From positions 629,001-693,000 of the forward strand of contig NZ_CP139707.1 of the NCBI RefSeq assembly GCF_034377145.1: a DNA stretch of 64,000 nt, read 5' to 3'. Within the stretch, counting starts at the first letter, position 1. Each line of letters begins with the position of its first letter. A model generated the notes under the pieces. That model saw only the letters and a list, made by a program, of their open reading frames with translations. It was not told where the DNA came from and ran no database searches. A program made the translations under genes and the position numbers. The stretch comes from Sulfitobacter sp. OXR-159 (GTDB taxonomy: Bacteria > Pseudomonadota > Alphaproteobacteria > Rhodobacterales > Rhodobacteraceae). Shown in pieces: positions 1-64,000 of the stretch.

Positions 1-437
1 GCCGCTTGGTTAAAGGAAAGCAGTATCAGCAGCGCCAGCAGCATTTGCCCCACCATCCACGCCAGCGCCTGTTTTACCGTGACCGCCCCCGAAGGGATCG
101 GTCGCGAGCGGGTGCGCGCGACCTTGCCGTCGATGTTGCGGTCGGTGATGTCGTTCCACGTACAGCCCGCCCCTCGCATCAGAAAGGCGCCGATGCCGCA
201 GCCTGCGAAGATCCACAGATCCTCCCACCGTGGCGATTGGTCAAACAGGATCGCAAGGCTCAACCCCCACCAGCAGGGCAGCAGCAACAGCCATGTGCCG
301 ATGGGCCGGTCCGCACGGCTCAGCCGCAGGTAGGGGCGCAGCCCGGCAGGGGCGTAACGGTCGACCCAATTGTCGGTCACAGCATCGGCAACAGGCGCAT
401 CGGGCGTAGCATCTGGCGAAGGCGGCTGGTTGTGCAT
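1..437 (-). CDS. ubiA: 4-hydroxybenzoate octaprenyltransferase, N-terminal part
   Basis: This is the first 145 codons of a UbiA prenyltransferase; the rest lies beyond base 1. The enzyme attaches the polyprenyl tail to 4-hydroxybenzoate in the inner membrane during ubiquinone synthesis. The reading frame from the ATG at 437 contains the first aspartate-rich motif NDITDRNID, which binds the prenyl diphosphate through Mg2+, followed by ARTRSRPIPSG, both typical of UbiA. Hydrophobic segments lie on either side. It is divergent from rsmE, with only 12 bases between the two start codons. Identification is secure; the C-terminal half cannot be assessed. Confidence 0.93.
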   Translation of the reverse strand, partial: MHNQPPSPDATPDAPVADAVTDNWVDRYAPAGLRPYLRLSRADRPIGTWLLLLPCWWGLSLAILFDQSPRWEDLWIFAGCGIGAFLMRGAGCTWNDITDRNIDGKVARTRSRPIPSGAVTVKQALAWMVGQMLLALLILLSFNQA

Positions 438-449
438 ATATCTGGCCCC

Positions 450-1169
450 ATGAATGCGAAAATCAGATTGTATGTAGATCAGCCCTTGGGGCAGGGGCAA
501 ACGGTTCCTTTGGCGCGCGAGCAGGCGCATTATCTCTTTGGGGTGATGCGGCTGTCGGTCGGGGCCGGGGTGCTTTTGTTCAACGGGCGCGATGGCGAAT
601 GGCTAGCCGAGGTCGCTGAGGCGGGCAAACGCGGCGGGGTTCTGACCTGTGTCGAACAGACCCGCCCGTTGCAGATGCCGCCGGATCTGTGGCTGCTTTT
701 CGCGCCGATCAAAAAGACCCGGACAGATTTTATTGTTGAAAAAGCCGCCGAGATGGGCGCCTCGCGCATTGTCCCGGTGATGACCGACTTCACCAACGCA
801 GGCCGCGTGCAGCAGCCGCGCCTTCAGGCCCATGCGGTCGAAGCGGCAGAGCAATGCGGCGGCACCTATGTGCCCGAGGTGGCCGAGGCAGTGAAGCTAG
901 GGCGGCTGCTGGATCAATGGGACAGCACCCGGCAGATCATGTTCTGCGATGAGGCTTTAGCCGGAGAGAGCGGCGCGCTTCCCACGGGGACAGGCGGACC
1001 ATGGGCCATTCTCATCGGTCCCGAAGGTGGGTTTTCGGAAGGAGAACGCAAGCGCTTGCACGGGTTTGATCATGCCCACGCCGTCACACTGGGGCCGCGC
1101 ATCCTGCGGGCCGATACGGCGGCGGTGGCGGCGATGACCATGTGGCAGCAGGCTTTGGGAGATTGGTGA
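450..1169 (+). CDS. rsmE: 16S rRNA (uracil-1498-N3)-methyltransferase RsmE
   Basis: RsmE methylates N3 of U1498 in 16S rRNA, in the cytoplasm on the assembled 30S subunit. The 239-residue protein has the SPOUT-type signatures of the family: IGPEGGFS at about 189-196 and LGPRILRADTA at about 214-224, which form the knotted SAM site, plus the conserved KKTRTDFIVEKAAEMG segment near 88-103. The frame stays open upstream, but the ATG at 450 gives the usual family length and leaves the divergent ubiA start free. A short membrane-protein gene follows 16 bases downstream, so co-transcription is likely. Confidence 0.93.
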   Translation: MNAKIRLYVDQPLGQGQTVPLAREQAHYLFGVMRLSVGAGVLLFNGRDGEWLAEVAEAGKRGGVLTCVEQTRPLQMPPDLWLLFAPIKKTRTDFIVEKAAEMGASRIVPVMTDFTNAGRVQQPRLQAHAVEAAEQCGGTYVPEVAEAVKLGRLLDQWDSTRQIMFCDEALAGESGALPTGTGGPWAILIGPEGGFSEGERKRLHGFDHAHAVTLGPRILRADTAAVAAMTMWQQALGDW

Positions 1170-1185
1170 TGCAAAGGATGACCCA

Positions 1186-1716
1186 ATGAGTTTCCTGCGC
1201 CAAGGCGCCCGCGACCAGCTTTGGCGCTGGCGCGAGGCGATTGTCGGCGGCGGGCTGATGCTCTTTGGGCTCTGGCTGGTGGCCGGGCCGGGCTTTTTGC
1301 TGGCGGTCCCGGGCTATGCGGCGCTTGCCGGGGGCGCGGCGCTGATCTGGATCGGCGTACAACGTGCCCGTTTTCGCGGTGAAGGTGACGGGGCGGGGGC
1401 CGTTCAGGTTGTCGAGGGGCAGATCTCCTATTTCGGCCCGCTGACCGGCGGCACGGTCGCTCTGCGCGAACTGCAGCGGCTCAGCCTCGACCGACAGATG
1501 TTTCCAGCCCATTGGCGGCTTGAGCCGCGCGACGATAAAGCGCCCCTGCTGATCCCGGTGAATGCCGCTGGCTCCGAGGCGCTTTTTGACGCTTTCGCCG
1601 CCCTGCCGGGCCTGCGCACCGAGCGGATGCTCTTTGAGTTGCGCAAGACCCGCCATGACGCCGTTGTGATCTGGGAGCGCGCGCCGCTGCGCCCGGCGCA
1701 TGTGTTGCTGCATTGA
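1186..1716 (+). CDS. Conserved membrane protein of unknown function
   Basis: The 176-residue product is not assigned to a known function. Two closely spaced hydrophobic segments at roughly residues 19-33 and 35-57 form a probable membrane hairpin. They are followed by a soluble domain of about 110 residues with alternating short hydrophobic stretches, probably beta-rich and cytoplasmic. The gene sits between rsmE and gshA in the same direction, which is consistent with one transcription unit but gives no functional clue. Codon use matches its neighbours. A role in membrane-linked signalling or quality control would be speculation. Confidence 0.75.
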   Translation: MSFLRQGARDQLWRWREAIVGGGLMLFGLWLVAGPGFLLAVPGYAALAGGAALIWIGVQRARFRGEGDGAGAVQVVEGQISYFGPLTGGTVALRELQRLSLDRQMFPAHWRLEPRDDKAPLLIPVNAAGSEALFDAFAALPGLRTERMLFELRKTRHDAVVIWERAPLRPAHVLLH

Positions 1717-1812
1717 CAGCCCCGGCAAATCCGCCCATCCCTGCTAAACACGACGCCAAGTCGTCACCTTAGAAGACACCCAAGACGACCCTTCAAAACG
1801 GAGCCCTCGCAA

Positions 1813-3183
1813 ATGTCCATTCCTCAATCCGGCGGCGGCCCGATCGAACATCATGACCAAATGGCGCAGTATCTGGCCGACGGCTGCAAGCCAAAAGAAG
1901 ATTGGCGCATCGGCACAGAACACGAGAAATTCGGCTATTGCACTGATACTCATAAGCCGCTGCCCTATGAGGGCGACCGCTCAATCCGGGTGATGCTGGA
2001 AGGGCTGCGTGACCGTCACGGCTGGGCGCCGGTCGAAGAGGGTGGCAAGCTTATCGGGCTGGAAAAAGAGGGTGCGAACATCAGTCTTGAGCCGGGCGGG
2101 CAGTTGGAGCTGTCGGGCGCGCCGGTCGAAACCATCCATGAAACTTGCGATGAGGTGAACACCCACCTGCGCGAGGTCAAAGATGTGGCCGATGAGATCG
2201 GCGTGGGCTTCATCGGTCTGGGCGCCGCGCCCGAGTGGTCGCATGAGCAGATGGATTTGATGCCCAAGGGCCGTTACAAGCTGATGGACGGCTATATGCA
2301 AAAGGTCGGCACCATGGGCACCACCATGATGCGCCGCACCTGCACCGTGCAGGTGAACCTAGATTTCGCGAGTGAAGCCGACATGGTGCAAAAGATGCGC
2401 GTGGCCGTGGCGATGCAGCCCATCGCCAATGCGCTTTTTGCCAATTCACCCTTCCTCGACGGCAAGCCCAATGGCGTGAAATCCACCCGCGGGTTGGTGT
2501 GGCGCAATCTGGATGATGCCCGCACTGGGATGGTGCCTTTCGTCTTTGACGAGGGTTTTGGGTTTGAGGCTTGGGTGCAATATGCGCTCGATGTACCGAT
2601 GTATTTTGTCTACCGCGATGGCAAATATATCGACGCACTTGGCCAGTCCTTCCGCGATTTTCTGAAGGGCGAGCTGCCTGCGCTGCCCGGCGAGAAGCCG
2701 ACGCTGAGCGATTGGGCCGATCATCTGACCACGCTCTTCCCCGAGGCGCGGGTGAAGAAATTCATCGAAATGCGCGGTGCCGATGGCGGCCCGTGGCGGC
2801 GTCTTTGCGCCCTTCCGGCCTTCTGGGTCGGGCTGATGTATGACCAGAGCGCGTTGGATGGCGCTTGGGATTTGGTCAAGGACTGGGATGCAGAGACGCG
2901 GGAAGAACTGCGCATCGCGGCCTCGACCCACGGCCTTCAGGCCGAGGTTGGCGGGCTAAAGATGCATGATCTGGCCCGCGAGGCGGTGGCCCTGTCAGAG
3001 GCCGGTTTGAAAGCCCGCGCCCGTCCCGGCGCAGGCGGGCTGGTCCCGGATGAGACGCATTTCCTCAACGCCCTGCGCGATAGTATCGAGACGGGCCGCG
3101 TGCCTGCGGATGATCTGCTGGCGGATTATCATGGGCCATGGAACGGCGATCTGAGCCGTATCTACGCCGAATATTCCTACTGA
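1813..3183 (+). CDS. gshA: Glutamate-cysteine ligase (plant/alphaproteobacterial type)
   Basis: This enzyme makes gamma-glutamylcysteine from glutamate and cysteine with ATP, the first and rate-limiting step of glutathione synthesis in the cytosol. The 456-residue length, the early GTEHEKFGY motif at about residues 34-42 and the MMRRTCTVQVNLDF stretch near 175 match the plant-like GCL class used by alphaproteobacteria, not the E. coli GshA type. In plants this class is redox-regulated through disulfides; whether that applies here cannot be seen. The gene is convergent with plsY, and a GC-rich hairpin separates the two. Confidence 0.93.
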   Translation: MSIPQSGGGPIEHHDQMAQYLADGCKPKEDWRIGTEHEKFGYCTDTHKPLPYEGDRSIRVMLEGLRDRHGWAPVEEGGKLIGLEKEGANISLEPGGQLELSGAPVETIHETCDEVNTHLREVKDVADEIGVGFIGLGAAPEWSHEQMDLMPKGRYKLMDGYMQKVGTMGTTMMRRTCTVQVNLDFASEADMVQKMRVAVAMQPIANALFANSPFLDGKPNGVKSTRGLVWRNLDDARTGMVPFVFDEGFGFEAWVQYALDVPMYFVYRDGKYIDALGQSFRDFLKGELPALPGEKPTLSDWADHLTTLFPEARVKKFIEMRGADGGPWRRLCALPAFWVGLMYDQSALDGAWDLVKDWDAETREELRIAASTHGLQAEVGGLKMHDLAREAVALSEAGLKARARPGAGGLVPDETHFLNALRDSIETGRVPADDLLADYHGPWNGDLSRIYAEYSY

Positions 3184-3193
3184 AACATGAATT

Positions 3194-3223
3194 GGCTGAT
3201 GCCGCCTTCGGGCGGTGTCAGCC
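3194..3223. terminator. Hairpin between convergent gshA and plsY
   Basis: A 13-pair stem (two G-U wobbles) with a TTCG tetraloop lies between the gshA stop and the plsY stop, overlapping the last bases of plsY. It has no clear T-run on either strand, so it is either a weak bidirectional terminator or an mRNA-stabilising 3' hairpin. Confidence 0.55.
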
Positions 3224-3829
3224 CTTCTGACCAATCCGCGATTCCGTACCGCTTCGAATGCGGCGAATGTTGTCGCGGTGCCGCCAAAAGATCAGCAGCG
3301 TCAGGGCGATGCCCAAAAGCAGCATTTCTCCATAGCCGAGGAACACCAGCAAAAAGGTTGAGCTTGCCGCTGCTGCCAGCGCCGAAAGGGACGAGATGCG
3401 CGAGACTGCCGCCGTAATCAGCCAGACCACACAACACGCCAGCCCGACAGGCCATGCCAGCGCCAGCATGAGGCCCAAAAAGGTCGCGACGCCTTTGCCG
3501 CCGCGAAAGCCAAGCCAGATCGGATAGCAATGGCCAATCATCGCGCCAAGCGCCGCCGCCTGCGCGGCATCTTCGCCCGCAAAGGCCCGGGCCAGCAGCA
3601 CTGCCACGGCCCCTTTGGCCCCATCCAGCAATAGCGTCAGCGCTGCAGCCTTTTTGTTGCCGGTGCGCAGCACATTGGTCGCGCCGATATTGCCCGACCC
3701 GATATCGCGCAGGTTGCCCAGCCCCATCAGCCGCGCCAACAACATGCCAAAAGCGATGGAGCCGATGATATAGCCCGCCAGCGCCCAAAAGAGGATCATT
3801 TCAATAGAAGTGTCGATAGGGGGCATCAA
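3218..3829 (-). CDS. plsY: Acyl-phosphate:glycerol-3-phosphate acyltransferase PlsY
   Basis: PlsY transfers the acyl group of acyl-phosphate to glycerol-3-phosphate to give lysophosphatidic acid, the first committed step of phospholipid synthesis, in the inner membrane. The 203-residue protein shows the conserved loop GSGNIGATNV at about 44-53 and the second motif FRGGKGVATF at about 107-116, among about five to seven hydrophobic segments. Its ATG overlaps the stop codon of the upstream pyrC-like gene by four bases, indicating translational coupling within the pyr operon. Confidence 0.95.
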   Translation of the reverse strand: MMPPIDTSIEMILFWALAGYIIGSIAFGMLLARLMGLGNLRDIGSGNIGATNVLRTGNKKAAALTLLLDGAKGAVAVLLARAFAGEDAAQAAALGAMIGHCYPIWLGFRGGKGVATFLGLMLALAWPVGLACCVVWLITAAVSRISSLSALAAAASSTFLLVFLGYGEMLLLGIALTLLIFWRHRDNIRRIRSGTESRIGQKG

Positions 3830-5106
3830 TTCGCCTCGTAAACGCAGGAGCCTGCTACATAAGTTGCCATGACCTTACCCTGCATCCGCATCCCGTCAAA
3901 GGGCGTGTTGCGGGATTTTGACCGCAGCGTCGCGCGGTCCAACACGAAGGGCGCGTCGGGGTTGAACAGCACCATATCCGCAGGCGCCCCCACGGCGATC
4001 CGCCCGCCGGGCAGGCCGAGCCGTTTGGCCGGGTTCAGCGACAGCGCACGCCAGAGCGTGGGCAGATCCATCATCTCAGCATGGACCAGTCGCAGGGCGG
4101 CGGGCAGCAGTGTTTCCAGCCCGACCGCGCCGCTGGCGGCTTCCTCAAACGGCAGGCGTTTGCTTTCTTCATCCTGTGGGGTGTGCATGGAGCAGATGAT
4201 GTCGATGAGGCCGCTGGCGACGGCTTCGACCACGGCGATGCGGTCTTCCTCGTCGCGCAACGGGGGCTTCACCTTAAAGAAGGTCCGGTAGTCGGCCACA
4301 TCCAGTGCGTTCAGCGTCAGGTGGTGGATGCCCACGCCCGCGGTGATGTCGAGCCCGTTGCGCTTGGCGCGCTCCAGCGCGGGCAGGGCGCGTGCGGTGG
4401 TGATCTGGTCTGCGTGATACCGCGCGCCGGTCATCTCGATCAGGGCAATGTCGCGGTCCAGTCCCATGCGTTCGGCCATGGGCGACACGGCAGGCAGACC
4501 GCGCAGCGAGGCGAATTTGCCGGAGGTGACAGCCGCCCCCTTGCTCAGCCCCGGATCCTGCGGGTGCGCGATGACCAGCGCGCCAAGGCTGCGCGCATAG
4601 GTGAGCGCGCGGGAGAAGACTTTGGTATCCGTCACAACGCGGTCGCAATCGGTAAAGGCAGCGGCGCCTGCATCCATCAGAAAACCGATCTCGGTCATTT
4701 CGCGCCCTTCGCGGCCTTTGGTGAGCGCGGCCATGGGGACCACATTCACTGGGGCGGCCTCATTGGCGCGGCGGGTGACGAATTCGAGTGTTTCGGGGCT
4801 GTCGATGGCCGGATCGGTATCAGGGCGCGTGACCATCGTTGTCACCCCACCCGCCGCCGCTGCCAGCCCGGCAGAGCGGTAGCTTTCCTTATGCCGCTCG
4901 CCTGGTTCGCAGACTTTCACGCCGATATCGACGATGCCGGGGGCGAGGATATGGCCGCTGCAATCCATCACCTCCGCGCCGTCGGGCGTTGTGGCGTCAC
5001 TGGCCAAAACTTCGGCAATTACCCCGTTGCGAACCAAAACCGCGGCGGGCTCAAGCGTGCCCGCCTGAGGGTCAAGAAGGCGCAGATTGGTGAAGAACTG
5101 GGTCAT
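3826..5106 (-). CDS. pyrC: Dihydroorotase family protein, apparently inactive PyrC'/PyrX type
   Basis: The 426-residue protein has the full length and fold signature of class I dihydroorotases and would usually be annotated as dihydroorotase. However, the metal-binding HxH that follows PGxxD is replaced: residues 56-65 read PGIVDIGVKV, with Gly62 and Lys64 in the histidine positions. The substrate arginine position is Cys66, the usual histidine of the HxST region is Gln234, and the catalytic aspartate of the TDHAPH motif is Met307 in SMHTPQ. His181 is kept. The same losses are known for PyrC' of Pseudomonas, a structural partner of aspartate carbamoyltransferase. It lies in one operon with pyrB, which supports that role. 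The active dihydroorotase is probably encoded elsewhere. Confidence 0.85.
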   Translation of the reverse strand: MTQFFTNLRLLDPQAGTLEPAAVLVRNGVIAEVLASDATTPDGAEVMDCSGHILAPGIVDIGVKVCEPGERHKESYRSAGLAAAAGGVTTMVTRPDTDPAIDSPETLEFVTRRANEAAPVNVVPMAALTKGREGREMTEIGFLMDAGAAAFTDCDRVVTDTKVFSRALTYARSLGALVIAHPQDPGLSKGAAVTSGKFASLRGLPAVSPMAERMGLDRDIALIEMTGARYHADQITTARALPALERAKRNGLDITAGVGIHHLTLNALDVADYRTFFKVKPPLRDEEDRIAVVEAVASGLIDIICSMHTPQDEESKRLPFEEAASGAVGLETLLPAALRLVHAEMMDLPTLWRALSLNPAKRLGLPGGRIAVGAPADMVLFNPDAPFVLDRATLRSKSRNTPFDGMRMQGKVMATYVAGSCVYEAN

Positions 5107-5205
5107 GGACGGGCCTTTGATGCGATAGCAGCTGCGCCGCTGTCATGCCCCAAATCGCCCCCCAGACCAAGCGGTTTTCGCGGTTTTCTGAGGCAGGTGT
5201 CGCCC

Positions 5206-5310
5206 TTAACCGCCGATCCAAATCATCATACCGACCACGCCAAAAGCCACCAGAAGGGCGACCATCGCAATACGGCCAGACATCTTGGGATCGTGTTCAG
5301 GTTCTTGCAT
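5206..5310 (-). CDS. Small membrane protein in the pyr operon
   Basis: This 34-codon frame runs from ATG at 5310 to TAA at 5206. It encodes a charged N-terminus (MQEPEHDPKMSGR) followed by one hydrophobic segment of about 20 residues ending in IWIGG. Such a compact single-pass protein is a plausible real micro-protein: it lies in the operon direction, between the tail-anchored protein gene and the pyrC-like gene. No function can be assigned. Conservation in related genomes would be decisive. Confidence 0.6.
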   Translation of the reverse strand: MQEPEHDPKMSGRIAMVALLVAFGVVGMMIWIGG

Positions 5311-5357
5311 GGGCCAGATGTAACCCGCCAGCACCAAGGGTGCCAGCGGTTTTCGCC

Positions 5358-5891
5358 TTAGGCCAGCAGCCACCAGATGACCAGCAGGATCAGCGCGACA
5401 ACGGCCACGATCACCATCGTCTTGCCGCCACCGCCCTTTGCAGGCTCAGCCGGAGAGACGCGGGGGATGCCGGTGTAGGGCTGGGCGGCTTCGGCTTCCA
5501 TCGCTTGCACGGGCGTGTCGGGGCCGCATTCGGTATAGGTGCCGATATGGGTCAGCGCCGGGATAGGAGCCAGTTGCAGCGACTGTCCGGCGAAAGCGCG
5601 GGAGTAGACGATCATCACCCAGCCGTCGAGCGCGGCAAGCTTGCTGCGGTCTTTCTCAATCTGATCGGGGTTCACGCCATTGCCGTCGCGCAGATAGCCC
5701 GCAAGCCCCAGTTGATCGAGGTCGGCCACCCGAAAGACCTCTGTATAGGCCGCGTTGATCCGCTCAATCCCAAGGGCGGCGGCCTGTGCGGTCTCATCAT
5801 CCCGCATGGCCCGCGCTTTGTCATCCGAGAGCGAGAGGGTGTAGACCCGGACCTTGCCGGCTTCTTGCGGGGCGACTTCTGTATGGGGCAT
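5358..5891 (-). CDS. Tail-anchored protein of unknown function, pyr operon
   Basis: The 177-residue protein has no N-terminal signal peptide. A mixed soluble domain covers about residues 1-130, then comes a proline- and glycine-rich linker ending in KGGGGK, and a single hydrophobic segment at about 157-176 at the very C-terminus. This is the layout of a tail-anchored inner-membrane protein facing the cytoplasm. It starts 56 bases after the pyrB stop, in the same direction, so it is probably co-transcribed with pyrB and the pyrC-like gene. I recognise no family. Confidence 0.75.
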   Translation of the reverse strand: MPHTEVAPQEAGKVRVYTLSLSDDKARAMRDDETAQAAALGIERINAAYTEVFRVADLDQLGLAGYLRDGNGVNPDQIEKDRSKLAALDGWVMIVYSRAFAGQSLQLAPIPALTHIGTYTECGPDTPVQAMEAEAAQPYTGIPRVSPAEPAKGGGGKTMVIVAVVALILLVIWWLLA

Positions 5892-5947
5892 GACGGCTTC
5901 CTTTAACTGTTCTCAGGAAAACGCCGCTTGGCCCATTGGGGTTCCGC

Positions 5948-6895
5948 TCAGATCGCGTCGGGCTGGGCGGCGATGTGGTTGCGCGCCAGCAGGTCCATCG
6001 CGGCCATGCGCACGGCGACGCCCATCTCTACCTGATCTTGGATCACCGAGCGGTTGATATCATCGGCCAGCGTGCCGTCAATCTCAACCCCGCGGTTCAT
6101 CGGGCCGGGGTGCATGACGATGGCGTCGGGGCTAGCATGGGCGAGCTTTTCGGCATCCAGCCCGTAGCGGTGGTAATACTCGCGCTCGGAGGGGATGAAC
6201 CCGCCGTCCATCCGCTCTTTCTGGAGGCGCAGCATCATCACCACATCGACACCTTCGAGCCCCTTTTTCATGTCGTCAAAGACTTCGACGCCAAATTGGT
6301 CGATTTGGCTGGGCATCAGGGTCGGCGGGCCGACAAGGCGGATGCGGTTCTCCATCTTGCCAAGCAGCAGGATGTTCGACCGCGCCACGCGGCTGTGGGC
6401 GATGTCGCCACAAATCGCGATGCTGAGGCGGTGCAGCCTACCCTTGGCGCGGCGGATCGTCAACGCATCCAGCAGCGCCTGTGTGGGATGCTCATGCCGC
6501 CCGTCGCCCGCGTTGAGCACCGCGCAGTTCACCTTTTGGGCCAGAAGGTCCACCGCGCCGGATTGTGGATGGCGCACGACCAACAGGTCGGGGTGCATTG
6601 CGTTCAGCGTCATCGCCGTGTCGATCAGCGTCTCGCCCTTTTTGATCGAGCTGGCCTGCATCGCCATGTTCATCACATCCGCGCCAAGACGCTTGCCCGC
6701 GATCTCGAAACTCGCCTGCGTGCGGGTAGAGTTTTCAAAGAACATGTTGATCTGCGTCAGCCCACGCAGCGCGTCCGAATGCTTGTTCGGCTGGCGGTTG
6801 CGGTCGGCATAGGTGTCGGCCAAATCCAGAAGGGTGGTAATGTCGGACTGCGAGAGTTGTTCGATGCCAAGCAGGTGGCGATGGGCGAATGACAT
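5948..6895 (-). CDS. pyrB: Aspartate carbamoyltransferase catalytic subunit
   Basis: PyrB condenses carbamoyl phosphate with aspartate, the committed step of de novo pyrimidine synthesis in the cytosol. The 315-residue protein carries the carbamoyl-phosphate motif [12 protein letters not shown] near residue 53, HPTQALLD near 136 and HPGPMNRG near 261, all diagnostic. No pyrI regulatory subunit gene is nearby. It is the first gene of a reverse-strand run leading to a dihydroorotase homologue without metal ligands, the arrangement expected for the PyrB-PyrC' holoenzyme type of aspartate carbamoyltransferase. Confidence 0.96.
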
Positions 6896-7003
6896 GGTGG
6901 CGGTCCCTTCTGCTGTTGCCGCCTTATAGGCGCGGGTGGGTTGGCGCGTAAAGCGCAGCGATAGGGCATTTCGCCCCCCGCGCGCAGAGCGTAAGCTGGG
7001 GCC

Positions 7004-7768
7004 ATGGAATCATTCGATTATCATCAGGCGGCAGAGATGCTGGCGTGGCAGGTTGAGCTTGGCGCGACCGAGGCGATTTGCGACGCGCCGGTCAACCGCT
7101 ATGAGGTGCCCGCAAGCCCGCCCAAAGCCAGTGCCAAGATTGGCAAGGGCCCCCAGCCTTTGCAGGCGTCGGAAACGCCCGACCCCGTCGCCTTGGCCCG
7201 CCGCGCCGCGCGGGGCGCGCAGACCTTGGAAGAGTTGCGCGCCGCGGTCCAAGGGTTCGAACATTGCGAGCTTCACAAGGGTGCGCGCAATCTGGTCTTT
7301 GCCGATGGGGTGCCGGGCGCGCCTTTGATGATCTTTGGCGAATCCCCCGACCGCGACGAAGACCGCGCGGGCAAGCCTTTCGTGGGGCGTACCGGTGAGA
7401 TGCTCGACCGGATGCTGGCGGCGATCGACATGGGGCGGGACCGCAATGTCTATCTGTCGAACATCCTGCCGTGGCGCACACCTCAGGGGCGCGACCCGAA
7501 ACCGGATGAGATTGCGATGATGCGCCCCTTTGTGCAGCGTCATATCGAGTTGGCCAAGCCCAAGGTGCTGGTGCTGTTTGGCAATTGGTCCTGCCAATCA
7601 CTGCTGGAAAAACGCAGCATCATGCGGTTGCGTGGCAATTGGACCAAGGCCGCCGATCTCTCTTGCATGCCGATGGTGCATCCCGGCTACCTTCTGCGCA
7701 ATCCCGAGGCCAAGCGCGAGGCTTGGGCCGATCTGCTCAGCGTTCAGGCGAAATTGCGCGATGGTTGA
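7004..7768 (+). CDS. Uracil-DNA glycosylase, family 4-like, without the Fe-S cysteines
   Basis: The 254-residue protein belongs to the UDG superfamily, which removes uracil from DNA. Residues 112-120 read GESPDRDED in place of the family 4 GEAPG-type motif, GKPFVGRTG follows, and the C-terminal loop is HPGYLL at about 226-231. Family 4 enzymes bind a [4Fe-4S] cluster through four cysteines. Here only Cys88 lies in the first pair position. The later positions appear as Trp157 (ILPWR) and methionines near 172, so a cluster is unlikely. A poorly conserved N-terminal region of about 75 residues precedes the catalytic domain. The last eight bases overlap the next gene. Confidence 0.85.
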
Positions 7769-8375
7769 TGCGCTGACCCTTCTGGCTTTCGTGCCTGCCG
7801 CCTTGGCGCTGAACCTCACGCCGGGGGCGGATATGATGTTTTGCCTTGGGCAGGGGCTGCGTTCGGGCCCGCGTGCCGCGCTGGCGGCGAGTGCGGGGAT
7901 TTCAGCGGGCGCTTTGGTGCATGTGACGCTGGCGGGGCTTGGCCTTGGTGCGCTGGTGGCGGCGCTGCCTTGGGCGCTTGATCTGATCCGCTGGCTCGGC
8001 GTGGCTTATTTGCTGTGGCTTGCGGTTCAAACGCTGCGACAGGCCGGAAAGCCGCGCGACACGACGCCCGGCATGGGCGGCTGGCGCGCTTTTAATACCG
8101 GGTTCATCGTCAATTTGACCAACCCCAAGGTGATCCTTTTCGTGCTGGCCTTTCTGCCGCAATTCGTGGTGCCCGAGGCCGGGCCGGTCTTGGCGCAGTT
8201 CTTAACCTTTGGCGCGGTGCTGGCTTTGGGCGGTTTTGTCATCAACGGCGCAGTTGGGGTATTTGCCGCTGGCATCGGGCGGCGGCTGGCTGGGGGCGGG
8301 CGTGTGCTCGGCTGGATCAGCAGCGGTATTTTCGTGGCACTGGCCGCGCGTTTGGCTATGATGGAGCGGACATGA
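7761..8375 (+). CDS. LysE family translocator
   Basis: This 204-residue inner-membrane protein has about six hydrophobic segments and the LysE/RhtB signature LNLTPGADMMF near residues 17-27, followed by GxxAGxxxH-like repeats and the NLTNPKVILF motif near 116. The family exports amino acids or homoserine lactones; the substrate cannot be read from the sequence. I chose the ATG at 7761, which overlaps the end of the glycosylase gene by eight bases, because it gives the normal family length. Its stop overlaps the moaB start (ATGA), suggesting an operon. Confidence 0.9.
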   Translation: MVDALTLLAFVPAALALNLTPGADMMFCLGQGLRSGPRAALAASAGISAGALVHVTLAGLGLGALVAALPWALDLIRWLGVAYLLWLAVQTLRQAGKPRDTTPGMGGWRAFNTGFIVNLTNPKVILFVLAFLPQFVVPEAGPVLAQFLTFGAVLALGGFVINGAVGVFAAGIGRRLAGGGRVLGWISSGIFVALAARLAMMERT

Positions 8376-8914
8376 GCAGGATCGACGACAGCCGGGATTT
8401 TATTCCCGTAAGAATCGCTGTGCTGACCGTCTCGGACAGTCGCAGCTTGGCCGAGGACCGCTCGGGTGATGTGCTGGTCGGACGGATCGAAGCGGCGGGC
8501 CATGTGCTGGCCGCGCGCGAGATCGTGACCGACGACCGCCCCGCCATTGCGGCGCAACTGCGCGACTGGTGCGCGGACCCTGAGATTGACGTGGTGATCA
8601 GCACCGGCGGCACCGGCCTTACCGGGCGCGACGTAACGGTCGAGGCGCACCGCGATGTCTATGAGAAAGAGATCGATGCTTTCGGCACGGTCTTTACCAT
8701 GATCTCGATGGAGAAGATCGGCACCAGCGCGGTGCAAAGCCGGGCGACGGGTGGCGTTGCGCAGGGAACGTATTTATTCGCGCTGCCGGGCAGCCCGGGG
8801 GCCTGCAAAGACGCATGGGACGGCATCCTGCTTAAGCAGTTGGACTACCGCCACATGCCCTGCAATTTCGTTGAGATCATGCCCCGGTTGGACGAGCATC
8901 AGCGCCGCAAGTAG
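8372..8914 (+). CDS. moaB: Molybdenum cofactor biosynthesis protein B
   Basis: MoaB belongs to the MogA/MoaB family, which adenylylates molybdopterin before molybdenum insertion. The 180-residue protein has the molybdopterin-binding STGGTGLTGRD motif at about 71-81 and the LPGSPGA loop near 132, both conserved. Its start overlaps the stop of the LysE-type gene by four bases. The other molybdenum-cofactor genes of the window lie some 8 kb downstream at fdhD-mobA-mobB/moeA. Confidence 0.93.
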   Translation: MSRIDDSRDFIPVRIAVLTVSDSRSLAEDRSGDVLVGRIEAAGHVLAAREIVTDDRPAIAAQLRDWCADPEIDVVISTGGTGLTGRDVTVEAHRDVYEKEIDAFGTVFTMISMEKIGTSAVQSRATGGVAQGTYLFALPGSPGACKDAWDGILLKQLDYRHMPCNFVEIMPRLDEHQRRK

Positions 8915-8923
8915 CGCCGTAGG

Positions 8924-9736
8924 TTAGCCAGAGGTGCAGCCCGTGATCTCGACCGCGTGGTTCTTGCCGATCACCGTGATCCGAATGGCGGACCGGTCGA
9001 GTGCCAGCGCCGTGCCGTTCTCGGCGATCATCTCGCCGCTGGCGACAAGCGTATTGCCCGACCGCTGGCTGTCCATCTCGCTCATCCACATGTTGGGGTT
9101 GCCGGGCTCAATGACCACGGTCTCCTTACCCCCGGCAGAGGGCAGGGCCAGCCGGGTTTCGATCTCCAGCCCCCGCGCGGTGGGGCGCAGGCTGCATTGG
9201 GCGCTTTTCAATCCAGCCTCGGCACCGGAATAGGGTCGCGCTGCTAAAGCGGCGGCGATGGCCGGGGTGGGCTGGCTGCCACGGGTGTCGAGCAGGGCGC
9301 GCAGGTGGATGGTTTGCGGCAGGCAGATGTCACTGCACACGCCAAGGTCGATGCTGGCGTCCAAGCTTACCGGGGCACCGGGGCGGCGCGGCGTGATGGT
9401 CAGCGGCAGGATGACTTCGCGCGCATAGCCGATGGAGTTCACCCCGCCTTGGTCAAAGACCTTGGGCGCGGGCCATGTGATCTGCACGTCGCGCAGGTTG
9501 TCCGAGCCGGACCAGTCGAACTCTGGCGGGATGCCTGCGTCACCGGGGCTGCGCCAATAGGTCTTCCACCCCGGTGCCATGCGCAGCCGGATCGCCGCCA
9601 CCCGCCGCCCGTCAGACTGTTGCCAACCCGTGAGCAGATCACCCTGCAACGGCGTGCCGACACCGTCCTGTGCGGCGGCAGGCAGGGCAAGGGCAAGGCA
9701 GGAAAGAACGGCGGAGAAGAGGCGCGATATATTCAT
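8924..9736 (-). CDS. Periplasmic DsbD/ScsB-like N-terminal domain protein
   Basis: The 270-residue product begins with a clear signal peptide ending near AAAQD, so it is periplasmic. The body resembles the N-terminal thiol-disulfide domain of DsbD/ScsB, including [12 protein letters not shown] near 57-68 and a cysteine pair in [10 protein letters not shown] (Cys134 and Cys138). The transmembrane and thioredoxin domains of full DsbD are absent, so it must receive electrons from another protein such as CcdA. It is convergent with moaB; a target in periplasmic redox homeostasis is inferred from the domain only. Confidence 0.8.
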
Positions 9737-9885
9737 GGGGTCTTGATGGGGTATCCATCTGCGCCTGCCAAGTCACATTTGCATTATCCATGTTTCGCCG
9801 ATGGGACGGGCGGCGGGCGGCATCTCTTGTTTTGTGGGGCGCAAGCGGCCATGTTCAAAGAAAGGTTACCTTCAGGAGGTGGGCG

Positions 9886-10455
9886 TTGACGGGTCAGACA
9901 ATGGAACTGACGGGCAAGCTGCTGGTCGCGATGCCGGGCATGGGCGATCCACGTTTCGCCCATTCCGTGATCTATCTTTCCGCGCATTCAGAACAGGGCG
10001 CCATGGGGCTGATGGTCAATAAACCCGCCCCGGAACTGCGCCTCTCGGATGTGCTGGATCAATTGGTCGATGACACGCCGCCGCAGGCGAAATCTCTGGC
10101 GGTGCATTTCGGCGGCCCGGTCGAGACGGGGCGTGGCTTTGTGCTGCATTCCGATGAATACCGCTCTGCCCTTGAAACGCTGCGGGTCGGCGATGGCATT
10201 GCGCTGACCGCCACGCGCGACATCCTAGAAGACATCGCGACCGGCAAGGGGCCAGAGCGCGCGCAGTTGATGCTGGGCTATGCGGGCTGGGGGCCGGGGC
10301 AGCTGGAGGGCGAGATTGCGCAGAACGGCTGGCTGACCTGCGAAGCCTCGCCAGAGGTGATCTTTGACCTGCCGGATGCTGAGAAATGGGGCGCGGCGCT
10401 CAAAACGCTTGGCATCGACCCCTTGGGGCTCTCGGCCTCAGCCGGCCATGCCTAG
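9886..10455 (+). CDS. YqgE/AlgH family protein (DUF179)
   Basis: The 189-residue protein is a YqgE/AlgH family member; its biochemical role is unknown. The family signatures [15 protein letters not shown] near the start, [10 protein letters not shown] and [11 protein letters not shown] are all present. A strong AGGAGGT at 9874-9880 lies five bases before a TTG at 9886, while the first ATG (9901) would be 20 bases away. I therefore chose the TTG start. Its stop codon shares the four bases CTAG with the stop of the convergent tsaC gene. Confidence 0.9.
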
Positions 10456-11384
10456 CGCGGCGCGGCGGCGCGGGCCAGACGGTCGTTGATTGCGCGGCCC
10501 AACCCGTGATTGGGGATCGGTGCCACAGCGATTTGCTGACCGGTCGCGTCAAGCTGGTGCAGATGGTCGAAAAGGTTCGCCGCAGCCTCGGTTAAATCGC
10601 CAGCAGGTGAGAGGTTGAGATCACAGATCATCGTCCCAAAGCCAAGCAGCACTTCGCCCGGCCCGGCCGTTTCTGCATCCAACCGCACAGCCGCGCCGGG
10701 GGCGTAGTGGGAGGCCAACTGCCCCGGTGCGATGATCTCTGCCCCATCTACGATCTCGAGCGTTTGTCCGAGCGCCGCTTCAATCGCCTCACTCGGCAGG
10801 CCGCCTGCGCGGAGCAGGGCGGGGCGGGGACCGTTCAGACCGAGGATCGTGCTTTCCAAACCAACAGTGCAGGCGCCGTCATCCAGTACCGCCGCGATCT
10901 TACCGTCGAGGCCCGCCAGCACATGCGCAGCCGTGGTCGCGCTGATCTTGCCCGAGGGGTTGGCCGAGGGCGCGGCCACGGGACCATCGAGTGCCTGCAA
11001 GACCTGCCGCATGGTGGGGTGGGCTGGCACGCGCACCGCAAGGCTGGGCAATCCCGCCGTGACCAGTGACGACAGCCCGCTGTCGGGTTTGAGCGGTAAG
11101 ACCAATGTCAGCGCGCCGGGCCAAAAGGCCTGCGCCAACCGGTCGGCCTCGTCCGTCCACTTAACGTATCGTTTGGCCGTCTCGATATCCGGCAAATGCA
11201 CGATCAGCGGATTGAAGCTGGGCCGCCCCTTGGCGGCATAGATGCCCGCGACGGCTTCCCCATTGCGGGCATCCGCGCCAAGGCCATAGACCGTCTCGGT
11301 CGGCAGAGCGACCAGCGCACCGTCTTGCAGCAGCTTCGCCGCGCGGGCGATGCCTTGAGCCGTGGGGGGCAGCGTCTCGGTCAT
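10452..11384 (-). CDS. tsaC: L-threonylcarbamoyladenylate synthase, two-domain Sua5 type
   Basis: This enzyme forms threonylcarbamoyl-AMP from threonine, bicarbonate and ATP for the t6A37 modification of ANN-decoding tRNAs. The 310-residue length shows the longer Sua5 form. The YrdC domain (about 1-200) has [10 protein letters not shown] near 30, KGRPSFNPL near 54 and SANPSGKIS near 148. The linker SHYAPGA near 235 leads into the C-terminal Sua5 domain. I chose the ATG at 11384; the upstream in-frame extension looks non-coding and would run into the promoter region of the divergent acyl-CoA dehydrogenase. Confidence 0.93.
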
Positions 11385-11542
11385 AGCAGGGCTAATCCTG
11401 TCTAATCCTGCAGCATCCCGTGACGCCGCGTTTGGGTTGCGGGGGGCGGCCGGGCATTTCATGCTGGCGGCAACATAAACCAGCCTTTATCAGGGCCATG
11501 TCAGGCTTGCCAGATCAAGCGCGCCTTTCAGGAGGATATGAT

Positions 11543-13270
11543 ATGCCGTACCGCGCCGCCGTGGATGACTACCGTTTTCTCATTGAGGACGTACTGGATT
11601 TCGCAACGCTCCGTGCCACCGACCGTTTTTCTGAAGCCAGTGAAGACGTCACCGGGGCGATCCTGTCCGAGGCGGGGCGGCTTTGCGATGATGTGCTGGC
11701 CCCGCTGCAACGCGGCGGTGATCTGCATCCCGCGAAGTTGGAGAACGGCATCGTGCGCACCTCTCCCGGTTTTGCCGAAGGCTTTGCCGCGATTGCCGAG
11801 GGCGGTTGGATCGGCATGTCGGCCGACCCTGAGTTCGGCGGCATGGGCCTGCCGATGACCCTGACCAGCGCAGTCAACGAGATGATGAGCGGCGCTTGCC
11901 TGTCTTTGCAGCTTGCGCCCCTGATGAGCCAAGGCCAGATCGAAGCGTTGGAGCATCACGCAAGCGACACGATCAAGACCCTCTACCTGCCCAAGCTGAT
12001 CTCGGGCGAATGGACCGGCACGATGAACCTGACCGAGCCGCAGGCGGGCTCGGACGTGGGTGCGCTCAGCAGCCGGGCGGAAGACAATGGCGACGGCACC
12101 TTTGCGGTCTCGGGCCAGAAAATCTATATCTCTTGGGGCGATAATGATTTTGCGGGCAATGTCTGCCATCTGGTGTTGGCCCGCCTGCCGGGCGCACCTG
12201 CGGGCACCAAGGGGATCAGCCTGTTCCTCGTGCCGAAGTTCATTCCGGATGAGAATGGGGAGCCGGGTCAGCGCAATGGCGTGAGCGTGGTCAGCCTTGA
12301 GCATAAGATGGGCCTGCACGGCTCTCCCACCGCGGTGATGCAATATGACAATGCCACCGGCTGGATCATTGGCCGCGAGGGTGGCGGCATGGCGGCAATG
12401 TTCACCATGATGAACAACGCCCGGCTTGGCGTGGGGGAGCAGGGCATCGGCGCGGCCGAAGGGGCCTATCAACTGGCGCTGGACTACGCGCTGGAGCGCA
12501 AGCAGGGGCGGTCGCCTGTTGAGGGTGGCACCGGGACCATCGTGGATCACGCCGACGTGCGCCGGATGCTGCTGAGCATGAAAGCCGATATCTTTGCCTC
12601 TCGTGCCATCGCGCTGAGCTGTGCCTATGCCAGCGATATGGCGCGCGCCGGGCAGGGCGACGAATGGGCGGCGCGGGCAGCCTTCCTGACGCCAATCACC
12701 AAGGCTTTTGGGACCGACGTAGGCATGAGCGTTGCCGAGATGGGTGTGCAGGTGCACGGCGGCATGGGTTTTATCGAGGAAACCGGCGCCGCGCAGTTCA
12801 GCCGCGATGTGCGTGTCACGGCGATCTATGAGGGCACCAACGGCATTCAAGCGATGGACCTTGTGGGCCGCAAAATGATGGACGGCGGCGAGGCGGCGAA
12901 CCGGCTGCTGGATGAGATCGAAGCCGATGCCGAGACTGCACGCGACCCGTTCCCGCGCATGGCCGATGCCGTCTGGCAAGCCAGCGAGACCCTGCGCGAA
13001 GCGACTGAATGGATGACCGCGCAAAAGGACATGAACGAACGCTTCGCCGGGGCCGTGCCTTACCTGCGCGCCTTTGCCCGTGTGCTGGGCGGGCATCTGC
13101 ATTTGCAAGCCGCCATGGCCGAGAAAGCCGCAGGCGGCAGCGGTGCACGTGAAAAGCTGGCGCGATTTTACATCCAACGCCTCTTGCCCGAGCATCAGGG
13201 GCTGCTGGCCCATGCGCAGGCGGGGGCCGAAGACCTCTATGCGCTTGATGTCGAAGACCTGAGAAGCTGA
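11543..13270 (+). CDS. Acyl-CoA dehydrogenase, long DmdC-like type
   Basis: The 575-residue protein is a FAD-dependent acyl-CoA dehydrogenase with the extra C-terminal domain of the roughly 590-residue subfamily. NLTEPQAGSDVGAL near 155, the flavin-contacting YISWGDND near 195, GGMGFIEETGAAQ near 410 and RVTAIYEGTNGIQAMD near 425 are diagnostic. The start is set by AGGAGG at 11530-11535, seven bases before the ATG at 11543. In marine roseobacters related proteins include the methylmercaptopropionyl-CoA dehydrogenase DmdC, but several paralogues exist, so the acyl substrate is unknown. It overlaps the MBL hydrolase gene by one base. Confidence 0.9.
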   Translation: MPYRAAVDDYRFLIEDVLDFATLRATDRFSEASEDVTGAILSEAGRLCDDVLAPLQRGGDLHPAKLENGIVRTSPGFAEGFAAIAEGGWIGMSADPEFGGMGLPMTLTSAVNEMMSGACLSLQLAPLMSQGQIEALEHHASDTIKTLYLPKLISGEWTGTMNLTEPQAGSDVGALSSRAEDNGDGTFAVSGQKIYISWGDNDFAGNVCHLVLARLPGAPAGTKGISLFLVPKFIPDENGEPGQRNGVSVVSLEHKMGLHGSPTAVMQYDNATGWIIGREGGGMAAMFTMMNNARLGVGEQGIGAAEGAYQLALDYALERKQGRSPVEGGTGTIVDHADVRRMLLSMKADIFASRAIALSCAYASDMARAGQGDEWAARAAFLTPITKAFGTDVGMSVAEMGVQVHGGMGFIEETGAAQFSRDVRVTAIYEGTNGIQAMDLVGRKMMDGGEAANRLLDEIEADAETARDPFPRMADAVWQASETLREATEWMTAQKDMNERFAGAVPYLRAFARVLGGHLHLQAAMAEKAAGGSGAREKLARFYIQRLLPEHQGLLAHAQAGAEDLYALDVEDLRS

Positions 13271-14346
13271 TGACAGAACAGGCCACCCTCTCCGCCACCA
13301 CGCCGAAACCGCCCAAGGGGCTGCGCTATCCATGGGACGTGCCCCCCGCCGAGGGGGAGGCGATAGAAGTGGCGCCGGGGGGGCTTTGGTTCCGCCTGCC
13401 GCTGCCGATGAAGCTGGATCACGTCAACGTCTATGCGCTGGACGAAGGTGACAGCTGGACGGTGATCGACACCGGTTTCGCTTCGCGCCGGGCAAAGGAC
13501 ATCTGGCAGGGGCTGATGGCCGGACCGCTGGGCCGCAAACCGATCTCGCGCGTGGTCGTCACCCATCATCACCCCGATCACATCGGCCTTGCCGGTTGGT
13601 TGCAGACGGAGCATGGCGCGGAACTGGTCACCACACGGACCGCATGGCTCACCGCGCGGATGCTGACGCTGGACGTGCAAGAGGTGCCGGTCGCCGAATC
13701 CCTGTCGTTTTATCGTAAAGCGGGCATGGCGGCGGAACTCTACGACAAACGCGCCAACGAACGACCTTTCAATTTTTCCGACGTGGTGGCCCCGCTGCCG
13801 CTAGGCTTCACCCGGATCCGGCAGGATGACGTGATCCGTATGGGCGGGCGCGATTGGGATGTGCATATCGGCAATGGCCATGCGCCCGAACACGCCACCT
13901 TCTGGAGCCGGGATGACAATTTGGTGATCGCGGGGGATCAAATCCTGCCCTCCATCAGCCCCAACATCGGCGTCTACCCGACGGAGCCCATGGCCGACCC
14001 CATCGGCGAATGGCTTGAGGCTTGCGAGCGTTTCCTGCCCTTGGCCCGCGAGGATCATCTGGTACTTGGCGGGCACAAACTGCCCTTCACCGGCCTGCCG
14101 ACGCGGCTCAAGCAGTTGATCGAGAACCACCACAGCGCCCTGCGCCGCCTGCTGGCCTATATCGACACGCCGAAATCGGCCTCGGAATGTTTCGCGCCGC
14201 TGTTCAAGCGCAGCATTGGCGAGGCGGAATATGGCCTCGCACTGGTTGAAGCCGTCGCCCATCTGAGCCACCTTTACCAAGCCGGAGAGGCCACGCGCGT
14301 GCTGCGTGAGGCAGACGGCGCATGGGTGTATCAGCGCAAGGGGTGA
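13270..14346 (+). CDS. MBL-fold metallo-hydrolase
   Basis: The 358-residue protein has the metallo-beta-lactamase zinc motif THHHPDH near residue 98, a downstream histidine in GNGHAPEHATF near 201, and the DQILPSISPNIG and GGHKLPF segments that complete the metal site. It probably hydrolyses a thioester or ester. The one-base overlap with the acyl-CoA dehydrogenase gene (TGATG) indicates coupled translation, which suggests a role in the same acyl-CoA pathway, but the substrate is not visible. A winged-helix-like tail follows the hydrolase domain. Confidence 0.88.
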   Translation: MTEQATLSATTPKPPKGLRYPWDVPPAEGEAIEVAPGGLWFRLPLPMKLDHVNVYALDEGDSWTVIDTGFASRRAKDIWQGLMAGPLGRKPISRVVVTHHHPDHIGLAGWLQTEHGAELVTTRTAWLTARMLTLDVQEVPVAESLSFYRKAGMAAELYDKRANERPFNFSDVVAPLPLGFTRIRQDDVIRMGGRDWDVHIGNGHAPEHATFWSRDDNLVIAGDQILPSISPNIGVYPTEPMADPIGEWLEACERFLPLAREDHLVLGGHKLPFTGLPTRLKQLIENHHSALRRLLAYIDTPKSASECFAPLFKRSIGEAEYGLALVEAVAHLSHLYQAGEATRVLREADGAWVYQRKG

Positions 14347-14349
14347 GCG

Positions 14350-14808
14350 ATGGGCGATGAGGTGAAAACGGCGGCCGAAGCCTATGAGGAGGCCGCATTG
14401 CCGCGCATGCATGAGGTGCATACAGGCGCGGATCAGCCCAAGTCAGGCGACCAGCCGCTGCCCAAATCGGTAACTGACAAGCCGGTGAAACAGAAGTCGC
14501 CCGCGCAATGGGCCTATGAGCGGGTCGTGCTTTATCTCAAGAATTTTGAAGAAAAGCTCGACAACGACCATGAGGCGGCGATTGGCTTTGCCGGGGGCGA
14601 CGCCGGGGTGCTGCGGATCGAAGGCATGGGGTATTTCGACCCCGACATCATCACTTTTTACGGCGTCGATCCGGCAGGGGCGCGGGCGCAATTGGTGCAG
14701 CATGTGGGGCAGTTAAACGTGATGTTGCGGGCCCTGCCAAAGAAAGTGCCCGATGCCGCACCGCAAAGGATCGGCTTTCGTTTGGTCGCCGATCTGGAAG
14801 AGACCTGA
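14350..14808 (+). CDS. Conserved hypothetical protein (DUF6173-like)
   Basis: The 152-residue protein has no signal peptide or membrane segment. A low-complexity charged N-terminal third (about 1-48) precedes a compact domain beginning PAQWAYERVVLYLKNFE and containing the aspartate-rich FDPDIITFYGVD. This resembles the DUF6173 family of alphaproteobacteria, whose function is unknown; the family assignment is from memory of the motif order. The gene starts three bases after the MBL hydrolase stop and is probably co-transcribed with it. A nine-pair hairpin without a T-run follows the stop. Confidence 0.72.
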   Translation: MGDEVKTAAEAYEEAALPRMHEVHTGADQPKSGDQPLPKSVTDKPVKQKSPAQWAYERVVLYLKNFEEKLDNDHEAAIGFAGGDAGVLRIEGMGYFDPDIITFYGVDPAGARAQLVQHVGQLNVMLRALPKKVPDAAPQRIGFRLVADLEET

Positions 14809-14838
14809 CCTGCACGATTCTTTCGCGTGCGTGCAGGT
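14808..14838 (+). terminator. Possible terminator hairpin after the 14350-14808 gene
   Basis: ACCTGCACG and CGTGCAGGT form a perfect nine-pair stem around a 13-base loop directly at the stop codon. No T-run follows, so intrinsic termination is uncertain. The remainder of the gap to 14963 is AT-richer and presumably holds the promoter of the oxidase micro-subunit gene. Confidence 0.45.
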
Positions 14839-14963
14839 GCAAGATTCCCCTATAACGCGCAGTTTCCCGTATTGCTAGTATGGTTTTCTGATTATCATCC
14901 CCCCGTGACAGGGTGTTACGAATAGGTTAATCAGCGCCAACAGATTGTCTTAGGGAGACGAAA

Positions 14964-15098
14964 ATGGCTGAACACGAACACGGCAGCATGAATTACGAAC
15001 CACAGCAAAAGACCTTTGACGGGTTCATGACCTTCGTGACGCGCAGCGCCGTTGTCATCCTGGCGATCCTGGTTCTGCTGGCGATCTTTGCCGGTTGA
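14964..15098 (+). CDS. aa3-type cytochrome c oxidase subunit IV
   Basis: This 44-residue protein begins with MAEHEHGSMNYEPQQKTFDG, then FMTFVTRSAV and a single transmembrane helix ending in LAIFAG. It is the characteristic bacterial aa3 oxidase subunit IV, seen in Paracoccus and Rhodobacter oxidase preparations as a one-helix accessory subunit packed against subunit I. It is preceded by AGGGAGA about seven bases before the ATG. The catalytic subunits are not in this window; the micro-subunit gene is commonly unlinked from them. Confidence 0.85.
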   Translation: MAEHEHGSMNYEPQQKTFDGFMTFVTRSAVVILAILVLLAIFAG

Positions 15099-15131
15099 TC
15101 ACGCCCTATCCCTGCGTGAGAGGGTAACCCT

Positions 15132-15740
15132 TTGAAAACTTTCTTGACGGCGATTGCGCTGGTAGGCGTTCTGGCTGGCTGTTCGGTGGATCAAAGCCCC
15201 GATAGCCCGCCCGACGTCGTGGCGCGTGCGGCCTATCGCTCGCCCGAGCCGCCCTCCCTCACTTTGATGACCATGGTGAACAACCGCACCGGCAGCGGCG
15301 GCCATACTGCCCTGATGGTAAACGGCTCCCAGCGGGTGATCTTTGACCCCGCCGGATCGTTCCGGGACGCGCGGATGGCCGAGCGGGGCGATGTGCTCTA
15401 TGGGGTGACGCCCGCGTGGCTGCAGGCCTATAAATCCGCCCATGCCCGCAGCACCTTTCACGTGGTCAGTCAGGAAATCCCGGTCAGCCCCGAAGTAGCC
15501 GAGCGGGCGCTTCAGTTGGTGACCTCCAACGGGGCGGTGCCCGGCGCCTTTTGCGCCAATGCCACCAGCGGTATTCTTAGCCAAATCCCCGGTTTTCAAA
15601 GCGTTGGGTCGACCTTCTATCCCGTCAAACTGCAAGAGCGGTTTGAGACCCTGCCGGGCGTGACCACGGCGAAATACTACGAAGACGATGAGGGCGACGT
15701 GATCGACGCCCTGCGTGCGGCGCAACTGGCCCGCCAGTAG
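15132..15740 (+). CDS. Lipoprotein, possible permuted papain-like (NlpC/P60-related) protein
   Basis: The 202-residue product starts with TTG and has a lipoprotein signal with lipobox LAGC (Cys17), so it should be lipid-anchored at the cell envelope. No family is certain. A conserved-looking GGHTALMVNG segment (His58) precedes FCANATSG (Cys141). This His-then-Cys order, with a hydrophobic strand after the histidine, is what circularly permuted NlpC/P60 papain-like enzymes show. If so, it could be a thiol hydrolase acting on peptidoglycan or lipids. That reading is inference from two short motifs only. Confidence 0.75.
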   Translation: MKTFLTAIALVGVLAGCSVDQSPDSPPDVVARAAYRSPEPPSLTLMTMVNNRTGSGGHTALMVNGSQRVIFDPAGSFRDARMAERGDVLYGVTPAWLQAYKSAHARSTFHVVSQEIPVSPEVAERALQLVTSNGAVPGAFCANATSGILSQIPGFQSVGSTFYPVKLQERFETLPGVTTAKYYEDDEGDVIDALRAAQLARQ

Positions 15741-15749
15741 CGCACGCGC

Positions 15750-16076
15750 TTACCCCACCAGATAGAGCATCCCATAAAGCGCCGCGGCCCCTGACAGGAT
15801 CGCGGCGAGCACGTTCTTGCTCGCCAGTCCCACACCCAGCGTGACCACCGCCGCAGTCACACGCGGCAGGTCGAACTGCCCGTCCGTGCCCGAGGGCCAA
15901 ATTACCTGCGGTGCCACCAGCGCAGGCAGAATCGCCACGGCGGTATAACGCAGATGCCGCAACAGCCACGCGGGCATCTGCTTGTTGCCGACCAATCCGG
16001 TAAAGACAAAGCGCAGGAAAAAGCTGCCCAGCCCGAGCCCAATAATCACGATCCAAAGTGAGGTTCTGTCGATCAT
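15750..16076 (-). CDS. azlD: AzlD family branched-chain amino acid exporter subunit
   Basis: The 108-residue inner-membrane protein has four hydrophobic segments and the AzlD pattern RFVFTGLVG...MPAWLLRHLRYTAVAILPAL. AzlD is the small partner of AzlC in export of branched-chain amino acids or their analogues. The ATG at 16076 overlaps the azlC stop by four bases, so the two are translationally coupled. The convergent lipoprotein gene ends ten bases away. Confidence 0.9.
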   Translation of the reverse strand: MIDRTSLWIVIIGLGLGSFFLRFVFTGLVGNKQMPAWLLRHLRYTAVAILPALVAPQVIWPSGTDGQFDLPRVTAAVVTLGVGLASKNVLAAILSGAAALYGMLYLVG

Positions 16077-16798
16077 CGTGCCGTGCTCCCGGGTTTGCGC
16101 CGTTCCATCCACGCCTCGACCTGCGCGCCGGTGATCATGCCAGCAAGCCCCGCGATGATCAGCCCAAGCGCATAGGGCACATCGACAGCGATAAGGCTCA
16201 CAACCACCGCGACCAGTGCCGCCGCCACATGGGCCAGCGTGCGAAACATCGGTGCGATCATGGCCAGAAAGGTGATCGGAATGGCAAAGTCCAGCGCCCA
16301 ACTGTCCGGCACGCTGGAGCCGACCATCGCGCCGATCAACGTGAAGATATACCAAAGCGGCACCACCGGCGTCACGGTCCCAAAGAAATAGGCCATCCGC
16401 TGCGGCACGGTCATCTCTGGCTCACGCTCATATTGGGTCATGGAAGCGACATAGGATTGATCCACCGTCATATATGCCGCCAGTGCCCGCTGCCAGATCG
16501 GGGCGCCGCCGATCCAAGGGGTCAGAGAGGCCGAATACATCGCCATGCGCAGGTTCACCGCCAGCGCCGAGGCCAGCACGATGGCCGTGGGTACGTCTTC
16601 TTGCAACAGTTGCAGCGCCGTGAATTGCGCGGCCCCGGCGATCACCACGATAGAGAATGTCAGCGTCTCGAATACGTTCAACCCGGCCTCTGTCGCCAAT
16701 AGACCAAAGAGAGAGGCGAAGGGGATGATCACCAACACAAAGGGCAATGCGTCAACGATACCTTTGCGATAGGCGGATTTGGTGGTGGTGATGGCCAT
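16073..16798 (-). CDS. azlC: AzlC family branched-chain amino acid exporter subunit
   Basis: AzlC is the large subunit of the two-component AzlCD exporter. The 241-residue protein has a run of hydrophobic segments and the family motifs GIVDALPFVLVIIPFASLFG near residue 14 and VIAGAAQFTALQLL near 52. NLRMAMYSASLTPW near 81 is also typical. It is divergent from fdhD with 55 bases between the starts. Substrate specificity beyond the family is unknown. Confidence 0.93.
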   Translation of the reverse strand: MAITTTKSAYRKGIVDALPFVLVIIPFASLFGLLATEAGLNVFETLTFSIVVIAGAAQFTALQLLQEDVPTAIVLASALAVNLRMAMYSASLTPWIGGAPIWQRALAAYMTVDQSYVASMTQYEREPEMTVPQRMAYFFGTVTPVVPLWYIFTLIGAMVGSSVPDSWALDFAIPITFLAMIAPMFRTLAHVAAALVAVVVSLIAVDVPYALGLIIAGLAGMITGAQVEAWMERRKPGSTAR

Positions 16799-16853
16799 GA
16801 CGAACTCTTAAATATAATGTCAAAGGCTTAGACCTAACCGGAAGGGGATACAA

Positions 16854-17738
16854 TTGGCCCGCGACAATGAACTTAGCAATTATCTGATCGCCCCCGATCC
16901 CACTGCTGTTCGACTGACGCGGAATGTCTCTGGCGTGGATCACACCGGCGCAGAGGTGGCGATCAATGTGGTCGAAGAACGCCCCCTGACGATATTCCTC
17001 AACCGGCAAGAGATCGTAACCGCCATGACCATCGGCGACTATCCGGCCTATCTGGCGCTCGGCTTTCTGCGCAATCAGGGGATGTTGCGCCCGGACGAAG
17101 AGATCACCGCCGTCGACTATGACGAAGAGCTTGAGACCGTCGTCGTTCGCACGAAACGCGCCACTGATTACGAAGACAAGATGCAGCGCAAGACCCGGAC
17201 CAGCGGCTGCGCCGTGGGCACCGTCTTTGGCGATATGATGGAGGGGCTGGCCGATGTACGTCTGCCCGACACGCCGGTGCGCACATCCGACCTCTATGCG
17301 CTGGCAGCCAAGATCAACCGCACGCCGAGCCTTTATTTGGAGGCCGGGGCGATCCACGGCACCGTGCTGTGCCAAGGCGACCGGCCACTCGTTTATATGG
17401 AGGATGTGGGCCGTCACAACGCGGTCGACAAAATCGCCGGATGGATGCTCTCCGAAGGGGTCGGGGCCGAGGATAAGGTGCTCTATACCACCGGGCGGCT
17501 GACATCTGAGATGGTGATCAAGACGGCGATGATGGGCATTCCGGTGCTAGCGTCCCGCTCGGGCTTCACCGCTTGGGGGGTGGAGATTGCGCAGCAGGTG
17601 AATCTTACGCTGATCGGGCGGATGCGCGGGCAGCGATTTACCTGTCTGGCGGGCGAGGGGCGGTTGATCCGCGACGCGGATCCGACCACCGTGGCCGAGG
17701 AGCCGCGCAAAAGCGGGCGCAAAGGCGCGAAGGAATAA
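16854..17738 (+). CDS. fdhD: Formate dehydrogenase accessory sulfurtransferase FdhD
   Basis: FdhD passes sulfur from the cysteine desulfurase IscS to the molybdenum cofactor of formate dehydrogenase, which is needed for activity. The 294-residue protein has the family core: PLTIFLNRQEI near 44, LGFLRNQG near 69, the loop TSGCAVGT with Cys119, and VGRHNAVDKIAGW near 184. E. coli FdhD has a CxxC pair in this loop; here the second cysteine position is Gly122, so only one cysteine remains. The start is a TTG preceded by GGAAGGGG. mobA follows after four bases. Confidence 0.92.
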   Translation: MARDNELSNYLIAPDPTAVRLTRNVSGVDHTGAEVAINVVEERPLTIFLNRQEIVTAMTIGDYPAYLALGFLRNQGMLRPDEEITAVDYDEELETVVVRTKRATDYEDKMQRKTRTSGCAVGTVFGDMMEGLADVRLPDTPVRTSDLYALAAKINRTPSLYLEAGAIHGTVLCQGDRPLVYMEDVGRHNAVDKIAGWMLSEGVGAEDKVLYTTGRLTSEMVIKTAMMGIPVLASRSGFTAWGVEIAQQVNLTLIGRMRGQRFTCLAGEGRLIRDADPTTVAEEPRKSGRKGAKE

Positions 17739-17742
17739 AGCG

Positions 17743-18345
17743 ATGAAACAACCACTTGGCGTCATTCTGGCGGGCGGGCAGGCGACCCGTATGGGCGGCG
17801 GTGATAAGGGCTTGCTGCCGCTGGGGCAGGGCACGCTGCTATCCTCGGTGATCGACCGGCTGGAGCCGCAGGTCGCGGGACTTGCGCTCAATGCCAATGG
17901 CGATGCGGCGCGCTTTGCGGATCTGGGCCTGCCGGTGCTGGCCGATAGCATCGAGGGTTTCGCCGGGCCGCTTGCGGGCGTGCTGGCCGGGCTCGACTGG
18001 GCCGCCGAACAGGGGGCAGATACGATTGTGACCGCCGCTGCCGATACGCCTTTCTTCCCCTGTGATCTGGTTCCCCGTCTGCTACTCGCCGCTGATGATA
18101 TGGCCCATCCGCTCGCCTTGGCCGCGACGCCGGATGCCAAACGCGGCACGGCGCGGCATCCGACCTTTGGCCTCTGGCCCGTGGCGTTGCGGGACGATCT
18201 GCGCAGCGCCTTGGCGGGCGGGCTGCGCAAGGTGGTGCTCTGGACCGAACAGCACGACGGGCGCGAGGCGCTGTTCCCCGATGAGGCCGCTTTCTTCAAC
18301 GTGAACACGCCCGAGGATTTGGCGAAAGCAGAGGCGATGGCATGA
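17743..18345 (+). CDS. mobA: Molybdenum cofactor guanylyltransferase MobA
   Basis: MobA transfers GMP from GTP to molybdopterin to form the guanine dinucleotide cofactor of formate dehydrogenase-type enzymes. The 200-residue protein starts with the nucleotidyltransferase signature GVILAGGQATRMGGGDKG and has the metal-binding aspartate in AADTPFFP near 104, plus FNVNTPEDL near 187. It stands four bases after fdhD and overlaps the next gene by four bases, so fdhD, mobA and mobB-moeA form one operon for molybdoenzyme maturation. Confidence 0.94.
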   Translation: MKQPLGVILAGGQATRMGGGDKGLLPLGQGTLLSSVIDRLEPQVAGLALNANGDAARFADLGLPVLADSIEGFAGPLAGVLAGLDWAAEQGADTIVTAAADTPFFPCDLVPRLLLAADDMAHPLALAATPDAKRGTARHPTFGLWPVALRDDLRSALAGGLRKVVLWTEQHDGREALFPDEAAFFNVNTPEDLAKAEAMA

Positions 18346-20105
18346 GGGTTTACGGTGTCGTCGGTTGGAAGAACGCGGGCAAGACCGGATTGATGGAGCG
18401 GTTGGTGGCCGAGATCACCGGGCGCGGCTTCACCGTCTCGACCGTCAAACATGCGCATCACACCTTCGACGTGGACCACCCCGGCAAGGACAGCCACCGC
18501 CACCGCATCGCGGGCGCGCGGGAGGTGCTCTTGGCCTCCGGCGCGCGCTTTGCCTTAATGCATGAGTTGCGCGGGGCCGAAGAGCCGCCGCTGGAGGCGC
18601 ATCTGGCGCGGCTTTCGCCTGTCGATCTGGTGCTGATCGAAGGCTACAAACGCGACGGACATCCCAAGGTCGAAGCCCATCGGGCCGAGACCGGAAACGC
18701 GCTGATCGCGCCGGATGACCCGACGGTGCGGGCGGTGGCCAGCGACGTGGCGCTTGAGATGGACCGACCTGTTTTTGATCTGAACGACACCCGTGCGATT
18801 GCCGATTTCATCCTGCGCGAAGTGGGGCTGATCGCCGCCCCAACGGCACCTGCCACCACCGCACCCCCGCCCCTGCGCAACGATTGCTTTGCCCTCCCAC
18901 CCGGCGTGCATTGGACCCCGGTGGATGATGCGCTGGCGCTGTTGAAAGAGCGCCTCCACCCTGTGACGGGGGCGGAAACCTTTCCCGCCGCCGATGCCGG
19001 GGGGCGTATCGTGGCCGAAGATGTCACAGCCATCCGCGCCAACCCGCCGCTGCCGAACACGGCGGTCGATGGCTACGGTTTTGCCGGTGGGCGCGGCGAA
19101 GGGTTGCATGAGCTTCCGCTGGTGCCGGGCCGTGCAGCGGCGGGGGATCGCCCCGGCGCAGTGCCTGCGGGCCAAGCGATCCGCGTGCTGACCGGCGCGG
19201 CGCTGCCTGAGGGCGTAGATACCGTGATCCTGCAAGAAGACGTGACCGCCGAGGGCGGCATGTTGCGGTTTCACGGGCCGGTGAAACAGGGGGCGAACAC
19301 CCGCAAAGCCGGAGAGGATGTACAAGCCGGCGATGTGATCCTCGCCGCAGGCACGCGCGTTGGTCCGGCGGAACTGGCATTGATGGCGGCAGCAGGTGTG
19401 GCAGAGGTGCGCCTACGCAAGCGATTGAAGGTCGGCGTGATCTCCACCGGCGACGAATTGGTCGAGATGGGCGAGACGGCCCGCGACGGTCAGATTTACG
19501 ACGCCAATCGTCCGATGCTGCTGCAACTCGCGGCGGACTTTGGGCACGAGGCGGTCGATCTGGGTCGCGTGGCCGACGACCGTGCCACCCTGCGCAATCG
19601 GCTCGACGCGTCGGCGGGGCAGGTGGATGTGATCCTGACCAGCGGCGGCGCCTCGGCGGGGGACGAAGACCACGTCTCGGCCCTGTTGACCGAGGCGGGA
19701 GCGATGCAGCTTTGGCGGATCGCGGTGAAGCCGGGGCGGCCTTTGGCGCTTGGCCTGTGGCAAGGCGTGCCGGTTTTCGGGCTGCCAGGCAATCCGGTGG
19801 CGGCGATGGTCTGTTCGTTGATTTTCGCGCGGCCCGCCATGGCGCTGCTTGCCGGGGGCGGCTGGCAGGAACCGCAGGGCTTTGATGTGCCTGCCGCCTT
19901 TGAGAAACGCAAAAAGGCCGGGCGGCGCGAATACCTGCGCGCCCGGATGCGCGATGGCCGGGCCGAGGTTTTCGCCTCCGAAGGATCGGGGCGTATCAGC
20001 GGGCTAAGCTGGGCCGAAGGGCTGGTCGAGTTGGACGAGACCGCGCGCGACATCAAGCCGGGCGACACTGTACGCTTTATTCCCTACGGCAGTTTTACCA
20101 GCTAA
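18342..20105 (+). CDS. Fused MobB GTPase-like / MoeA molybdopterin molybdotransferase
   Basis: This 587-residue protein joins two enzymes. Residues 1 to about 165 are MobB: a P-loop GWKNAGKTGLM near 8-18, KHAHHTFDVDHPGKDSHRH near 36-54 and LIEGYKRDGHPK near 96. After a short Pro/Ala-rich linker near 168-178, residues 180-587 are MoeA, which inserts molybdenum into adenylylated molybdopterin: NTAVDGY near 245, GANTRKAGED near 313, STGDELVEMGE near 367 and GLPGNPVAAM near 482. The fusion joins an MPT-guanylation accessory factor to the molybdenum-insertion step. Confidence 0.94.
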   Translation: MRVYGVVGWKNAGKTGLMERLVAEITGRGFTVSTVKHAHHTFDVDHPGKDSHRHRIAGAREVLLASGARFALMHELRGAEEPPLEAHLARLSPVDLVLIEGYKRDGHPKVEAHRAETGNALIAPDDPTVRAVASDVALEMDRPVFDLNDTRAIADFILREVGLIAAPTAPATTAPPPLRNDCFALPPGVHWTPVDDALALLKERLHPVTGAETFPAADAGGRIVAEDVTAIRANPPLPNTAVDGYGFAGGRGEGLHELPLVPGRAAAGDRPGAVPAGQAIRVLTGAALPEGVDTVILQEDVTAEGGMLRFHGPVKQGANTRKAGEDVQAGDVILAAGTRVGPAELALMAAAGVAEVRLRKRLKVGVISTGDELVEMGETARDGQIYDANRPMLLQLAADFGHEAVDLGRVADDRATLRNRLDASAGQVDVILTSGGASAGDEDHVSALLTEAGAMQLWRIAVKPGRPLALGLWQGVPVFGLPGNPVAAMVCSLIFARPAMALLAGGGWQEPQGFDVPAAFEKRKKAGRREYLRARMRDGRAEVFASEGSGRISGLSWAEGLVELDETARDIKPGDTVRFIPYGSFTS

Positions 20106-20114
20106 GGCCGCGTG

Positions 20115-21182
20115 TCAGTCGAAGGTGCCCGCACAACGGCCCAGCAGCATGAAGGCGCGGGCGGTGCGGGTGTCAGCCAGCGATGAGATTTCCTCATCCG
20201 TTGCCTGTTTCTCGAACTCGGCAAAGGTCCGGTCAAACCGGCGCAGGAAGTGATGCGCGGCATCGCGAAAGATCGGGTCTTGCCGCATACGCGCATTGGC
20301 CAGTGCCAGTGAAGAGCGGTCGCGGATGCCGCCCAAAGGCGCGATCGTGCGGCCCCGCGCACCGCTGGCGAATTGCCGCCAGACCTCGGGGCGCGCGCGA
20401 TCGGGGCGCAGGTCGTCCATATAGATGCCGTCTTGGCTGAGCAGTGTCAGCACGTCCTGCGCGGCCTGCACCAGTTGCGAGGCGGAGCGGTCTTTCAACG
20501 CCCGGCGCAGCGCGTCGAACCCGGCTTGGTCTTCCGCCGTTTCGGGGAAGTTAAGCGCGCGGGTGAAATCCTCGGCAGAGAGCGGCTGTGTCTTGTCGCC
20601 CACCTGCGTGCCAAGCGCCAGCGTCGGCTGGTCTTCGGCGGCGGGCGGTGTGGGCGCGGGGGCTGGGGTGACGGGGCGCGCAGTCTCGTCGCGGCCCTGA
20701 AGCCCGGCCAAAGCGATCTCGGTCTTGCGGGCGCTGGCGGCGAGTTCATCAAGCTTGCGCGCGATGTTGCTGTCGCCCGCAGGTTTGTTGCCCTGCTGTT
20801 GCGAAATATAGGAATACCGGATGGCGTCAATCGCGGCCTGTAGGCGTTGGATTTCCTCACGCATGACCCGCCCGGCACGGGCGGCGGTGGCCCCGACCCA
20901 GATCATCGCGACCGGCAAGATCACCACCAACAGGATCAGCAGCCCGCGCAGCCCCCCGTCATTGGCCCCTTCCGGCACCTCTGCGGCGATGAAGGTGAAA
21001 TAGACCGCCGTGCCAAGTAGCCAAAGCGCCGAGAGCGCTCCCGCGATGATCTCAATCTCGGTGATGCTATTGGTTCTGGGACGGTCATAAACGCCTAATG
21101 GCGCGGGCCGTGCGGCGCCATTCCCACCGCGCGGGGCGCGGGGGGCTTGATCTTGGGGTGTCGAAGCGTCGGGCTCTGCCAT
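20115..21182 (-). CDS. Two-helix membrane protein of unknown function
   Basis: The 355-residue product has a proline-rich N-terminus of about 40 residues, two hydrophobic segments at roughly 43-65 and 75-97, a helical region of about 40 residues, a Pro/Ala linker near 170-185, and a soluble C-terminal domain rich in charged helices. No family with known function is recognised; similar proteins occur in Rhodobacteraceae. I chose the ATG at 21182 because GGGAAGG lies just before it. A TTG at 21200 overlapping the greA stop (TTGA) is the alternative and would imply translational coupling to greA. Confidence 0.72.
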   Translation of the reverse strand: MAEPDASTPQDQAPRAPRGGNGAARPAPLGVYDRPRTNSITEIEIIAGALSALWLLGTAVYFTFIAAEVPEGANDGGLRGLLILLVVILPVAMIWVGATAARAGRVMREEIQRLQAAIDAIRYSYISQQQGNKPAGDSNIARKLDELAASARKTEIALAGLQGRDETARPVTPAPAPTPPAAEDQPTLALGTQVGDKTQPLSAEDFTRALNFPETAEDQAGFDALRRALKDRSASQLVQAAQDVLTLLSQDGIYMDDLRPDRARPEVWRQFASGARGRTIAPLGGIRDRSSLALANARMRQDPIFRDAAHHFLRRFDRTFAEFEKQATDEEISSLADTRTARAFMLLGRCAGTFD

Positions 21183-21196
21183 GTCAGCCTTCCCGG

Positions 21197-21667
21197 TCAA
21201 GCGTAAACGATCTTGAGAACCTCATAGGATTTTTGCCCCCCGGGGGTGCGCACCTCGACGGAATCACCTTCGTCCTTGCCGATCAGCGCGCGGGCGATGG
21301 GCGACTTGATGTTCAGCAAGCCCTTTTCGATATTGGCCTCATATTCACCAACGATCTGATAGGTTTTCTCTTCGTCGGTGTCCTCATCCACCAGCGTCAC
21401 CGTGGCCCCGAATTTGATCGACCCCGACAGTTTCTTGGGGTCAATCACATCCGCGAGCGAGATCACGCCCTCAAGCTCTTTGATGCGGCCTTCGATGAAA
21501 GACTGCTTTTCCTTGGCGGAATGATACTCGGCATTTTCCGACAGGTCACCATGTTCGCGCGCTTCGGCGATGGCCTTGATGATGGCGGGCCGTTCAACCG
21601 ACTTGAGCTGCTTGAGTTCGACTTCGAGCGCGGTGTGACCGTCGCGGGTCATCGGGATCTTTTCCAT
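21197..21667 (-). CDS. greA: Transcription elongation factor GreA
   Basis: GreA enters the RNA polymerase secondary channel and stimulates cleavage of backtracked RNA. The 156-residue protein has the N-terminal coiled-coil with the tip acidic residues in [16 protein letters not shown] near residues 40-55, and the C-terminal FKBP-like domain with [14 protein letters not shown] near 121. The ATG at 21667 gives the standard family length. A membrane-protein gene follows immediately downstream. Confidence 0.97.
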
Positions 21668-21809
21668 GGCGGTGTGCCTACATAATGAGGGCCGCACCCG
21701 GGTTTTCGCCGGGGGGCGGCCAATTGCGTGTTAACTTGGCAGATACCTGACCCAAACTGCCCGCCAATTGCAAGAGCCTAACGGCCTCTGGGTCGGCGGT
21801 TGACTGCCG

Positions 21810-22190
21810 TCAATCGTATTGCACGACCTCATATTCGATCCCGTCCGCATCGTGGAAATAAAACCGCCGTCCGGGCTCATAGTCGGCATGGTTTCCGGTG
21901 GTGAAGCCCTGCGCCAGCACGGCTTTTTCGGTGGCCTCGAGGTCATCCACCACGACCGCGATGTGGTTGAGCGCACCGATAGTTTCGTAGCTGGTGTTCA
22001 TGAGAGTGCCCGCCTTGCCGGGATTGTAGAGCGCGACGTAATGCGCCTGAGTGCCGACATGTTTGGTATGGCCCCCGGCCATGGCGTCGCCCTCCCATCT
22101 CAGGTGCCAGCCAAAGACTTCGCGCATCCAATTGGCGGTGGCGGCGGGGTCAGAGACGGTGAAATTGGCATGTTCAAGTTGCGCGGGCAT
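21810..22190 (-). CDS. VOC (glyoxalase-type) family protein
   Basis: The 126-residue protein is a single vicinal-oxygen-chelate domain: LEHANFTVSDPAAT at the start, LNHIAVVVDDLEAT in the middle and RRFYFHDADGIEYEVVQYD at the end, with the metal-ligand pattern of His and Glu expected for glyoxalase or dioxygenase relatives. The substrate is unknown. It is transcribed away from soxR. A MerR-family type promoter with a SoxR-like dyad sits about 50 bases upstream, so it is a likely SoxR-controlled stress gene. Confidence 0.88.
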   Translation of the reverse strand: MPAQLEHANFTVSDPAATANWMREVFGWHLRWEGDAMAGGHTKHVGTQAHYVALYNPGKAGTLMNTSYETIGALNHIAVVVDDLEATEKAVLAQGFTTGNHADYEPGRRFYFHDADGIEYEVVQYD

Positions 22191-22240
22191 GGCGTTTATC
22201 CTTTTGTGATCGCTTGTGCCATCTGAGCGTAATTGTTAAA

Positions 22241-22256
22241 CCTAACTTTAGGTCAA
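22241..22256 (-). promoter_or_regulatory. SoxR-type operator/promoter for the VOC gene
   Basis: Read on the reverse strand, a -35 hexamer TTGACC (22256-22251) runs into the dyad CCTAAAGTTAGG (22252-22241), with a -10-like AACAAT further on. MerR-family activators including SoxR bind such dyads in over-long promoter spacers, and the E. coli soxS promoter also begins TTGACCTCAAGTT. The site lies between the divergent VOC and soxR genes, so SoxR probably controls both. Confidence 0.7.
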
Positions 22257-22274
22257 GGGATTTATGAGGGCGAA

Positions 22275-22730
22275 ATGGCGGTGAATGAGGGGCTGTCGAT
22301 CGGGGCTTTGGCCAAGCGCACCGGGCTCGCCGTTTCGGCCATTCGCTACTATGAGGCGCAGGGGTTGATCGCGCCGTGGCGCAACGCCGGTGGGCAGCGG
22401 CGGTTTGACCGGGCCGATCTGCGGCGGCTGAGTTTCGTCATGATCGCCCAGCAATTCGGTTTCACCCTGCCACAGATCAAGGCTGAGTTGGACCGCTTGC
22501 CGGGCGGGCGCACGCCCACCAAGGCCGATTGGACCCGCATTTCCGAAGGCTTTCGCGCCGCCCTCGACGCGCGCATCGCCACCTTAAACAAGCTGCGTGA
22601 CAATCTTGACGGCTGCATCGGCTGCGGCTGTCTGAGCTTAGAGGCCTGCGCGCTTTACAATCCTATCGACCAAGCAGGTGAAAAAGGCCCCGGACCGCGC
22701 TATCTGATGGGGGACGAACCGGCGGCCTGA
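22275..22730 (+). CDS. soxR: Redox-sensitive transcriptional activator SoxR
   Basis: SoxR is a MerR-family regulator that senses redox-cycling compounds through a [2Fe-2S] cluster. The 151-residue protein has the N-terminal winged helix (LSIGALAKRTGLAVSAIRYY), a dimerisation helix, and the cluster motif CIGCGCLSLEAC with Cys114, Cys117, Cys119 and Cys125, matching the CX2CXCX5C signature. I chose the ATG at 22275 because residue 6 then begins the conserved helix-turn-helix. A SoxR-like dyad lies just upstream. No soxS is present, as is usual outside enterobacteria. Confidence 0.94.
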   Translation: MAVNEGLSIGALAKRTGLAVSAIRYYEAQGLIAPWRNAGGQRRFDRADLRRLSFVMIAQQFGFTLPQIKAELDRLPGGRTPTKADWTRISEGFRAALDARIATLNKLRDNLDGCIGCGCLSLEACALYNPIDQAGEKGPGPRYLMGDEPAA

Positions 22731-22856
22731 CAGGTCGCGCGTCATGTTATGTCGCTGAGGCCATGTTTTGCGCAATAAACGCAGGGTCGTGATTGCATTG
22801 CGCGTGGCTCTGGTTTAGCCAAATCCAAACCGAATTTGCCGTGAGGGAGCACCACG

Positions 22857-24509
<1,653 letters not shown>

Positions 24510-24532
24510 ACGGGTCGCCAACAGGCACAATC

Positions 24533-24570
24533 AAAGGACCGGCATGCGAGGGCGTGTCGGTCCTTTCTTT
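24533..24570 (+). terminator. Intrinsic terminator after ETF-QO
   Basis: AAAGGACCG and CGGTCCTTT pair over nine bases around a 16-base loop and are followed by a T-rich stretch. It lies 24 bases after the ETF-QO stop. Confidence 0.8.
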
Positions 24571-24677
24571 GTCTGAATCGGCGAAATCCTGTCGGCTGCA
24601 TGCCTCATCGCGGCCCCGCCATTGCGTCCGGGCACAGAGATGATAGCCTGAGCGCAAAGCGATATGAGGCGGTTTGC

Positions 24678-26387
24678 ATGTTTCGGAATGTCCTAGGTTT
24701 CACCAGCGTTGCGGCGCTTTGCATCGGCCTTTCTGCGCCACTGATGGCGCAGTCGATCGCGGGCCCCTATCTGGCCGGGCGGCATGCCGCCGTGAACAGC
24801 GATTACCCCGAGGCCGCGCGCTACTACACCGAGGCGCTGGCCCGTGATCCCAAGAACATCGAACTGATGGAAAGCGCGGTGCTGTCCTATCTCTCGCTTG
24901 GGCGGGTGGATAAGGCGCTGCCGCTGGCGCGCAACATGATCACCCTCGGCACCAAGAGCCAAGTGGCCGAGATGACCCTCGTGGCCGCCATGGCGAAAGA
25001 GGGTGATTACAAGGCCCTGCTAGAGCGGGACACATCTTCCATCGGCCCTTGGGTCGGCGGGTTGGTGCAGGCTTGGGCGCATATGGGCGCAGGCGATGTC
25101 ACCGCCGCAATGGCCGCATTTGACGGGTTGAGCGAAGAGGCCGGGATGCAGGGCTTTGTGATGTATCACAAGGCCCTCGCGCTAGCGAGTGTGGGTGACT
25201 TCGAAGGGGCTGAGGCGATCTTTGACAGTGGCGCGGCGGGTGCTGCGGGCCAGACCCGGCGCGGGGTCATGGCCCATGCCGAGATCCTTGGCCAACTGGG
25301 GCGCAGCGACGATGCACTGGCCGTGCTCTCGGACGGCTTTGGCGCAGATACCGATCCCGAAATCGCGCGGTTGATCGGGGCCCTGCAGCAAGAGGCCCCG
25401 GCCCCCTTCAGCCATATGCCCGACGCCCAAGCGGGCATGGCCGAGGTGTTTTTCACCTTCGCCGCCGTCCTGCGCAATGAGGCGGCGGGGGACTATTATG
25501 TGCTGCTCTACTCGCGCATCGCGCGCTATCTGCGCCCCGATCATGTCGATGCGCTTTTGCTGACGGCCAGCCTTTTGGAGAACCTCGGCGAGCATGATCT
25601 GGCGATTGCCGAGTACAAATCCCTGCCTGCCGACAGCCCCGCCTATCACGCTGCGGAATTGGGCCGCGCCGATGCGCTGCGGCGCTCGGGCAAGACGGCG
25701 CAGGCCATCGAAGTGCTGGAGCAACTCGCCCGCAGTCATGGGGAACTGGCGGTGGTGCATTCCACGCTGGGCGACATGCTGCGCGCCGAGGAAGACTATG
25801 AGGCGGCCATCGCGTCCTACGACGAGGCGCTCGCGTTGACGCCTGAAACCGCCCGCGCCCGCTGGGTGCTGTTCTACGCCCGTGCCATCGCCAAAGAACG
25901 CAGCGGTGATTGGGAGGGGTCAGAATCCGATTTCCGCGCCGCACTTGAACTGAACCCAGAGCAGCCGCAGGTGTTGAACTACCTCGGCTACTCGCTGGTT
26001 GAACAGCAGCGCAACTTGGACGAGGCGTTGGACATGATCGAACGCGCCGTCGCGGCCAGCCCCGACAGTGGCTATATCGTCGATTCGCTGGGGTGGGTGT
26101 TCTACCGTCTGGACCGCTACGAAGAGGCGGTCGAGCAGATGGAGCGCGCGGTGGAACTGGAGCCGGTGGACCCTGTGGTGAACGACCACCTCGGCGATGT
26201 CTACTGGGCCGTGGGCCGCCAGCGGGAGGCCGAGTTCCAGTGGCGTCGGGCGCTGTCTTTCGTGGACCTGACGGATGCGGATTCCGAGGCTGACCCCGAG
26301 CGGATGCGCCGCAAGCTGGAAGTCGGGCTCGATGCCGTGCTGTCCGAAGAGGGTGCGGCCCCGCTGAAGGTTGCTGCAGACGAATGA
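24678..26387 (+). CDS. Secreted tetratricopeptide-repeat protein
   Basis: The 569-residue product has a signal peptide ending near LMAQS, so it is exported, and then TPR repeats across almost its whole length: AARYYTEALARDPKN near 40, DYEAAIASYDEALALTP near 376, a repeat near 415, and DRYEEAVEQMERAVELEP near 480. TPR arrays mediate protein-protein contacts; the partner is unknown. I chose the ATG at 24678 because it places the hydrophobic signal directly at the start. Its stop overlaps the ispE start by four bases, a coupling with no obvious metabolic reason. Confidence 0.87.
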   Translation: MFRNVLGFTSVAALCIGLSAPLMAQSIAGPYLAGRHAAVNSDYPEAARYYTEALARDPKNIELMESAVLSYLSLGRVDKALPLARNMITLGTKSQVAEMTLVAAMAKEGDYKALLERDTSSIGPWVGGLVQAWAHMGAGDVTAAMAAFDGLSEEAGMQGFVMYHKALALASVGDFEGAEAIFDSGAAGAAGQTRRGVMAHAEILGQLGRSDDALAVLSDGFGADTDPEIARLIGALQQEAPAPFSHMPDAQAGMAEVFFTFAAVLRNEAAGDYYVLLYSRIARYLRPDHVDALLLTASLLENLGEHDLAIAEYKSLPADSPAYHAAELGRADALRRSGKTAQAIEVLEQLARSHGELAVVHSTLGDMLRAEEDYEAAIASYDEALALTPETARARWVLFYARAIAKERSGDWEGSESDFRAALELNPEQPQVLNYLGYSLVEQQRNLDEALDMIERAVAASPDSGYIVDSLGWVFYRLDRYEEAVEQMERAVELEPVDPVVNDHLGDVYWAVGRQREAEFQWRRALSFVDLTDADSEADPERMRRKLEVGLDAVLSEEGAAPLKVAADE

Positions 26388-27256
26388 ACCTTTCGAACGA
26401 AGGGGCACCCGCTGGTCCCGGCGCTGCGGCGTCGCGGATGGCTTGGGCCAAGGTGAACCTGACCCTGCATTGCACCGGCCAGCGCGCTGACGGCTATCAC
26501 CTGCTGGATTCGCTGGTGGTGCGGGCGGGCGTGGGCGATGCGCTGCATGTGGCGGCTGCCGACGCCCTGACCCTCAGCGTGAGCGGCCCGCGGGCCGAAG
26601 GGGTGCCGACCGATGCCCGCAACCTTGTCCTGCGCGCGGCAGAAATGCTGGATGCGGGCGCGGGCCGTTGTGCCGCGTTGCATCTGGAGAAACACCTGCC
26701 CGCGGCGGCAGGGATCGGCGGCGGCTCTGCCGATGCGGCGGCGGCCTTGGACCTGCTTGCCGCGCATTGGGGCGTCCCATTGCCCGCAGACACGGCGCGG
26801 CTCGGGGCGGATGTGCCGGTCTGCCTGACGCGCGGCCCGCAGCGGATGCAGGGGGTGGGGGAGATCCTCACGCCGCTTTCGCCGTTGCCGCCCTGCCATA
26901 TGGTGCTGGTGAATCCCAGCGTCGATGTGCCCACGCCTGCCGTTTTCGCAGCCCTGACCGATAAGAACCAACCGCCGATGCCGGAGGTGATCCCGACCTT
27001 CACGGGCTTTACTGAATTCATCGATTTTCTGGGCGAACAGCGCAATGACCTCGCCGCGCCCGCCATCGCGCGGGAGCCGATCATCGGGGCCTGTCTGGAG
27101 GCGCTGAGCGATGCGGCGCTGGCGCGGATGTCCGGCTCGGGCGCGACCTGTTTCGGTCTCTACGCCACCGCGTCGCAGGCCGAGGACGCGGCCCACCGCA
27201 TCAGCAGTGCCGCGCCCCAGTGGTGGGTCGCCGCCGCGCCGATCTTGGCCGCTTAG
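26384..27256 (+). CDS. ispE: 4-diphosphocytidyl-2-C-methyl-D-erythritol kinase
   Basis: IspE phosphorylates CDP-methylerythritol in the non-mevalonate isoprenoid pathway. The 290-residue GHMP kinase shows AWAKVNLTLHCTG near 16-28, the ATP-binding loop LPAAAGIGGGSADAAAA near 104-120 and the C-terminal ARMSGSGATCFGLY near 246-259. It is convergent with the polyprenyl synthase gene that uses the pathway's products, and the two stop codons overlap within TTAG. Confidence 0.95.
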   Translation: MNLSNEGAPAGPGAAASRMAWAKVNLTLHCTGQRADGYHLLDSLVVRAGVGDALHVAAADALTLSVSGPRAEGVPTDARNLVLRAAEMLDAGAGRCAALHLEKHLPAAAGIGGGSADAAAALDLLAAHWGVPLPADTARLGADVPVCLTRGPQRMQGVGEILTPLSPLPPCHMVLVNPSVDVPTPAVFAALTDKNQPPMPEVIPTFTGFTEFIDFLGEQRNDLAAPAIAREPIIGACLEALSDAALARMSGSGATCFGLYATASQAEDAAHRISSAAPQWWVAAAPILAA

Positions 27257-28278
27257 CTGATCCGGCTGACGACGTAGTTGGCCAGATCGATCAACATGTC
27301 TTTCAACTCATGGTCGGGCAGGGGGGCAAGGGCCGATTGGGCCTTTTCTGCCCAGTCCCGCGCATCGCGCTGTGTTGCCGTCAGCGTATCGTGTTTGCCC
27401 AAAAGCATCAGCGCATGGTCGAGATCGCCCTCTTCCTGTTTGCCCTTTTCAATGGTGCGTACCCAAAACGCGCGCTCGGTCTCATCGGCTTTGGCAACGG
27501 CTTTGATCACTGGCAGGGTCAGTTTGCGCTCGCGGAAATCGTCGCCGACGTTTTTGCCCGTCGCCCCTGTATCGCCTTGATAGTCCAATAGATCGTCAAC
27601 GATCTGGAAGGCGATGCCAAGCGCGTCCCCATAGTCGTAAAGCGCTTTGACCTGACCCTCTGGCGCGTCGGCAATTACGCCGCCCACTTCGGTCGCAGCC
27701 GAGAACAGCGCCGCCGTCTTGCCGCGCACGACTTGCAGGTAAACCTGTTCATCCGTGGCAAGGTTCTGCGCTGCGGTCAGTTGCAACACCTCGCCCTCTG
27801 CAATCGTCGCAGCAGCATTGGACAGGATGCGCATCACAGGCATCGAGCCCGGTTCGGTCATCAACTGAAAGCTGCGCGCGAAAAGGTAATCGCCGACCAG
27901 CACCGACGACTGGTTGTCCCACAAAAGGTTCGCCGTAGGCCGCCCTCGCCGTTGAGCGCTTTCGTCCACCACATCGTCATGCAGCAGCGTCGCGGTGTGA
28001 ATGAACTCCACCGTAGCGGCCAGATGGACGTGGTAGGGGCCGCCGTAGCCGCACATCCGCGCCGCGGCCAGTGTCAGCATCGGGCGCAGGCGCTTGCCGC
28101 CAGCCTCGACCAGATGGGCGGTGACTTCGGGTATGCGGGGCGCGTGTTTTGACGCCATCCGCTCACGGATCAGGGCGCTGACTGCCGCCATATCATCGCT
28201 CAGATAGGCCGCCATGCGGTCGTGCGGTTTGGCCGTTGCATCACTTTTCATCATCATTTCCCGCGTCCCGCTCGACAT
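27253..28278 (-). CDS. Polyprenyl diphosphate synthase (ubiquinone side chain)
   Basis: This trans-prenyltransferase builds the long isoprenoid chain used by UbiA for ubiquinone. The 341-residue protein has GGKRLRPML near 60, the first aspartate-rich motif LLHDDVVDES near 98 and the second, QIVDDLLDYQGDTGATGKN, near 229. Chain length cannot be read reliably; decaprenyl is usual in this group. The start is uncertain: ATGs at 28278, 28257, 28254 and 28251 are all in frame, and the shorter ones fit the usual N-terminus as well. Confidence 0.92.
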   Translation of the reverse strand: MSSGTREMMMKSDATAKPHDRMAAYLSDDMAAVSALIRERMASKHAPRIPEVTAHLVEAGGKRLRPMLTLAAARMCGYGGPYHVHLAATVEFIHTATLLHDDVVDESAQRRGRPTANLLWDNQSSVLVGDYLFARSFQLMTEPGSMPVMRILSNAAATIAEGEVLQLTAAQNLATDEQVYLQVVRGKTAALFSAATEVGGVIADAPEGQVKALYDYGDALGIAFQIVDDLLDYQGDTGATGKNVGDDFRERKLTLPVIKAVAKADETERAFWVRTIEKGKQEEGDLDHALMLLGKHDTLTATQRDARDWAEKAQSALAPLPDHELKDMLIDLANYVVSRIS

Positions 28279-28306
28279 GCCGGTGATCCGGCTCTACATC
28301 TTTGAT

Positions 28307-28522
28307 ATGAAGGAACTTTTGCGCAGCACCGACATGACCATCATCGCCTTTGCCACCGCCCTTCTCAGGGGGGAGGATATAGACTGCTTTGAAATGGACG
28401 TAAACATGAGCGTGCTCGAAGGCGGCATCGGGATTTTCCCGCGCCGCTTGATGGTGCACCCCGATGACCATGACGCCGCTGTGCGGGTAATGCGCGATAA
28501 TGAGATTCCGCTGGGGCTGTGA
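28307..28522 (+). CDS. DUF2007 family small protein
   Basis: The 71-residue protein is a DUF2007 domain: it opens MKELLRSTDMTIIAFATALL, contains GEDIDCFEMDVNMS and ends in a PDDHDAAVRVM helix. The fold resembles the PII-like signal-transducing domain, but no role is established. It is divergent from the polyprenyl synthase gene. Its last four bases (GTGA) overlap the GTG start of the tRNA methyltransferase gene, so the two are coupled. Confidence 0.87.
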   Translation: MKELLRSTDMTIIAFATALLRGEDIDCFEMDVNMSVLEGGIGIFPRRLMVHPDDHDAAVRVMRDNEIPLGL

Positions 28523-29286
28523 CCCGTTTTGCCGAAGATGACCTGACCTGTGACGCCTTTCTGGGCGGCAAGTTGCACCTCTGGCAGCCGCGCCGGGGGC
28601 GGGGCTACCGCGCCGGGGTGGACCCTGTTTTGCTGGCCGCGAGCATTGAGGCCACGGCGGGGCAAAGCGTGCTGGAATTGGGCTGCGGGGTCGGTGCGGC
28701 GGTGCTTTGTCTGGGCGCGCGGGTGCCGGGACTGACGCTGACGGGGTGTGAACTGCAACCTGCCTACGCCGAACTCGCGCGGCGCAATGGCGGCGCGGCG
28801 CTTGAGGTGGTCGAGGCCGATCTGACCGACATGCCCCTGCATCTGCGCCAGCGACAATTTGACCACGTTCTGGCCAATCCGCCCTATTTCGACCGCGCCG
28901 CCTCGGTTCAGTCCCGCGATCCGGGACGAGAGACCGCTTTGGGCGAAGCCACGCCGCTGCGGCAATGGGTCCGCACCGCGGCGCGGCGGCTCAAACCCAA
29001 AGGGCAGGCACATTTTATCCACCGCGCAGAACGGCTGCCCGAGATTCTGGCCGCCCTTCCACATGAGATGGGATCGGTCGAAGTGCTGCCTCTGGCCTCG
29101 CGCGCGGGGCGAATGCCGGAGTTGATTCTCTTGCGTGCCCGCAAGAATGGCCGCGGTGCTTTTCGGCTCTATCACAGCTACGCTATGCACCTTGGCGCGC
29201 GGCATGAATCGGATGGCAACAGCTATGTGCCGGAAATTGAAGCGGTCCTGCGTCGCGGGGCGCCACTGACTTATCCTACTTCTTAA
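28519..29286 (+). CDS. tRNA1(Val) (adenine37-N6)-methyltransferase-like protein
   Basis: The 255-residue SAM-dependent methyltransferase resembles TrmN6/YfiC. QPRRGRGYRAGVDPVLLAA near 20-38 leads into the SAM motif VLELGCGVGAA near 52, and the catalytic NPPYF motif near 119 is typical of N6-adenine methylation. The start is GTG at 28519, overlapping the stop of the DUF2007 gene. The exact RNA target is inferred from the family; other small-molecule substrates are possible. Confidence 0.88.
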   Translation: MTRFAEDDLTCDAFLGGKLHLWQPRRGRGYRAGVDPVLLAASIEATAGQSVLELGCGVGAAVLCLGARVPGLTLTGCELQPAYAELARRNGGAALEVVEADLTDMPLHLRQRQFDHVLANPPYFDRAASVQSRDPGRETALGEATPLRQWVRTAARRLKPKGQAHFIHRAERLPEILAALPHEMGSVEVLPLASRAGRMPELILLRARKNGRGAFRLYHSYAMHLGARHESDGNSYVPEIEAVLRRGAPLTYPTS

Positions 29287-29386
29287 GCGTTTTTTTACCA
29301 ACTTCACCCCTATGCTGCGGTGCTGCGTGACTTGTGGGTCGCGCTGTGGTCCACTGAAATTCCACACACCAATCATGGAGGATTGT

Positions 29387-29551
29387 ATGGCTTTGAACGC
29401 ACATCTGGACACCCTGAAGCGGAAGCATCAGGCGATGAGTGAGGCGGTGGAAACCGCGCAACGCGCCCCCGGTATGGACGATTTACAAGTGGCTTCCATG
29501 AAAAAGGAAAAACTGCGCCTGAAGGAGGAGATTAGCCGCCTGTCGAGCTGA
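29387..29551 (+). CDS. YdcH family protein (DUF465)
   Basis: The 54-residue protein is a short helical hairpin, opening MALNAHLDTLKRKHQAMSEA and ending LKEEISRLSS, the pattern of the YdcH/DUF465 family. A GGAGG lies five bases before the ATG. Function is unknown; members are small coiled-coil cytosolic proteins. The 188 bases after the stop up to phaB contain only the terminator at 29689-29721. Confidence 0.85.
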   Translation: MALNAHLDTLKRKHQAMSEAVETAQRAPGMDDLQVASMKKEKLRLKEEISRLSS

Positions 29552-29688
29552 CTCTCACCCGTGAATTGAGATTTTCATTCGAGGGCTGTCGTTTCGCTGG
29601 GGCGGGGCGGCAGCCTTTGCGTAGGGCAGGCGGATGCCAGAAGCGATACTGAGCGTGACGGGTGAACGGCCCCTCCCGCCGCAATGAA

Positions 29689-29721
29689 AAAGGCCAGCCC
29701 GTCGAGGGGCTGGCCTTTTCG
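29689..29721. terminator. Bidirectional intrinsic terminator after phaB
   Basis: AAAAAGGCCAGCCC and GGGGCTGGCCTTTT form a 12- to 13-pair stem around a five-base loop, with A- and T-runs on the two sides. It can stop transcription from phaB on the reverse strand and from ydcH on the forward strand. Confidence 0.88.
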
Positions 29722-29739
29722 ATTCCATGCTGGCGTCGA

Positions 29740-30462
29740 TCAAACGACGAATTGCGCGCCATTGGCTGAGATGGTCGAACCATTGATGAAGCCCGCGTCG
29801 TCAGAGACGAGGAAGGCCACCGCGCGGGCGATTTCCTCAGGCTCCCCCAGACGCCCCGCGGGGATCTGCGCGATGATGCTTTCGCGGACCTTCTCGGGCA
29901 CGGCCATGACCATATCAGTCGCGATATAGCCGGGGCAAATCGCATTGGCGGTGATGCCTGCGCGCGCGCCCTCTTGGGCCAATGACTTCACAATGCCCAG
30001 ATCGCCCGCCTTGGTCGCGGCATAGTTCACTTGGGCGAACTGACCTTTCTGGCCGTTGATCGAAGAGATCACGACGACACGGCCGAATTTCCGCTCACGC
30101 ATGCCGGGCCAGACTGGATGGATCGTGTTGAACACCCCGGTGAGGTTGGTGGCGATGACCTCATTCCACTGATCGGGGGTCATCTTGTGGAAAGGCGCAT
30201 CGCGGGTGATGCCTGCGTTGGCGACAACCACCTCGATGGGGCCAAGATCGGCCTCGACCTGTTCGATCCCGGCTTTGGAGGCGTCGTAATCTGCCACGTT
30301 CCATTTATAAGTCTTGATGCCGGTCTCTTCGGTGAATTTCGCGGCGGCCTCGTCATTGCCGGCATAGGTGGCGGCGACGGTATAGCCTTTGTCTTTCAGC
30401 GTGGTCGAAATGGCCGCGCCAATCCCGCGACTTCCCCCGGTGACCAAAGCGATGCGTGACAT
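29740..30462 (-). CDS. phaB: Acetoacetyl-CoA reductase
   Basis: PhaB reduces acetoacetyl-CoA to (R)-3-hydroxybutyryl-CoA with NADPH, the second step of polyhydroxybutyrate synthesis. The 240-residue short-chain dehydrogenase has the TGGSRGIG cofactor loop near 8-15, NAGITRDAPFHKM near 85, the catalytic Ser and YxxxK in SSINGQKGQFAQVNYAATK near 137-155, and PGYIATDM near 182. It lies downstream of phaA on the same strand, separated by a perfect 11-pair hairpin. The polymerase gene phaC is not in this window. Confidence 0.94.
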   Translation of the reverse strand: MSRIALVTGGSRGIGAAISTTLKDKGYTVAATYAGNDEAAAKFTEETGIKTYKWNVADYDASKAGIEQVEADLGPIEVVVANAGITRDAPFHKMTPDQWNEVIATNLTGVFNTIHPVWPGMRERKFGRVVVISSINGQKGQFAQVNYAATKAGDLGIVKSLAQEGARAGITANAICPGYIATDMVMAVPEKVRESIIAQIPAGRLGEPEEIARAVAFLVSDDAGFINGSTISANGAQFVV

Positions 30463-30503
30463 ATAATCCCTCCCTCAAGGTAATGTTCTTGCAATTGCAT
30501 GTT

Positions 30504-30530
30504 TTGGCGCGCAACAAAATTGCGCGCCAA
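30504..30530. repeat. Perfect inverted repeat between phaA and phaB
   Basis: TTGGCGCGCAA and TTGCGCGCCAA form an uninterrupted 11-pair stem with a five-base CAAAA loop. Neither side carries a T-run, so it is more likely an intercistronic stability hairpin or operator than a terminator. The ten-base palindrome TGCAATTGCA lies next to it at 30490-30499. Confidence 0.75.
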
Positions 30531-30538
30531 CTGTAGTT

Positions 30539-31714
30539 TTAGGGGCGCTCAAGACACATGGCAACACCCATACCGCCGCCGATACACAGCGTCGCCAAAC
30601 CTTTTTTGGCCCCGCGGCGCTGCATTTCGAACAGCAGAGTGTTGAGCACGCGCGCACCGGAAGCGCCGATCGGGTGGCCAATCGCGATTGCACCGCCGTT
30701 GACGTTCACGATTTCCGGATCCCAGCCCATTTCCTTGTTCACGGCGCAGGCCTGCGCGGCGAAGGCTTCGTTGGCTTCCACAAGGTCGAGGTCTTCTGGT
30801 TTCCAGCCGGCTTTCTCCAACGCCTTGCGCGAAGCATAGACGGGGCCGACGCCCATGATCGACGGGTCGAGACCTGCCGTGGCATAGGAGGCGATGCGCG
30901 CCAACGGGGTGATGCCGCGCTTTTCGGCGTCATCCGCGCTCATTAGCAGGGCACCGGCTGCACCGTCGTTCAGGCCCGAAGCGTTGGCCGCAGTGACCGA
31001 GCCGTCTTTGGTAAAGGCAGGGCGCAGCTTTTGCATGGCTTCCATCGTGGCCCCATGGCGGATGTATTCGTCTTGATCAACGACAGTCTCGCCTTTGCGG
31101 GTTTTGATCGTGTAGGCGACGATCTCATCCGCGAATTTGCCAGCTTTCTGCGCGGCCTCGGCCTTGTTTTGCGAAGCGACGGCGAATTCATCCTGCTGGT
31201 CGCGGGAAATCTGCCATTTTTCGGCGACGTTTTCGGCGGTTTGGCCCATGTGGTAGCCGTTGAAGGCATCCCACAGACCGTCGCGGATCATCGTGTCGAT
31301 GAACTGCAGATCGCCCATCTTCTGACCCGCACGCAGGTTCTGCGCGTGGGGGCTGAGGGTCATATTCTCCTGACCGCCAGCGGCGACGATGTTCGCATCC
31401 CCCAGTTGGATGTGCTGGGCCGCCAATGCCACGGCGCGCAGGCCCGAGCCACAGACTTGGTTGATGCCCCAAGCGGCGCTTTCTTTCGGCAGGCCCGCAT
31501 TGATATGCGCCTGACGCGCGGGGTTCTGGCCTTGAGCGGCGGTCAGCACCTGCCCCAAAATGGTCTCAGAGACTTCGGACGGGTCGACCCCGGCGCGGGC
31601 CACCAGTTCTTTTAGAACGGCGGCACCCAGATCATGGGCGGGTGTATTGGCAAACGCCCCGCCGAAACTGCCCACGGCGGTACGGGCGGCGGATGCGATG
31701 ACGACATTGGTCAT
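30539..31714 (-). CDS. phaA: Acetyl-CoA acetyltransferase
   Basis: PhaA condenses two acetyl-CoA to acetoacetyl-CoA, the first step of polyhydroxybutyrate synthesis. The 391-residue thiolase has the nucleophilic cysteine in [13 protein letters not shown] near 88, [19 protein letters not shown] near 340 and the C-terminal cysteine in [10 protein letters not shown] near 377. I chose the ATG at 31714, which is preceded by AGAGGAAAG and gives the standard family length; the frame extends upstream without support. phaB follows on the same strand. Confidence 0.95.
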
Positions 31715-31878
31715 GATGTGACTTTCCTCTACCTTGTTGGGCGGGGGCACACCGACACGCGCCATCGTCGGGCGTGGGCGCTCCCGTCCCTCTAAGGTAG
31801 TGATAGCGGATGCGCTGCAATGCGGCAACTGAGCAGGCAGCGGCACGCTGCCGACATGGCGTTACCCTCTTTACCCGG

Positions 31879-32775
31879 TCAGCCTGTGGCGCGCATGCGG
31901 TCGAACCCAAGCCAGGCGGGCCGGGTCGTGGGGGCGGCAAAATGGTAGCCCTGCAAACAGTCGACACCCATCTCGACCAGGACCGCTGCGTCAGCCGCGT
32001 TCTCCACGCATTCGGCCACGGTGAGCATGTCGAAATGTGTGGCGATCGACATCAGCGCGGCGGTCAGGGCGCGGTTGTCGGGGTTTGTCGCGATGCCCCG
32101 AATGAACTGTCCGTCAAGTTTCAGGATGTCGAAGTAGAAATCCTTGAAATAGCGGATCGCGGTTTGCCCCGCGCCGAAATCATCCATGGCAAAGCAAATG
32201 CCATAGGGCTGCAATTGATCCATAAAGTTCGCCACCAGTTCCGGCACCATCATGGCCGAGCTTTCGGTAATCTCTAGAATCAGCCGTTCGCCCAAGGTCG
32301 CGTCGCGGGCCAGCCAGTGGCGCAAGACGCGGGTCCATTCCTGATACCCGATGGAACGGGCCGACATATTGATCGACAGCCGCAATCCGGGGTGGTGGTG
32401 CAGCGCGTTCAGGCCAAGGCGCAGGGCCAGAACATCCACCTGCCGACCCGTTTCTGTATCTTCAATGACCGGCATGAAATCCTTGGCCGGAATCACGCGG
32501 CCAGTGGGGTCAAGCAGGCGGATCAACCCCTCGTGAAAGGCGATGGACGTCGGATCGCTGGCCCGCATGACCGGCTGGAAGGCCAGCAGGGTCTGACGGT
32601 GCGCCACGGCGTCGCGCACCATTTCTAGGGTCGCGGCATCGCGTTGCGTTATCGCATGGTTAAGCGGGCTGTCCCCTCCGGGGGGGATATCGGCGATAGG
32701 GCGTTGGAATCGACGGGGCACGGCGGTACTCTTCTTTCTGTCCTGCCGTGGGTATGGGCGCAAAGGTGATAACAC
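31879..32775 (-). CDS. EAL domain protein, probable cyclic-di-GMP phosphodiesterase
   Basis: The 298-residue protein is a stand-alone EAL domain, with no visible sensor or GGDEF domain and no membrane segment. The signature reads EGL (Glu82) instead of EAL. The other key residues are present: Asn136 in INMSARS, the glutamate of LEITES near 168, the DDFGAG motif at 198-203, Lys219 in ILKLD, and Glu255 in AECVEN. It should therefore be able to hydrolyse c-di-GMP to pGpG. The exact start is uncertain because the first 40 residues are poorly conserved. Confidence 0.87.
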   Translation of the reverse strand: MLSPLRPYPRQDRKKSTAVPRRFQRPIADIPPGGDSPLNHAITQRDAATLEMVRDAVAHRQTLLAFQPVMRASDPTSIAFHEGLIRLLDPTGRVIPAKDFMPVIEDTETGRQVDVLALRLGLNALHHHPGLRLSINMSARSIGYQEWTRVLRHWLARDATLGERLILEITESSAMMVPELVANFMDQLQPYGICFAMDDFGAGQTAIRYFKDFYFDILKLDGQFIRGIATNPDNRALTAALMSIATHFDMLTVAECVENAADAAVLVEMGVDCLQGYHFAAPTTRPAWLGFDRMRATG

Positions 32776-32824
32776 GGTCTTAATCAGCGGTGATTTCCGC
32801 GGTGGATCACGCGGGAGGGTTAAG

Positions 32825-33394
32825 ATGCAGCGCTGTGACTGGGCCGGGGATGACCCGATTTACCAAGCTTATCATGACACCGAATGGGGTGTGCCCGAAT
32901 ATGACAGCCGTGCGTTGTGGGAAAAGCTCATCCTCGACGGATTTCAGGCCGGGCTAAGCTGGATCACGATCCTTAAAAAACGCGACAACTTTCGCGCCGC
33001 TTTCGCCGGGTTTGATCCGCATCAGATTGCCGAGTGGGGCGAGGCGGATGTCACGCGCCTGCTGGGCGATCCGGGCATCATCCGCCATCGGGGCAAGATT
33101 GAGGCCGCGATTACCAATGCCCGTGCTTGGCAGGAGCTGGAGGCACGCGAGGGCTTTGACAGCTTCATGTGGCGCTATGTGGATGGGGTGCCGTTACAGC
33201 CCGGCTTTGCCACACAGGCTGAGGTGCCGCCGAAAACTGCGCTGTCAGAACAGGTGAGCAAAGACCTGAAGAAAGCCGGTTTTAAATTTTGCGGACCGAC
33301 GATCACCTATGCGTGGATGGAGGCCTGCGGGCTGGTGAACGATCATATTCTGACCTGCCACCGACACGGCCCCTGTGCGGCGATGGCGCGTTAA
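32825..33394 (+). CDS. tag: DNA-3-methyladenine glycosylase I
   Basis: Tag excises 3-methyladenine from alkylated DNA. The 189-residue protein has the family landmarks: the early CDWAGDDPIYQAYHDTEWG with a zinc-binding cysteine, LILDGFQAGLSWITIL near 37, and the C-terminal VNDHILTCHRH near 173 that provides the remaining zinc ligands. It is an HhH-superfamily monomer. It stands alone between the divergent EAL gene and rpsD. Confidence 0.94.
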   Translation: MQRCDWAGDDPIYQAYHDTEWGVPEYDSRALWEKLILDGFQAGLSWITILKKRDNFRAAFAGFDPHQIAEWGEADVTRLLGDPGIIRHRGKIEAAITNARAWQELEAREGFDSFMWRYVDGVPLQPGFATQAEVPPKTALSEQVSKDLKKAGFKFCGPTITYAWMEACGLVNDHILTCHRHGPCAAMAR

Positions 33395-33427
33395 GGCAGG
33401 GCGTATCGTCTTCGCTGAAATCCCCCG

Positions 33428-33455
33428 TTGACTCCCGGCCAAGGCACCGTATAAG
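33428..33455 (+). promoter_or_regulatory. Sigma-70-type promoter of rpsD
   Basis: TTGACT (33428-33433) and TATAAG (33450-33455) are separated by 16 bases and lie about 110 bases before the rpsD start. The transcribed leader would contain three short hairpins. Confidence 0.7.
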
Positions 33456-33479
33456 CGCCCCTTCATTGGTGTTGGTGGA

Positions 33480-33545
33480 CCCCGCAAGGGGAAGCCTGTC
33501 GGGCTTCGGCCAAAGGACAACGCCCTTTACCGCCCCTCGGGGCCT
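33480..33545 (+). promoter_or_regulatory. Structured leader of rpsD
   Basis: The leader carries CCCC-GCAA-GGGG (33480-33491), AAGCC-TGTCG-GGCTT (33492-33506) and a GCCC/GGGC hairpin at about 33532-33543, directly before the ribosome-binding site AGGAG at 33551-33555. Ribosomal protein S4 represses its own mRNA in other bacteria; a similar role here is inference. Confidence 0.45.
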
Positions 33546-33562
33546 TATAAAGGAGAACAGCC

Positions 33563-34183
33563 GTGACCAAACGCACAGCTGCCAAGCACAAACTAGACCG
33601 CCGCATGGGCGAAAACATCTGGGGTCGTCCGAAGTCCCCGGTGAACCGTCGTGAATACGGCCCCGGCCAGCACGGTCAGCGCCGTAAGGGCAAGATTTCC
33701 GATTTCGGTATCCAGCTGCGCGCCAAGCAGAAGCTCAAGGGCTACTACGGCGACCTGACCGAAAAGCAGTTCCGTCGCATCTACGGCGAAGCCGAGCGTG
33801 TTAAAGGCGATACAGGTGAAAACCTGATCGGTCTGCTGGAGCGTCGTCTGGACGCCGTTGTGTACCGCGCCAAGTTCGTCGCGACCGTTTTCGCTGCGCG
33901 CCAGTTCGTGAACCACGGCCACGTTCGTGTGAACGGCAAAAAAGTGAACATCCCCTCCTACCGCGTGAAAGAGGGTGACGTCATCGAAGTGCGTGACCGT
34001 TCCAAGCAGTTGGCTTCCGTTCTGGAAGCGGTTCAGCTGCCCGAGCGTGACGTGCCTGACTACCTTGAGACAGATCACTCCAAGCTGACAGCAACCTTCG
34101 TGCGCACACCCGGCCTGTCCGACGTGCCATACCCGGTTGTGATGGAGCCGAACCTCGTCGTGGAATTCTACGCGAAGAACTAA
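33563..34183 (+). CDS. rpsD: 30S ribosomal protein S4
   Basis: S4 nucleates assembly of the 30S 5' domain by binding 16S rRNA. The 206-residue protein has the N-terminal domain with [14 protein letters not shown] near 28-41 and the S4 RNA-binding domain with [20 protein letters not shown] near 113-132. The start is GTG, six bases after AAGGAGA. The usual alphaproteobacterial monocistronic layout is seen: own promoter, structured leader and own terminator. Confidence 0.98.
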
Positions 34184-34206
34184 GTTTCTTCGCCAGTCGA
34201 CAATCG

Positions 34207-34240
34207 AAAGGCCGTGTGGTGCAAACCGCGCGGCCTTTTT
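34207..34240 (+). terminator. Intrinsic terminator of rpsD
   Basis: AAAGGCCGTGTGG pairs with CCGCGCGGCCTTT (one wobble) around a six-base loop and runs into five T residues. It lies 23 bases after the rpsD stop. Confidence 0.9.
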
Positions 34241-34371
34241 CTTTGCGCGGGGCTGGGCCGGGACGCAGCGATGCAACAGGCTGTCCGGCGGACGCGCGGA
34301 TGCAGAATGATTCTGGCATCACCGCTGTCGCCCCGATAGAAGGGCGGCAGTAGCGTGAGGAAAAGAGCGAG

Positions 34372-35454
34372 ATGACACAGATCGCACCGCAACCGGGCAT
34401 TATGGAGATTGACCTTTACCAAGGGGGTGCGGCGCATGTCGCGGGCCTTGATAACGTGGTCAAACTCAGCTCGAACGAAAACCCGCTGGGGCCAAGCCCT
34501 GCCGCCGTCGAAGCCTATCGCCGCGCGGCCTATGACCTGCATCGCTACCCGTCTTCCGATCATAGCGCGCTGCGCACCGCCATCGCCGAGGTACTGGGCC
34601 TTGATGCGGGGCGGATCATCTGCGGCGCGGGCTCGGATGAAATCATCGCCTTCCTTTGCCAAGCCTATGCCGGACCGGGGACCGAAGTGGTGCACACCGA
34701 ACACGGCTTTGCCATGTACCGCATCTCTGCCCTCGCCGCGGGCGCCACGCCCGTGGAGGTGCCCGAGCGTGAGCGGGTGACCGATGTAGATGCCATCCTC
34801 GCCGCCTGTACCGATGCGACGCGGTTGGTGTTCATCGCCAACCCCAACAACCCCACCGGCACGATGATCGGTCTGGCCGAGATCGAACGGCTGGCCGAAG
34901 GGCTGCCGCCGCAGGCGCTCTTGGTGCTCGATGGCGCTTATGCCGAATATGTCGAGGGCTATGACGGCGGGGCCGCACTGGTGGACCGCCGCGACAACGT
35001 GGTGATGACGCGCACCTTTTCCAAGCTCTACGGGCTGGGCGGTCTGCGCATCGGCTGGGGCTATGGACCCGCCCATGTGATCGACGTGCTGAACCGCGTG
35101 CGGGGGCCTTTCAACCTCTCGCAGGCCGCACTTGCCGCCGCCGAGGCCGCGATCCGCGACCGCGCCTATACCGATCATTGCCGGGCCGAGAATGCCCGTT
35201 GGCGGACATGGCTCGCCGATGCGCTGGCCGAGATCGGCGTGCCCTCGGATGTATCGCTTGCCAATTTTGTGCTGGCCCGTTTCGCCAATCAGGCCGAGGC
35301 CGAGGCCTGTGACGACTACCTCAAGTCCCAAGGTCTGATCGTGCGCCGGGTGGCTGGTTACAACTTGCCCAACTGCTTGCGCATCACCGTAGGCGACGAA
35401 AGCGCCTGCCGCCGCGTGGTCCATGCGGTGCGGCAATTTAAGGGAGGCAGCTGA
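34372..35454 (+). CDS. hisC: Histidinol-phosphate aminotransferase
   Basis: HisC transaminates imidazole-acetol phosphate in histidine synthesis and often also serves aromatic amino acids. The 360-residue class I/II aminotransferase shows [12 protein letters not shown] near 35, NPNNPTG near 156-162, and the PLP lysine in [15 protein letters not shown] near 217-231. It overlaps by one base the prephenate/arogenate dehydrogenase gene. This suggests that the aminotransferase also works in tyrosine or phenylalanine synthesis. Confidence 0.92.
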
Positions 35455-36374
35455 TGGCGCAGGTCTATGACAGGGTCGCTCTGATCGGGCTGGGGCTGAT
35501 CGCCTCGTCGCTTTTCTGGGCGATGAAACGCGGCGGGCTGGCGGGCGAAGTCTCAGGCTATGCCCGTAGCGACGAGACCCGCGCCACGGCGCGCGAGATC
35601 GGCCTCTGCGACCGGGTCTGCGACAGCGCCGCCGAAGCCGTTAGGGGCGCCGATCTGGTGGTGCTCTGCGTACCGGTCGGCGTCATGGGGGCCGTCGCCG
35701 CCGAAATCGCGCCGCATCTGGCCCCCGGTGCCACGGTGACGGATGTGGGCTCGGTCAAGGCCGACGTGATCGCGCAGGTGGGGCCGCATCTGCCCGAAGG
35801 CGCGCATTTCATCCCCGCGCACCCGCTGGCAGGAACCGAGCATTCCGGCCCGCGCAGCGGCTTTGCCGAGCTTTTCGACAACCGTTGGTGTCTGCTGGTC
35901 CCTGTCGAGGGGACAGACAAGGACGCCATCGCGCGGCTGCGTGCGCTTTGGGAAGGGGCGGGTGCCAATGTAGAAGAGATGGACGCCGAGCATCACGATC
36001 TGGTGCTTGCGGTCACCTCTCATGCGCCGCACCTCATCGCCTATACGATGGTGGGCGTGGCCGACGACCTGCGCCGGGTGACCGACAGCGAAGTCATCAA
36101 ATATTCCGCCGCCGGTTTTCGGGACTTCACCCGCATCGCAGCGAGCGATCCAACCATGTGGCGCGATGTGTTCCTGACCAACAAGGACGCCACGCTGGAG
36201 ATCCTTGGCCGCTTCACCGAAGAACTTTTTGCCCTGCAACGCGCGATCCGCACTGGCGACGGCGATCACCTCCACGCTTATTTCACCCGCACCCGCGCAA
36301 TAAGGCGCGGCATTATCGAGGCGGGGCAGGACACCGACGCGCCCGACTTTGGCCGGGGGGCACGCAAGTCATGA
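35454..36374 (+). CDS. Prephenate/arogenate dehydrogenase family protein
   Basis: This NAD(P)-dependent enzyme of the TyrA/TyrC family oxidatively decarboxylates prephenate or arogenate towards tyrosine. The 306-residue protein starts with the Rossmann motif ALIGLGLIASSLFWAMKR, has DVGSVKADV near 98, the substrate-site HPLAGTEHSGP near 123-133, and a helical C-terminal dimerisation domain. No chorismate mutase domain is fused. The one-base overlap with hisC and four-base overlap with the next gene indicate an operon. Prephenate and arogenate specificity cannot be separated by eye. Confidence 0.92.
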   Translation: MAQVYDRVALIGLGLIASSLFWAMKRGGLAGEVSGYARSDETRATAREIGLCDRVCDSAAEAVRGADLVVLCVPVGVMGAVAAEIAPHLAPGATVTDVGSVKADVIAQVGPHLPEGAHFIPAHPLAGTEHSGPRSGFAELFDNRWCLLVPVEGTDKDAIARLRALWEGAGANVEEMDAEHHDLVLAVTSHAPHLIAYTMVGVADDLRRVTDSEVIKYSAAGFRDFTRIAASDPTMWRDVFLTNKDATLEILGRFTEELFALQRAIRTGDGDHLHAYFTRTRAIRRGIIEAGQDTDAPDFGRGARKS

Positions 36375-37165
36375 AGGGCTGGGCTGTCCTGCCGCTGATC
36401 GTGCTGGGGCAAGTCGCCCTCGCTGCGGGGCCGGACAGTTCGCCACGCCCGGTCCCGCGGGACAATGGGGATACCTTGCCGCTGATCGTCGTGCCCTCGG
36501 GCGCGATTGAACAGCCCAAGCGTGACCCCGCCGGCCGTGCTGCCGCTGAAGGGGGGCGGGGGATGGAAACCTCGCTTCGCCCCGCGCTGCGTAGCCGCAA
36601 GATCGAGAAAGCCGCCCGCGCACGTCGGCAGATGTTGGCCAAGGGCGCGGTCTGCGGAGACTTGGCAATACAGGGCACGCCGGTGGGCCGGGTGCCCGGC
36701 AAGATCAACGGTTGCGGGGTCGAGAACGCGGTCAAAGTGCGCTCCGTCTCAGGCATCAAGCTCAGCAATGCCGCGGTGATGGATTGCACCACGGCCAAGG
36801 CGCTGGACACATGGGTGCGCCAGTCGGCGGTGCCCGCTTTGGCGGGGCAGGGCGGCGGGCTGAAAGAGCTAAGGGTCGCGGCGCATTACGCTTGCCGGAC
36901 GCGGAACAACCGCAAAGGCGGCAAGATATCCGAGCACGGTAAGGGCCGCGCGATTGATATCTCCGGGTTTGAACTGGCGGACGGCAGCTTGATCACCGTG
37001 TTAAAAGGCTGGCGCGCCCGCCGCAGCAGCAAGGCGATGCGGCGGATGCACCGGGGTGCTTGCGGGCCGTTCGGCACGGTGCTTGGGCCAGAAGCGGACC
37101 GCTATCACCAAGACCATTTCCATTTCGACACGGCGCGGTATCGCAGCGGCAGCTACTGCCGCTAA
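36371..37165 (+). CDS. Extensin-like family protein
   Basis: The 264-residue exported protein has a signal peptide ending near ALAAG. The C-terminal domain matches the extensin-like (M15-related) family: CGDLAIQGTPVGRV near 95, CGVENAVKV near 115, EHGKGRAIDISGF near 193 and the final DHFHFD near 248. The His/Asp pattern looks like a D,D-carboxypeptidase-type zinc site, suggesting action on peptidoglycan in the periplasm. Activity has not been deduced with certainty. Its ATG overlaps the stop of the dehydrogenase gene, an operon link without clear metabolic sense. Confidence 0.87.
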   Translation: MKGWAVLPLIVLGQVALAAGPDSSPRPVPRDNGDTLPLIVVPSGAIEQPKRDPAGRAAAEGGRGMETSLRPALRSRKIEKAARARRQMLAKGAVCGDLAIQGTPVGRVPGKINGCGVENAVKVRSVSGIKLSNAAVMDCTTAKALDTWVRQSAVPALAGQGGGLKELRVAAHYACRTRNNRKGGKISEHGKGRAIDISGFELADGSLITVLKGWRARRSSKAMRRMHRGACGPFGTVLGPEADRYHQDHFHFDTARYRSGSYCR

Positions 37166-37172
37166 GGGCCGC

Positions 37173-38180
37173 TTAGGGCTGGATCAATCGCGGTGCCGGG
37201 CCAAGCGGAAGGCCCGCAAGGACCATCTGCCCATCGGCAAAGACCAGATCAAGATCCAGACCGCCCGGCGTGCTGCCCCGCGCCTCCAACAGCCGCAGCA
37301 TGGTATTCACCTGCCCGCGCATGGAGGGCGGCAGGAAACCCCCACGTTCGCCCGCATCAAGCAGTTTGGACCAATTGGTGACCCGTAGGCTTAGCACCCC
37401 GTCGGGAATGCCCTCGGCATCAAAGGTCAGCGCGCCTTCGGCGCCCAGAGCCACGTCGCCCCATGCGGCATCGACATTCTCAACCGTCAGCGCGTCGATC
37501 TGCGGCAGGGTGCCCGCCACCGCGCTGTGACGATCCAGCGGACGGGCAAAGGTCACGGCCATCCGCGCAGACAGGATCGGCTGCCCGCCGGGCTGCACCG
37601 CGCCGTCCCCCAGAACCTTGCGCAGCAGCGGGCCGGGGGTAATTCCGCCGGGCAACAAGGCAATGTCATAGTCCCGCGCCGCGCCCGAAGACTGCGTGAC
37701 CCGCATCCGGGGCTCTTCGGCTTCCAGCAACAGCCCGTCGGGGCCATTGACCTCAAGATGCGTGCTGCGGAACTCAATCGCTTCGAGTTGAAGCGTGGTC
37801 CCGGGGTGCAGCGCCAGATCGGCACGCAGGTCACGTATATTCAGCGTCAAAGGCAGCGCGCCCGCAGGCAGCGCGGCGCTTGCGACCGAGGCGCGCGCAG
37901 AAAGGTCGCCGGGCCACCAGACCGGGGCGGAAAGATCAAGCTGCGGGGCCTCAAATGCCAAGCTGCGGGCGGGGGCCGCCACGGCAAGCCCGCTCAGCCG
38001 GTTTTGCAAGGCGAGGGGGAATCCCGATTTGCTGATGTCCTTGAGCGTCACCTCCCACCCCGCCGCGCGGCGGGTGTCGAGCAGGCCGGTCAGGGTGCTT
38101 TGCATCTGCGTCGTCGCAGTGGCCCACCACGCGCCCCAAAGTACGGCGAGCACAATCAGCAGCCAAACCAGTTTCCGCAT
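37173..38180 (-). CDS. DUF2125 domain protein
   Basis: The 335-residue product has one N-terminal hydrophobic segment (about residues 4-21) that acts as signal anchor, and a periplasmic beta-rich body. The sequence TRRAAGWEVTLKDISKSGFP near 37 and the following alternating hydrophobic strands are typical of DUF2125 proteins, which resemble AsmA-like lipid-handling proteins in layout. Function is unknown. It converges with the extensin-like gene and diverges from chaC. Confidence 0.83.
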   Translation of the reverse strand: MRKLVWLLIVLAVLWGAWWATATTQMQSTLTGLLDTRRAAGWEVTLKDISKSGFPLALQNRLSGLAVAAPARSLAFEAPQLDLSAPVWWPGDLSARASVASAALPAGALPLTLNIRDLRADLALHPGTTLQLEAIEFRSTHLEVNGPDGLLLEAEEPRMRVTQSSGAARDYDIALLPGGITPGPLLRKVLGDGAVQPGGQPILSARMAVTFARPLDRHSAVAGTLPQIDALTVENVDAAWGDVALGAEGALTFDAEGIPDGVLSLRVTNWSKLLDAGERGGFLPPSMRGQVNTMLRLLEARGSTPGGLDLDLVFADGQMVLAGLPLGPAPRLIQP

Positions 38181-38246
38181 TTCGATAGCCCTTCAAATCG
38201 TGCTTCAGATGCGGTTTACCGAAGGCCAGCAGAAAGGACCAGCAGG

Positions 38247-38777
38247 ATGACAATGTGGGTATTTGGCTATGGCAGCCTTTTGTGGAACCCGGGTTTTGAG
38301 GTGGCGGAAAGCGTGATCGCCACGCTGCCGGGCTATGCGCGGTCGTTCTGCATGCGCTCGATCCACCACCGCGGCACGGTGGAGCAGCCGGGGTTGGTGC
38401 TGGCGCTCGACGAATCTGTCCGGTCGGCCTGCGAAGGCATGGCGATGCGCGTGGCTCCGGGGCAGGAGGCGCAGACGCTGGACTATCTGCGCGAACGTGA
38501 GCTGATCTCCTCGGCCTATGTCGAGAAAAACCTCACCGTGCATCTGACCGATGGCCGCGACGTGGAGGCGGTGACCTATGTGATCGACGCGGCGCATGAC
38601 CAATATTGCGGCGGCTTGCCACTGGAAGAACAGGCCCAGATCATTGCACGCGCCGTAGGCGGCCGCGGGCCAAATACCGAGTATTTAATCAACACTGCCG
38701 TGCATCTTTCCGAAGTGGGCTTGCATGACCCCGCGTTGGAGTGGTTGCATGATCGCGTTAAGGCTTTAGCCTCATAA
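38247..38777 (+). CDS. Glutathione-specific gamma-glutamylcyclotransferase, ChaC-like
   Basis: ChaC enzymes cleave glutathione to 5-oxoproline and Cys-Gly in the cytosol. The 176-residue protein begins with the substrate-binding WVFGYGSLLWNPGF and continues with RSIHHRGTVEQPGLVLAL near 37-54. The catalytic glutamate is expected in the YLRERELISSAY segment near 80-92. The ATG at 38247 is supported by AAAGGA nine bases upstream; an ATG two codons later is also possible. Together with gshA in this window it forms the synthesis and degradation ends of glutathione metabolism, though the genes are 35 kb apart. Confidence 0.9.
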   Translation: MTMWVFGYGSLLWNPGFEVAESVIATLPGYARSFCMRSIHHRGTVEQPGLVLALDESVRSACEGMAMRVAPGQEAQTLDYLRERELISSAYVEKNLTVHLTDGRDVEAVTYVIDAAHDQYCGGLPLEEQAQIIARAVGGRGPNTEYLINTAVHLSEVGLHDPALEWLHDRVKALAS

Positions 38778-38848
38778 AAACTTGGCAACTCCGCGCCGTT
38801 TCAGTGTAAGCTGCACCAAGAGCAGAATAGAGGGTCAGGAAAGGCCGC

Positions 38849-40048
38849 ATGGCACAGCCAGACCGCAAGGCAAAACCGCAGTTTTCACAACCGGTGCGTC
38901 AGATTTCTCTGATGCTGATCGTATTGGCATTGACCGGCGTGGGCGCTTTTTTGGCCCTGCCCAGTGTGCTGCCGATCTTTGCCGCGAACCCATGGCTTAA
39001 CGGGGTCATCATCTTTGTTTTCGTCGTCGGCGTGCTGGCCTGTTTCTATCAGGTGACGCAGCTGATCGGCTCGGTCCGCTGGATCGAGGATTTCGCCGCC
39101 GACAACGCCGAACCCGACGCGCAACCGCCACAGCTGCTGGCGCCTTTGGCGTCGCTGTTGCGCCAACGCGGTGCGCGGATGCAGGTCAGCACGGCCTCAA
39201 CCCGTTCGATCCTTGATTCCGTTGCATCACGTATTGACGAAGTACGCGAGATCACGCGCTACATCGTCAACATGCTGATTTTCCTCGGTCTTCTCGGCAC
39301 CTTCTACGGGCTTGCTACGACCGTGCCCGCTGTGGTCGACACGATCCGCTCGCTCGCCCCCGGCGAGGGGGAGGCAGGGGTTGATGTCTTTGGTCGCCTG
39401 ATGACCGGGCTTGAGGCGCAGTTAGGCGGCATGGGCGTGGCCTTTGGCTCATCGCTTTTGGGGCTTGCGGGTTCTCTCGTCGTCGGGCTGTTGGAGCTTT
39501 TTGCGGGCCACGGTCAGAACCGTTTCTACCAAGAGCTCGAAGATTGGTTGAGCTCCATCACGCGGGTCGGGCTGACCTCGGGCGACGATGTGGGCGACCA
39601 AAATATCATGGCCAGCGTGATGGACCAGATGGTCGAACAGATGGCCGAGATGCAGCAGATGTTCACCCAGTCCGACGTCAGCCGCGCCATGGTGGACGAC
39701 AAGCTGGGCAAGCTTGCCGATGCCGTTGACCGGATGACCACGCGGATGGAGCATGACACGACGACGAACAGCGCGCTTGATCGGGTGGCCGACGGGCAAG
39801 ACCGGTTGATTGCCGTGCTCGAAGGGCAAGTGGCGGGCGAGGGGATCGACGCGGAAAGCCGGATGCGGCTGCGCTCAATCGACGTGCAGATGCTGCGCAT
39901 TCTCGAAGAGATTTCTGCCGGGCGGCAAGAGACGATGGCCGAATTCCGCAAGGATATCTCACTGCTGGCCAAGGCGCTTTCCGGGCAGCGCGCGCCTGAG
40001 GCCCGTCGCCTGCGGGCCGGCGATGTCCCCGGTGGCGGGGACCAGTAA
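38849..40048 (+). CDS. MotA/TolQ/ExbB-like inner-membrane protein
   Basis: The 399-residue protein has four hydrophobic segments (about 19-39, 50-72, 134-158 and 190-225) in the layout of MotA/ExbB proton-channel subunits. Between the second and third lies a cytoplasmic loop of about 60 residues. The signature NMLIFLGLLGTFYGLATT near 140-157 and GGMGVAFGSSLLGLAGSLVVG near 191-211 match the TolQ/ExbB/MotA channel core. A charged helical tail of about 170 residues follows. It overlaps by one base the gene for a MotB-like partner. It is not flagellar MotA; no flagellar gene is nearby. Confidence 0.88.
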   Translation: MAQPDRKAKPQFSQPVRQISLMLIVLALTGVGAFLALPSVLPIFAANPWLNGVIIFVFVVGVLACFYQVTQLIGSVRWIEDFAADNAEPDAQPPQLLAPLASLLRQRGARMQVSTASTRSILDSVASRIDEVREITRYIVNMLIFLGLLGTFYGLATTVPAVVDTIRSLAPGEGEAGVDVFGRLMTGLEAQLGGMGVAFGSSLLGLAGSLVVGLLELFAGHGQNRFYQELEDWLSSITRVGLTSGDDVGDQNIMASVMDQMVEQMAEMQQMFTQSDVSRAMVDDKLGKLADAVDRMTTRMEHDTTTNSALDRVADGQDRLIAVLEGQVAGEGIDAESRMRLRSIDVQMLRILEEISAGRQETMAEFRKDISLLAKALSGQRAPEARRLRAGDVPGGGDQ

Positions 40049-41985
40049 TGGCACTTTCCCGGCGGACAGGCGCACGGTTTCAGGGCTCGATCTGGCCGGG
40101 GTTCGTCGATGCAATGACCGGGCTTTTGCTGGTTCTGATGTTCGTGCTGACGATCTTTATGGTCGTGCAATTCGTCCTGACCGAACGCATCAGCGGCCAA
40201 GAGAGCGAGTTGAACGAATTGGCCGGAGAGGTCGCGGCCCTTGCCCAAGCGCTTGGCGTCGAGGAACGCACCACCGCGCGGCTGGAGGCCCGGCTTGGCG
40301 CGCTGAATGCCTCACTGAACGATGCCCGCGATGAGGTGTCGCGCCAAGAAGCGGTGATCGCCGGGCTGACCTCTGAACGCGACGCCCAAGAGGCCGCGTT
40401 GCAGGCCGCCGAGGCCGAGATCACCGGGTTCGAGGCGCGGGTGGCGGCCCTTCTGGCTTCGCAGGCCGAAGATCAGGCGCGCATCGGAAGCTTGGAAGAC
40501 CGCGAAGCCGCGCTGCTGGATGAGCAAGAGGCGCTGAACCTCGCGCTGAGCACCGCGCGGGAAGAGATCGACGCGCAGGCGGAAACGGCCCGGCTGGCCG
40601 CGGCAAAGCGCGAGGCGTTGGATGCGCTGGTGGCCGATCTGCGTGCCCAAAACGCTGAATCCGAGGCGGAGGTCGCAGCACTCAACGCCGAGGTGGCAGA
40701 GGCCGAAGAGGCGCTCAGCGCCGAGGAAGCCGCCCGTCTGGCCGAAGCCGCAGCGGCGCAGGCATTGCGCGACCGGCTTGAGGATGCGGATGCGGAATTG
40801 ACAGCCATGACCCTCTCGCTTGAGGCGCAGCGCAAGAAGGCCGAAGACACCTTGACCTTGCTGGCCGCCGCGCGCGCGGCGCGAAGCGATCTGGACAGTG
40901 AACTCGCCGCAGCTCTGCTGAGGTTGGAGACGGCTGAACAAAGCGGAGCAGGTCTGGAGGCCGAGCGTGCCGCGCTGGCCGAAGAGTTGGACGCGGCAGA
41001 GGGCACCGAAGAGGACCTGCGCGCACAACTGTCGCAGGCGGAGGTGACCGAGCAGGCGTTGAATGCCCGCTTGGCCGAGGCGCTGGCCCGCGTGCAGAGC
41101 CTTGAACAAGAGGGCGAAGCGCTGAGCGGCTCGCAGTCGGATCTGCGCGAACGTCTGGCGCAGGCGCTGGCGGCAAAGCTTGCCGCTGAAACGCTGGCCG
41201 AGGACAAGACCACCGCCGCCGAGCGCCGCGCCGCTCTACTGGCGCAGGCCGAAGCGACCTTGGCCGACGAGAAGGCGGTCAGCGCCGAGGCCCAGCGTCA
41301 GACCGAATTGCTGAACCAGCAGGTCGCGGAGCTGCGCGCGCAACTGGGCAACCTACAGGCGCTGCTCGACGATGCCGTGGCGCGGGATGCGGCGAGATCG
41401 GTTGAGTTGCAATCGCTCGGGTCCGAGTTGAACACAGCGCTGGCACGGGTGGCGGCAGAGGAACGGCGTCGCGCCGAGCTCGAAGCGGCAGAGCGCAAGC
41501 GGCTGGAGGAGGAGAGCAAGAACCTCGCCCAGTACCGCTCGGAATTCTTTGGCCGGTTGCGTGACCTTCTGGGCAATCAGGAGGGCGTGCGGATCGAAGG
41601 CGACCGGTTTGTCTTCTCTTCCGAGGTGCTTTTCGGGCCGGGCAGTGCGGTGCTGAGCCAAGACGGGCAAGGCGAGATTGCCAAGGTGGCGGGCATTCTG
41701 CGCAGCGTGGTAGACGAGATCCCGGCAGAGATCGACTGGGTGATCCGTGTCGATGGCCATACCGATAATGTGCCGCTTTCCGGCTTTGGGGCGTTCGCGG
41801 ACAATTGGGAACTGAGCCAAGCGCGGGCGCTGTCGGTGGTCAAATATATGGTCAACTTCCTTGGCATCGCGCCGGATCGTTTGGCGGCCAATGGCTTTGG
41901 CCAGTACCAGCCCGTGGCCGAGGGCAATACCGAAGCCGCGCGGGCGCAGAACCGGCGGATCGAGCTTAAATTTACCGAAAAGTGA
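40048..41985 (+). CDS. MotB/OmpA-like protein with very long coiled coil
   Basis: The 645-residue protein starts with a short cytoplasmic tail and one transmembrane helix. PGFVDAMTGLLLVLMF places Asp21 where the proton-carrying aspartate of MotB lies. Residues about 45-500 are a nearly uninterrupted Glu/Ala/Leu/Arg-rich coiled coil in the periplasm. Residues about 535-645 form an OmpA-like peptidoglycan-binding domain with VDGHTDNVPLSGFGAFADNW near 568 and QNRRIELKF at the end. With the preceding gene it should form a proton-driven stator-like complex whose long arm spans to the peptidoglycan. The task it powers is unknown. Confidence 0.88.
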   Translation: MALSRRTGARFQGSIWPGFVDAMTGLLLVLMFVLTIFMVVQFVLTERISGQESELNELAGEVAALAQALGVEERTTARLEARLGALNASLNDARDEVSRQEAVIAGLTSERDAQEAALQAAEAEITGFEARVAALLASQAEDQARIGSLEDREAALLDEQEALNLALSTAREEIDAQAETARLAAAKREALDALVADLRAQNAESEAEVAALNAEVAEAEEALSAEEAARLAEAAAAQALRDRLEDADAELTAMTLSLEAQRKKAEDTLTLLAAARAARSDLDSELAAALLRLETAEQSGAGLEAERAALAEELDAAEGTEEDLRAQLSQAEVTEQALNARLAEALARVQSLEQEGEALSGSQSDLRERLAQALAAKLAAETLAEDKTTAAERRAALLAQAEATLADEKAVSAEAQRQTELLNQQVAELRAQLGNLQALLDDAVARDAARSVELQSLGSELNTALARVAAEERRRAELEAAERKRLEEESKNLAQYRSEFFGRLRDLLGNQEGVRIEGDRFVFSSEVLFGPGSAVLSQDGQGEIAKVAGILRSVVDEIPAEIDWVIRVDGHTDNVPLSGFGAFADNWELSQARALSVVKYMVNFLGIAPDRLAANGFGQYQPVAEGNTEAARAQNRRIELKFTEK

Positions 41986-42001
41986 GCGGGGGAAAGCCGG
42001 T

Positions 42002-42952
42002 CTATTGCAGCGTCAACGCGCCGGTCTTTTCGTCAATCACCCGGCCATCGCGCAGCAGGGTAACCGTGCCGCGATAGCGCCCGGCGGGCCATGTTCCGGC
42101 GGCGGCGCGTTTGCCGATGGCACGAAACGACTGCGCCTGCGGTTTCTCTAGCACCACATCCCTTTCGATCACGGTGCCGCTTGGCCCCGCAAGGCTGAGG
42201 CGCAGCACGTCGTTCTTTTGGGTGCCATAGCTGTAACCGTAGATGACCAAGGCAGGCGCATCCTTGGGGAGGGTGTCGTGATTGGCATCGCCCGCCTTGA
42301 TTTCATCATAGCTGGGAATGCGGTTCGCAAAGCCGAGCGCGATCAGCCCGCCGGGGCGGTAGGGCGGGGTGTCTTGCCAGAGAGACACAGCTGGTTCCTC
42401 GCAGCCGTTGCCTTCGGGGGCGAATGGATCAACCGGGTTGCCATTGTGGCGCAGCGAAAGGTGAAGATGCGGGAAGGCGGCCTTGCCGGACTGGCCGACC
42501 AGCCCGAGAGCGTCGCCGACAGCGACCTCTTGCCCGTCCGTCACGCGCAGTGAGCCGCGTTTCAGGTGGCAGTACTGTGTTTCCCACCCGCGGCCAAGGT
42601 CGATGACCACGCCGTTGCCGCATTCGCGCCCTTGGACTTCCGAGAGTGGCGCGCCATCGGCCATGCCGTCTCGCAGCCCTTTGACCACGCCAGCCGCCGC
42701 TGCGCGAACGGTGACACCTGCCGCCATCGCTGCGCGGTCGGGTAGGGCGAAATCGGTGCCCTTGTGTTCGTCATAGGTCAGCCTCGAACAGCGGTAATCG
42801 TGCGCCGCGGCACTTGGGTCTTGGTCCATATATTGTTGGATGTGGCAATCCTGCCCGAGGGTGCAATCCAGCGGGAAGGCCAGTTGCACATCCTCCGCCA
42901 GCGCAGGGCTGGCGGAGGAGAGGATCAGGGCCAGCGCGGCCCGTGTGATCAT
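42002..42952 (-). CDS. M23 family metallopeptidase
   Basis: The 316-residue secreted protein has a signal peptide ending near ALAED and an M23 (LytM) domain with the zinc ligands in HKGTDFALP near 63, and HLHLSLRH near 167. These peptidases cleave peptidoglycan cross-bridges. Two extra cysteine-containing segments near the N-terminus (CTLGQDCHI) suggest disulfides. A roughly 100-residue beta-rich C-terminal domain follows. Its ATG overlaps the clpA stop by four bases. It converges on the MotB-like gene, and both proteins act at peptidoglycan. Confidence 0.9.
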   Translation of the reverse strand: MITRAALALILSSASPALAEDVQLAFPLDCTLGQDCHIQQYMDQDPSAAAHDYRCSRLTYDEHKGTDFALPDRAAMAAGVTVRAAAAGVVKGLRDGMADGAPLSEVQGRECGNGVVIDLGRGWETQYCHLKRGSLRVTDGQEVAVGDALGLVGQSGKAAFPHLHLSLRHNGNPVDPFAPEGNGCEEPAVSLWQDTPPYRPGGLIALGFANRIPSYDEIKAGDANHDTLPKDAPALVIYGYSYGTQKNDVLRLSLAGPSGTVIERDVVLEKPQAQSFRAIGKRAAAGTWPAGRYRGTVTLLRDGRVIDEKTGALTLQ

Positions 42953-45270
42953 TCCGCGGTGAGCAGCGGGGGCCGATCACCTGACAGGCGCTTGCTTTCG
43001 GTGCCCAAGACCTTGAGCGTCAGCGCGTCGTCCTTGACGCCAACCTTGACCACACCGCCTTTGGCCAGTTTGCCAAAGAGCAGTTCCTCGGCCAGCGGCT
43101 TTTTGATGTGCTCTTGGATCACGCGGCCTAAGGGGCGGGCGCCCATCTTGTCGTCGTAGCCCTTGTCGGCAAGCCATTCGGCGGCCTTCTTGCTGAGTTC
43201 GATGGTCACGTTGCGGTCCATCAGTTGCGCTTCGAGTTGCAGCACGAACTTTTCGACCACCCGCAGGATCACCGATTTCGGCAGCGGTGCGAAGCTGATG
43301 ACAGCGTCGAGACGGTTGCGGAACTCCGGCGTGAAGGTCCGCTCAATCGCGGCGGTGTCTTCACCGGTGCGACGTTCGCGGCCAAAGCCCACGGCCTCTT
43401 TCGCCTGCTCGGAAGCACCAGCGTTGGAGGTCATGATCAGTACCACATTGCGGAAATCCACTGTGCGGCCGTTGTGATCGGTCAGCTTGCCGTGGTCCAT
43501 CACCTGCAACAGGATGTTGTAGACATCCGGATGCGCCTTCTCCATCTCGTCGAGCAGCAGCACGCAGTGCGGATGCTGGTCCACGCCATCGGTCAGCATG
43601 CCACCCTGATCAAAACCGACATAGCCCGGAGGGGCACCGATCAGACGAGAGACGGCGTGTTTCTCCATATACTCCGACATGTCGAAGCGTAGCAGTTCCA
43701 CGCCCAGCGTGTCGGCCAGTTGCTTGGCCACCTCGGTTTTACCCACACCGGTTGGTCCGGCGAAGAGGTAGTTGCCGATGGGTTTGTCCGGCTCGCGCAG
43801 GCCCGCGCGGGACAGTTTGATGGCCGAAGACAGCGCCACGATGGCATCGTCCTGCCCAAAGACCACCCGCTTGAGCGAGCTTTCCAGATCCTTCAGCACC
43901 ACCACGTCGTCCTTGGAGACGTTTTTCGGCGGGATGCGGGCGATCTTGGCCACCACGGCTTCGACCTCCTTGGTGCCGATGGTCTTGCGGCGCTTGGAGG
44001 CGGCCACGAGATGCTGTGCGGCACCCGCTTCGTCGATCACGTCGATCGCTGAGTCAGGCAGCTTGCGGTCGTTGATATAGCGGTGCGCCAGTTCGACAGA
44101 GGTCTTGATCGCGTCGGAGGTGTATTTGACGCTGTGATGCTCCTCGAAATAGGGTTTCAGACCCTTGAGGATCTTGGTGGCGTCTTCGACCGAAGGCTCG
44201 CTTACGTCGATCTTCTGGAACCGGCGCGACAGCGCGCGGTCTTTCTCAAAGTGCTGGCGGAACTCCTTATAGGTGGTGGAGCCCATGGTACGCAGCTTGC
44301 CGCCCTGAAGCGCGGGCTTCAGCAGGTTGGAGGCATCCATCGCGCCGCCTGAAGTGGCACCGGCACCGATCACGGTGTGGATTTCGTCGATGAAAAGCAC
44401 CGCGTCTTTATGTTCTTCCAGCTCGGTCACGACAGCTTTGAGCCGTTCCTCGAAATCGCCGCGGTAGCGGGTGCCAGCCAGCAACGCGCCCATGTCGAGC
44501 GAGTAGATCGTGGTGTTGGCCAATACCTCGGGCGTTTCGCCGGCGACGATCTTGCGTGCCAGCCCCTCGGCGATGGCGGTTTTGCCCACGCCCGGATCAC
44601 CCACCAGCAGCGGGTTGTTCTTGCGGCGGCGGCAGAGCACTTGAATGCAGCGCTCAACCTCACCCTCGCGGCCGATCAGCGGGTCGATATCGCCCTCGCG
44701 GGATTTGGCGTTGAGGTCCACGCAGTATTTCGCCAGCGCGGATTCCTTCTTGTCGCCATCGGTGACGCCTTGGGCCTCTTCTTCGGCTTCTGGTGCGCCT
44801 GTGACGGGGCGGGATTCACCATATGCCGGGTCTTTGGCGACGCCGTGGGCGATGAAGTTCACCGCGTCATAGCGGGTCATATCCTGTTCTTGCAGGAAGT
44901 AGGCGGCGTTGCTTTCACGTTCGGCGAAGATGGCGACCAGCACGTTGGCGCCTGTCACTTCGGTCCGGCCCGAGGATTGCACGTGGATCGCGGCGCGCTG
45001 GATCACGCGCTGGAAGGCCGCCGTGGGCACCGCTTCGGAACCGTCAATGTCGGTGATCAGGTTGCTCAGATCATCGTCGACGAATTCGACCAGTGTTTCG
45101 CGCAGGTCAGAGACATCAACGGAACAGGCTTTCATGACCTGCACGGCGTCGGGTTCGTCGAGCAAGGCCAGCAGCAGATGTTCGAGCGTTGCAAATTCGT
45201 GGCGGCGGGCGTTTGCCAGCGCGAGGGCCGCGTGGATTGCCTGCTCAAGTGTAGTCGAGAATGAAGGCAC
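42949..45270 (-). CDS. clpA: ATP-dependent Clp protease ATP-binding subunit ClpA
   Basis: ClpA is the AAA+ unfoldase that feeds substrates to ClpP. The 773-residue protein has the double Clp N-domain (about 1-145), a first AAA module with Walker [14 protein letters not shown] near 217 and Walker B VLFIDEIH near 290, and a second with [12 protein letters not shown] near 503 and [14 protein letters not shown] near 570. The start is GTG, with AAGGAG eight bases upstream. The adaptor gene clpS, commonly just upstream of clpA, is not in the adjoining sequence. A 14-base palindrome lies 36 bases before the start. Confidence 0.96.
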
Positions 45271-45305
45271 GGGCGTGCTCCTTTTCGATCGGGGTCGGTG
45301 AGGTG

Positions 45306-45319
45306 CTGAGATATCTCAG
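45306..45319. repeat. 14-base perfect palindrome upstream of clpA
   Basis: CTGAGATATCTCAG is its own reverse complement and lies 36 bases before the GTG start of clpA. It could be an operator or part of an mRNA leader hairpin. No known regulator motif is recognised. Confidence 0.6.
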
Positions 45320-45445
45320 GCCCCGGTCCGACCATGGCCTCATAGTATTAGAGTTTGGTTGATCATCGCCCATCTTCAAGAAGATTCTGGTCCGAATCGG
45401 TCACATTTGCCGTGAGCGAGGACTTTGGGCCATGATTGCAGGCAC

Positions 45446-46213
45446 TCAGAACTGGTCTTTGCGCCTGCGGATTTCGGTGAACACTTCTGTGTCGGTGGCG
45501 TCTGGCATCCCCAATGTCGCGCGAATGGCGGGATCGCCCGGGCGCAGGAAGGGATTGGTTTCTAGTTCCAGTGAAAGCGGCGAGGGGACGGTCGGCTGCC
45601 CCTTGGCGCGGGCGCTGTCGATGTCCTTGGCCCTTGATATAAGCGCCGGGTTCTGCGGATCAACGGTCAGGGCGAATTTTGCGTTGGCGGCGGTGTATTC
45701 GTGGCCCGAGCAGATCGTCGTATCGCCGGGTAGGGCGGCCAGCTTTTGTAGACTGTCCCACATCTGCGCGGGCGTGCCTTCGAACAGGCGGCCACAGCCA
45801 AGCGCCATGAGGCTGTCGGCGGTAAAGGCCGCTTTGGCATCCGGCACGTGAAAGGCGATATGGCCGACGGTGTGGCCTGAAACATCCAGCACCTCGGCCT
45901 TTAGTGCGCCAAGTTCAACGGTGTCGCCCTCTGCCACGTCGCGGTCTAGCGGGGGCAGGCGGTGAGCATCGGCCTTGGCCCCGATCACCTCGGCGGGGAA
46001 GCGGGTCAGCAGTTCGGCCAGCCCTTGGACATGGTCGGGGTGGTGGTGAGTCAACCAGACTTGGCTCAACGTCCAGCCGCGGCGGTCAAGCTCTGCCATG
46101 ATCGGGGCGGCTTCGGGTACGTCGATCAGCGCCACAGCGCCGCTGTCATGGTCGCGCAGCAGGAAAGCGTAGTTGTCCGACAGACAGGGAATCGTGACCA
46201 GATCAAAGGCCAT
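45446..46213 (-). CDS. gloB: Hydroxyacylglutathione hydrolase (glyoxalase II)
   Basis: GloB hydrolyses S-lactoylglutathione to lactate and glutathione in methylglyoxal detoxification. The 255-residue protein has the binuclear metal motif THHHPDHVQG near 55-64, the histidine of SGHTVGHIAFH near 110-120, the ligand aspartate in FTADSLMALGCGRLFEG near 129, and GHEYTAANAKFAL near 170. The C-terminal helical domain that contacts glutathione is present. It is divergent from a methyltransferase gene, a common arrangement in this family of bacteria. Confidence 0.95.
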   Translation of the reverse strand: MAFDLVTIPCLSDNYAFLLRDHDSGAVALIDVPEAAPIMAELDRRGWTLSQVWLTHHHPDHVQGLAELLTRFPAEVIGAKADAHRLPPLDRDVAEGDTVELGALKAEVLDVSGHTVGHIAFHVPDAKAAFTADSLMALGCGRLFEGTPAQMWDSLQKLAALPGDTTICSGHEYTAANAKFALTVDPQNPALISRAKDIDSARAKGQPTVPSPLSLELETNPFLRPGDPAIRATLGMPDATDTEVFTEIRRRKDQF

Positions 46214-46276
46214 GGCGTCTTACCTCGCTGTGTTGTTATGGTCGGGTCAGAGTGACACTCACCAAGGCGGGCTGCA

Positions 46277-47023
46277 ATGCATCTTGATGTACAGGATCTG
46301 CGCAATTTCTATTATCGCAGCGCGTTGGGGCGTGCCGCGCAGAAATCCTTGCGCGGGCGGTTGTTGGAGCTTTGGCCAGAGGCGAAGGGGCAAACCGTCG
46401 TCGGCTTTGGCTTTGCAGCCCCCCTGCTGCGGCCCTATCTGGCTGACGCCCGGCGCGTGATGGTGCTGATGCCCGGCCCGCAGGGCGTGATGCCTTGGCC
46501 CGCGGGCATGCCCAATACTTCGGTCCTGACCGAAGAGACGCTTTGGCCGGTAGAGACGGGGGCGGTGGACAAACTGGTGTTGATGCATGGGCTTGAGACG
46601 TCGGAACGGCCAAGTGAATTGTTGGATGAATGCTGGCGCGTACTGGGGCCGGGGGGCAAGGCGCTGTTCATCGTGCCGAACCGGGCGGGCATGTGGGCGC
46701 GGCGGGATCGAACGCCATTCGGCTATGGGCGGCCCTATTCGCCGGGGCAGTTGGAAACGCAGCTCCGCAAACATCAGTTTCTTCCCGAAAGGCATCTTGG
46801 CGCACTGTTCCAGTTCCCTTCACAGCAGCGAATCTGGATGAAATCAGCGCCTTTGTTTGAGAAAATCGGTCGCCAAATGCCAACGATGATGGGCGGCGGT
46901 GCGATCTTGGTGGAGGCCACGAAACTGGTCTATCCACCACGAGGCCGTCCGCAGCGCAGCACCGCAAGGCGCGCCATCGGGGTGCTGGAGGGCATGACTG
47001 AGCCGCAGGCTAAACCGGTCTAA
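46277..47023 (+). CDS. SAM-dependent methyltransferase-like protein
   Basis: The 248-residue protein has a class I methyltransferase layout: [15 protein letters not shown] near 41 is in the place of the SAM-binding glycine motif, [19 protein letters not shown] near 117-135 is the motif preceding strand 5, and a helical C-terminus follows. The glycine motif is loose, so SAM binding is probable but not certain. No substrate can be named. Such genes sit next to gloB in many roseobacters. Confidence 0.82.
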
Positions 47024-47317
47024 GCCCCCCCAGAGCAATGTAGACTTAGGGCCTAAAGTGAGCGGCGGAGGATTCGCCTGTCCGCCCATCCGTGGTGACA
47101 AAGCCAGCATTTTTCTGCGGCAAAGAGCCGCGACAGGCCGCCGCCCTTGCAATATTGCAGCACGCCGGGACATTACCTGCCTATACTGTGTTGCCGGGCG
47201 TGAACCTGTCTGCTACATCGCCCCTGATTTAGACGTCTTGGGTAACTTCAAGCCGCGCCAACTGCTGGTGACGCGACATCTTCGCATATCCGGCGCTTAT
47301 TGAACGAGAGGATGGAC
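47024..47317. other. Intergenic region upstream of the ATP synthase operon
   Basis: The 294 bases hold no convincing gene. They contain a GCGGC-AAAGA-GCCGC hairpin at 47117-47131, the 12-base palindrome TGCAATATTGCA at 47148-47159, and a -10-like TATACT at 47182-47187, with no -35 at standard spacing. The promoter of the atp operon is expected here. The ribosome-binding site of atpH, GAGAGG, is at 47306-47311. Confidence 0.5.
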
Positions 47318-47878
47318 GTGTCCGAACCTGCTTCCATTTCCACCGGCATCGCGGAACGCTACGCGACAGCCGTGTATGATCTGGCCCGCGAGGCCAATCA
47401 GGTCGATGCCATCGAGGGCGATCTTACCGCGCTTGAAGCGGCCTTGACCGACAGCGATGACTTTCAGCGCCTGATCTCTTCGCCGCTCTATACCCGCGAT
47501 CAGCAGGCCGGGGCGATCAAAGTGCTGGCCGACAAGATGGGCCTGACCAAGACCATGGCGAACACGCTGGCGCTGATGGCGCAAAAGCGTCGTCTGTTTG
47601 TGCTGCCCGCGCTGGTCAAAGCGCTGCGCGAAACGATTGCCGAAGCCAAAGGCGAGATCACCGCTGATGTCACCACGGCCAAGGCGCTGACTAAGACGCA
47701 GTCGGACAAGCTGACCAAGTCGCTCAATGCCTCCACCGGCAAAAAAGTATCACTTCATGCGACCGTTGATGAAAGCCTCATCGGCGGTCTTGTCGTCAAA
47801 GTGGGCTCGAAAATGATCGATACGTCGATCCGTTCCAAGCTCAATTCCCTCCAGAATGTAATGAAAGAGGTCGGATAA
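47318..47878 (+). CDS. atpH: F1 ATP synthase subunit delta
   Basis: The delta subunit links F1 to the peripheral stalk of ATP synthase. The 186-residue protein has the OSCP/delta pattern: GIAERYATAVYDLAREANQ near 9, LALMAQKRRLFVLPALV near 84-100, and the C-terminal DESLIGGLVVKVGSKMIDTS. I chose GTG at 47318 because GAGAGG lies six bases upstream and the length is then typical for the group. It is the first gene of atpHAGDC; no F0 genes are in the window, as is usual for Rhodobacteraceae. Confidence 0.95.
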   Translation: MSEPASISTGIAERYATAVYDLAREANQVDAIEGDLTALEAALTDSDDFQRLISSPLYTRDQQAGAIKVLADKMGLTKTMANTLALMAQKRRLFVLPALVKALRETIAEAKGEITADVTTAKALTKTQSDKLTKSLNASTGKKVSLHATVDESLIGGLVVKVGSKMIDTSIRSKLNSLQNVMKEVG

Positions 47879-49417
47879 ATGGGTATCCAAGCAGCAGAGA
47901 TTTCTGCGATCCTGAAAGACCAGATCAAGGATTTCGGTCAGGAAACCGAAGTCGCCGAAGTGGGCCGCGTTCTCTCCGTCGGTGACGGTATCGCCCGCGT
48001 CTATGGTCTGGACAACGTTCAGGCCGGTGAAATGGTCGAATTCCCCGGCGGCATTCAGGGCATGGCCCTGAACCTCGAAGCGGACAACGTCGGTGTTGTT
48101 ATCTTCGGTTCCGACCGTGACATCAAAGAAGGCGACACCGTCAAGCGCACCAACTCCATCGTGGACGTGCCAATCGGTGACGAACTGCTGGGCCGCGTTG
48201 TTGACGGTCTGGGTAACCCCATTGACGGCAAAGGCCCCATTGGCGCCACCAAGCGCGGCATCGCCGACGTCAAAGCGCCGGGCATCATCCCGCGTAAATC
48301 GGTGCATGAGCCGATGGCGACTGGCCTCAAGTCCGTTGACGCGATGATCCCAATCGGCCGTGGCCAGCGTGAGCTGATCATTGGTGACCGTCAGACCGGT
48401 AAAACCGCTGTCGCCCTCGACGCGATACTGAACCAAGCGCAGGTTAACGCCGCTGCTGGCGACGACGAAGGCAAAAAGATGTACTGCGTGTATGTCGCCA
48501 TCGGCCAGAAGCGTTCGACCGTTGCTCAGCTTGTGAAAAAGCTCGAAGAAACCGGCGCAATTGATTACTCCATCGTTGTGGCCGCGACCGCGTCCGAGCC
48601 TGCACCGATGCAGTTCCTCGCACCCTATGCCGCGACCGCGATGGCCGAGCATTTCCGCGACAACGGCCGCCACGCGCTGATCATCTATGATGACCTTTCC
48701 AAGCAGGCCGTGTCCTACCGTCAGATGTCCCTGCTGCTGCGCCGCCCGCCGGGCCGCGAAGCTTACCCGGGCGACGTTTTCTATCTCCACTCCCGCCTGC
48801 TTGAGCGTTCCGCGAAGCTGGGTGACGAAGCTGGCAACGGCTCGCTGACGGCTCTGCCGATCATCGAAACCCAAGGTGGCGACGTGTCCGCGTTTATTCC
48901 GACCAACGTGATCTCGATCACCGACGGTCAGATCTTCCTTGAGACCGAATTGTTCTACCAAGGCATCCGTCCTGCCGTGAACACCGGTCTGTCGGTTTCG
49001 CGCGTTGGCTCCTCGGCTCAGACCAAAGCGATGTCGAGCGTGGCTGGCCCGGTGAAACTGTCGCTGGCTCAGTACCGCGAAATGGCAGCTTTTGCTCAGT
49101 TCGGCTCCGACCTTGACGCCGCAACTCAGCAGCTGCTGAACCGTGGTGCACGTCTGACCGAACTGATGAAGCAGCCGCAGTACGCGCCGCTGACCAACTC
49201 GGAAATCGTCTGCGTGATCTACGCCGGTACACACGGCTATCTCGACAAGGTGGACGTGTCGGAGGTTGGCCGTTTCGAGGCAGGCCTGCTGGCGCATCTG
49301 CGCAGCAAGCACGACGACCTTCTCAAGGACATCACCAACAATGACCGCAAGGTCAAAGGCGAGTTGGAAGAGAAGATCAAAGCCGCCATTGACGGTTTCG
49401 CCGCCGACTTCGCTTAA
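47879..49417 (+). CDS. atpA: F1 ATP synthase subunit alpha
   Basis: The 512-residue alpha subunit forms the F1 hexamer with beta and carries the non-catalytic nucleotide sites. The P-loop [13 protein letters not shown] is near 169-181, with [20 protein letters not shown] near 267 and the arginine-finger region [20 protein letters not shown] near 289. It begins directly at the end of atpH, with no spacer. Codon use is more biased than in neighbouring genes, as expected for a highly expressed gene. Confidence 0.98.
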
Positions 49418-49432
49418 ACGGGAGATAAGGCA

Positions 49433-50314
49433 ATGCCAAATCTCAAGGACCTGAAGAACAGGATCGCGTCGGTCAAATCGACCCGCAAGATCACCAAGGC
49501 CATGCAAATGGTTGCCGCGGCGAAACTTCGCCGCGCGCAGGAGGCTGCCGAGGCTTCGCGTCCCTATACTGAGCGGTTCAATGCCGTGATGGCAGGGCTC
49601 GCGGCCAGTGTCGGCGGCTCCGACAGCGCGCCCAAGCTGCTCAGCGGCACGGGTGAAGACAAAGTGCATCTGCTGGTGGTCATGACCGCCGAACGCGGGC
49701 TGTGCGGCGGCTTCAACAGCAACATCGCGAAGAAGGCGAAAGCCCATGCGCGTGAACTGCTGGCCCAGGGCAAAGAGGTGAAAATCCTCACCGTTGGCAA
49801 AAAAGGCCGTGATGCGCTGCGGCGTGACTTGGGCGACCATCTGGTCGGTCACGTTGACCTCAGCGAAGTCAAAAAGATCGGCTATGGTGATGCGCAAAAC
49901 ATCGCGCAGGACGTGCTAAACCGCTTTGACGCGGGCGAATTTGACGTGGCGACGATCTTCTATGCGAAGTTCGTGAACGTGGTGATGCAGACGCCGACGG
50001 CGCAGCAGATCATCCCGGCCAAATTCGAAGCAGACGCGGACGAAGACAGCGGTGCGTCCACATTGTTCGACTATGAACCCAGCGAAGAGGCGGTCTTGGC
50101 CGACCTTCTGCCGCGCGGGGTCGCCACGGCGATCTTCTCGGCTCTGCTGGAGAATGGCGCGTCCGAGCAGGGTGCGCGGATGTCGGCGATGGACAACGCC
50201 ACACGCAACGCGGGTGAGATGATCGACAAACTGACCATCCAGTACAACCGCTCGCGTCAGGCTGTCATCACCAACGAGCTGATCGAAATCATTTCCGGCG
50301 CGGAAGCGCTGTAA
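49433..50314 (+). CDS. atpG: F1 ATP synthase subunit gamma
   Basis: The gamma subunit is the rotating central shaft of F1. The 293-residue protein shows the N-terminal helix [33 protein letters not shown] near 90-102 and the C-terminal helix with [19 protein letters not shown] near 258, the three hallmark segments. It lies 15 bases after atpA, in the canonical order. Confidence 0.97.
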
Positions 50315-51757
<1,443 letters not shown>

Positions 51758-51769
51758 GGAGCGCTGACA

Positions 51770-52210
51770 ATGGCAGACACAATGCAATTCGACCTCGTTT
51801 CGCCGGAACGGCGGCTGGCATCGATGCAGGTGACGGCCGTGCAAATTCCGGGCACTGAGGGTGACATGACGGCCATGGCCGATCATGCACCCACCATCAC
51901 CACCCTGCGTCCGGGCCTTCTGCGCGTGGAAGGGCCGGAGGGCACGTCTGAATATGTCGTGACCGGCGGTTTCGCCGAAATCGGCGGTCAGGGCGGCGTG
52001 TCTGTGCTGGCGGAACGTGCCGTGGCGCGTGCCGACATGACGCAGGAACAGATGGACAGCATGGTGGCAGAGGCGCATGCCGTCTACACCCGCGCCAAGG
52101 ACAACTGGGAAAACGAACCCGGTCCCGTGGATGACGCAGCCAAGCTTCTGGCCGATATGGTTGCCGTTGGCGATCACATCGGATTGTCGAGCAAACAGCC
52201 CAGCCTGTAA
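51770..52210 (+). CDS. atpC: F1 ATP synthase subunit epsilon
   Basis: The epsilon subunit sits at the foot of the central stalk and can restrain ATP hydrolysis. The 146-residue protein has the N-terminal beta-sandwich beginning [17 protein letters not shown], with [17 protein letters not shown] near 31 and a helical C-terminal part of about 60 residues. It is somewhat longer than the E. coli subunit because of an extended C-terminus. A strong intrinsic terminator 17 bases downstream closes the operon. Confidence 0.95.
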
Positions 52211-52227
52211 TGCTTTGAAAATCAGTG

Positions 52228-52254
52228 AAAAGCCCCGCCTCGGCGGGGCTTTTT
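52228..52254 (+). terminator. Intrinsic terminator of the atp operon
   Basis: AAAAGCCCCGCC and GGCGGGGCTTTT form a perfect 12-base inverted repeat separated by TC, followed by further T residues. In RNA the hairpin closes with a CUCG-type loop. Confidence 0.93.
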
Positions 52255-52320
52255 GCTTTTATGCTCCCTTCTGCTGCGGCATCATTGCCTGATGACCGTA
52301 AATGCAGGCAGGCGCCCAAT

Positions 52321-52671
52321 ATGAAACGACTTCGCACCCATACGATCGGCGTGGACAGTGGCGATGTCATGCTGTTCTCTGAGTTCGAAGACGGCGGATC
52401 GATGTGGACGGGCGAGGGCCAGCGCGAACGCCGCCGCCGGATCAGCTTTTCAGAACCCTTCCGGGAGCCGCCGCATGTTCAGGTGAGCATGTCGCTTTGG
52501 GACATCGACGCCAGCACCGTCACCCGCGCCGATATCGGCGCCGAGGCGGTGACCGAGAGCGGCTTTGACATGGTGTTCCGCACATGGGGCGACACCCGCG
52601 TTGCACGGGCGCGTTTGGCATGGACAGCGATTGGCGCGGTGGGGGGGGATGACGACTGGGTCGTCGGCTAG
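52321..52671 (+). CDS. H-type lectin domain protein
   Basis: The 116-residue protein looks like a single H-type lectin domain, the six-stranded fold first described in snail agglutinin. SEPFREPPHVQVSMSLWDID near 42-61 and the C-terminal VARARLAWTAIG near 96 are typical of bacterial copies. No signal peptide is visible, so it may be cytoplasmic or exported by another route. The carbohydrate ligand is unknown. It follows the atp terminator and therefore needs its own promoter. Confidence 0.82.
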   Translation: MKRLRTHTIGVDSGDVMLFSEFEDGGSMWTGEGQRERRRRISFSEPFREPPHVQVSMSLWDIDASTVTRADIGAEAVTESGFDMVFRTWGDTRVARARLAWTAIGAVGGDDDWVVG

Positions 52672-52751
52672 GTGCATCGCTCGGTGAGAGAGAGCGGCCC
52701 AGCAGGGGGAGGGCGGCCCGCGGAGGCCAGCCCTAGATCACAGCCTGCGGC

Positions 52752-53771
52752 TTAGTTTGCCGCGTACATCCCGTCATAGATCGGGCCGAGCGTTTCCGCC
52801 TCGAACAGCGAAGAGACCGAGGTGCCGTTCCAGATGTTCAAGATCGCTTGGGCAAACATCGGCGCGGTCGGGACGATGCGGATGTTCGGCGCCTTCTTGA
52901 TCGCAGGGGTCGGCGCGATGCTGTCGGTGATGACCAGCGATTTCATGACCGAGTTCTCGACCCGCTCAACCGCAGGGCCGGACATGACACCGTGGGTGAT
53001 GTAGGAGTGCACTTCCTTCGCGCCATTCTCCAGCAGGACTTCGGCAGCTTTGCACAGCGTGCCTGCGGTGTCGCAGATGTCGTCCACGATCAGGCAAGTC
53101 TTGCCCTTCACGTCGCCGATCACGGTCATCTCGGCCACTTCGCCCGCCTTCTCGCGGCGTTTGTCGACGATCGACAGGGGGGAGTTGATCCGCTTGGCCA
53201 GTTCACGCGCACGGGCCACGCCGCCCACATCGGGGCTGACGACCATCAGATCGTCCATCTGGTCCTTAAAGGCGTCCTTGATATCCAGTGCAAAGATCGG
53301 CGAGGCGTAGAGGTTGTCGACCGGGATATCGAAGAAGCCCTGAATCTGCGCCGCATGCAGGTCCATCGTCAGGATCCGTTCAATACCGCTGCCGGTCAGC
53401 ATATTGGCGACCATCTTGGCGGTGATCGGCGTCCGGGCTTTGGTGCGGCGGTCCTGCCGGGCATAGCCGAAGTAGGGCAAAACGGCCGTCACACGCGCCG
53501 CCGAGGACCGGCGCAGCGCGTCGGCCATGATCATCAGTTCCATCAGGTTGTCGTTCGCGGGGTTCGACGTGGGCTGGATGATGAACATATCCTCGCCGCG
53601 CACGTTCTCATAAACTTCGACGAAAATCTCGCCGTCGTTGAACCGTTCGACCCGCGCATCGACGAGCCCCACGTTAACGCCGCGATGCAGCGACATGCGC
53701 CGCGCGATGGCCTTGGCAAGCGGCATATTGGCATTGCCTGAGATCAGTTTTGGTTCTGAAGTGCGTGGCAT
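52752..53771 (-). CDS. prs: Ribose-phosphate pyrophosphokinase
   Basis: Prs makes phosphoribosyl pyrophosphate from ribose-5-phosphate and ATP, feeding purine, pyrimidine, histidine and NAD synthesis. The 339-residue protein has [20 protein letters not shown] near 44-63, the catalytic region [14 protein letters not shown] near 99-112 and the PRPP-binding loop [13 protein letters not shown] near 226. It is slightly longer than E. coli Prs because of a C-terminal extension. The gene stands alone on its strand. Confidence 0.96.
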
Positions 53772-53873
53772 AGGGGCTCCGGGGCAGCGGTAGGTTGCAG
53801 ATTCGTGACGTTGACACCGCTTAGCATGCGCTTACGGTCGGGCAAAGCTGCACCGCCCCCGAAGGAGAGCCAA

Positions 53874-54470
53874 ATGGCCCGGATCGACTATTTTTTCGCG
53901 ACCCTGTCACCCTATTGCTACCTCGCCGGGAATCGGCTTGAGGAGATCGCCGAAAAGCACGGTGCTGAGATCGTGTACAAGCCTTTCGACATTATCGCGG
54001 CCTTCCCGCGGACGGGCGGCATGCCCCCGGCAGAGCGTCACCCCAGCCGCAATGAGTACCGCGCGCAAGACCTGCCGCGTCAGGCGCGCAAGCTGGGTCT
54101 GCCCTTCAACCTCAAGCCCGCGCATTGGCCCACCAACGGCGCGCCTGCGGCCTATGCGGTGATCGCCGCGCAGAATGCCGGGGGCGGTGATCTGGGCAAG
54201 CTGACCCATGCCATCACCCGCGCCGTCTGGGCCGAGGAAAAGGACATCGGCCATGACGATGTGGTCCGGGCCTGTTTGGAAGAGGCCGGTTTTGACCCCG
54301 ATCTGGCGAACAGCGGCTTGCTGCAGGGGGCCGAGACCTATGCCGCCAACCTTGAGGAAGCCGTCACTCAAGGTGTCTTTGGCGCCCCCTTCTATATCGT
54401 TGGGGATCAGCGGTTCTGGGGACAGGACCGTTTGGAAGATCTTGATCTGCACCTCGGGGGCAAGCTGTGA
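53874..54470 (+). CDS. 2-hydroxychromene-2-carboxylate isomerase family protein
   Basis: The 198-residue protein belongs to the DsbA-like kappa-class GST/HCCA isomerase family. It begins RIDYFFATLSPYCYLAGNRL, where the Ser-Pro replaces the CxxC of DsbA, and contains GVFGAPFYIVGDQRFWGQDR near 168, the cis-proline region. HCCA isomerases act glutathione-dependently in aromatic degradation, but many family members have unknown substrates. GAAGGAGAG precedes the chosen ATG at 53874. The next gene overlaps by four bases. Confidence 0.9.
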   Translation: MARIDYFFATLSPYCYLAGNRLEEIAEKHGAEIVYKPFDIIAAFPRTGGMPPAERHPSRNEYRAQDLPRQARKLGLPFNLKPAHWPTNGAPAAYAVIAAQNAGGGDLGKLTHAITRAVWAEEKDIGHDDVVRACLEEAGFDPDLANSGLLQGAETYAANLEEAVTQGVFGAPFYIVGDQRFWGQDRLEDLDLHLGGKL

Positions 54471-55264
54471 TCCCAGAGGTCAACGCGCGCCGTTTCGGTC
54501 ACGGCCCGCGCCCGGCGCTGGCGATCCATTGCTCACTGGCGCATTCTGGCGCGTGGCGTGGCATCGGGGCCATTTTGTCTGACGAGCTCACCCTACGGGC
54601 CTTCGATCTGCCGATGCACGGACGTTCTGGCGATTGGGACGGGCAGGGCAATATTCACGACGTGGCAACCGACATGGCGCTCAGCTTGCTCGAAGCGCCG
54701 ATGGATCTGATTGGCCATTCCTTTGGTGCGACCGTGGCGCTGCGGCTGGCAATTGAACATCCCGAATTGGTGCGCAGCATTACCCTGATTGAGCCAGTCT
54801 ATTTCGCCGCCGCCAAACAGGACGATCCTGACGCGATGGCCGAATACAATGAACAGAACGCGGCATTTGAGGCCGCCTTGGCCGAGGGCGACAAGGAGAC
54901 CGCCGCGCGGCTGTTTAACCGGGTCTGGGGCGATGGCACGAAATGGGACCAAATTCCCGAACCGACCCGCGCCTACATGGTGGATCGGATCGGTTTCATC
55001 CCCGCCTCTTCGCCTTTTCTAGGAGAGGACAGCGCCGGGTTGCTGGCGCCGGGCATGTTCGACCGCGCGTCGATGCCCGCACTGCTGCTGGAGGGGAGCG
55101 GGTCGCCCAAAGCGGCGCATGCGATCAATGCGTCGCTGATGCGCCGTCTGCCGAACGCGCGGCGGGTTTCAGTCGACGGGGCAGGGCATATGGTGCCGAT
55201 CACGCACCCCGCCGAAGTCGCCGAAGCGATACGCGATTTCCTGAACGACGTGCCGCTGGCGTGA
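54467..55264 (+). CDS. Alpha/beta hydrolase
   Basis: The 265-residue protein has the alpha/beta hydrolase core: HCSLAHSGAWRG near 21 (oxyanion region), the nucleophile elbow LIGHSFGATVALRLA near 82-96, and the histidine in VDGAGHMVPITHP near 238-250. The start is GTG at 54467, overlapping the stop of the isomerase gene by four bases, so the two may act in one pathway. The substrate is unknown. Confidence 0.9.
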   Translation: MIPEVNARRFGHGPRPALAIHCSLAHSGAWRGIGAILSDELTLRAFDLPMHGRSGDWDGQGNIHDVATDMALSLLEAPMDLIGHSFGATVALRLAIEHPELVRSITLIEPVYFAAAKQDDPDAMAEYNEQNAAFEAALAEGDKETAARLFNRVWGDGTKWDQIPEPTRAYMVDRIGFIPASSPFLGEDSAGLLAPGMFDRASMPALLLEGSGSPKAAHAINASLMRRLPNARRVSVDGAGHMVPITHPAEVAEAIRDFLNDVPLA

Positions 55265-55268
55265 CTGC

Positions 55269-56303
55269 TTAGAAGTGGCTTAGGAACTGGTCGATCTGGT
55301 TACGGCTGATCGACCAGTCGCAGACCATCCGCGCGGCCAGCATCTCGTCATCGTCGCCCTCCAGCGTGCCATCCCAAAGGTAATAGCGCGCGCCTGCGTC
55401 ATGCAACTTGCGGTGAATGGCGCGGGGGAAGCGGGCAAAGATCATGTTTGCCGCAGGCTCATGTAGGAATTCCGCCCCCGCTTTGCGCAGCCCTTGGGCC
55501 AGATGCGCCGCATTGGCGTTGGCCGTCTTGGCCGTTTCCAGCCAAGCCCCATCCGCAAGGTAGCCCGCCATCTGCGCCGACAGAAAACGGTGTTTGGAAA
55601 ACAGATGCGCCCCGCGCTTGCGGCGCAGCTCGAATTCCCATGCTTTTTTGGGGTCAAAAAAGACCACCGCCTCGACCCCCATGCAGCCGTTCTTGGTGCC
55701 GCCGAAGCTGACCACATCAACGCCCGATCTCCACGTCATCTCAGCCGGGGTGCAGCCCAAAGCCACCACCGCATTGGCAAAACGCGCGCCGTCCATATGT
55801 ACGGGCAGGTCGTATTCCTTGGCCACCGCTGTCAGCGCATGCAACTCTTCAAGGCTATGCACCCCGCCGCGTTCTGTCACCTGTGTGATCGACACCGGGC
55901 CGCGTTGGGGCGTGTGCACATCGCCCGCCGCCCGCGCGACGATGGCGCGGCGCAGGGCGTCGGGGGTCATCTTGTCTTCAGTCTCCACCAGCGTCAGCTT
56001 GGCCGCACCTGCGTAGAATTCCGGCGCGTTGCACTCATCCTCTTCGATATGCGCGACCTTGGAGCAGAAGATCGTCTGCCACGGCTGGGTATAGCAGGCA
56101 AGCGCCAGCGCATTGGCCGCGGTGCCGGTGGCGACGAGGTAGACCTCCGCCTCAGGTGCCTCAAACTGTTCGCGAATCTGCGCGCGGACCTCATCCATGA
56201 TCGGGTCTTTGCCGTAGGGCATGGCGTAGTCGCTATTGGCCGCGATCACGCGCTCCATCACCTTGGGGTGGACGGGGCCGGCGTTGTCAGAGGCGAAAAA
56301 CAT
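55269..56303 (-). CDS. Low-specificity L-threonine aldolase family protein
   Basis: This PLP enzyme cleaves L-threonine to glycine and acetaldehyde. The 344-residue protein has the threonine aldolase landmarks: MFFASDNAGPVHPKVM at the start, HMDGARFANAVVALG near 198 and the PLP lysine in VVSFGGTKNGCMG near 226. I chose the ATG at 56303, which overlaps the stop of the upstream cysteine-cluster gene (TGATG); the frame extends further but duplicates that gene's end. It is the last gene of a reverse-strand run with ribF. Confidence 0.92.
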   Translation of the reverse strand: MFFASDNAGPVHPKVMERVIAANSDYAMPYGKDPIMDEVRAQIREQFEAPEAEVYLVATGTAANALALACYTQPWQTIFCSKVAHIEEDECNAPEFYAGAAKLTLVETEDKMTPDALRRAIVARAAGDVHTPQRGPVSITQVTERGGVHSLEELHALTAVAKEYDLPVHMDGARFANAVVALGCTPAEMTWRSGVDVVSFGGTKNGCMGVEAVVFFDPKKAWEFELRRKRGAHLFSKHRFLSAQMAGYLADGAWLETAKTANANAAHLAQGLRKAGAEFLHEPAANMIFARFPRAIHRKLHDAGARYYLWDGTLEGDDDEMLAARMVCDWSISRNQIDQFLSHF

Positions 56304-56773
56304 CAGGTGGGCTCCTTGATAATATGGTCTTCCCATTCTTCGAACGGGGTATCAAATTCGGACACGGTATCAAATTGCACGCTGACCCCGGCGTCATGCA
56401 CGCTGTCGGGGGTGCCGGTCAGCAGGGGGTGCCATTCAGGCAGCGGTTTACCCTCCCAGAGCAGGCGGTAAGCGCAGGTCTGCGGCATCCAATAAGCGTG
56501 GGTGTCAAGGTTGTCGGGACGCAGCACGATGCAGTCGGGCACAAACTCATGCCGGTTTTCGTAATGCACACAGCGGCAGGTGCTGTCGTCCAACAGGCGG
56601 CAGGCGACGCGGGTCAGGGCCACTTCGCCGCTGTCCTCGTCTTCAAGCTTGTTCAGGCAGCATTTACCGCAACCGTCGCAAAGCGCCTCCCATTCGGTCT
56701 GCGACATCTCTTTGAGCGGCTTCTTCTCCCAGAATTTCGGGGTCAGGCCCTTGCGGGGTATCGGATCGCTCAT
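56303..56773 (-). CDS. YcgN family cysteine cluster protein
   Basis: The 156-residue protein has a cysteine pattern typical of the YcgN/UPF0260 family: CDGCGKCCLNKLED near 33-46, ACRLLDDSTCRCVHYENR near 57-74 and further cysteines near 80-100. These probably bind a metal or iron-sulfur cluster. The function is unknown. It overlaps ribF by four bases upstream and the aldolase gene by one base downstream, so all three are translated from one transcript. Confidence 0.9.
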   Translation of the reverse strand: MSDPIPRKGLTPKFWEKKPLKEMSQTEWEALCDGCGKCCLNKLEDEDSGEVALTRVACRLLDDSTCRCVHYENRHEFVPDCIVLRPDNLDTHAYWMPQTCAYRLLWEGKPLPEWHPLLTGTPDSVHDAGVSVQFDTVSEFDTPFEEWEDHIIKEPT

Positions 56774-57702
56774 AGCGCCGCCAGAATGGTTTGAGCGCGG
56801 TCGCAGTCGGCCCCCATCTGGGTGATCAGCGCGTCGAGGCTGTCAAACTTTTCTTCGCCGCGCAGGTGTTCGACCAGCCCGACAGACAGCGGCGCGCCGT
56901 AGAGATCACCTTTGAAGTCAAAGAGATAGGTTTCCAGGTTGGCTTTGTTCTCACCGAACATGGGCCGCACACCAATGCTGGCCGCACCGTGATAGCTGCC
57001 CTTATGCGGCCCCGCGAGCACATCCACCAACACGGCATAGACACCAAAGGCAGGCGGGTGCAGCCCGTCAATCGACATGTTTGCGGTAGGAAAGCCCAAC
57101 TCGCGCCCGCGCTGCTCGCCCGAGATCACCGGTCCGTCGATGCGGTGCCAGTGACCCAGCATCGCCGCCGCTTCGCGGGTTTCACCACGGGTCAGCGCTT
57201 CGCGGATCGCGGTTGAGGACACGGTGAGGTCATCGCGCTCCATCAGCGGGGCGATGGTGACGCCGAAACCATATTGCGCGCCGAAACGGACGAGATCTTC
57301 CACCGTGCCTGCGCGGCCCTTCCCAAAGCAGAAGTCAGCGCCGACAACCACATGCGCAAGCCCCAGCCCGTCGTGGAGCACGTCGCGGGCGAATGCCTCG
57401 GGGCTCAGGCTGGCCAGTGTGCTGTTGAATGCCAGCTCATAGAGCCGCTTAACGCCGATCTTTTCCAGCCGATGCGCGCGGGATTCGCGGCCCATCAGGC
57501 GGAAGGGCGGGGCATCGGGGGCGAAATATTCGCGGGGATGCGGCTCGAAGGTGACGACGCCAAGGGGCGCATCGGGGGCGGCGCGTTGCGCCAGTTCGAT
57601 CACCGAGCGGTGGCCAAGGTGCACGCCATCAAAATTGCCAATCGCGGCGGTGGCACCGCGATCTGCAAGGTCGACGAATTGATAATCTCGGATGATCCGC
57701 AT
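56770..57702 (-). CDS. ribF: Bifunctional riboflavin kinase / FAD synthetase
   Basis: RibF phosphorylates riboflavin to FMN and adenylylates it to FAD. The 310-residue protein has the N-terminal nucleotidyltransferase domain with AIGNFDGVHLGHRSVI near 21-36 and VVGADFCFGKGRAGT near 117, and the C-terminal kinase domain with GRELGFPTANMSI near 199 and GVYAVLVDVL near 220. It leads the reverse-strand operon ribF, ycgN-like, threonine aldolase. Confidence 0.96.
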   Translation of the reverse strand: MRIIRDYQFVDLADRGATAAIGNFDGVHLGHRSVIELAQRAAPDAPLGVVTFEPHPREYFAPDAPPFRLMGRESRAHRLEKIGVKRLYELAFNSTLASLSPEAFARDVLHDGLGLAHVVVGADFCFGKGRAGTVEDLVRFGAQYGFGVTIAPLMERDDLTVSSTAIREALTRGETREAAAMLGHWHRIDGPVISGEQRGRELGFPTANMSIDGLHPPAFGVYAVLVDVLAGPHKGSYHGAASIGVRPMFGENKANLETYLFDFKGDLYGAPLSVGLVEHLRGEEKFDSLDALITQMGADCDRAQTILAAL

Positions 57703-57764
57703 GTGCCTTGCCTAGCTGCGCGGCGGCGCAAGGGCAAGATGCTCAGGCGGCGAAAACCGCCCGC

Positions 57765-58208
57765 TCAGTCCAGCTTGGCGGAGGGGGCGAGCACCGTCGC
57801 CTCACCGGCGAGCACCGGTTTGCCATCGACCGAACAGCGACAGTCCATTTTCACACGGCGTTTGGCGATGTCCATGTCGGTCACGGTGACTTCGGCCAGC
57901 ACCATGTCGCCGGGACGCACGGGGCCGAGGAACTTGAGCGATTGCCCGAGGTAGATCGTGCCATGACCGGGAAGTTGTTCGCCAATCACCGCCGAGATTA
58001 GGCCCGCCGTTAGCATGCCGTGGGCAATGCGCCCTTCAAAGATCGTGTCGCGGGCATAGTCGTCATCCAAATGCACCGGATTATGATCGGTCGAAACCTG
58101 CGCGAACATTTCGATATCGGTATCGGTCACGACCTTACGCAGATGGCGAGTCATCCCGATTTCGATGTCTTCGATGCAGATCGTCCCGCGTGGCATATTG
58201 TCCAACAT
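57765..58208 (-). CDS. MaoC-like (R)-enoyl-CoA hydratase
   Basis: The 147-residue hot-dog-fold protein has the hydratase-2 motif STDHNPVHLDDDYA near 39, with Asp41 and His46 spaced as in the catalytic pair of PhaJ, followed by FEGRIAHGMLTAGLIS near 57. It probably hydrates trans-2-enoyl-CoA to (R)-3-hydroxyacyl-CoA and could supply polyhydroxyalkanoate precursors alongside phaA/phaB of this window, which is inference. AAGGAG lies seven bases before the chosen ATG at 58208. Confidence 0.9.
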   Translation of the reverse strand: MLDNMPRGTICIEDIEIGMTRHLRKVVTDTDIEMFAQVSTDHNPVHLDDDYARDTIFEGRIAHGMLTAGLISAVIGEQLPGHGTIYLGQSLKFLGPVRPGDMVLAEVTVTDMDIAKRRVKMDCRCSVDGKPVLAGEATVLAPSAKLD

Positions 58209-58297
58209 GACGGCTCCTTGGTAACAAAGTGACGCCAGAGTGCGTCCTATTGCAACTTTATTACTTCGCAACTGCAGAAAATCAAGTCATTTCTGAG

Positions 58298-59170
58298 TTA
58301 GCGGAGAAATCCGATTGCGTAGGTTGGGGCCGAGGCTTCGCGATCAAGATAGGCGCGGAGCTTGTCTTCGTCGGGTTGCTCGGTGGTCGCGGTTTCCGCG
58401 GCGGCCAGACCCCCGGTGATGAACAGCGAGTCGATGCCTTCGTCCATCGCGCCTTTGACGTCCGTCAGGATGCCGTCTCCGATGGCAAGGATGCGGCTGT
58501 CGGGGATGTCGACCTCAAGCGCTGCAAGGCGACGGCGGGCGAGATCGTAGATCGGGCCATGCGGCTTGCCGAAATAGAGGCTCTCGCCGCCCATCTCGGT
58601 ATAGAGCGCGGCCAGTGCCCCGGCGCACCATTCGCGCACTTCGCCCCGGTCCACGACGATATCGGGGTTGGCGCAGAGCAGTTTCAGCCCGCGGGCGATG
58701 GCCTGTTCGAACTCGGGGCGCATGATCTCGGGGTCGGCCATCGGGTCGACCGGGCCGGTGCAGACGATGCCTTCGGCTTCGGCCAGCCCGACGGTTTCGA
58801 CTTGTACCGGGTTTTCGAGGATCGCCAGCGGCTCGAAAAACTTGCGCTCAGCGGGGTGGCCAATGAACCAGACCTTTTCGCCCACCGCGCCGCGGAACAT
58901 GGCAGACCGCGCGGAATCACCCGAGGTGGCGATGCTGTCCCATGCGTCTTCCGGGACGCCGAATTGCTGTAGCTGTTTCTCCACGCCCGTGCGCGGACGG
59001 GGGGAGTTGGTGACCAGCACGACCTTGCCGCCGGTCTTGCGATAGGCCTGCAAGGCCGCCACCGCATCGGGCAGCGCTTTGCGCCCGTCATGCACGCAGC
59101 CCCAGAGGTCGACGAACAGCGCGTCGTATTGATCGGATACGTCGGGCAGGGCAGAGATAATGCGGGTCAT
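58298..59170 (-). CDS. HAD hydrolase, TIGR01459-type
   Basis: The 290-residue protein is a class IIA HAD phosphatase: the nucleophile motif YDALFVDLWGCVHDG near 16-30 (Asp residues in DLWG), motif II VLVTNSPRP near 50-58, the motif III lysine in YFGKPHGPIYD near 199, and motif IV ILAIGDGILTDVKGA near 225. It matches the alphaproteobacterial TIGR01459 subgroup of unknown substrate. I chose the ATG at 59170 over an upstream TTG. It lies 50 bases from the pyrophosphatase gene. Confidence 0.9.
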   Translation of the reverse strand: MTRIISALPDVSDQYDALFVDLWGCVHDGRKALPDAVAALQAYRKTGGKVVLVTNSPRPRTGVEKQLQQFGVPEDAWDSIATSGDSARSAMFRGAVGEKVWFIGHPAERKFFEPLAILENPVQVETVGLAEAEGIVCTGPVDPMADPEIMRPEFEQAIARGLKLLCANPDIVVDRGEVREWCAGALAALYTEMGGESLYFGKPHGPIYDLARRRLAALEVDIPDSRILAIGDGILTDVKGAMDEGIDSLFITGGLAAAETATTEQPDEDKLRAYLDREASAPTYAIGFLR

Positions 59171-59220
59171 GGTGCGGCCTTTCAAAAAGCGAGGGCGGGC
59201 ACTTGGCCCGCCCGATTGGC

Positions 59221-60141
59221 TTACATCTTGAGGTTCGGGATGATCTGCTTTTTACGGCTCATCACACCGGGCAGCACGACCGTGTCGCCGGAGACCTCAG
59301 CGCCAAAGCTCTGCTCGGCGATATGTTTGACCATGTCGTTGGGCACCAGCAGCGTCGCCTCTTCTTTCAGGATGTCGACGATGAACAAGAGCACCTGCGC
59401 GGCACCGTCGGCCTCGGCCACTTTCGGCATCTCAGCCATCAGTGCGTCTTTGCGCTCCAGCAGTGGCGCGGGGGAGGTGGTTTCCAGCACGCTCACACGC
59501 AGGTTGGTGCCGTCGAGGTCGAATTCCTTGCTGTCCATGCGCAGCAGTTCCGCCTCGCTGAAGGACGACACATCGGATTTCGCCGCGAACATTTCGGCCG
59601 CATAGTCGCTGATATCGACGCCCAAGTCCCGCGCGATGTCTTCGGCAATGGCGCGGTCTTCTTGCGTGGTGGTCGGGCTGCGGAATTCCAGCGTGTCTGA
59701 CAGGATGCAGGACAGGGCCGCTGCCTTTACGCCGCGCGGGGCCTGCGCCCAGTCTTTGCCGATCATCTTGAACATGATGGTCGCGGTGCAGGCGAGCGGT
59801 TGGATGTTGATCTCAATCGGTCCGCGTGTTTCGAGCCCGGCCACCAGACGGTGGTGGTCAATAATGCCGGTGATATCGGCGTCATTGATGTTGTCGGGCA
59901 GTTCGGCGGGGTTGTTGGTGTCGACGATGACAACCTTGGTGTCGGCCTCAAGCGTGGTCAGGATTTCGGGCTTATCAAGGTCCCATTTGTCGAGCATGAA
60001 CAGCGCTTCGGTGTTCGGCTCGCCCAGCAGGACCGGTTTAGCGGGAATGCCTTTGATCTCATTGAGATACCAAGCCCAAACGATCGGGCTGCCGGTGCTG
60101 TCGGTGTCGGGGGATTTATGGCCAAAAACAAGGGTTGTCAT
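59221..60141 (-). CDS. Manganese-dependent inorganic pyrophosphatase
   Basis: This family II pyrophosphatase hydrolyses PPi to drive biosynthetic reactions. The 306-residue DHH-family protein has GHKSPDTDS near 8-16, the metal ligand in IVDTNNPAE near 72-80, GIIDHHRL near 92-99, and the C-terminal SRKKQIIPNL motif near 295 (usually SRKKQVVP). The DHHA2 domain occupies the C-terminal half. Family II enzymes are less common in Gram-negatives than family I but are known in alphaproteobacteria. Confidence 0.94.
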   Translation of the reverse strand: MTTLVFGHKSPDTDSTGSPIVWAWYLNEIKGIPAKPVLLGEPNTEALFMLDKWDLDKPEILTTLEADTKVVIVDTNNPAELPDNINDADITGIIDHHRLVAGLETRGPIEINIQPLACTATIMFKMIGKDWAQAPRGVKAAALSCILSDTLEFRSPTTTQEDRAIAEDIARDLGVDISDYAAEMFAAKSDVSSFSEAELLRMDSKEFDLDGTNLRVSVLETTSPAPLLERKDALMAEMPKVAEADGAAQVLLFIVDILKEEATLLVPNDMVKHIAEQSFGAEVSGDTVVLPGVMSRKKQIIPNLKM

Positions 60142-60239
60142 CGGGGCGGTCCTGTCTATTCGGTGGATTTGCGGGCCTTATAGCAGGTTGAATAGGCTTG
60201 TCACGCGCGCCTGCCGCATTGCGGCATTGCGTGGAGAGT

Positions 60240-60457
60240 CTAGAGGCCCAGTTCCGCGCGCTTCTTTTTTGTAAGGGCGGCGGCGATCATGTCATAGGAG
60301 GCACGTATGTGGTCGCGCAGGCTGTCTTCGCCTAGGCCGGGTTCGGCGTAATGCTGTATCCATTTTAACCCGCGTGAGGCCAGATAGGGAGCGGGACGCA
60401 GTCCGGGGCTGTCTGAAAGCACCTCAAACCCCAGTTCAGTCACCTTGAAAGTAAAAG
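60240..60457 (-). pseudogene. MmcQ/YjbR family gene, 3' part cut off by an IS element
   Basis: The reverse-strand frame encodes the C-terminal portion of an MmcQ/YjbR protein, including FTFKVTELGFEVL, RPAPYLASRGLKWIQHYAEP and the final KKKRAELGL, and ends at the normal stop. It has no start codon of its own in context. Its other part lies at 62016-62151. Joining the two parts across the CT core restores a 117-codon frame, so the gene was intact before insertion. The function of the family is unknown (a DNA-binding-like fold). Confidence 0.9.
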
Positions 60458-60460
60458 ATG

Positions 60461-60472
60461 CCGTAATGGGGC
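60461..60472 (+). repeat. Left subterminal inverted repeat of the IS element
   Basis: CCGTAATGGGGC is the exact reverse complement of bases 62001-62012. Three bases (ATG) separate it from the AG core at 60456-60457. Confidence 0.92.
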
Positions 60473-60607
60473 TGTCGGCGAATCGAGCACGTTTCGCTTG
60501 CTTGACAGCATGATGTGGAGTGCCGTTGCCCTTGATGCGCCTGCAGCGCGTCTACGAGGTCGTATGTTTCCATGCGCCTCAATTCCTGAGAATAGAAGGG
60601 CAACGAC

Positions 60608-61639
60608 ATGAATGTATTTATCGGACTAGATGTATCTCTGACAAGCACGGCGATTTGTGTGCTGGGGCCGCAAGGGAAGGTTGTTGAGGAGTTGGAGGCC
60701 GCCAGCGAGCCTGAGGCGCTGGTGCGTGCGATGACGTCATTGCCGTACGCGGTCGATGCGATCGGTCTTGAAGCCGGACCACTGTCCCAATGGCTGAGTA
60801 AGGGCATCGAAGAGGCCGGACTTGACGTGGTCTTGATGGAAACGCGGTTGGTGAAAGCCGCTTTGAAAGCCATGCCGATCAAAACCGATCGGCGCGATGC
60901 TCAGGGCATTGCGCGCTTGCTTCAAATGGGATGGTACAGGCCCGTGCACCGCAAATCGGTGTCCTCCCAGGAAATCCGCGCGTTGCTGACAGCGCGCAAG
61001 TCAGTTCAGCAGGCCATCATCAACCTTGAGCTTTCCATGCGGGGTGTTTTGCGGAACTTCGGTCTGAAGCTGGGACACGTCACCCGGATCAGGTACGAGG
61101 CCCGGGTGAGGGAACTGGTTGAGCAGAATGAAATCCTGTCGGCGTCGACAGAGGCCCTTTTGCGCGCGCGTGCGCAGTTGCGCGCCGAGTTGGCTGAATT
61201 GGATGCGACAATCGCGGATCTGGCAAAACAAGACGACGTTTGCCGTCTGATGATGACGATGCCAGGCGTCGGTCGGATCGTCGCCCTGACGGTCAAATCC
61301 GCGATCGACGATCCGACCCGGTTCGCGCGATCGAAGGATGTTGGTCCGTGGGTGGGGCTGACGCCGAGACGTACGCAATCCGGAGAGATGGACATTGTCG
61401 GGCAAATTACTCGAGCCGGTGACCGGGCCCTTCGAACGGCCTTGTATCAAGCGGCGATGATCTTGATGCACCGTGGGTCACCAAACTGGCTCCAGGCCTG
61501 GGCGCTCAGAGTGGCCCATCGGCGTGGATCGAAACGGGCCTTGATTGCACTTGCGCGGCGTATTGGCGTTGTATTGCACCGCATGTGGCGAGACGGCACA
61601 CCATTCCGCCATGTGCAGAGCTCCCCGGCAACGGTCTGA
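60608..61639 (+). CDS. IS110-family (IS1111-type) transposase
   Basis: The 343-residue recombinase has the N-terminal RuvC-like DEDD domain with Asp8 in GLDVS, Glu55 in IGLEAGPLS, and Asp94 and Asp97 in KTDRRDAQG. A helical coiled region lies at about 125-205, and the C-terminal Tnp domain has MPGVGRIVALTVKS near 217-230 and the catalytic serine Ser257 in RTQSGEM. Proteins of this kind use an element-encoded RNA to pair target and donor DNA. The frame is intact, so the element may be active. No other copy is in the window. Confidence 0.95.
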   Translation: MNVFIGLDVSLTSTAICVLGPQGKVVEELEAASEPEALVRAMTSLPYAVDAIGLEAGPLSQWLSKGIEEAGLDVVLMETRLVKAALKAMPIKTDRRDAQGIARLLQMGWYRPVHRKSVSSQEIRALLTARKSVQQAIINLELSMRGVLRNFGLKLGHVTRIRYEARVRELVEQNEILSASTEALLRARAQLRAELAELDATIADLAKQDDVCRLMMTMPGVGRIVALTVKSAIDDPTRFARSKDVGPWVGLTPRRTQSGEMDIVGQITRAGDRALRTALYQAAMILMHRGSPNWLQAWALRVAHRRGSKRALIALARRIGVVLHRMWRDGTPFRHVQSSPATV

Positions 61640-61682
61640 GTAAAATAATTCCAGAACTTGATCTGACGGAGGAACGCACTGC

Positions 61683-61890
61683 ACCTGACGACAGGTACGA
61701 CGAGGTCCCTTGCCGGGACGAGGTTCCTGGAGATGCCGAAAGCCCGCTAGTTATCGGCTAACGCTGAATACGCGTAAAAGATGGGCACCCAGGACCAGAT
61801 TTGGACCAGGCATAGAGTGGCAGCCATGCGGCTGACTACGGACGGAAGAGCGAAGCCCGTGCAAGGGGTGTCCTTCAGTCCTGACGTGCG
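61683..61890 (+). ncRNA. Candidate bridge RNA (seekRNA) of the IS element
   Basis: The non-coding right end folds into successive hairpins. The stem TCCTGG (61725-61730)/CCAGGA (61789-61794) and the inner stem TGCC/GGCA close an internal loop capped by GTTA-TCGGC-TAAC. The loop sides hold GCCCGCT (61742-61748) and GTAAAAG (61774-61780), which match the left target half and the complement of the right target half of the real insertion site GCCCG-CT-TTTAC. A second loop around CAGCC-ATGC-GGCTG has GGCAT (61809-61813) and ACGGAAG (61842-61848), matching the two element ends. RNA boundaries are approximate. Confidence 0.78.
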
Positions 61891-62000
61891 GGTGCAGTGA
61901 AAAAGAAAAAGAAAGCTTCTGAATCTGTGCCTTAAAACTCGGTGAAAGTTGAGATCTTCGCCGGGATTTTTGACTTGCCCGAAACCCTTGACAGAGGCCC

Positions 62001-62012
62001 GCCCCATTACGG
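62001..62012 (-). repeat. Right subterminal inverted repeat of the IS element
   Basis: GCCCCATTACGG is the exact reverse complement of the left repeat at 60461-60472. One base separates it from the AG core at 62014-62015. Confidence 0.92.
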
Positions 62013-62015
62013 AAG

Positions 62016-62151
62016 CGGGCGCATCCTCGGCCCAGCCGCAGATGGCAAAGACCTTGCCGCCCACCTTCCAGACATCCGCATTGCCCCATTGCACGACATG
62101 GGTTGTTCGGGGCAGGGCGGCGCAGAAAGCGTTAAATTCGTCGCGGGTCAT
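62016..62151 (-). pseudogene. MmcQ/YjbR family gene, 5' part cut off by an IS element
   Basis: The frame from ATG at 62151 encodes MTRDEFNAFCAALPRTTHVV and continues through WKVGGKVFAICGWAEDAP, the N-terminal part of an MmcQ/YjbR protein. Beyond the CT core it runs into IS sequence and reads on to a stop inside the element, giving a chimeric tail without family resemblance. The complementary 3' part is at 60240-60457. Confidence 0.9.
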
Positions 62152-62215
62152 CGCGTCAGTCTAGGGCCGCGCGGCCCCTTTGCATAGCGCCGCGCGATGG
62201 GGCAAGTTGCGCGCC

Positions 62216-62896
62216 ATGAGCAACCCGCGCGAAACAGATCTTTACCCGCCGATCAAGGCTTTCCTTGAGGATCAAGGCTATGTGGTTAAAGCCGAAGTCG
62301 GCGCGGCAGATGTGGTAGCAGTGCGTGGGGCGGAGCCGCCGGTGGTGGTGGAGTTAAAGCTCGGCTTTTCGCTGGCGCTGTTTCATCAGTGTCTGGCGCG
62401 GTTGAAGGTGTCGGATGATGTCTACCTCGCCGTTGTGCGGCAACCGGGCAAACGCTTTGCCAAGGCGGTGAAGGACAACGTCACGCTGGCGCGGCGGCTG
62501 GGGTTGGGGCTGATTACAGTGCGGCTGTCGGACGGATTGGTTGAGGTGCATTGCGATCCCGGCCCCTATGCGCCGCGCAAGAATGCCAAACGGGCGGCGA
62601 TGCTTTTGCGTGAATTCGCGCGGCGGCAGGGGGATCCCAATGATGGCGGCCAAACCCGCGCGGGGCTGGTGACCGCCTACCGTCAGGATGCGTTGAAAAT
62701 CGCGGTCTATCTGTTCGAAGCCGGCGCAAGCAAAGGCGCGCATGTGGCCCGCGCAACCGGTGTCTCGGCGGCAACCCGCATGATGCGGGATGACCACTAC
62801 GGTTGGTTTGAAAAGGTCGACAAAGGCATTTACGGGCTGACCCCAGCAGGCGCCGAAGCCGTAGCCACGGCGGGGCGCATTCTGGGCGCTGGTTAA
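62216..62896 (+). CDS. DUF2161 family putative PD-(D/E)XK phosphodiesterase
   Basis: The 226-residue protein has the nuclease-type motif set of DUF2161: Glu6 in PRETDLYPPIKAFLE, Asp32 in GAADVVAV, and the ExK of VVVELKL (Glu46, Lys48), matching the PD-(D/E)XK fold of restriction and repair enzymes. A winged-helix-like C-terminal part with ATGVSAATRMMRDDHYGWFE near 189 follows. The substrate and role are unknown. I chose the ATG at 62216 because the conserved motif begins six residues later. It lies between the IS-broken gene and groES. Confidence 0.87.
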   Translation: MSNPRETDLYPPIKAFLEDQGYVVKAEVGAADVVAVRGAEPPVVVELKLGFSLALFHQCLARLKVSDDVYLAVVRQPGKRFAKAVKDNVTLARRLGLGLITVRLSDGLVEVHCDPGPYAPRKNAKRAAMLLREFARRQGDPNDGGQTRAGLVTAYRQDALKIAVYLFEAGASKGAHVARATGVSAATRMMRDDHYGWFEKVDKGIYGLTPAGAEAVATAGRILGAG

Positions 62897-62932
62897 CGGT
62901 TCCAATCGACGCAAAATTTTTCAACGCCGTTG

Positions 62933-62961
62933 TTGACAGGACGCAGACTGCTGCTTAGCTA
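62933..62961 (+). promoter_or_regulatory. Sigma-70-type promoter of groES-groEL
   Basis: TTGACA (62933-62938) and TAGCTA (62956-62961) are 17 bases apart, directly before the CIRCE element. This gives a housekeeping promoter controlled by the HrcA repressor. Confidence 0.82.
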
Positions 62962-62968
62962 TGCCTCG

Positions 62969-62995
62969 TTATCACTCACAAGGGTTGAGTGCTAA
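62969..62995. promoter_or_regulatory. CIRCE operator (HrcA-binding site)
   Basis: TTATCACTC-N9-GAGTGCTAA differs by one base (T for G in the left arm) from the consensus TTAGCACTC-N9-GAGTGCTAA. It lies between the promoter and the groES start, so HrcA should repress groESL until heat shock titrates GroEL. Confidence 0.95.
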
Positions 62996-63062
62996 CGGCT
63001 GCACCCCTCGCCCGGAGGGGGTGGCTTGGAAGAGTAACTTTGAGCCTTAAGGAGCTGCAAAG

Positions 63063-64000
<938 letters not shown>

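What the first reader, a model, noticed from the sequence alone, without database searches (positions are those of the whole stretch)
61640..62015. Bridge RNA encoded at the right end of an IS1111-type element, with guides matching its own insertion site
Seen in sequence: downstream of the transposase gene the non-coding end folds into two internal loops. In the first, GCCCGCT (61742-61748) equals one half of the insertion site, and GTAAAAG (61774-61780) is the reverse complement of the other half. The reverse-strand site reads GCCCG-CT-TTTAC, and both guides include the CT core. In the second loop, GGCAT (61809-61813) and ACGGAAG (61842-61848) match the element's two ends in the same left-then-right order. 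Established: IS110-family recombinases such as IS621 use such target and donor loops with a CT core, and IS1111-group elements encode the RNA (seekRNA) at the right end. Inference: this is the working RNA of this element. A given 7-mer is expected by chance about 2% of the time per orientation in this length, so several ordered matches located in loops are unlikely to be accidental.
Basis: partly seen in the sequence, partly recalled or inferred. Interest (0 to 1): 0.9.

Follow-up and report, generated by a model that had tools for sequence, protein, structure and literature searches.

The report
Guide RNA of an insertion sequence
A small mobile DNA element carries at its right end the likely blueprint of a guide RNA whose short guide segments match its insertion site, and close relatives with similar guides sit almost always in front of genes of one gene group known from marine-bacterial conjugative plasmids.

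Summary
An IS1111-type insertion sequence (window 60458-62015, 343-aa DEDD transposase, 12-bp subterminal inverted repeats) interrupts a yjbR-like gene at GTAAA-AG-CGGGC. All four reported matches sit exactly where stated; a relative (G003) keeps the uninterrupted site. Tested on relatives: across 36 target-guide genotypes, guides fit their own flanks far better than permuted flanks (0 of 20,000 for either guide). Donor guides track the element ends (right 6, left 255 of 20,000). Two target-loop stems co-vary (0 of 5,000 each). So this is very probably the element's bridge RNA/seekRNA: a new member of a known kind, without RNA or transposition data. New here: 23 of 24 mapped close-group copies lie in 5' leaders of one gene module (first gene, DUF3768, ParB-like, strawberry-notch, DUF6878) found on RepABC conjugative plasmids. 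Those leaders share a motif, and different natural guide variants fit different leaders. The genome's second copy sits at such a leader; the window copy is the exception. Ten of 67 elements have poor right-guide matches, and single-sequence folding leaves the donor guides mostly paired.

The parts
60458..62015 (+). IS1111-type insertion sequence, 1558 bp, counting the right-hand AG core (62014-62015) as the element's and the left-hand AG (60456-60457) as the target's
   Evidence: second copy on G000:C6, end motifs found in 71 of 85 loci examined, uninterrupted site in relatives
60608..61639 (+). DEDD transposase/recombinase, 343 aa
   Evidence: Pfam PF01548 DEDD_Tnp_IS110 and PF02371 Transposase_20; C-terminal half matches IS621 8wt6 and ISCro4 9t56
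60461..60472 (+). left subterminal inverted repeat CCGTAATGGGGC
62001..62012 (+). right subterminal inverted repeat GCCCCATTACGG
61690..61881 (+). guide-bearing core of the proposed bridge RNA / seekRNA (stretch chosen by me; transcript ends unknown)
   Evidence: z-score -3.86 for 61640-61920, stem covariation
61722..61730 (+). lower target-loop stem, 5' arm GGTTCCTGG (pairs with 61789-61796)
   Evidence: own arms pair better than swapped arms, 0 of 5000 shuffles as good over six pairs of this stem
61739..61748 (+). right target guide AAAGCCCGCT (reverse complement of core AG plus right half of the consensus target)
61753..61769 (+). apical hairpin between the two target guides
   Evidence: 10-22 sequences with both sides changed at each of 5 pairs; 0 of 5000 shuffles as good
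61774..61780 (+). left target guide GTAAAAG (left half of the target plus AG core)
61789..61796 (+). lower target-loop stem, 3' arm CCAGGACC
61809..61813 (+). donor guide for the left end: GGCAT, reverse complement of ATGCC at 60458-60462
   Evidence: varies with the left end among relatives, with exceptions
61818..61838 (+). donor-region hairpin TGGCAGC...GCTGACTA
   Evidence: 21 of 5000 shuffles as good
61842..61848 (+). donor guide for the right end: ACGGAAG, same as 62009-62015
   Evidence: varies with the right end among relatives, with exceptions
61988..61993 (+). TTGACA, possible -35 box of a promoter that exists only at the circle junction (18 nt before GAAG|AT)
   Evidence: 69 of 71 elements have at least 5 of 6 matches to TTGACA 16-18 nt before this junction hexamer; function inferred
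60451..60457 (+). left half of the insertion site, GTAAAAG, with the core AG
62016..62020 (+). right half of the insertion site, CGGGC
62016..62151 (-). 5' part of the interrupted yjbR-like gene
   Evidence: ORF 61747-62151 on the - strand; Pfam YjbR E 1.2e-5, 26.3 bits, below the 30.1-bit cut-off
60240..60457 (-). 3' part of the interrupted yjbR-like gene (end read from the sequence)
   Evidence: uninterrupted order of the two flanks in G003 and G009

Best explanation
61690-61881 holds the guide-bearing core of the bridge RNA (seekRNA) of an IS1111-type element. The RNA has a target loop whose two guides read the right half of the target on the top strand (AAAGCCCGCT) and the left half on the bottom strand (GTAAAAG), overlapping at the AG/CT core, and a donor region whose two guides read the element's own left and right ends (GGCAT, ACGGAAG). 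With the RNA, the transposase would join the excised, circular element to a matching target without adding bases. Sequence, position and co-variation with flanks and ends are shown; transcription, binding and recombination are inferred from the experimentally studied relatives ISEc11 and IS621. The clade to which it belongs mostly sits at a motif repeated in 5' leaders of one gene module known from RepABC conjugative plasmids; the copy in the window is a chromosomal landing at a site that fits both guides (7 of 7 and 7 of 9).
For: Element anatomy and empty sites. Guides fit own flanks: 57 of 67 elements have at least 7 of 9 Watson-Crick matches for the right guide and 65 of 67 at least 5 of 7 for the left guide, core bases included (listing). 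Permutation over 36 genotypes on non-core bases only: left guide 4.12 of 5 own versus 1.87 permuted (max 2.78), right guide 6.19 of 7 own versus 4.83 permuted (max 5.32), 20,000 permutations. Donor guides, on distinct combinations: right (10) 6.60 own versus 5.90, 6 of 20,000; left (11) 4.36 versus 4.00, 255 of 20,000. Stems on 45 sequences: lower and apical target-loop stems 0 of 5000 shuffles as good, donor hairpin 21 of 5000; RNAalifold finds 22 pairs, 8 with changes on both sides. Leaders: 23 of 24 mapped close-group copies; in ten plasmid regions the top predicted site of six guide pairs lies in a marked leader in 46 of 60 scans (counted); leader motif with 8 matches in 154.6 kb, each before a module gene, and 0.0 per shuffled set.
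Against: No Rfam family matches beyond chance, and there are no RNA or activity data here. Right-guide matches of 6 of 9 or fewer occur in 10 of 67 elements (L007, L036, L037, L038, L047, L049, L053, L064, L086, L089), and the left guide fits poorly in L036 and L052. Only 22 of 36 genotypes rank their own site first, partly because several genotypes share a target. The right guide was scored as the best 9-mer (7-mer in the permutation) in a short segment, for own and permuted flanks alike. Permutations do not remove relatedness, and several copies come from one genome (L013-L016; L017-L020). The TGCC/GGCA stem gives no clear signal (467 of 5000). Left-end donor guides miss one base in 9 elements with guide AGCAT and in several others. 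Donor guides are predicted paired in the single-sequence fold. In the own genome 144 places lie within 3 mismatches of the 15-base consensus target, no more than for the reversed control (152), so the yjbR insertion is compatible with the guides but not predicted by them alone.
Confidence: 0.95

Rival explanations
1. The matches are chance or relics: the right end is non-coding spacer, and site specificity comes from the protein reading DNA.
For: A single 7-mer match is expected about 2% of the time in 376 positions; some relatives have poor matches.
Against: Guides follow flanks across 36 genotypes (0 of 20,000 permutations), two stems co-vary, and elements with closely related transposases but different guide letters sit at correspondingly different sites.
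Confidence: 0.02
2. The right-end segments match because the element picked up target sequence during past insertions, so the matches record sites and do not choose them.
For: Would also give guide/flank correlation; in L053 a stretch of the non-coding region seems duplicated beyond a first right end, so ends can be rearranged.
Against: The matches are split in two, on opposite strands, in one order at homologous places in a conserved fold, with the core in both; one guide pair fits several different sites. ISEc11 was reprogrammed experimentally (PMC11187229, abstract and the start of that section seen).
Confidence: 0.02
3. It is a bridge RNA gene, but this copy is no longer active.
For: The second copy in the genome is interrupted near its right end by another element, putatively IS1380-like (name by recall).
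Against: The window copy has an open transposase frame, both ends and the four guides; 100% identical transposases occur in Actibacterium ureilyticum, and the two copies in this genome agree in transposase and right end.
Confidence: 0.15

Closest known systems
ISEc11 / ISXne4 (IS1111 family) seekRNA, PMC11187229
   Same: downstream non-coding region, subterminal inverted repeats, top-strand match 5' of bottom-strand match, natural redirection by guide replacement, promoter formed at the circle junction (read in part: abstract, parts 1 and 2 of 4 of Results, section 13)
   Different: different guides and targets; here donor-end guides also co-vary and several redirected variants are seen in one lineage; nothing shown experimentally
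IS621 bridge RNA (IS110 group), PMC11208160 (passages and section 12 read); structure 8wt6
   Same: target and donor guides with a shared core; C-terminal half of the recombinase related (E 2.8e-13, residues 190-340)
   Different: IS110-group RNAs lie mostly in the left, upstream end and the repeats are short; here the RNA is at the right end, the guide order is that of IS1111, and the donor guides are not clearly in a simple internal loop
ISCro4 transposase, PDB 9t56 (depositors' name)
   Same: best solved-structure match by sequence, E 1.1e-14 over residues 189-340
   Different: only the C-terminal half matched by phmmer
IS4321/IS5075 (IS1111 family) in Tn21 terminal repeats (seen as a reference title and a mention)
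   Same: an IS1111 element that lives in a sequence repeated on other mobile elements
   Different: here the repeated sequence is a plasmid gene leader; a sister clade sits at the 3' end of an apparently IS5-like transposase gene (11 of 15 loci examined)

Membership tests
IS1111 family | DEDD (RuvC-like) plus Transposase_20 transposase of 330-350 aa | tested here: met
   343 aa, PF01548 and PF02371 above cut-off; length range
IS1111 family | GL-P----S(T)G motif | tested here: met
   GLTPRRTQSG in the translation; motif from PMC11187229
IS1111 family | subterminal inverted repeats of 7-17 bp | tested here: met
   12 bp CCGTAATGGGGC/GCCCCATTACGG; range
IS1111 family | long non-coding region downstream of the transposase gene | tested here: met
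   376 nt downstream (61640-62015) versus 150 nt upstream (60458-60607)
IS1111 family | top-strand target match 5' of bottom-strand match | tested here: met
   right guide 61739-61748 precedes left guide 61774-61780 (rule)
IS1111 family | precise insertion without added bases | tested here: met
   uninterrupted site in G003 equals the joined flanks at the site with one AG core
IS1111 family | RNA from the non-coding region bound by the transposase | not testable with these tools
   needs RNA sequencing of the complex
IS1111 family | circular intermediate with junction promoter | tested here: inconclusive
   at least 5 of 6 matches to TTGACA 16-18 nt before GAAG|AT in 69 of 71 elements; circle itself not testable
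IS110 group (IS621 type) | RNA in the left, upstream non-coding end | tested here: not met
   guides lie downstream of the transposase gene
known Rfam RNA family | match to a covariance model | tested here: not met
   one chance-level hit, mir-462, E 4.8

The most novel reading that the evidence does not exclude
This clade of bridge-RNA elements is specialised on a plasmid regulon: it reads a leader motif (about GAAAAGTGAAAG/CGGGCTTTG, with variants) repeated in front of up to six genes of a putative establishment/anti-defence module of Roseobacter-group RepABC conjugative plasmids, and small natural guide changes move it from one leader to a paralogous one. The element thereby rides the plasmid from host to host, and its guides mark a so far unnamed regulatory box (possibly an operator or single-strand promoter) of genes used just after conjugation.
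Probability: 0.4. Interest if true: 0.7.

Novelty: new member of a known kind. Interest (0 to 1): 0.5.

Why it matters
In the papers seen here, guide-to-target rules for IS1111-type bridge RNAs rest on few tested elements. This family gives dozens of natural guide/target/end combinations on one RNA scaffold, including redirections among transposases 86-100% identical to the query, usable to derive pairing rules (where G-U pairs are tolerated, how long the right guide is). It also suggests a programmable element specialised on a sequence repeated within conjugative plasmids, and points to a shared leader motif, for which I found no description, in a likely plasmid establishment module.

Tried and rejected
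Rfam search of 60400-62100: only a chance-level hit. First idea that the close-group targets are intrinsic terminators: this fits in appearance only the ParB-leader sites of L026-L028, L039 and L040, which fold as GC stems before T runs; the other sites, L031 included, do not fold that way, so the shared feature is the leader motif. RNAalifold on the plain MAFFT alignment missed most of the lower target-loop stem because the 5' arm is shifted in part of the family; I tested the arms directly, choosing per sequence the better of two offsets against its own partner and keeping that arm in the shuffles, which favours the real pairing somewhat. From 195 relatives in the genome scan only the best 80 were returned. 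Of 85 loci, 14 lacked a recognised pair of ends; one of these, the second copy in the own genome, was added back by hand. In the close group that left out L029, L033 and L059 (24 of 27 mapped). L013, L014, L024, L034 and L073 were dropped from the flank test for short flanks. In one search, 11 of 60 guide-by-region scans had their top site outside a marked leader and 3 had no site above the threshold; some of the 46 leader sites are already occupied by an element. The motif was written after seeing the leaders; the leader of the first module gene fits only its left half. Three literature searches listed no paper that from title or abstract describes IS1111 elements targeting such leaders; the library is incomplete, only the listed papers were looked at, and supplements were not searched.

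Full report
What is there. The window holds a complete IS1111-type insertion sequence at 60458-62015. It encodes a 343-aa transposase with both IS110-family Pfam domains, has 12-bp subterminal inverted repeats and a 376-nt non-coding right end. Its boundaries are fixed by a second copy on another contig of the same genome, identical in transposase and in the right-end sequence compared, by end motifs found in 71 of 85 loci examined, and by uninterrupted sites in two same-genus genomes. In G003 the site reads GTAAAAGCGGGCGC, the two window flanks with one AG core; in G009 it reads GTGAAAGCAGGCGC. The element interrupts a yjbR-like gene.

The guides. The right target guide is longer than noted: AAAGCCCGCT at 61739-61748 pairs with AG-CGGGCTTT, the target of the second copy and of L017-L021; the yjbR site matches only the seven bases nearest the core. 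The order (right half first, read on the top strand; then left half, read on the bottom strand) is the order reported for IS1111 elements (PMC11187229: abstract, parts 1 and 2 of Results and section 13 read).

Test across relatives. I took the 80 best of 195 loci from one scan of the species-genome collection, three loci of the same genome, the window and the second copy. Seventy-two elements had both ends (71 plus the second copy), 67 had enough flank. In the close group (transposase 86-100% identical to the query), guide letters change together with the flanks: L027 carries AAGGCCCGC at a site AGCGGGCCTT, L030 AAGGAAAC at AGTTTCCTT, L032 AAGGACACT at AGTGTCCTT, L031 AGGCCCAC at AGTGGGCCT; the left guide is GGGAAAG, GTGAAAG or GTAAAAG, following the left flanks within one or two bases, some of these G-U pairs. 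More distant elements (62-72%) have other guides that mostly match their own flanks, some at 9 of 9 (L041, L042, L044, L048, L055). On 36 distinct genotypes, with core bases left out, own flanks score 4.12 of 5 (left) and 6.19 of 7 (right) against 1.87 and 4.83 for permuted flanks, with no permutation of 20,000 as high. Against this: 10 of 67 elements have 6 or fewer of 9 right-guide matches, two have poor left guides, and only 22 of 36 genotypes rank their own site first.

Donor guides and structure. The two donor segments follow the element's ends: guides GGCAT, AGCAT, GGTAT and GACAT occur with left ends ATGCC, ATGCT, ATACC and ATGTC; guides ACGGAAG, ACCGAAG, ACAGAAG, ATGGAAG and ACGAAAG each occur with the same right end in at least one element. 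Exceptions exist: nine elements pair AGCAT with ATGCC, and four with right end ACAGAAG keep ACGGAAG (a possible G-U pair). Permutation over distinct combinations: 6 of 20,000 for the right, 255 of 20,000 for the left. The lower and apical stems of the target loop co-vary (0 of 5000 shuffles; 10-22 sequences changed on both sides at each apical pair); the donor hairpin does so less (21 of 5000) and the short TGCC/GGCA stem not clearly (467 of 5000). The window sequence alone folds better than shuffles (z -3.86), but most donor-guide bases come out paired; PMC11208160 (section 12 read) notes that many IS1111 RNAs place donor-binding bases in a multiloop.

Where this clade lands. The close group has 27 copies, 24 of them with both ends. 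Of these, 23 lie by BLAST of their flanks in the 5' leader of a gene in one module: 7 DUF3768, 7 strawberry-notch helicase, 6 ParB-like, 2 the first gene of the module, 1 DUF6878. Eleven are placed by both flanks and twelve by one (five because the contig ends, two because the other flank hits a place with no gene marked by me, five because the other flank gives no hit, with genes). The window copy is the one exception. Copies are not independent: L013-L016 come from one strain and L017-L020 from another, the latter on three named plasmids; whether the other contigs are plasmids was not tested. In ten annotated plasmid regions, six guide pairs gave 60 scans: the top site lies in a marked leader in 46, elsewhere in 11, and 3 have no site above the threshold. 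Leader sites lie at nearly fixed distances before the same genes (DUF3768 -44/-45, strawberry-notch -49 to -51, ParB-like -90/-92, first gene -86/-101, DUF6878 -112, DUF736 -100/-101). Printed side by side, leaders of five genes share about GAAAAGNGAAAG/YNGGCYTT, and the first gene's leader shares its left half; a motif written from these, with one mismatch allowed, finds 8 matches in 154.6 kb of four plasmid loci, each before a module gene, and 0.0 per set in 20 single-base shuffles. Different guide genotypes fit different leaders. On a transposase tree the ParB type is clustered (2 changes, 0 of 500 shuffles as low), the first-gene type less surely (43 of 500), the DUF3768 and strawberry-notch types not (142 and 79 of 500; few well-supported branches).

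What the plasmids are. tblastn with the ArdC-like protein finds 208 plasmid records, 145 of them predicted conjugative. On pDSHI03 and pRR4-35_2 the module lies between repABC and the relaxase gene, and its main genes point towards the relaxase. It includes an ArdC antirestriction protein, a ParB-like protein and a PrlF/YhaV pair. This resembles leading-region anti-defence islands (PMC11541004, passages read) and establishment regulons with shared upstream sequences (PMC8708921, passages read), but oriT was not located, so a leading-region role is an inference. A sister clade sits at the 3' end of an apparently IS5-like transposase gene in 11 of 15 loci examined (family named by recall).

How it likely works. 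Shown: anatomy, guides, covariation, sites. Inferred: joined ends create TTGACA-18-GAAGAT; at least 5 of 6 matches to this -35 box at spacing 16-18 are present in 69 of 71 elements. This may drive transposase and RNA from the circle, as a junction promoter was reported for ISEc11; the RNA would then bring circle junction and target together at the AG core. The window site fits both guides (7 of 7, 7 of 9), and its exact 12-mer occurs nowhere intact in the genome, but 144 places lie within three mismatches of the consensus target, no more than the 152 of the reversed control, so why this one was used is open.

Verdict. The finding is right, and is a new member of a known kind, with an unexpected target niche.

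Noticed in passing
L093, L098, L100, L101, L103, L104, leaders upstream of DUF3768, ParB-like, strawberry-notch, DUF6878, DUF736 and the first module gene: A repeated motif of about GAAAAGNGAAAG/YNGGCYTT in several leaders of one plasmid module, possibly a shared regulatory box.
   Followed up: partly
G000:C6, about 8743-10641 (L004): The second copy of the element is split near its right end by another element with a 5-bp TTGAC repeat; its 451-aa transposase looks IS1380-like (name by recall).
   Followed up: partly
L053, after the first right end: The stretch following the donor guide appears again after a first right end, followed by a second right end about 160 bp on, as if end and donor guide had recombined.
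   Followed up: no
L060, L063, L067, L070, L079-L081, L085, L087, L089, L090: A sister clade (62-65% identical transposase) sits at the 3' end of an apparently IS5-like transposase gene, target about CAATG-AG-TCCTGA.
   Followed up: partly
G000, 20 places: The genome holds 20 matches to IS110-family transposases, several at identical scores on chromosome and smaller contigs.
   Followed up: no
L021 (MAG labelled Candidatus Scalindua): A 98% identical copy at a Roseobacter-type plasmid leader in a planctomycete bin, perhaps a binning error.
   Followed up: no
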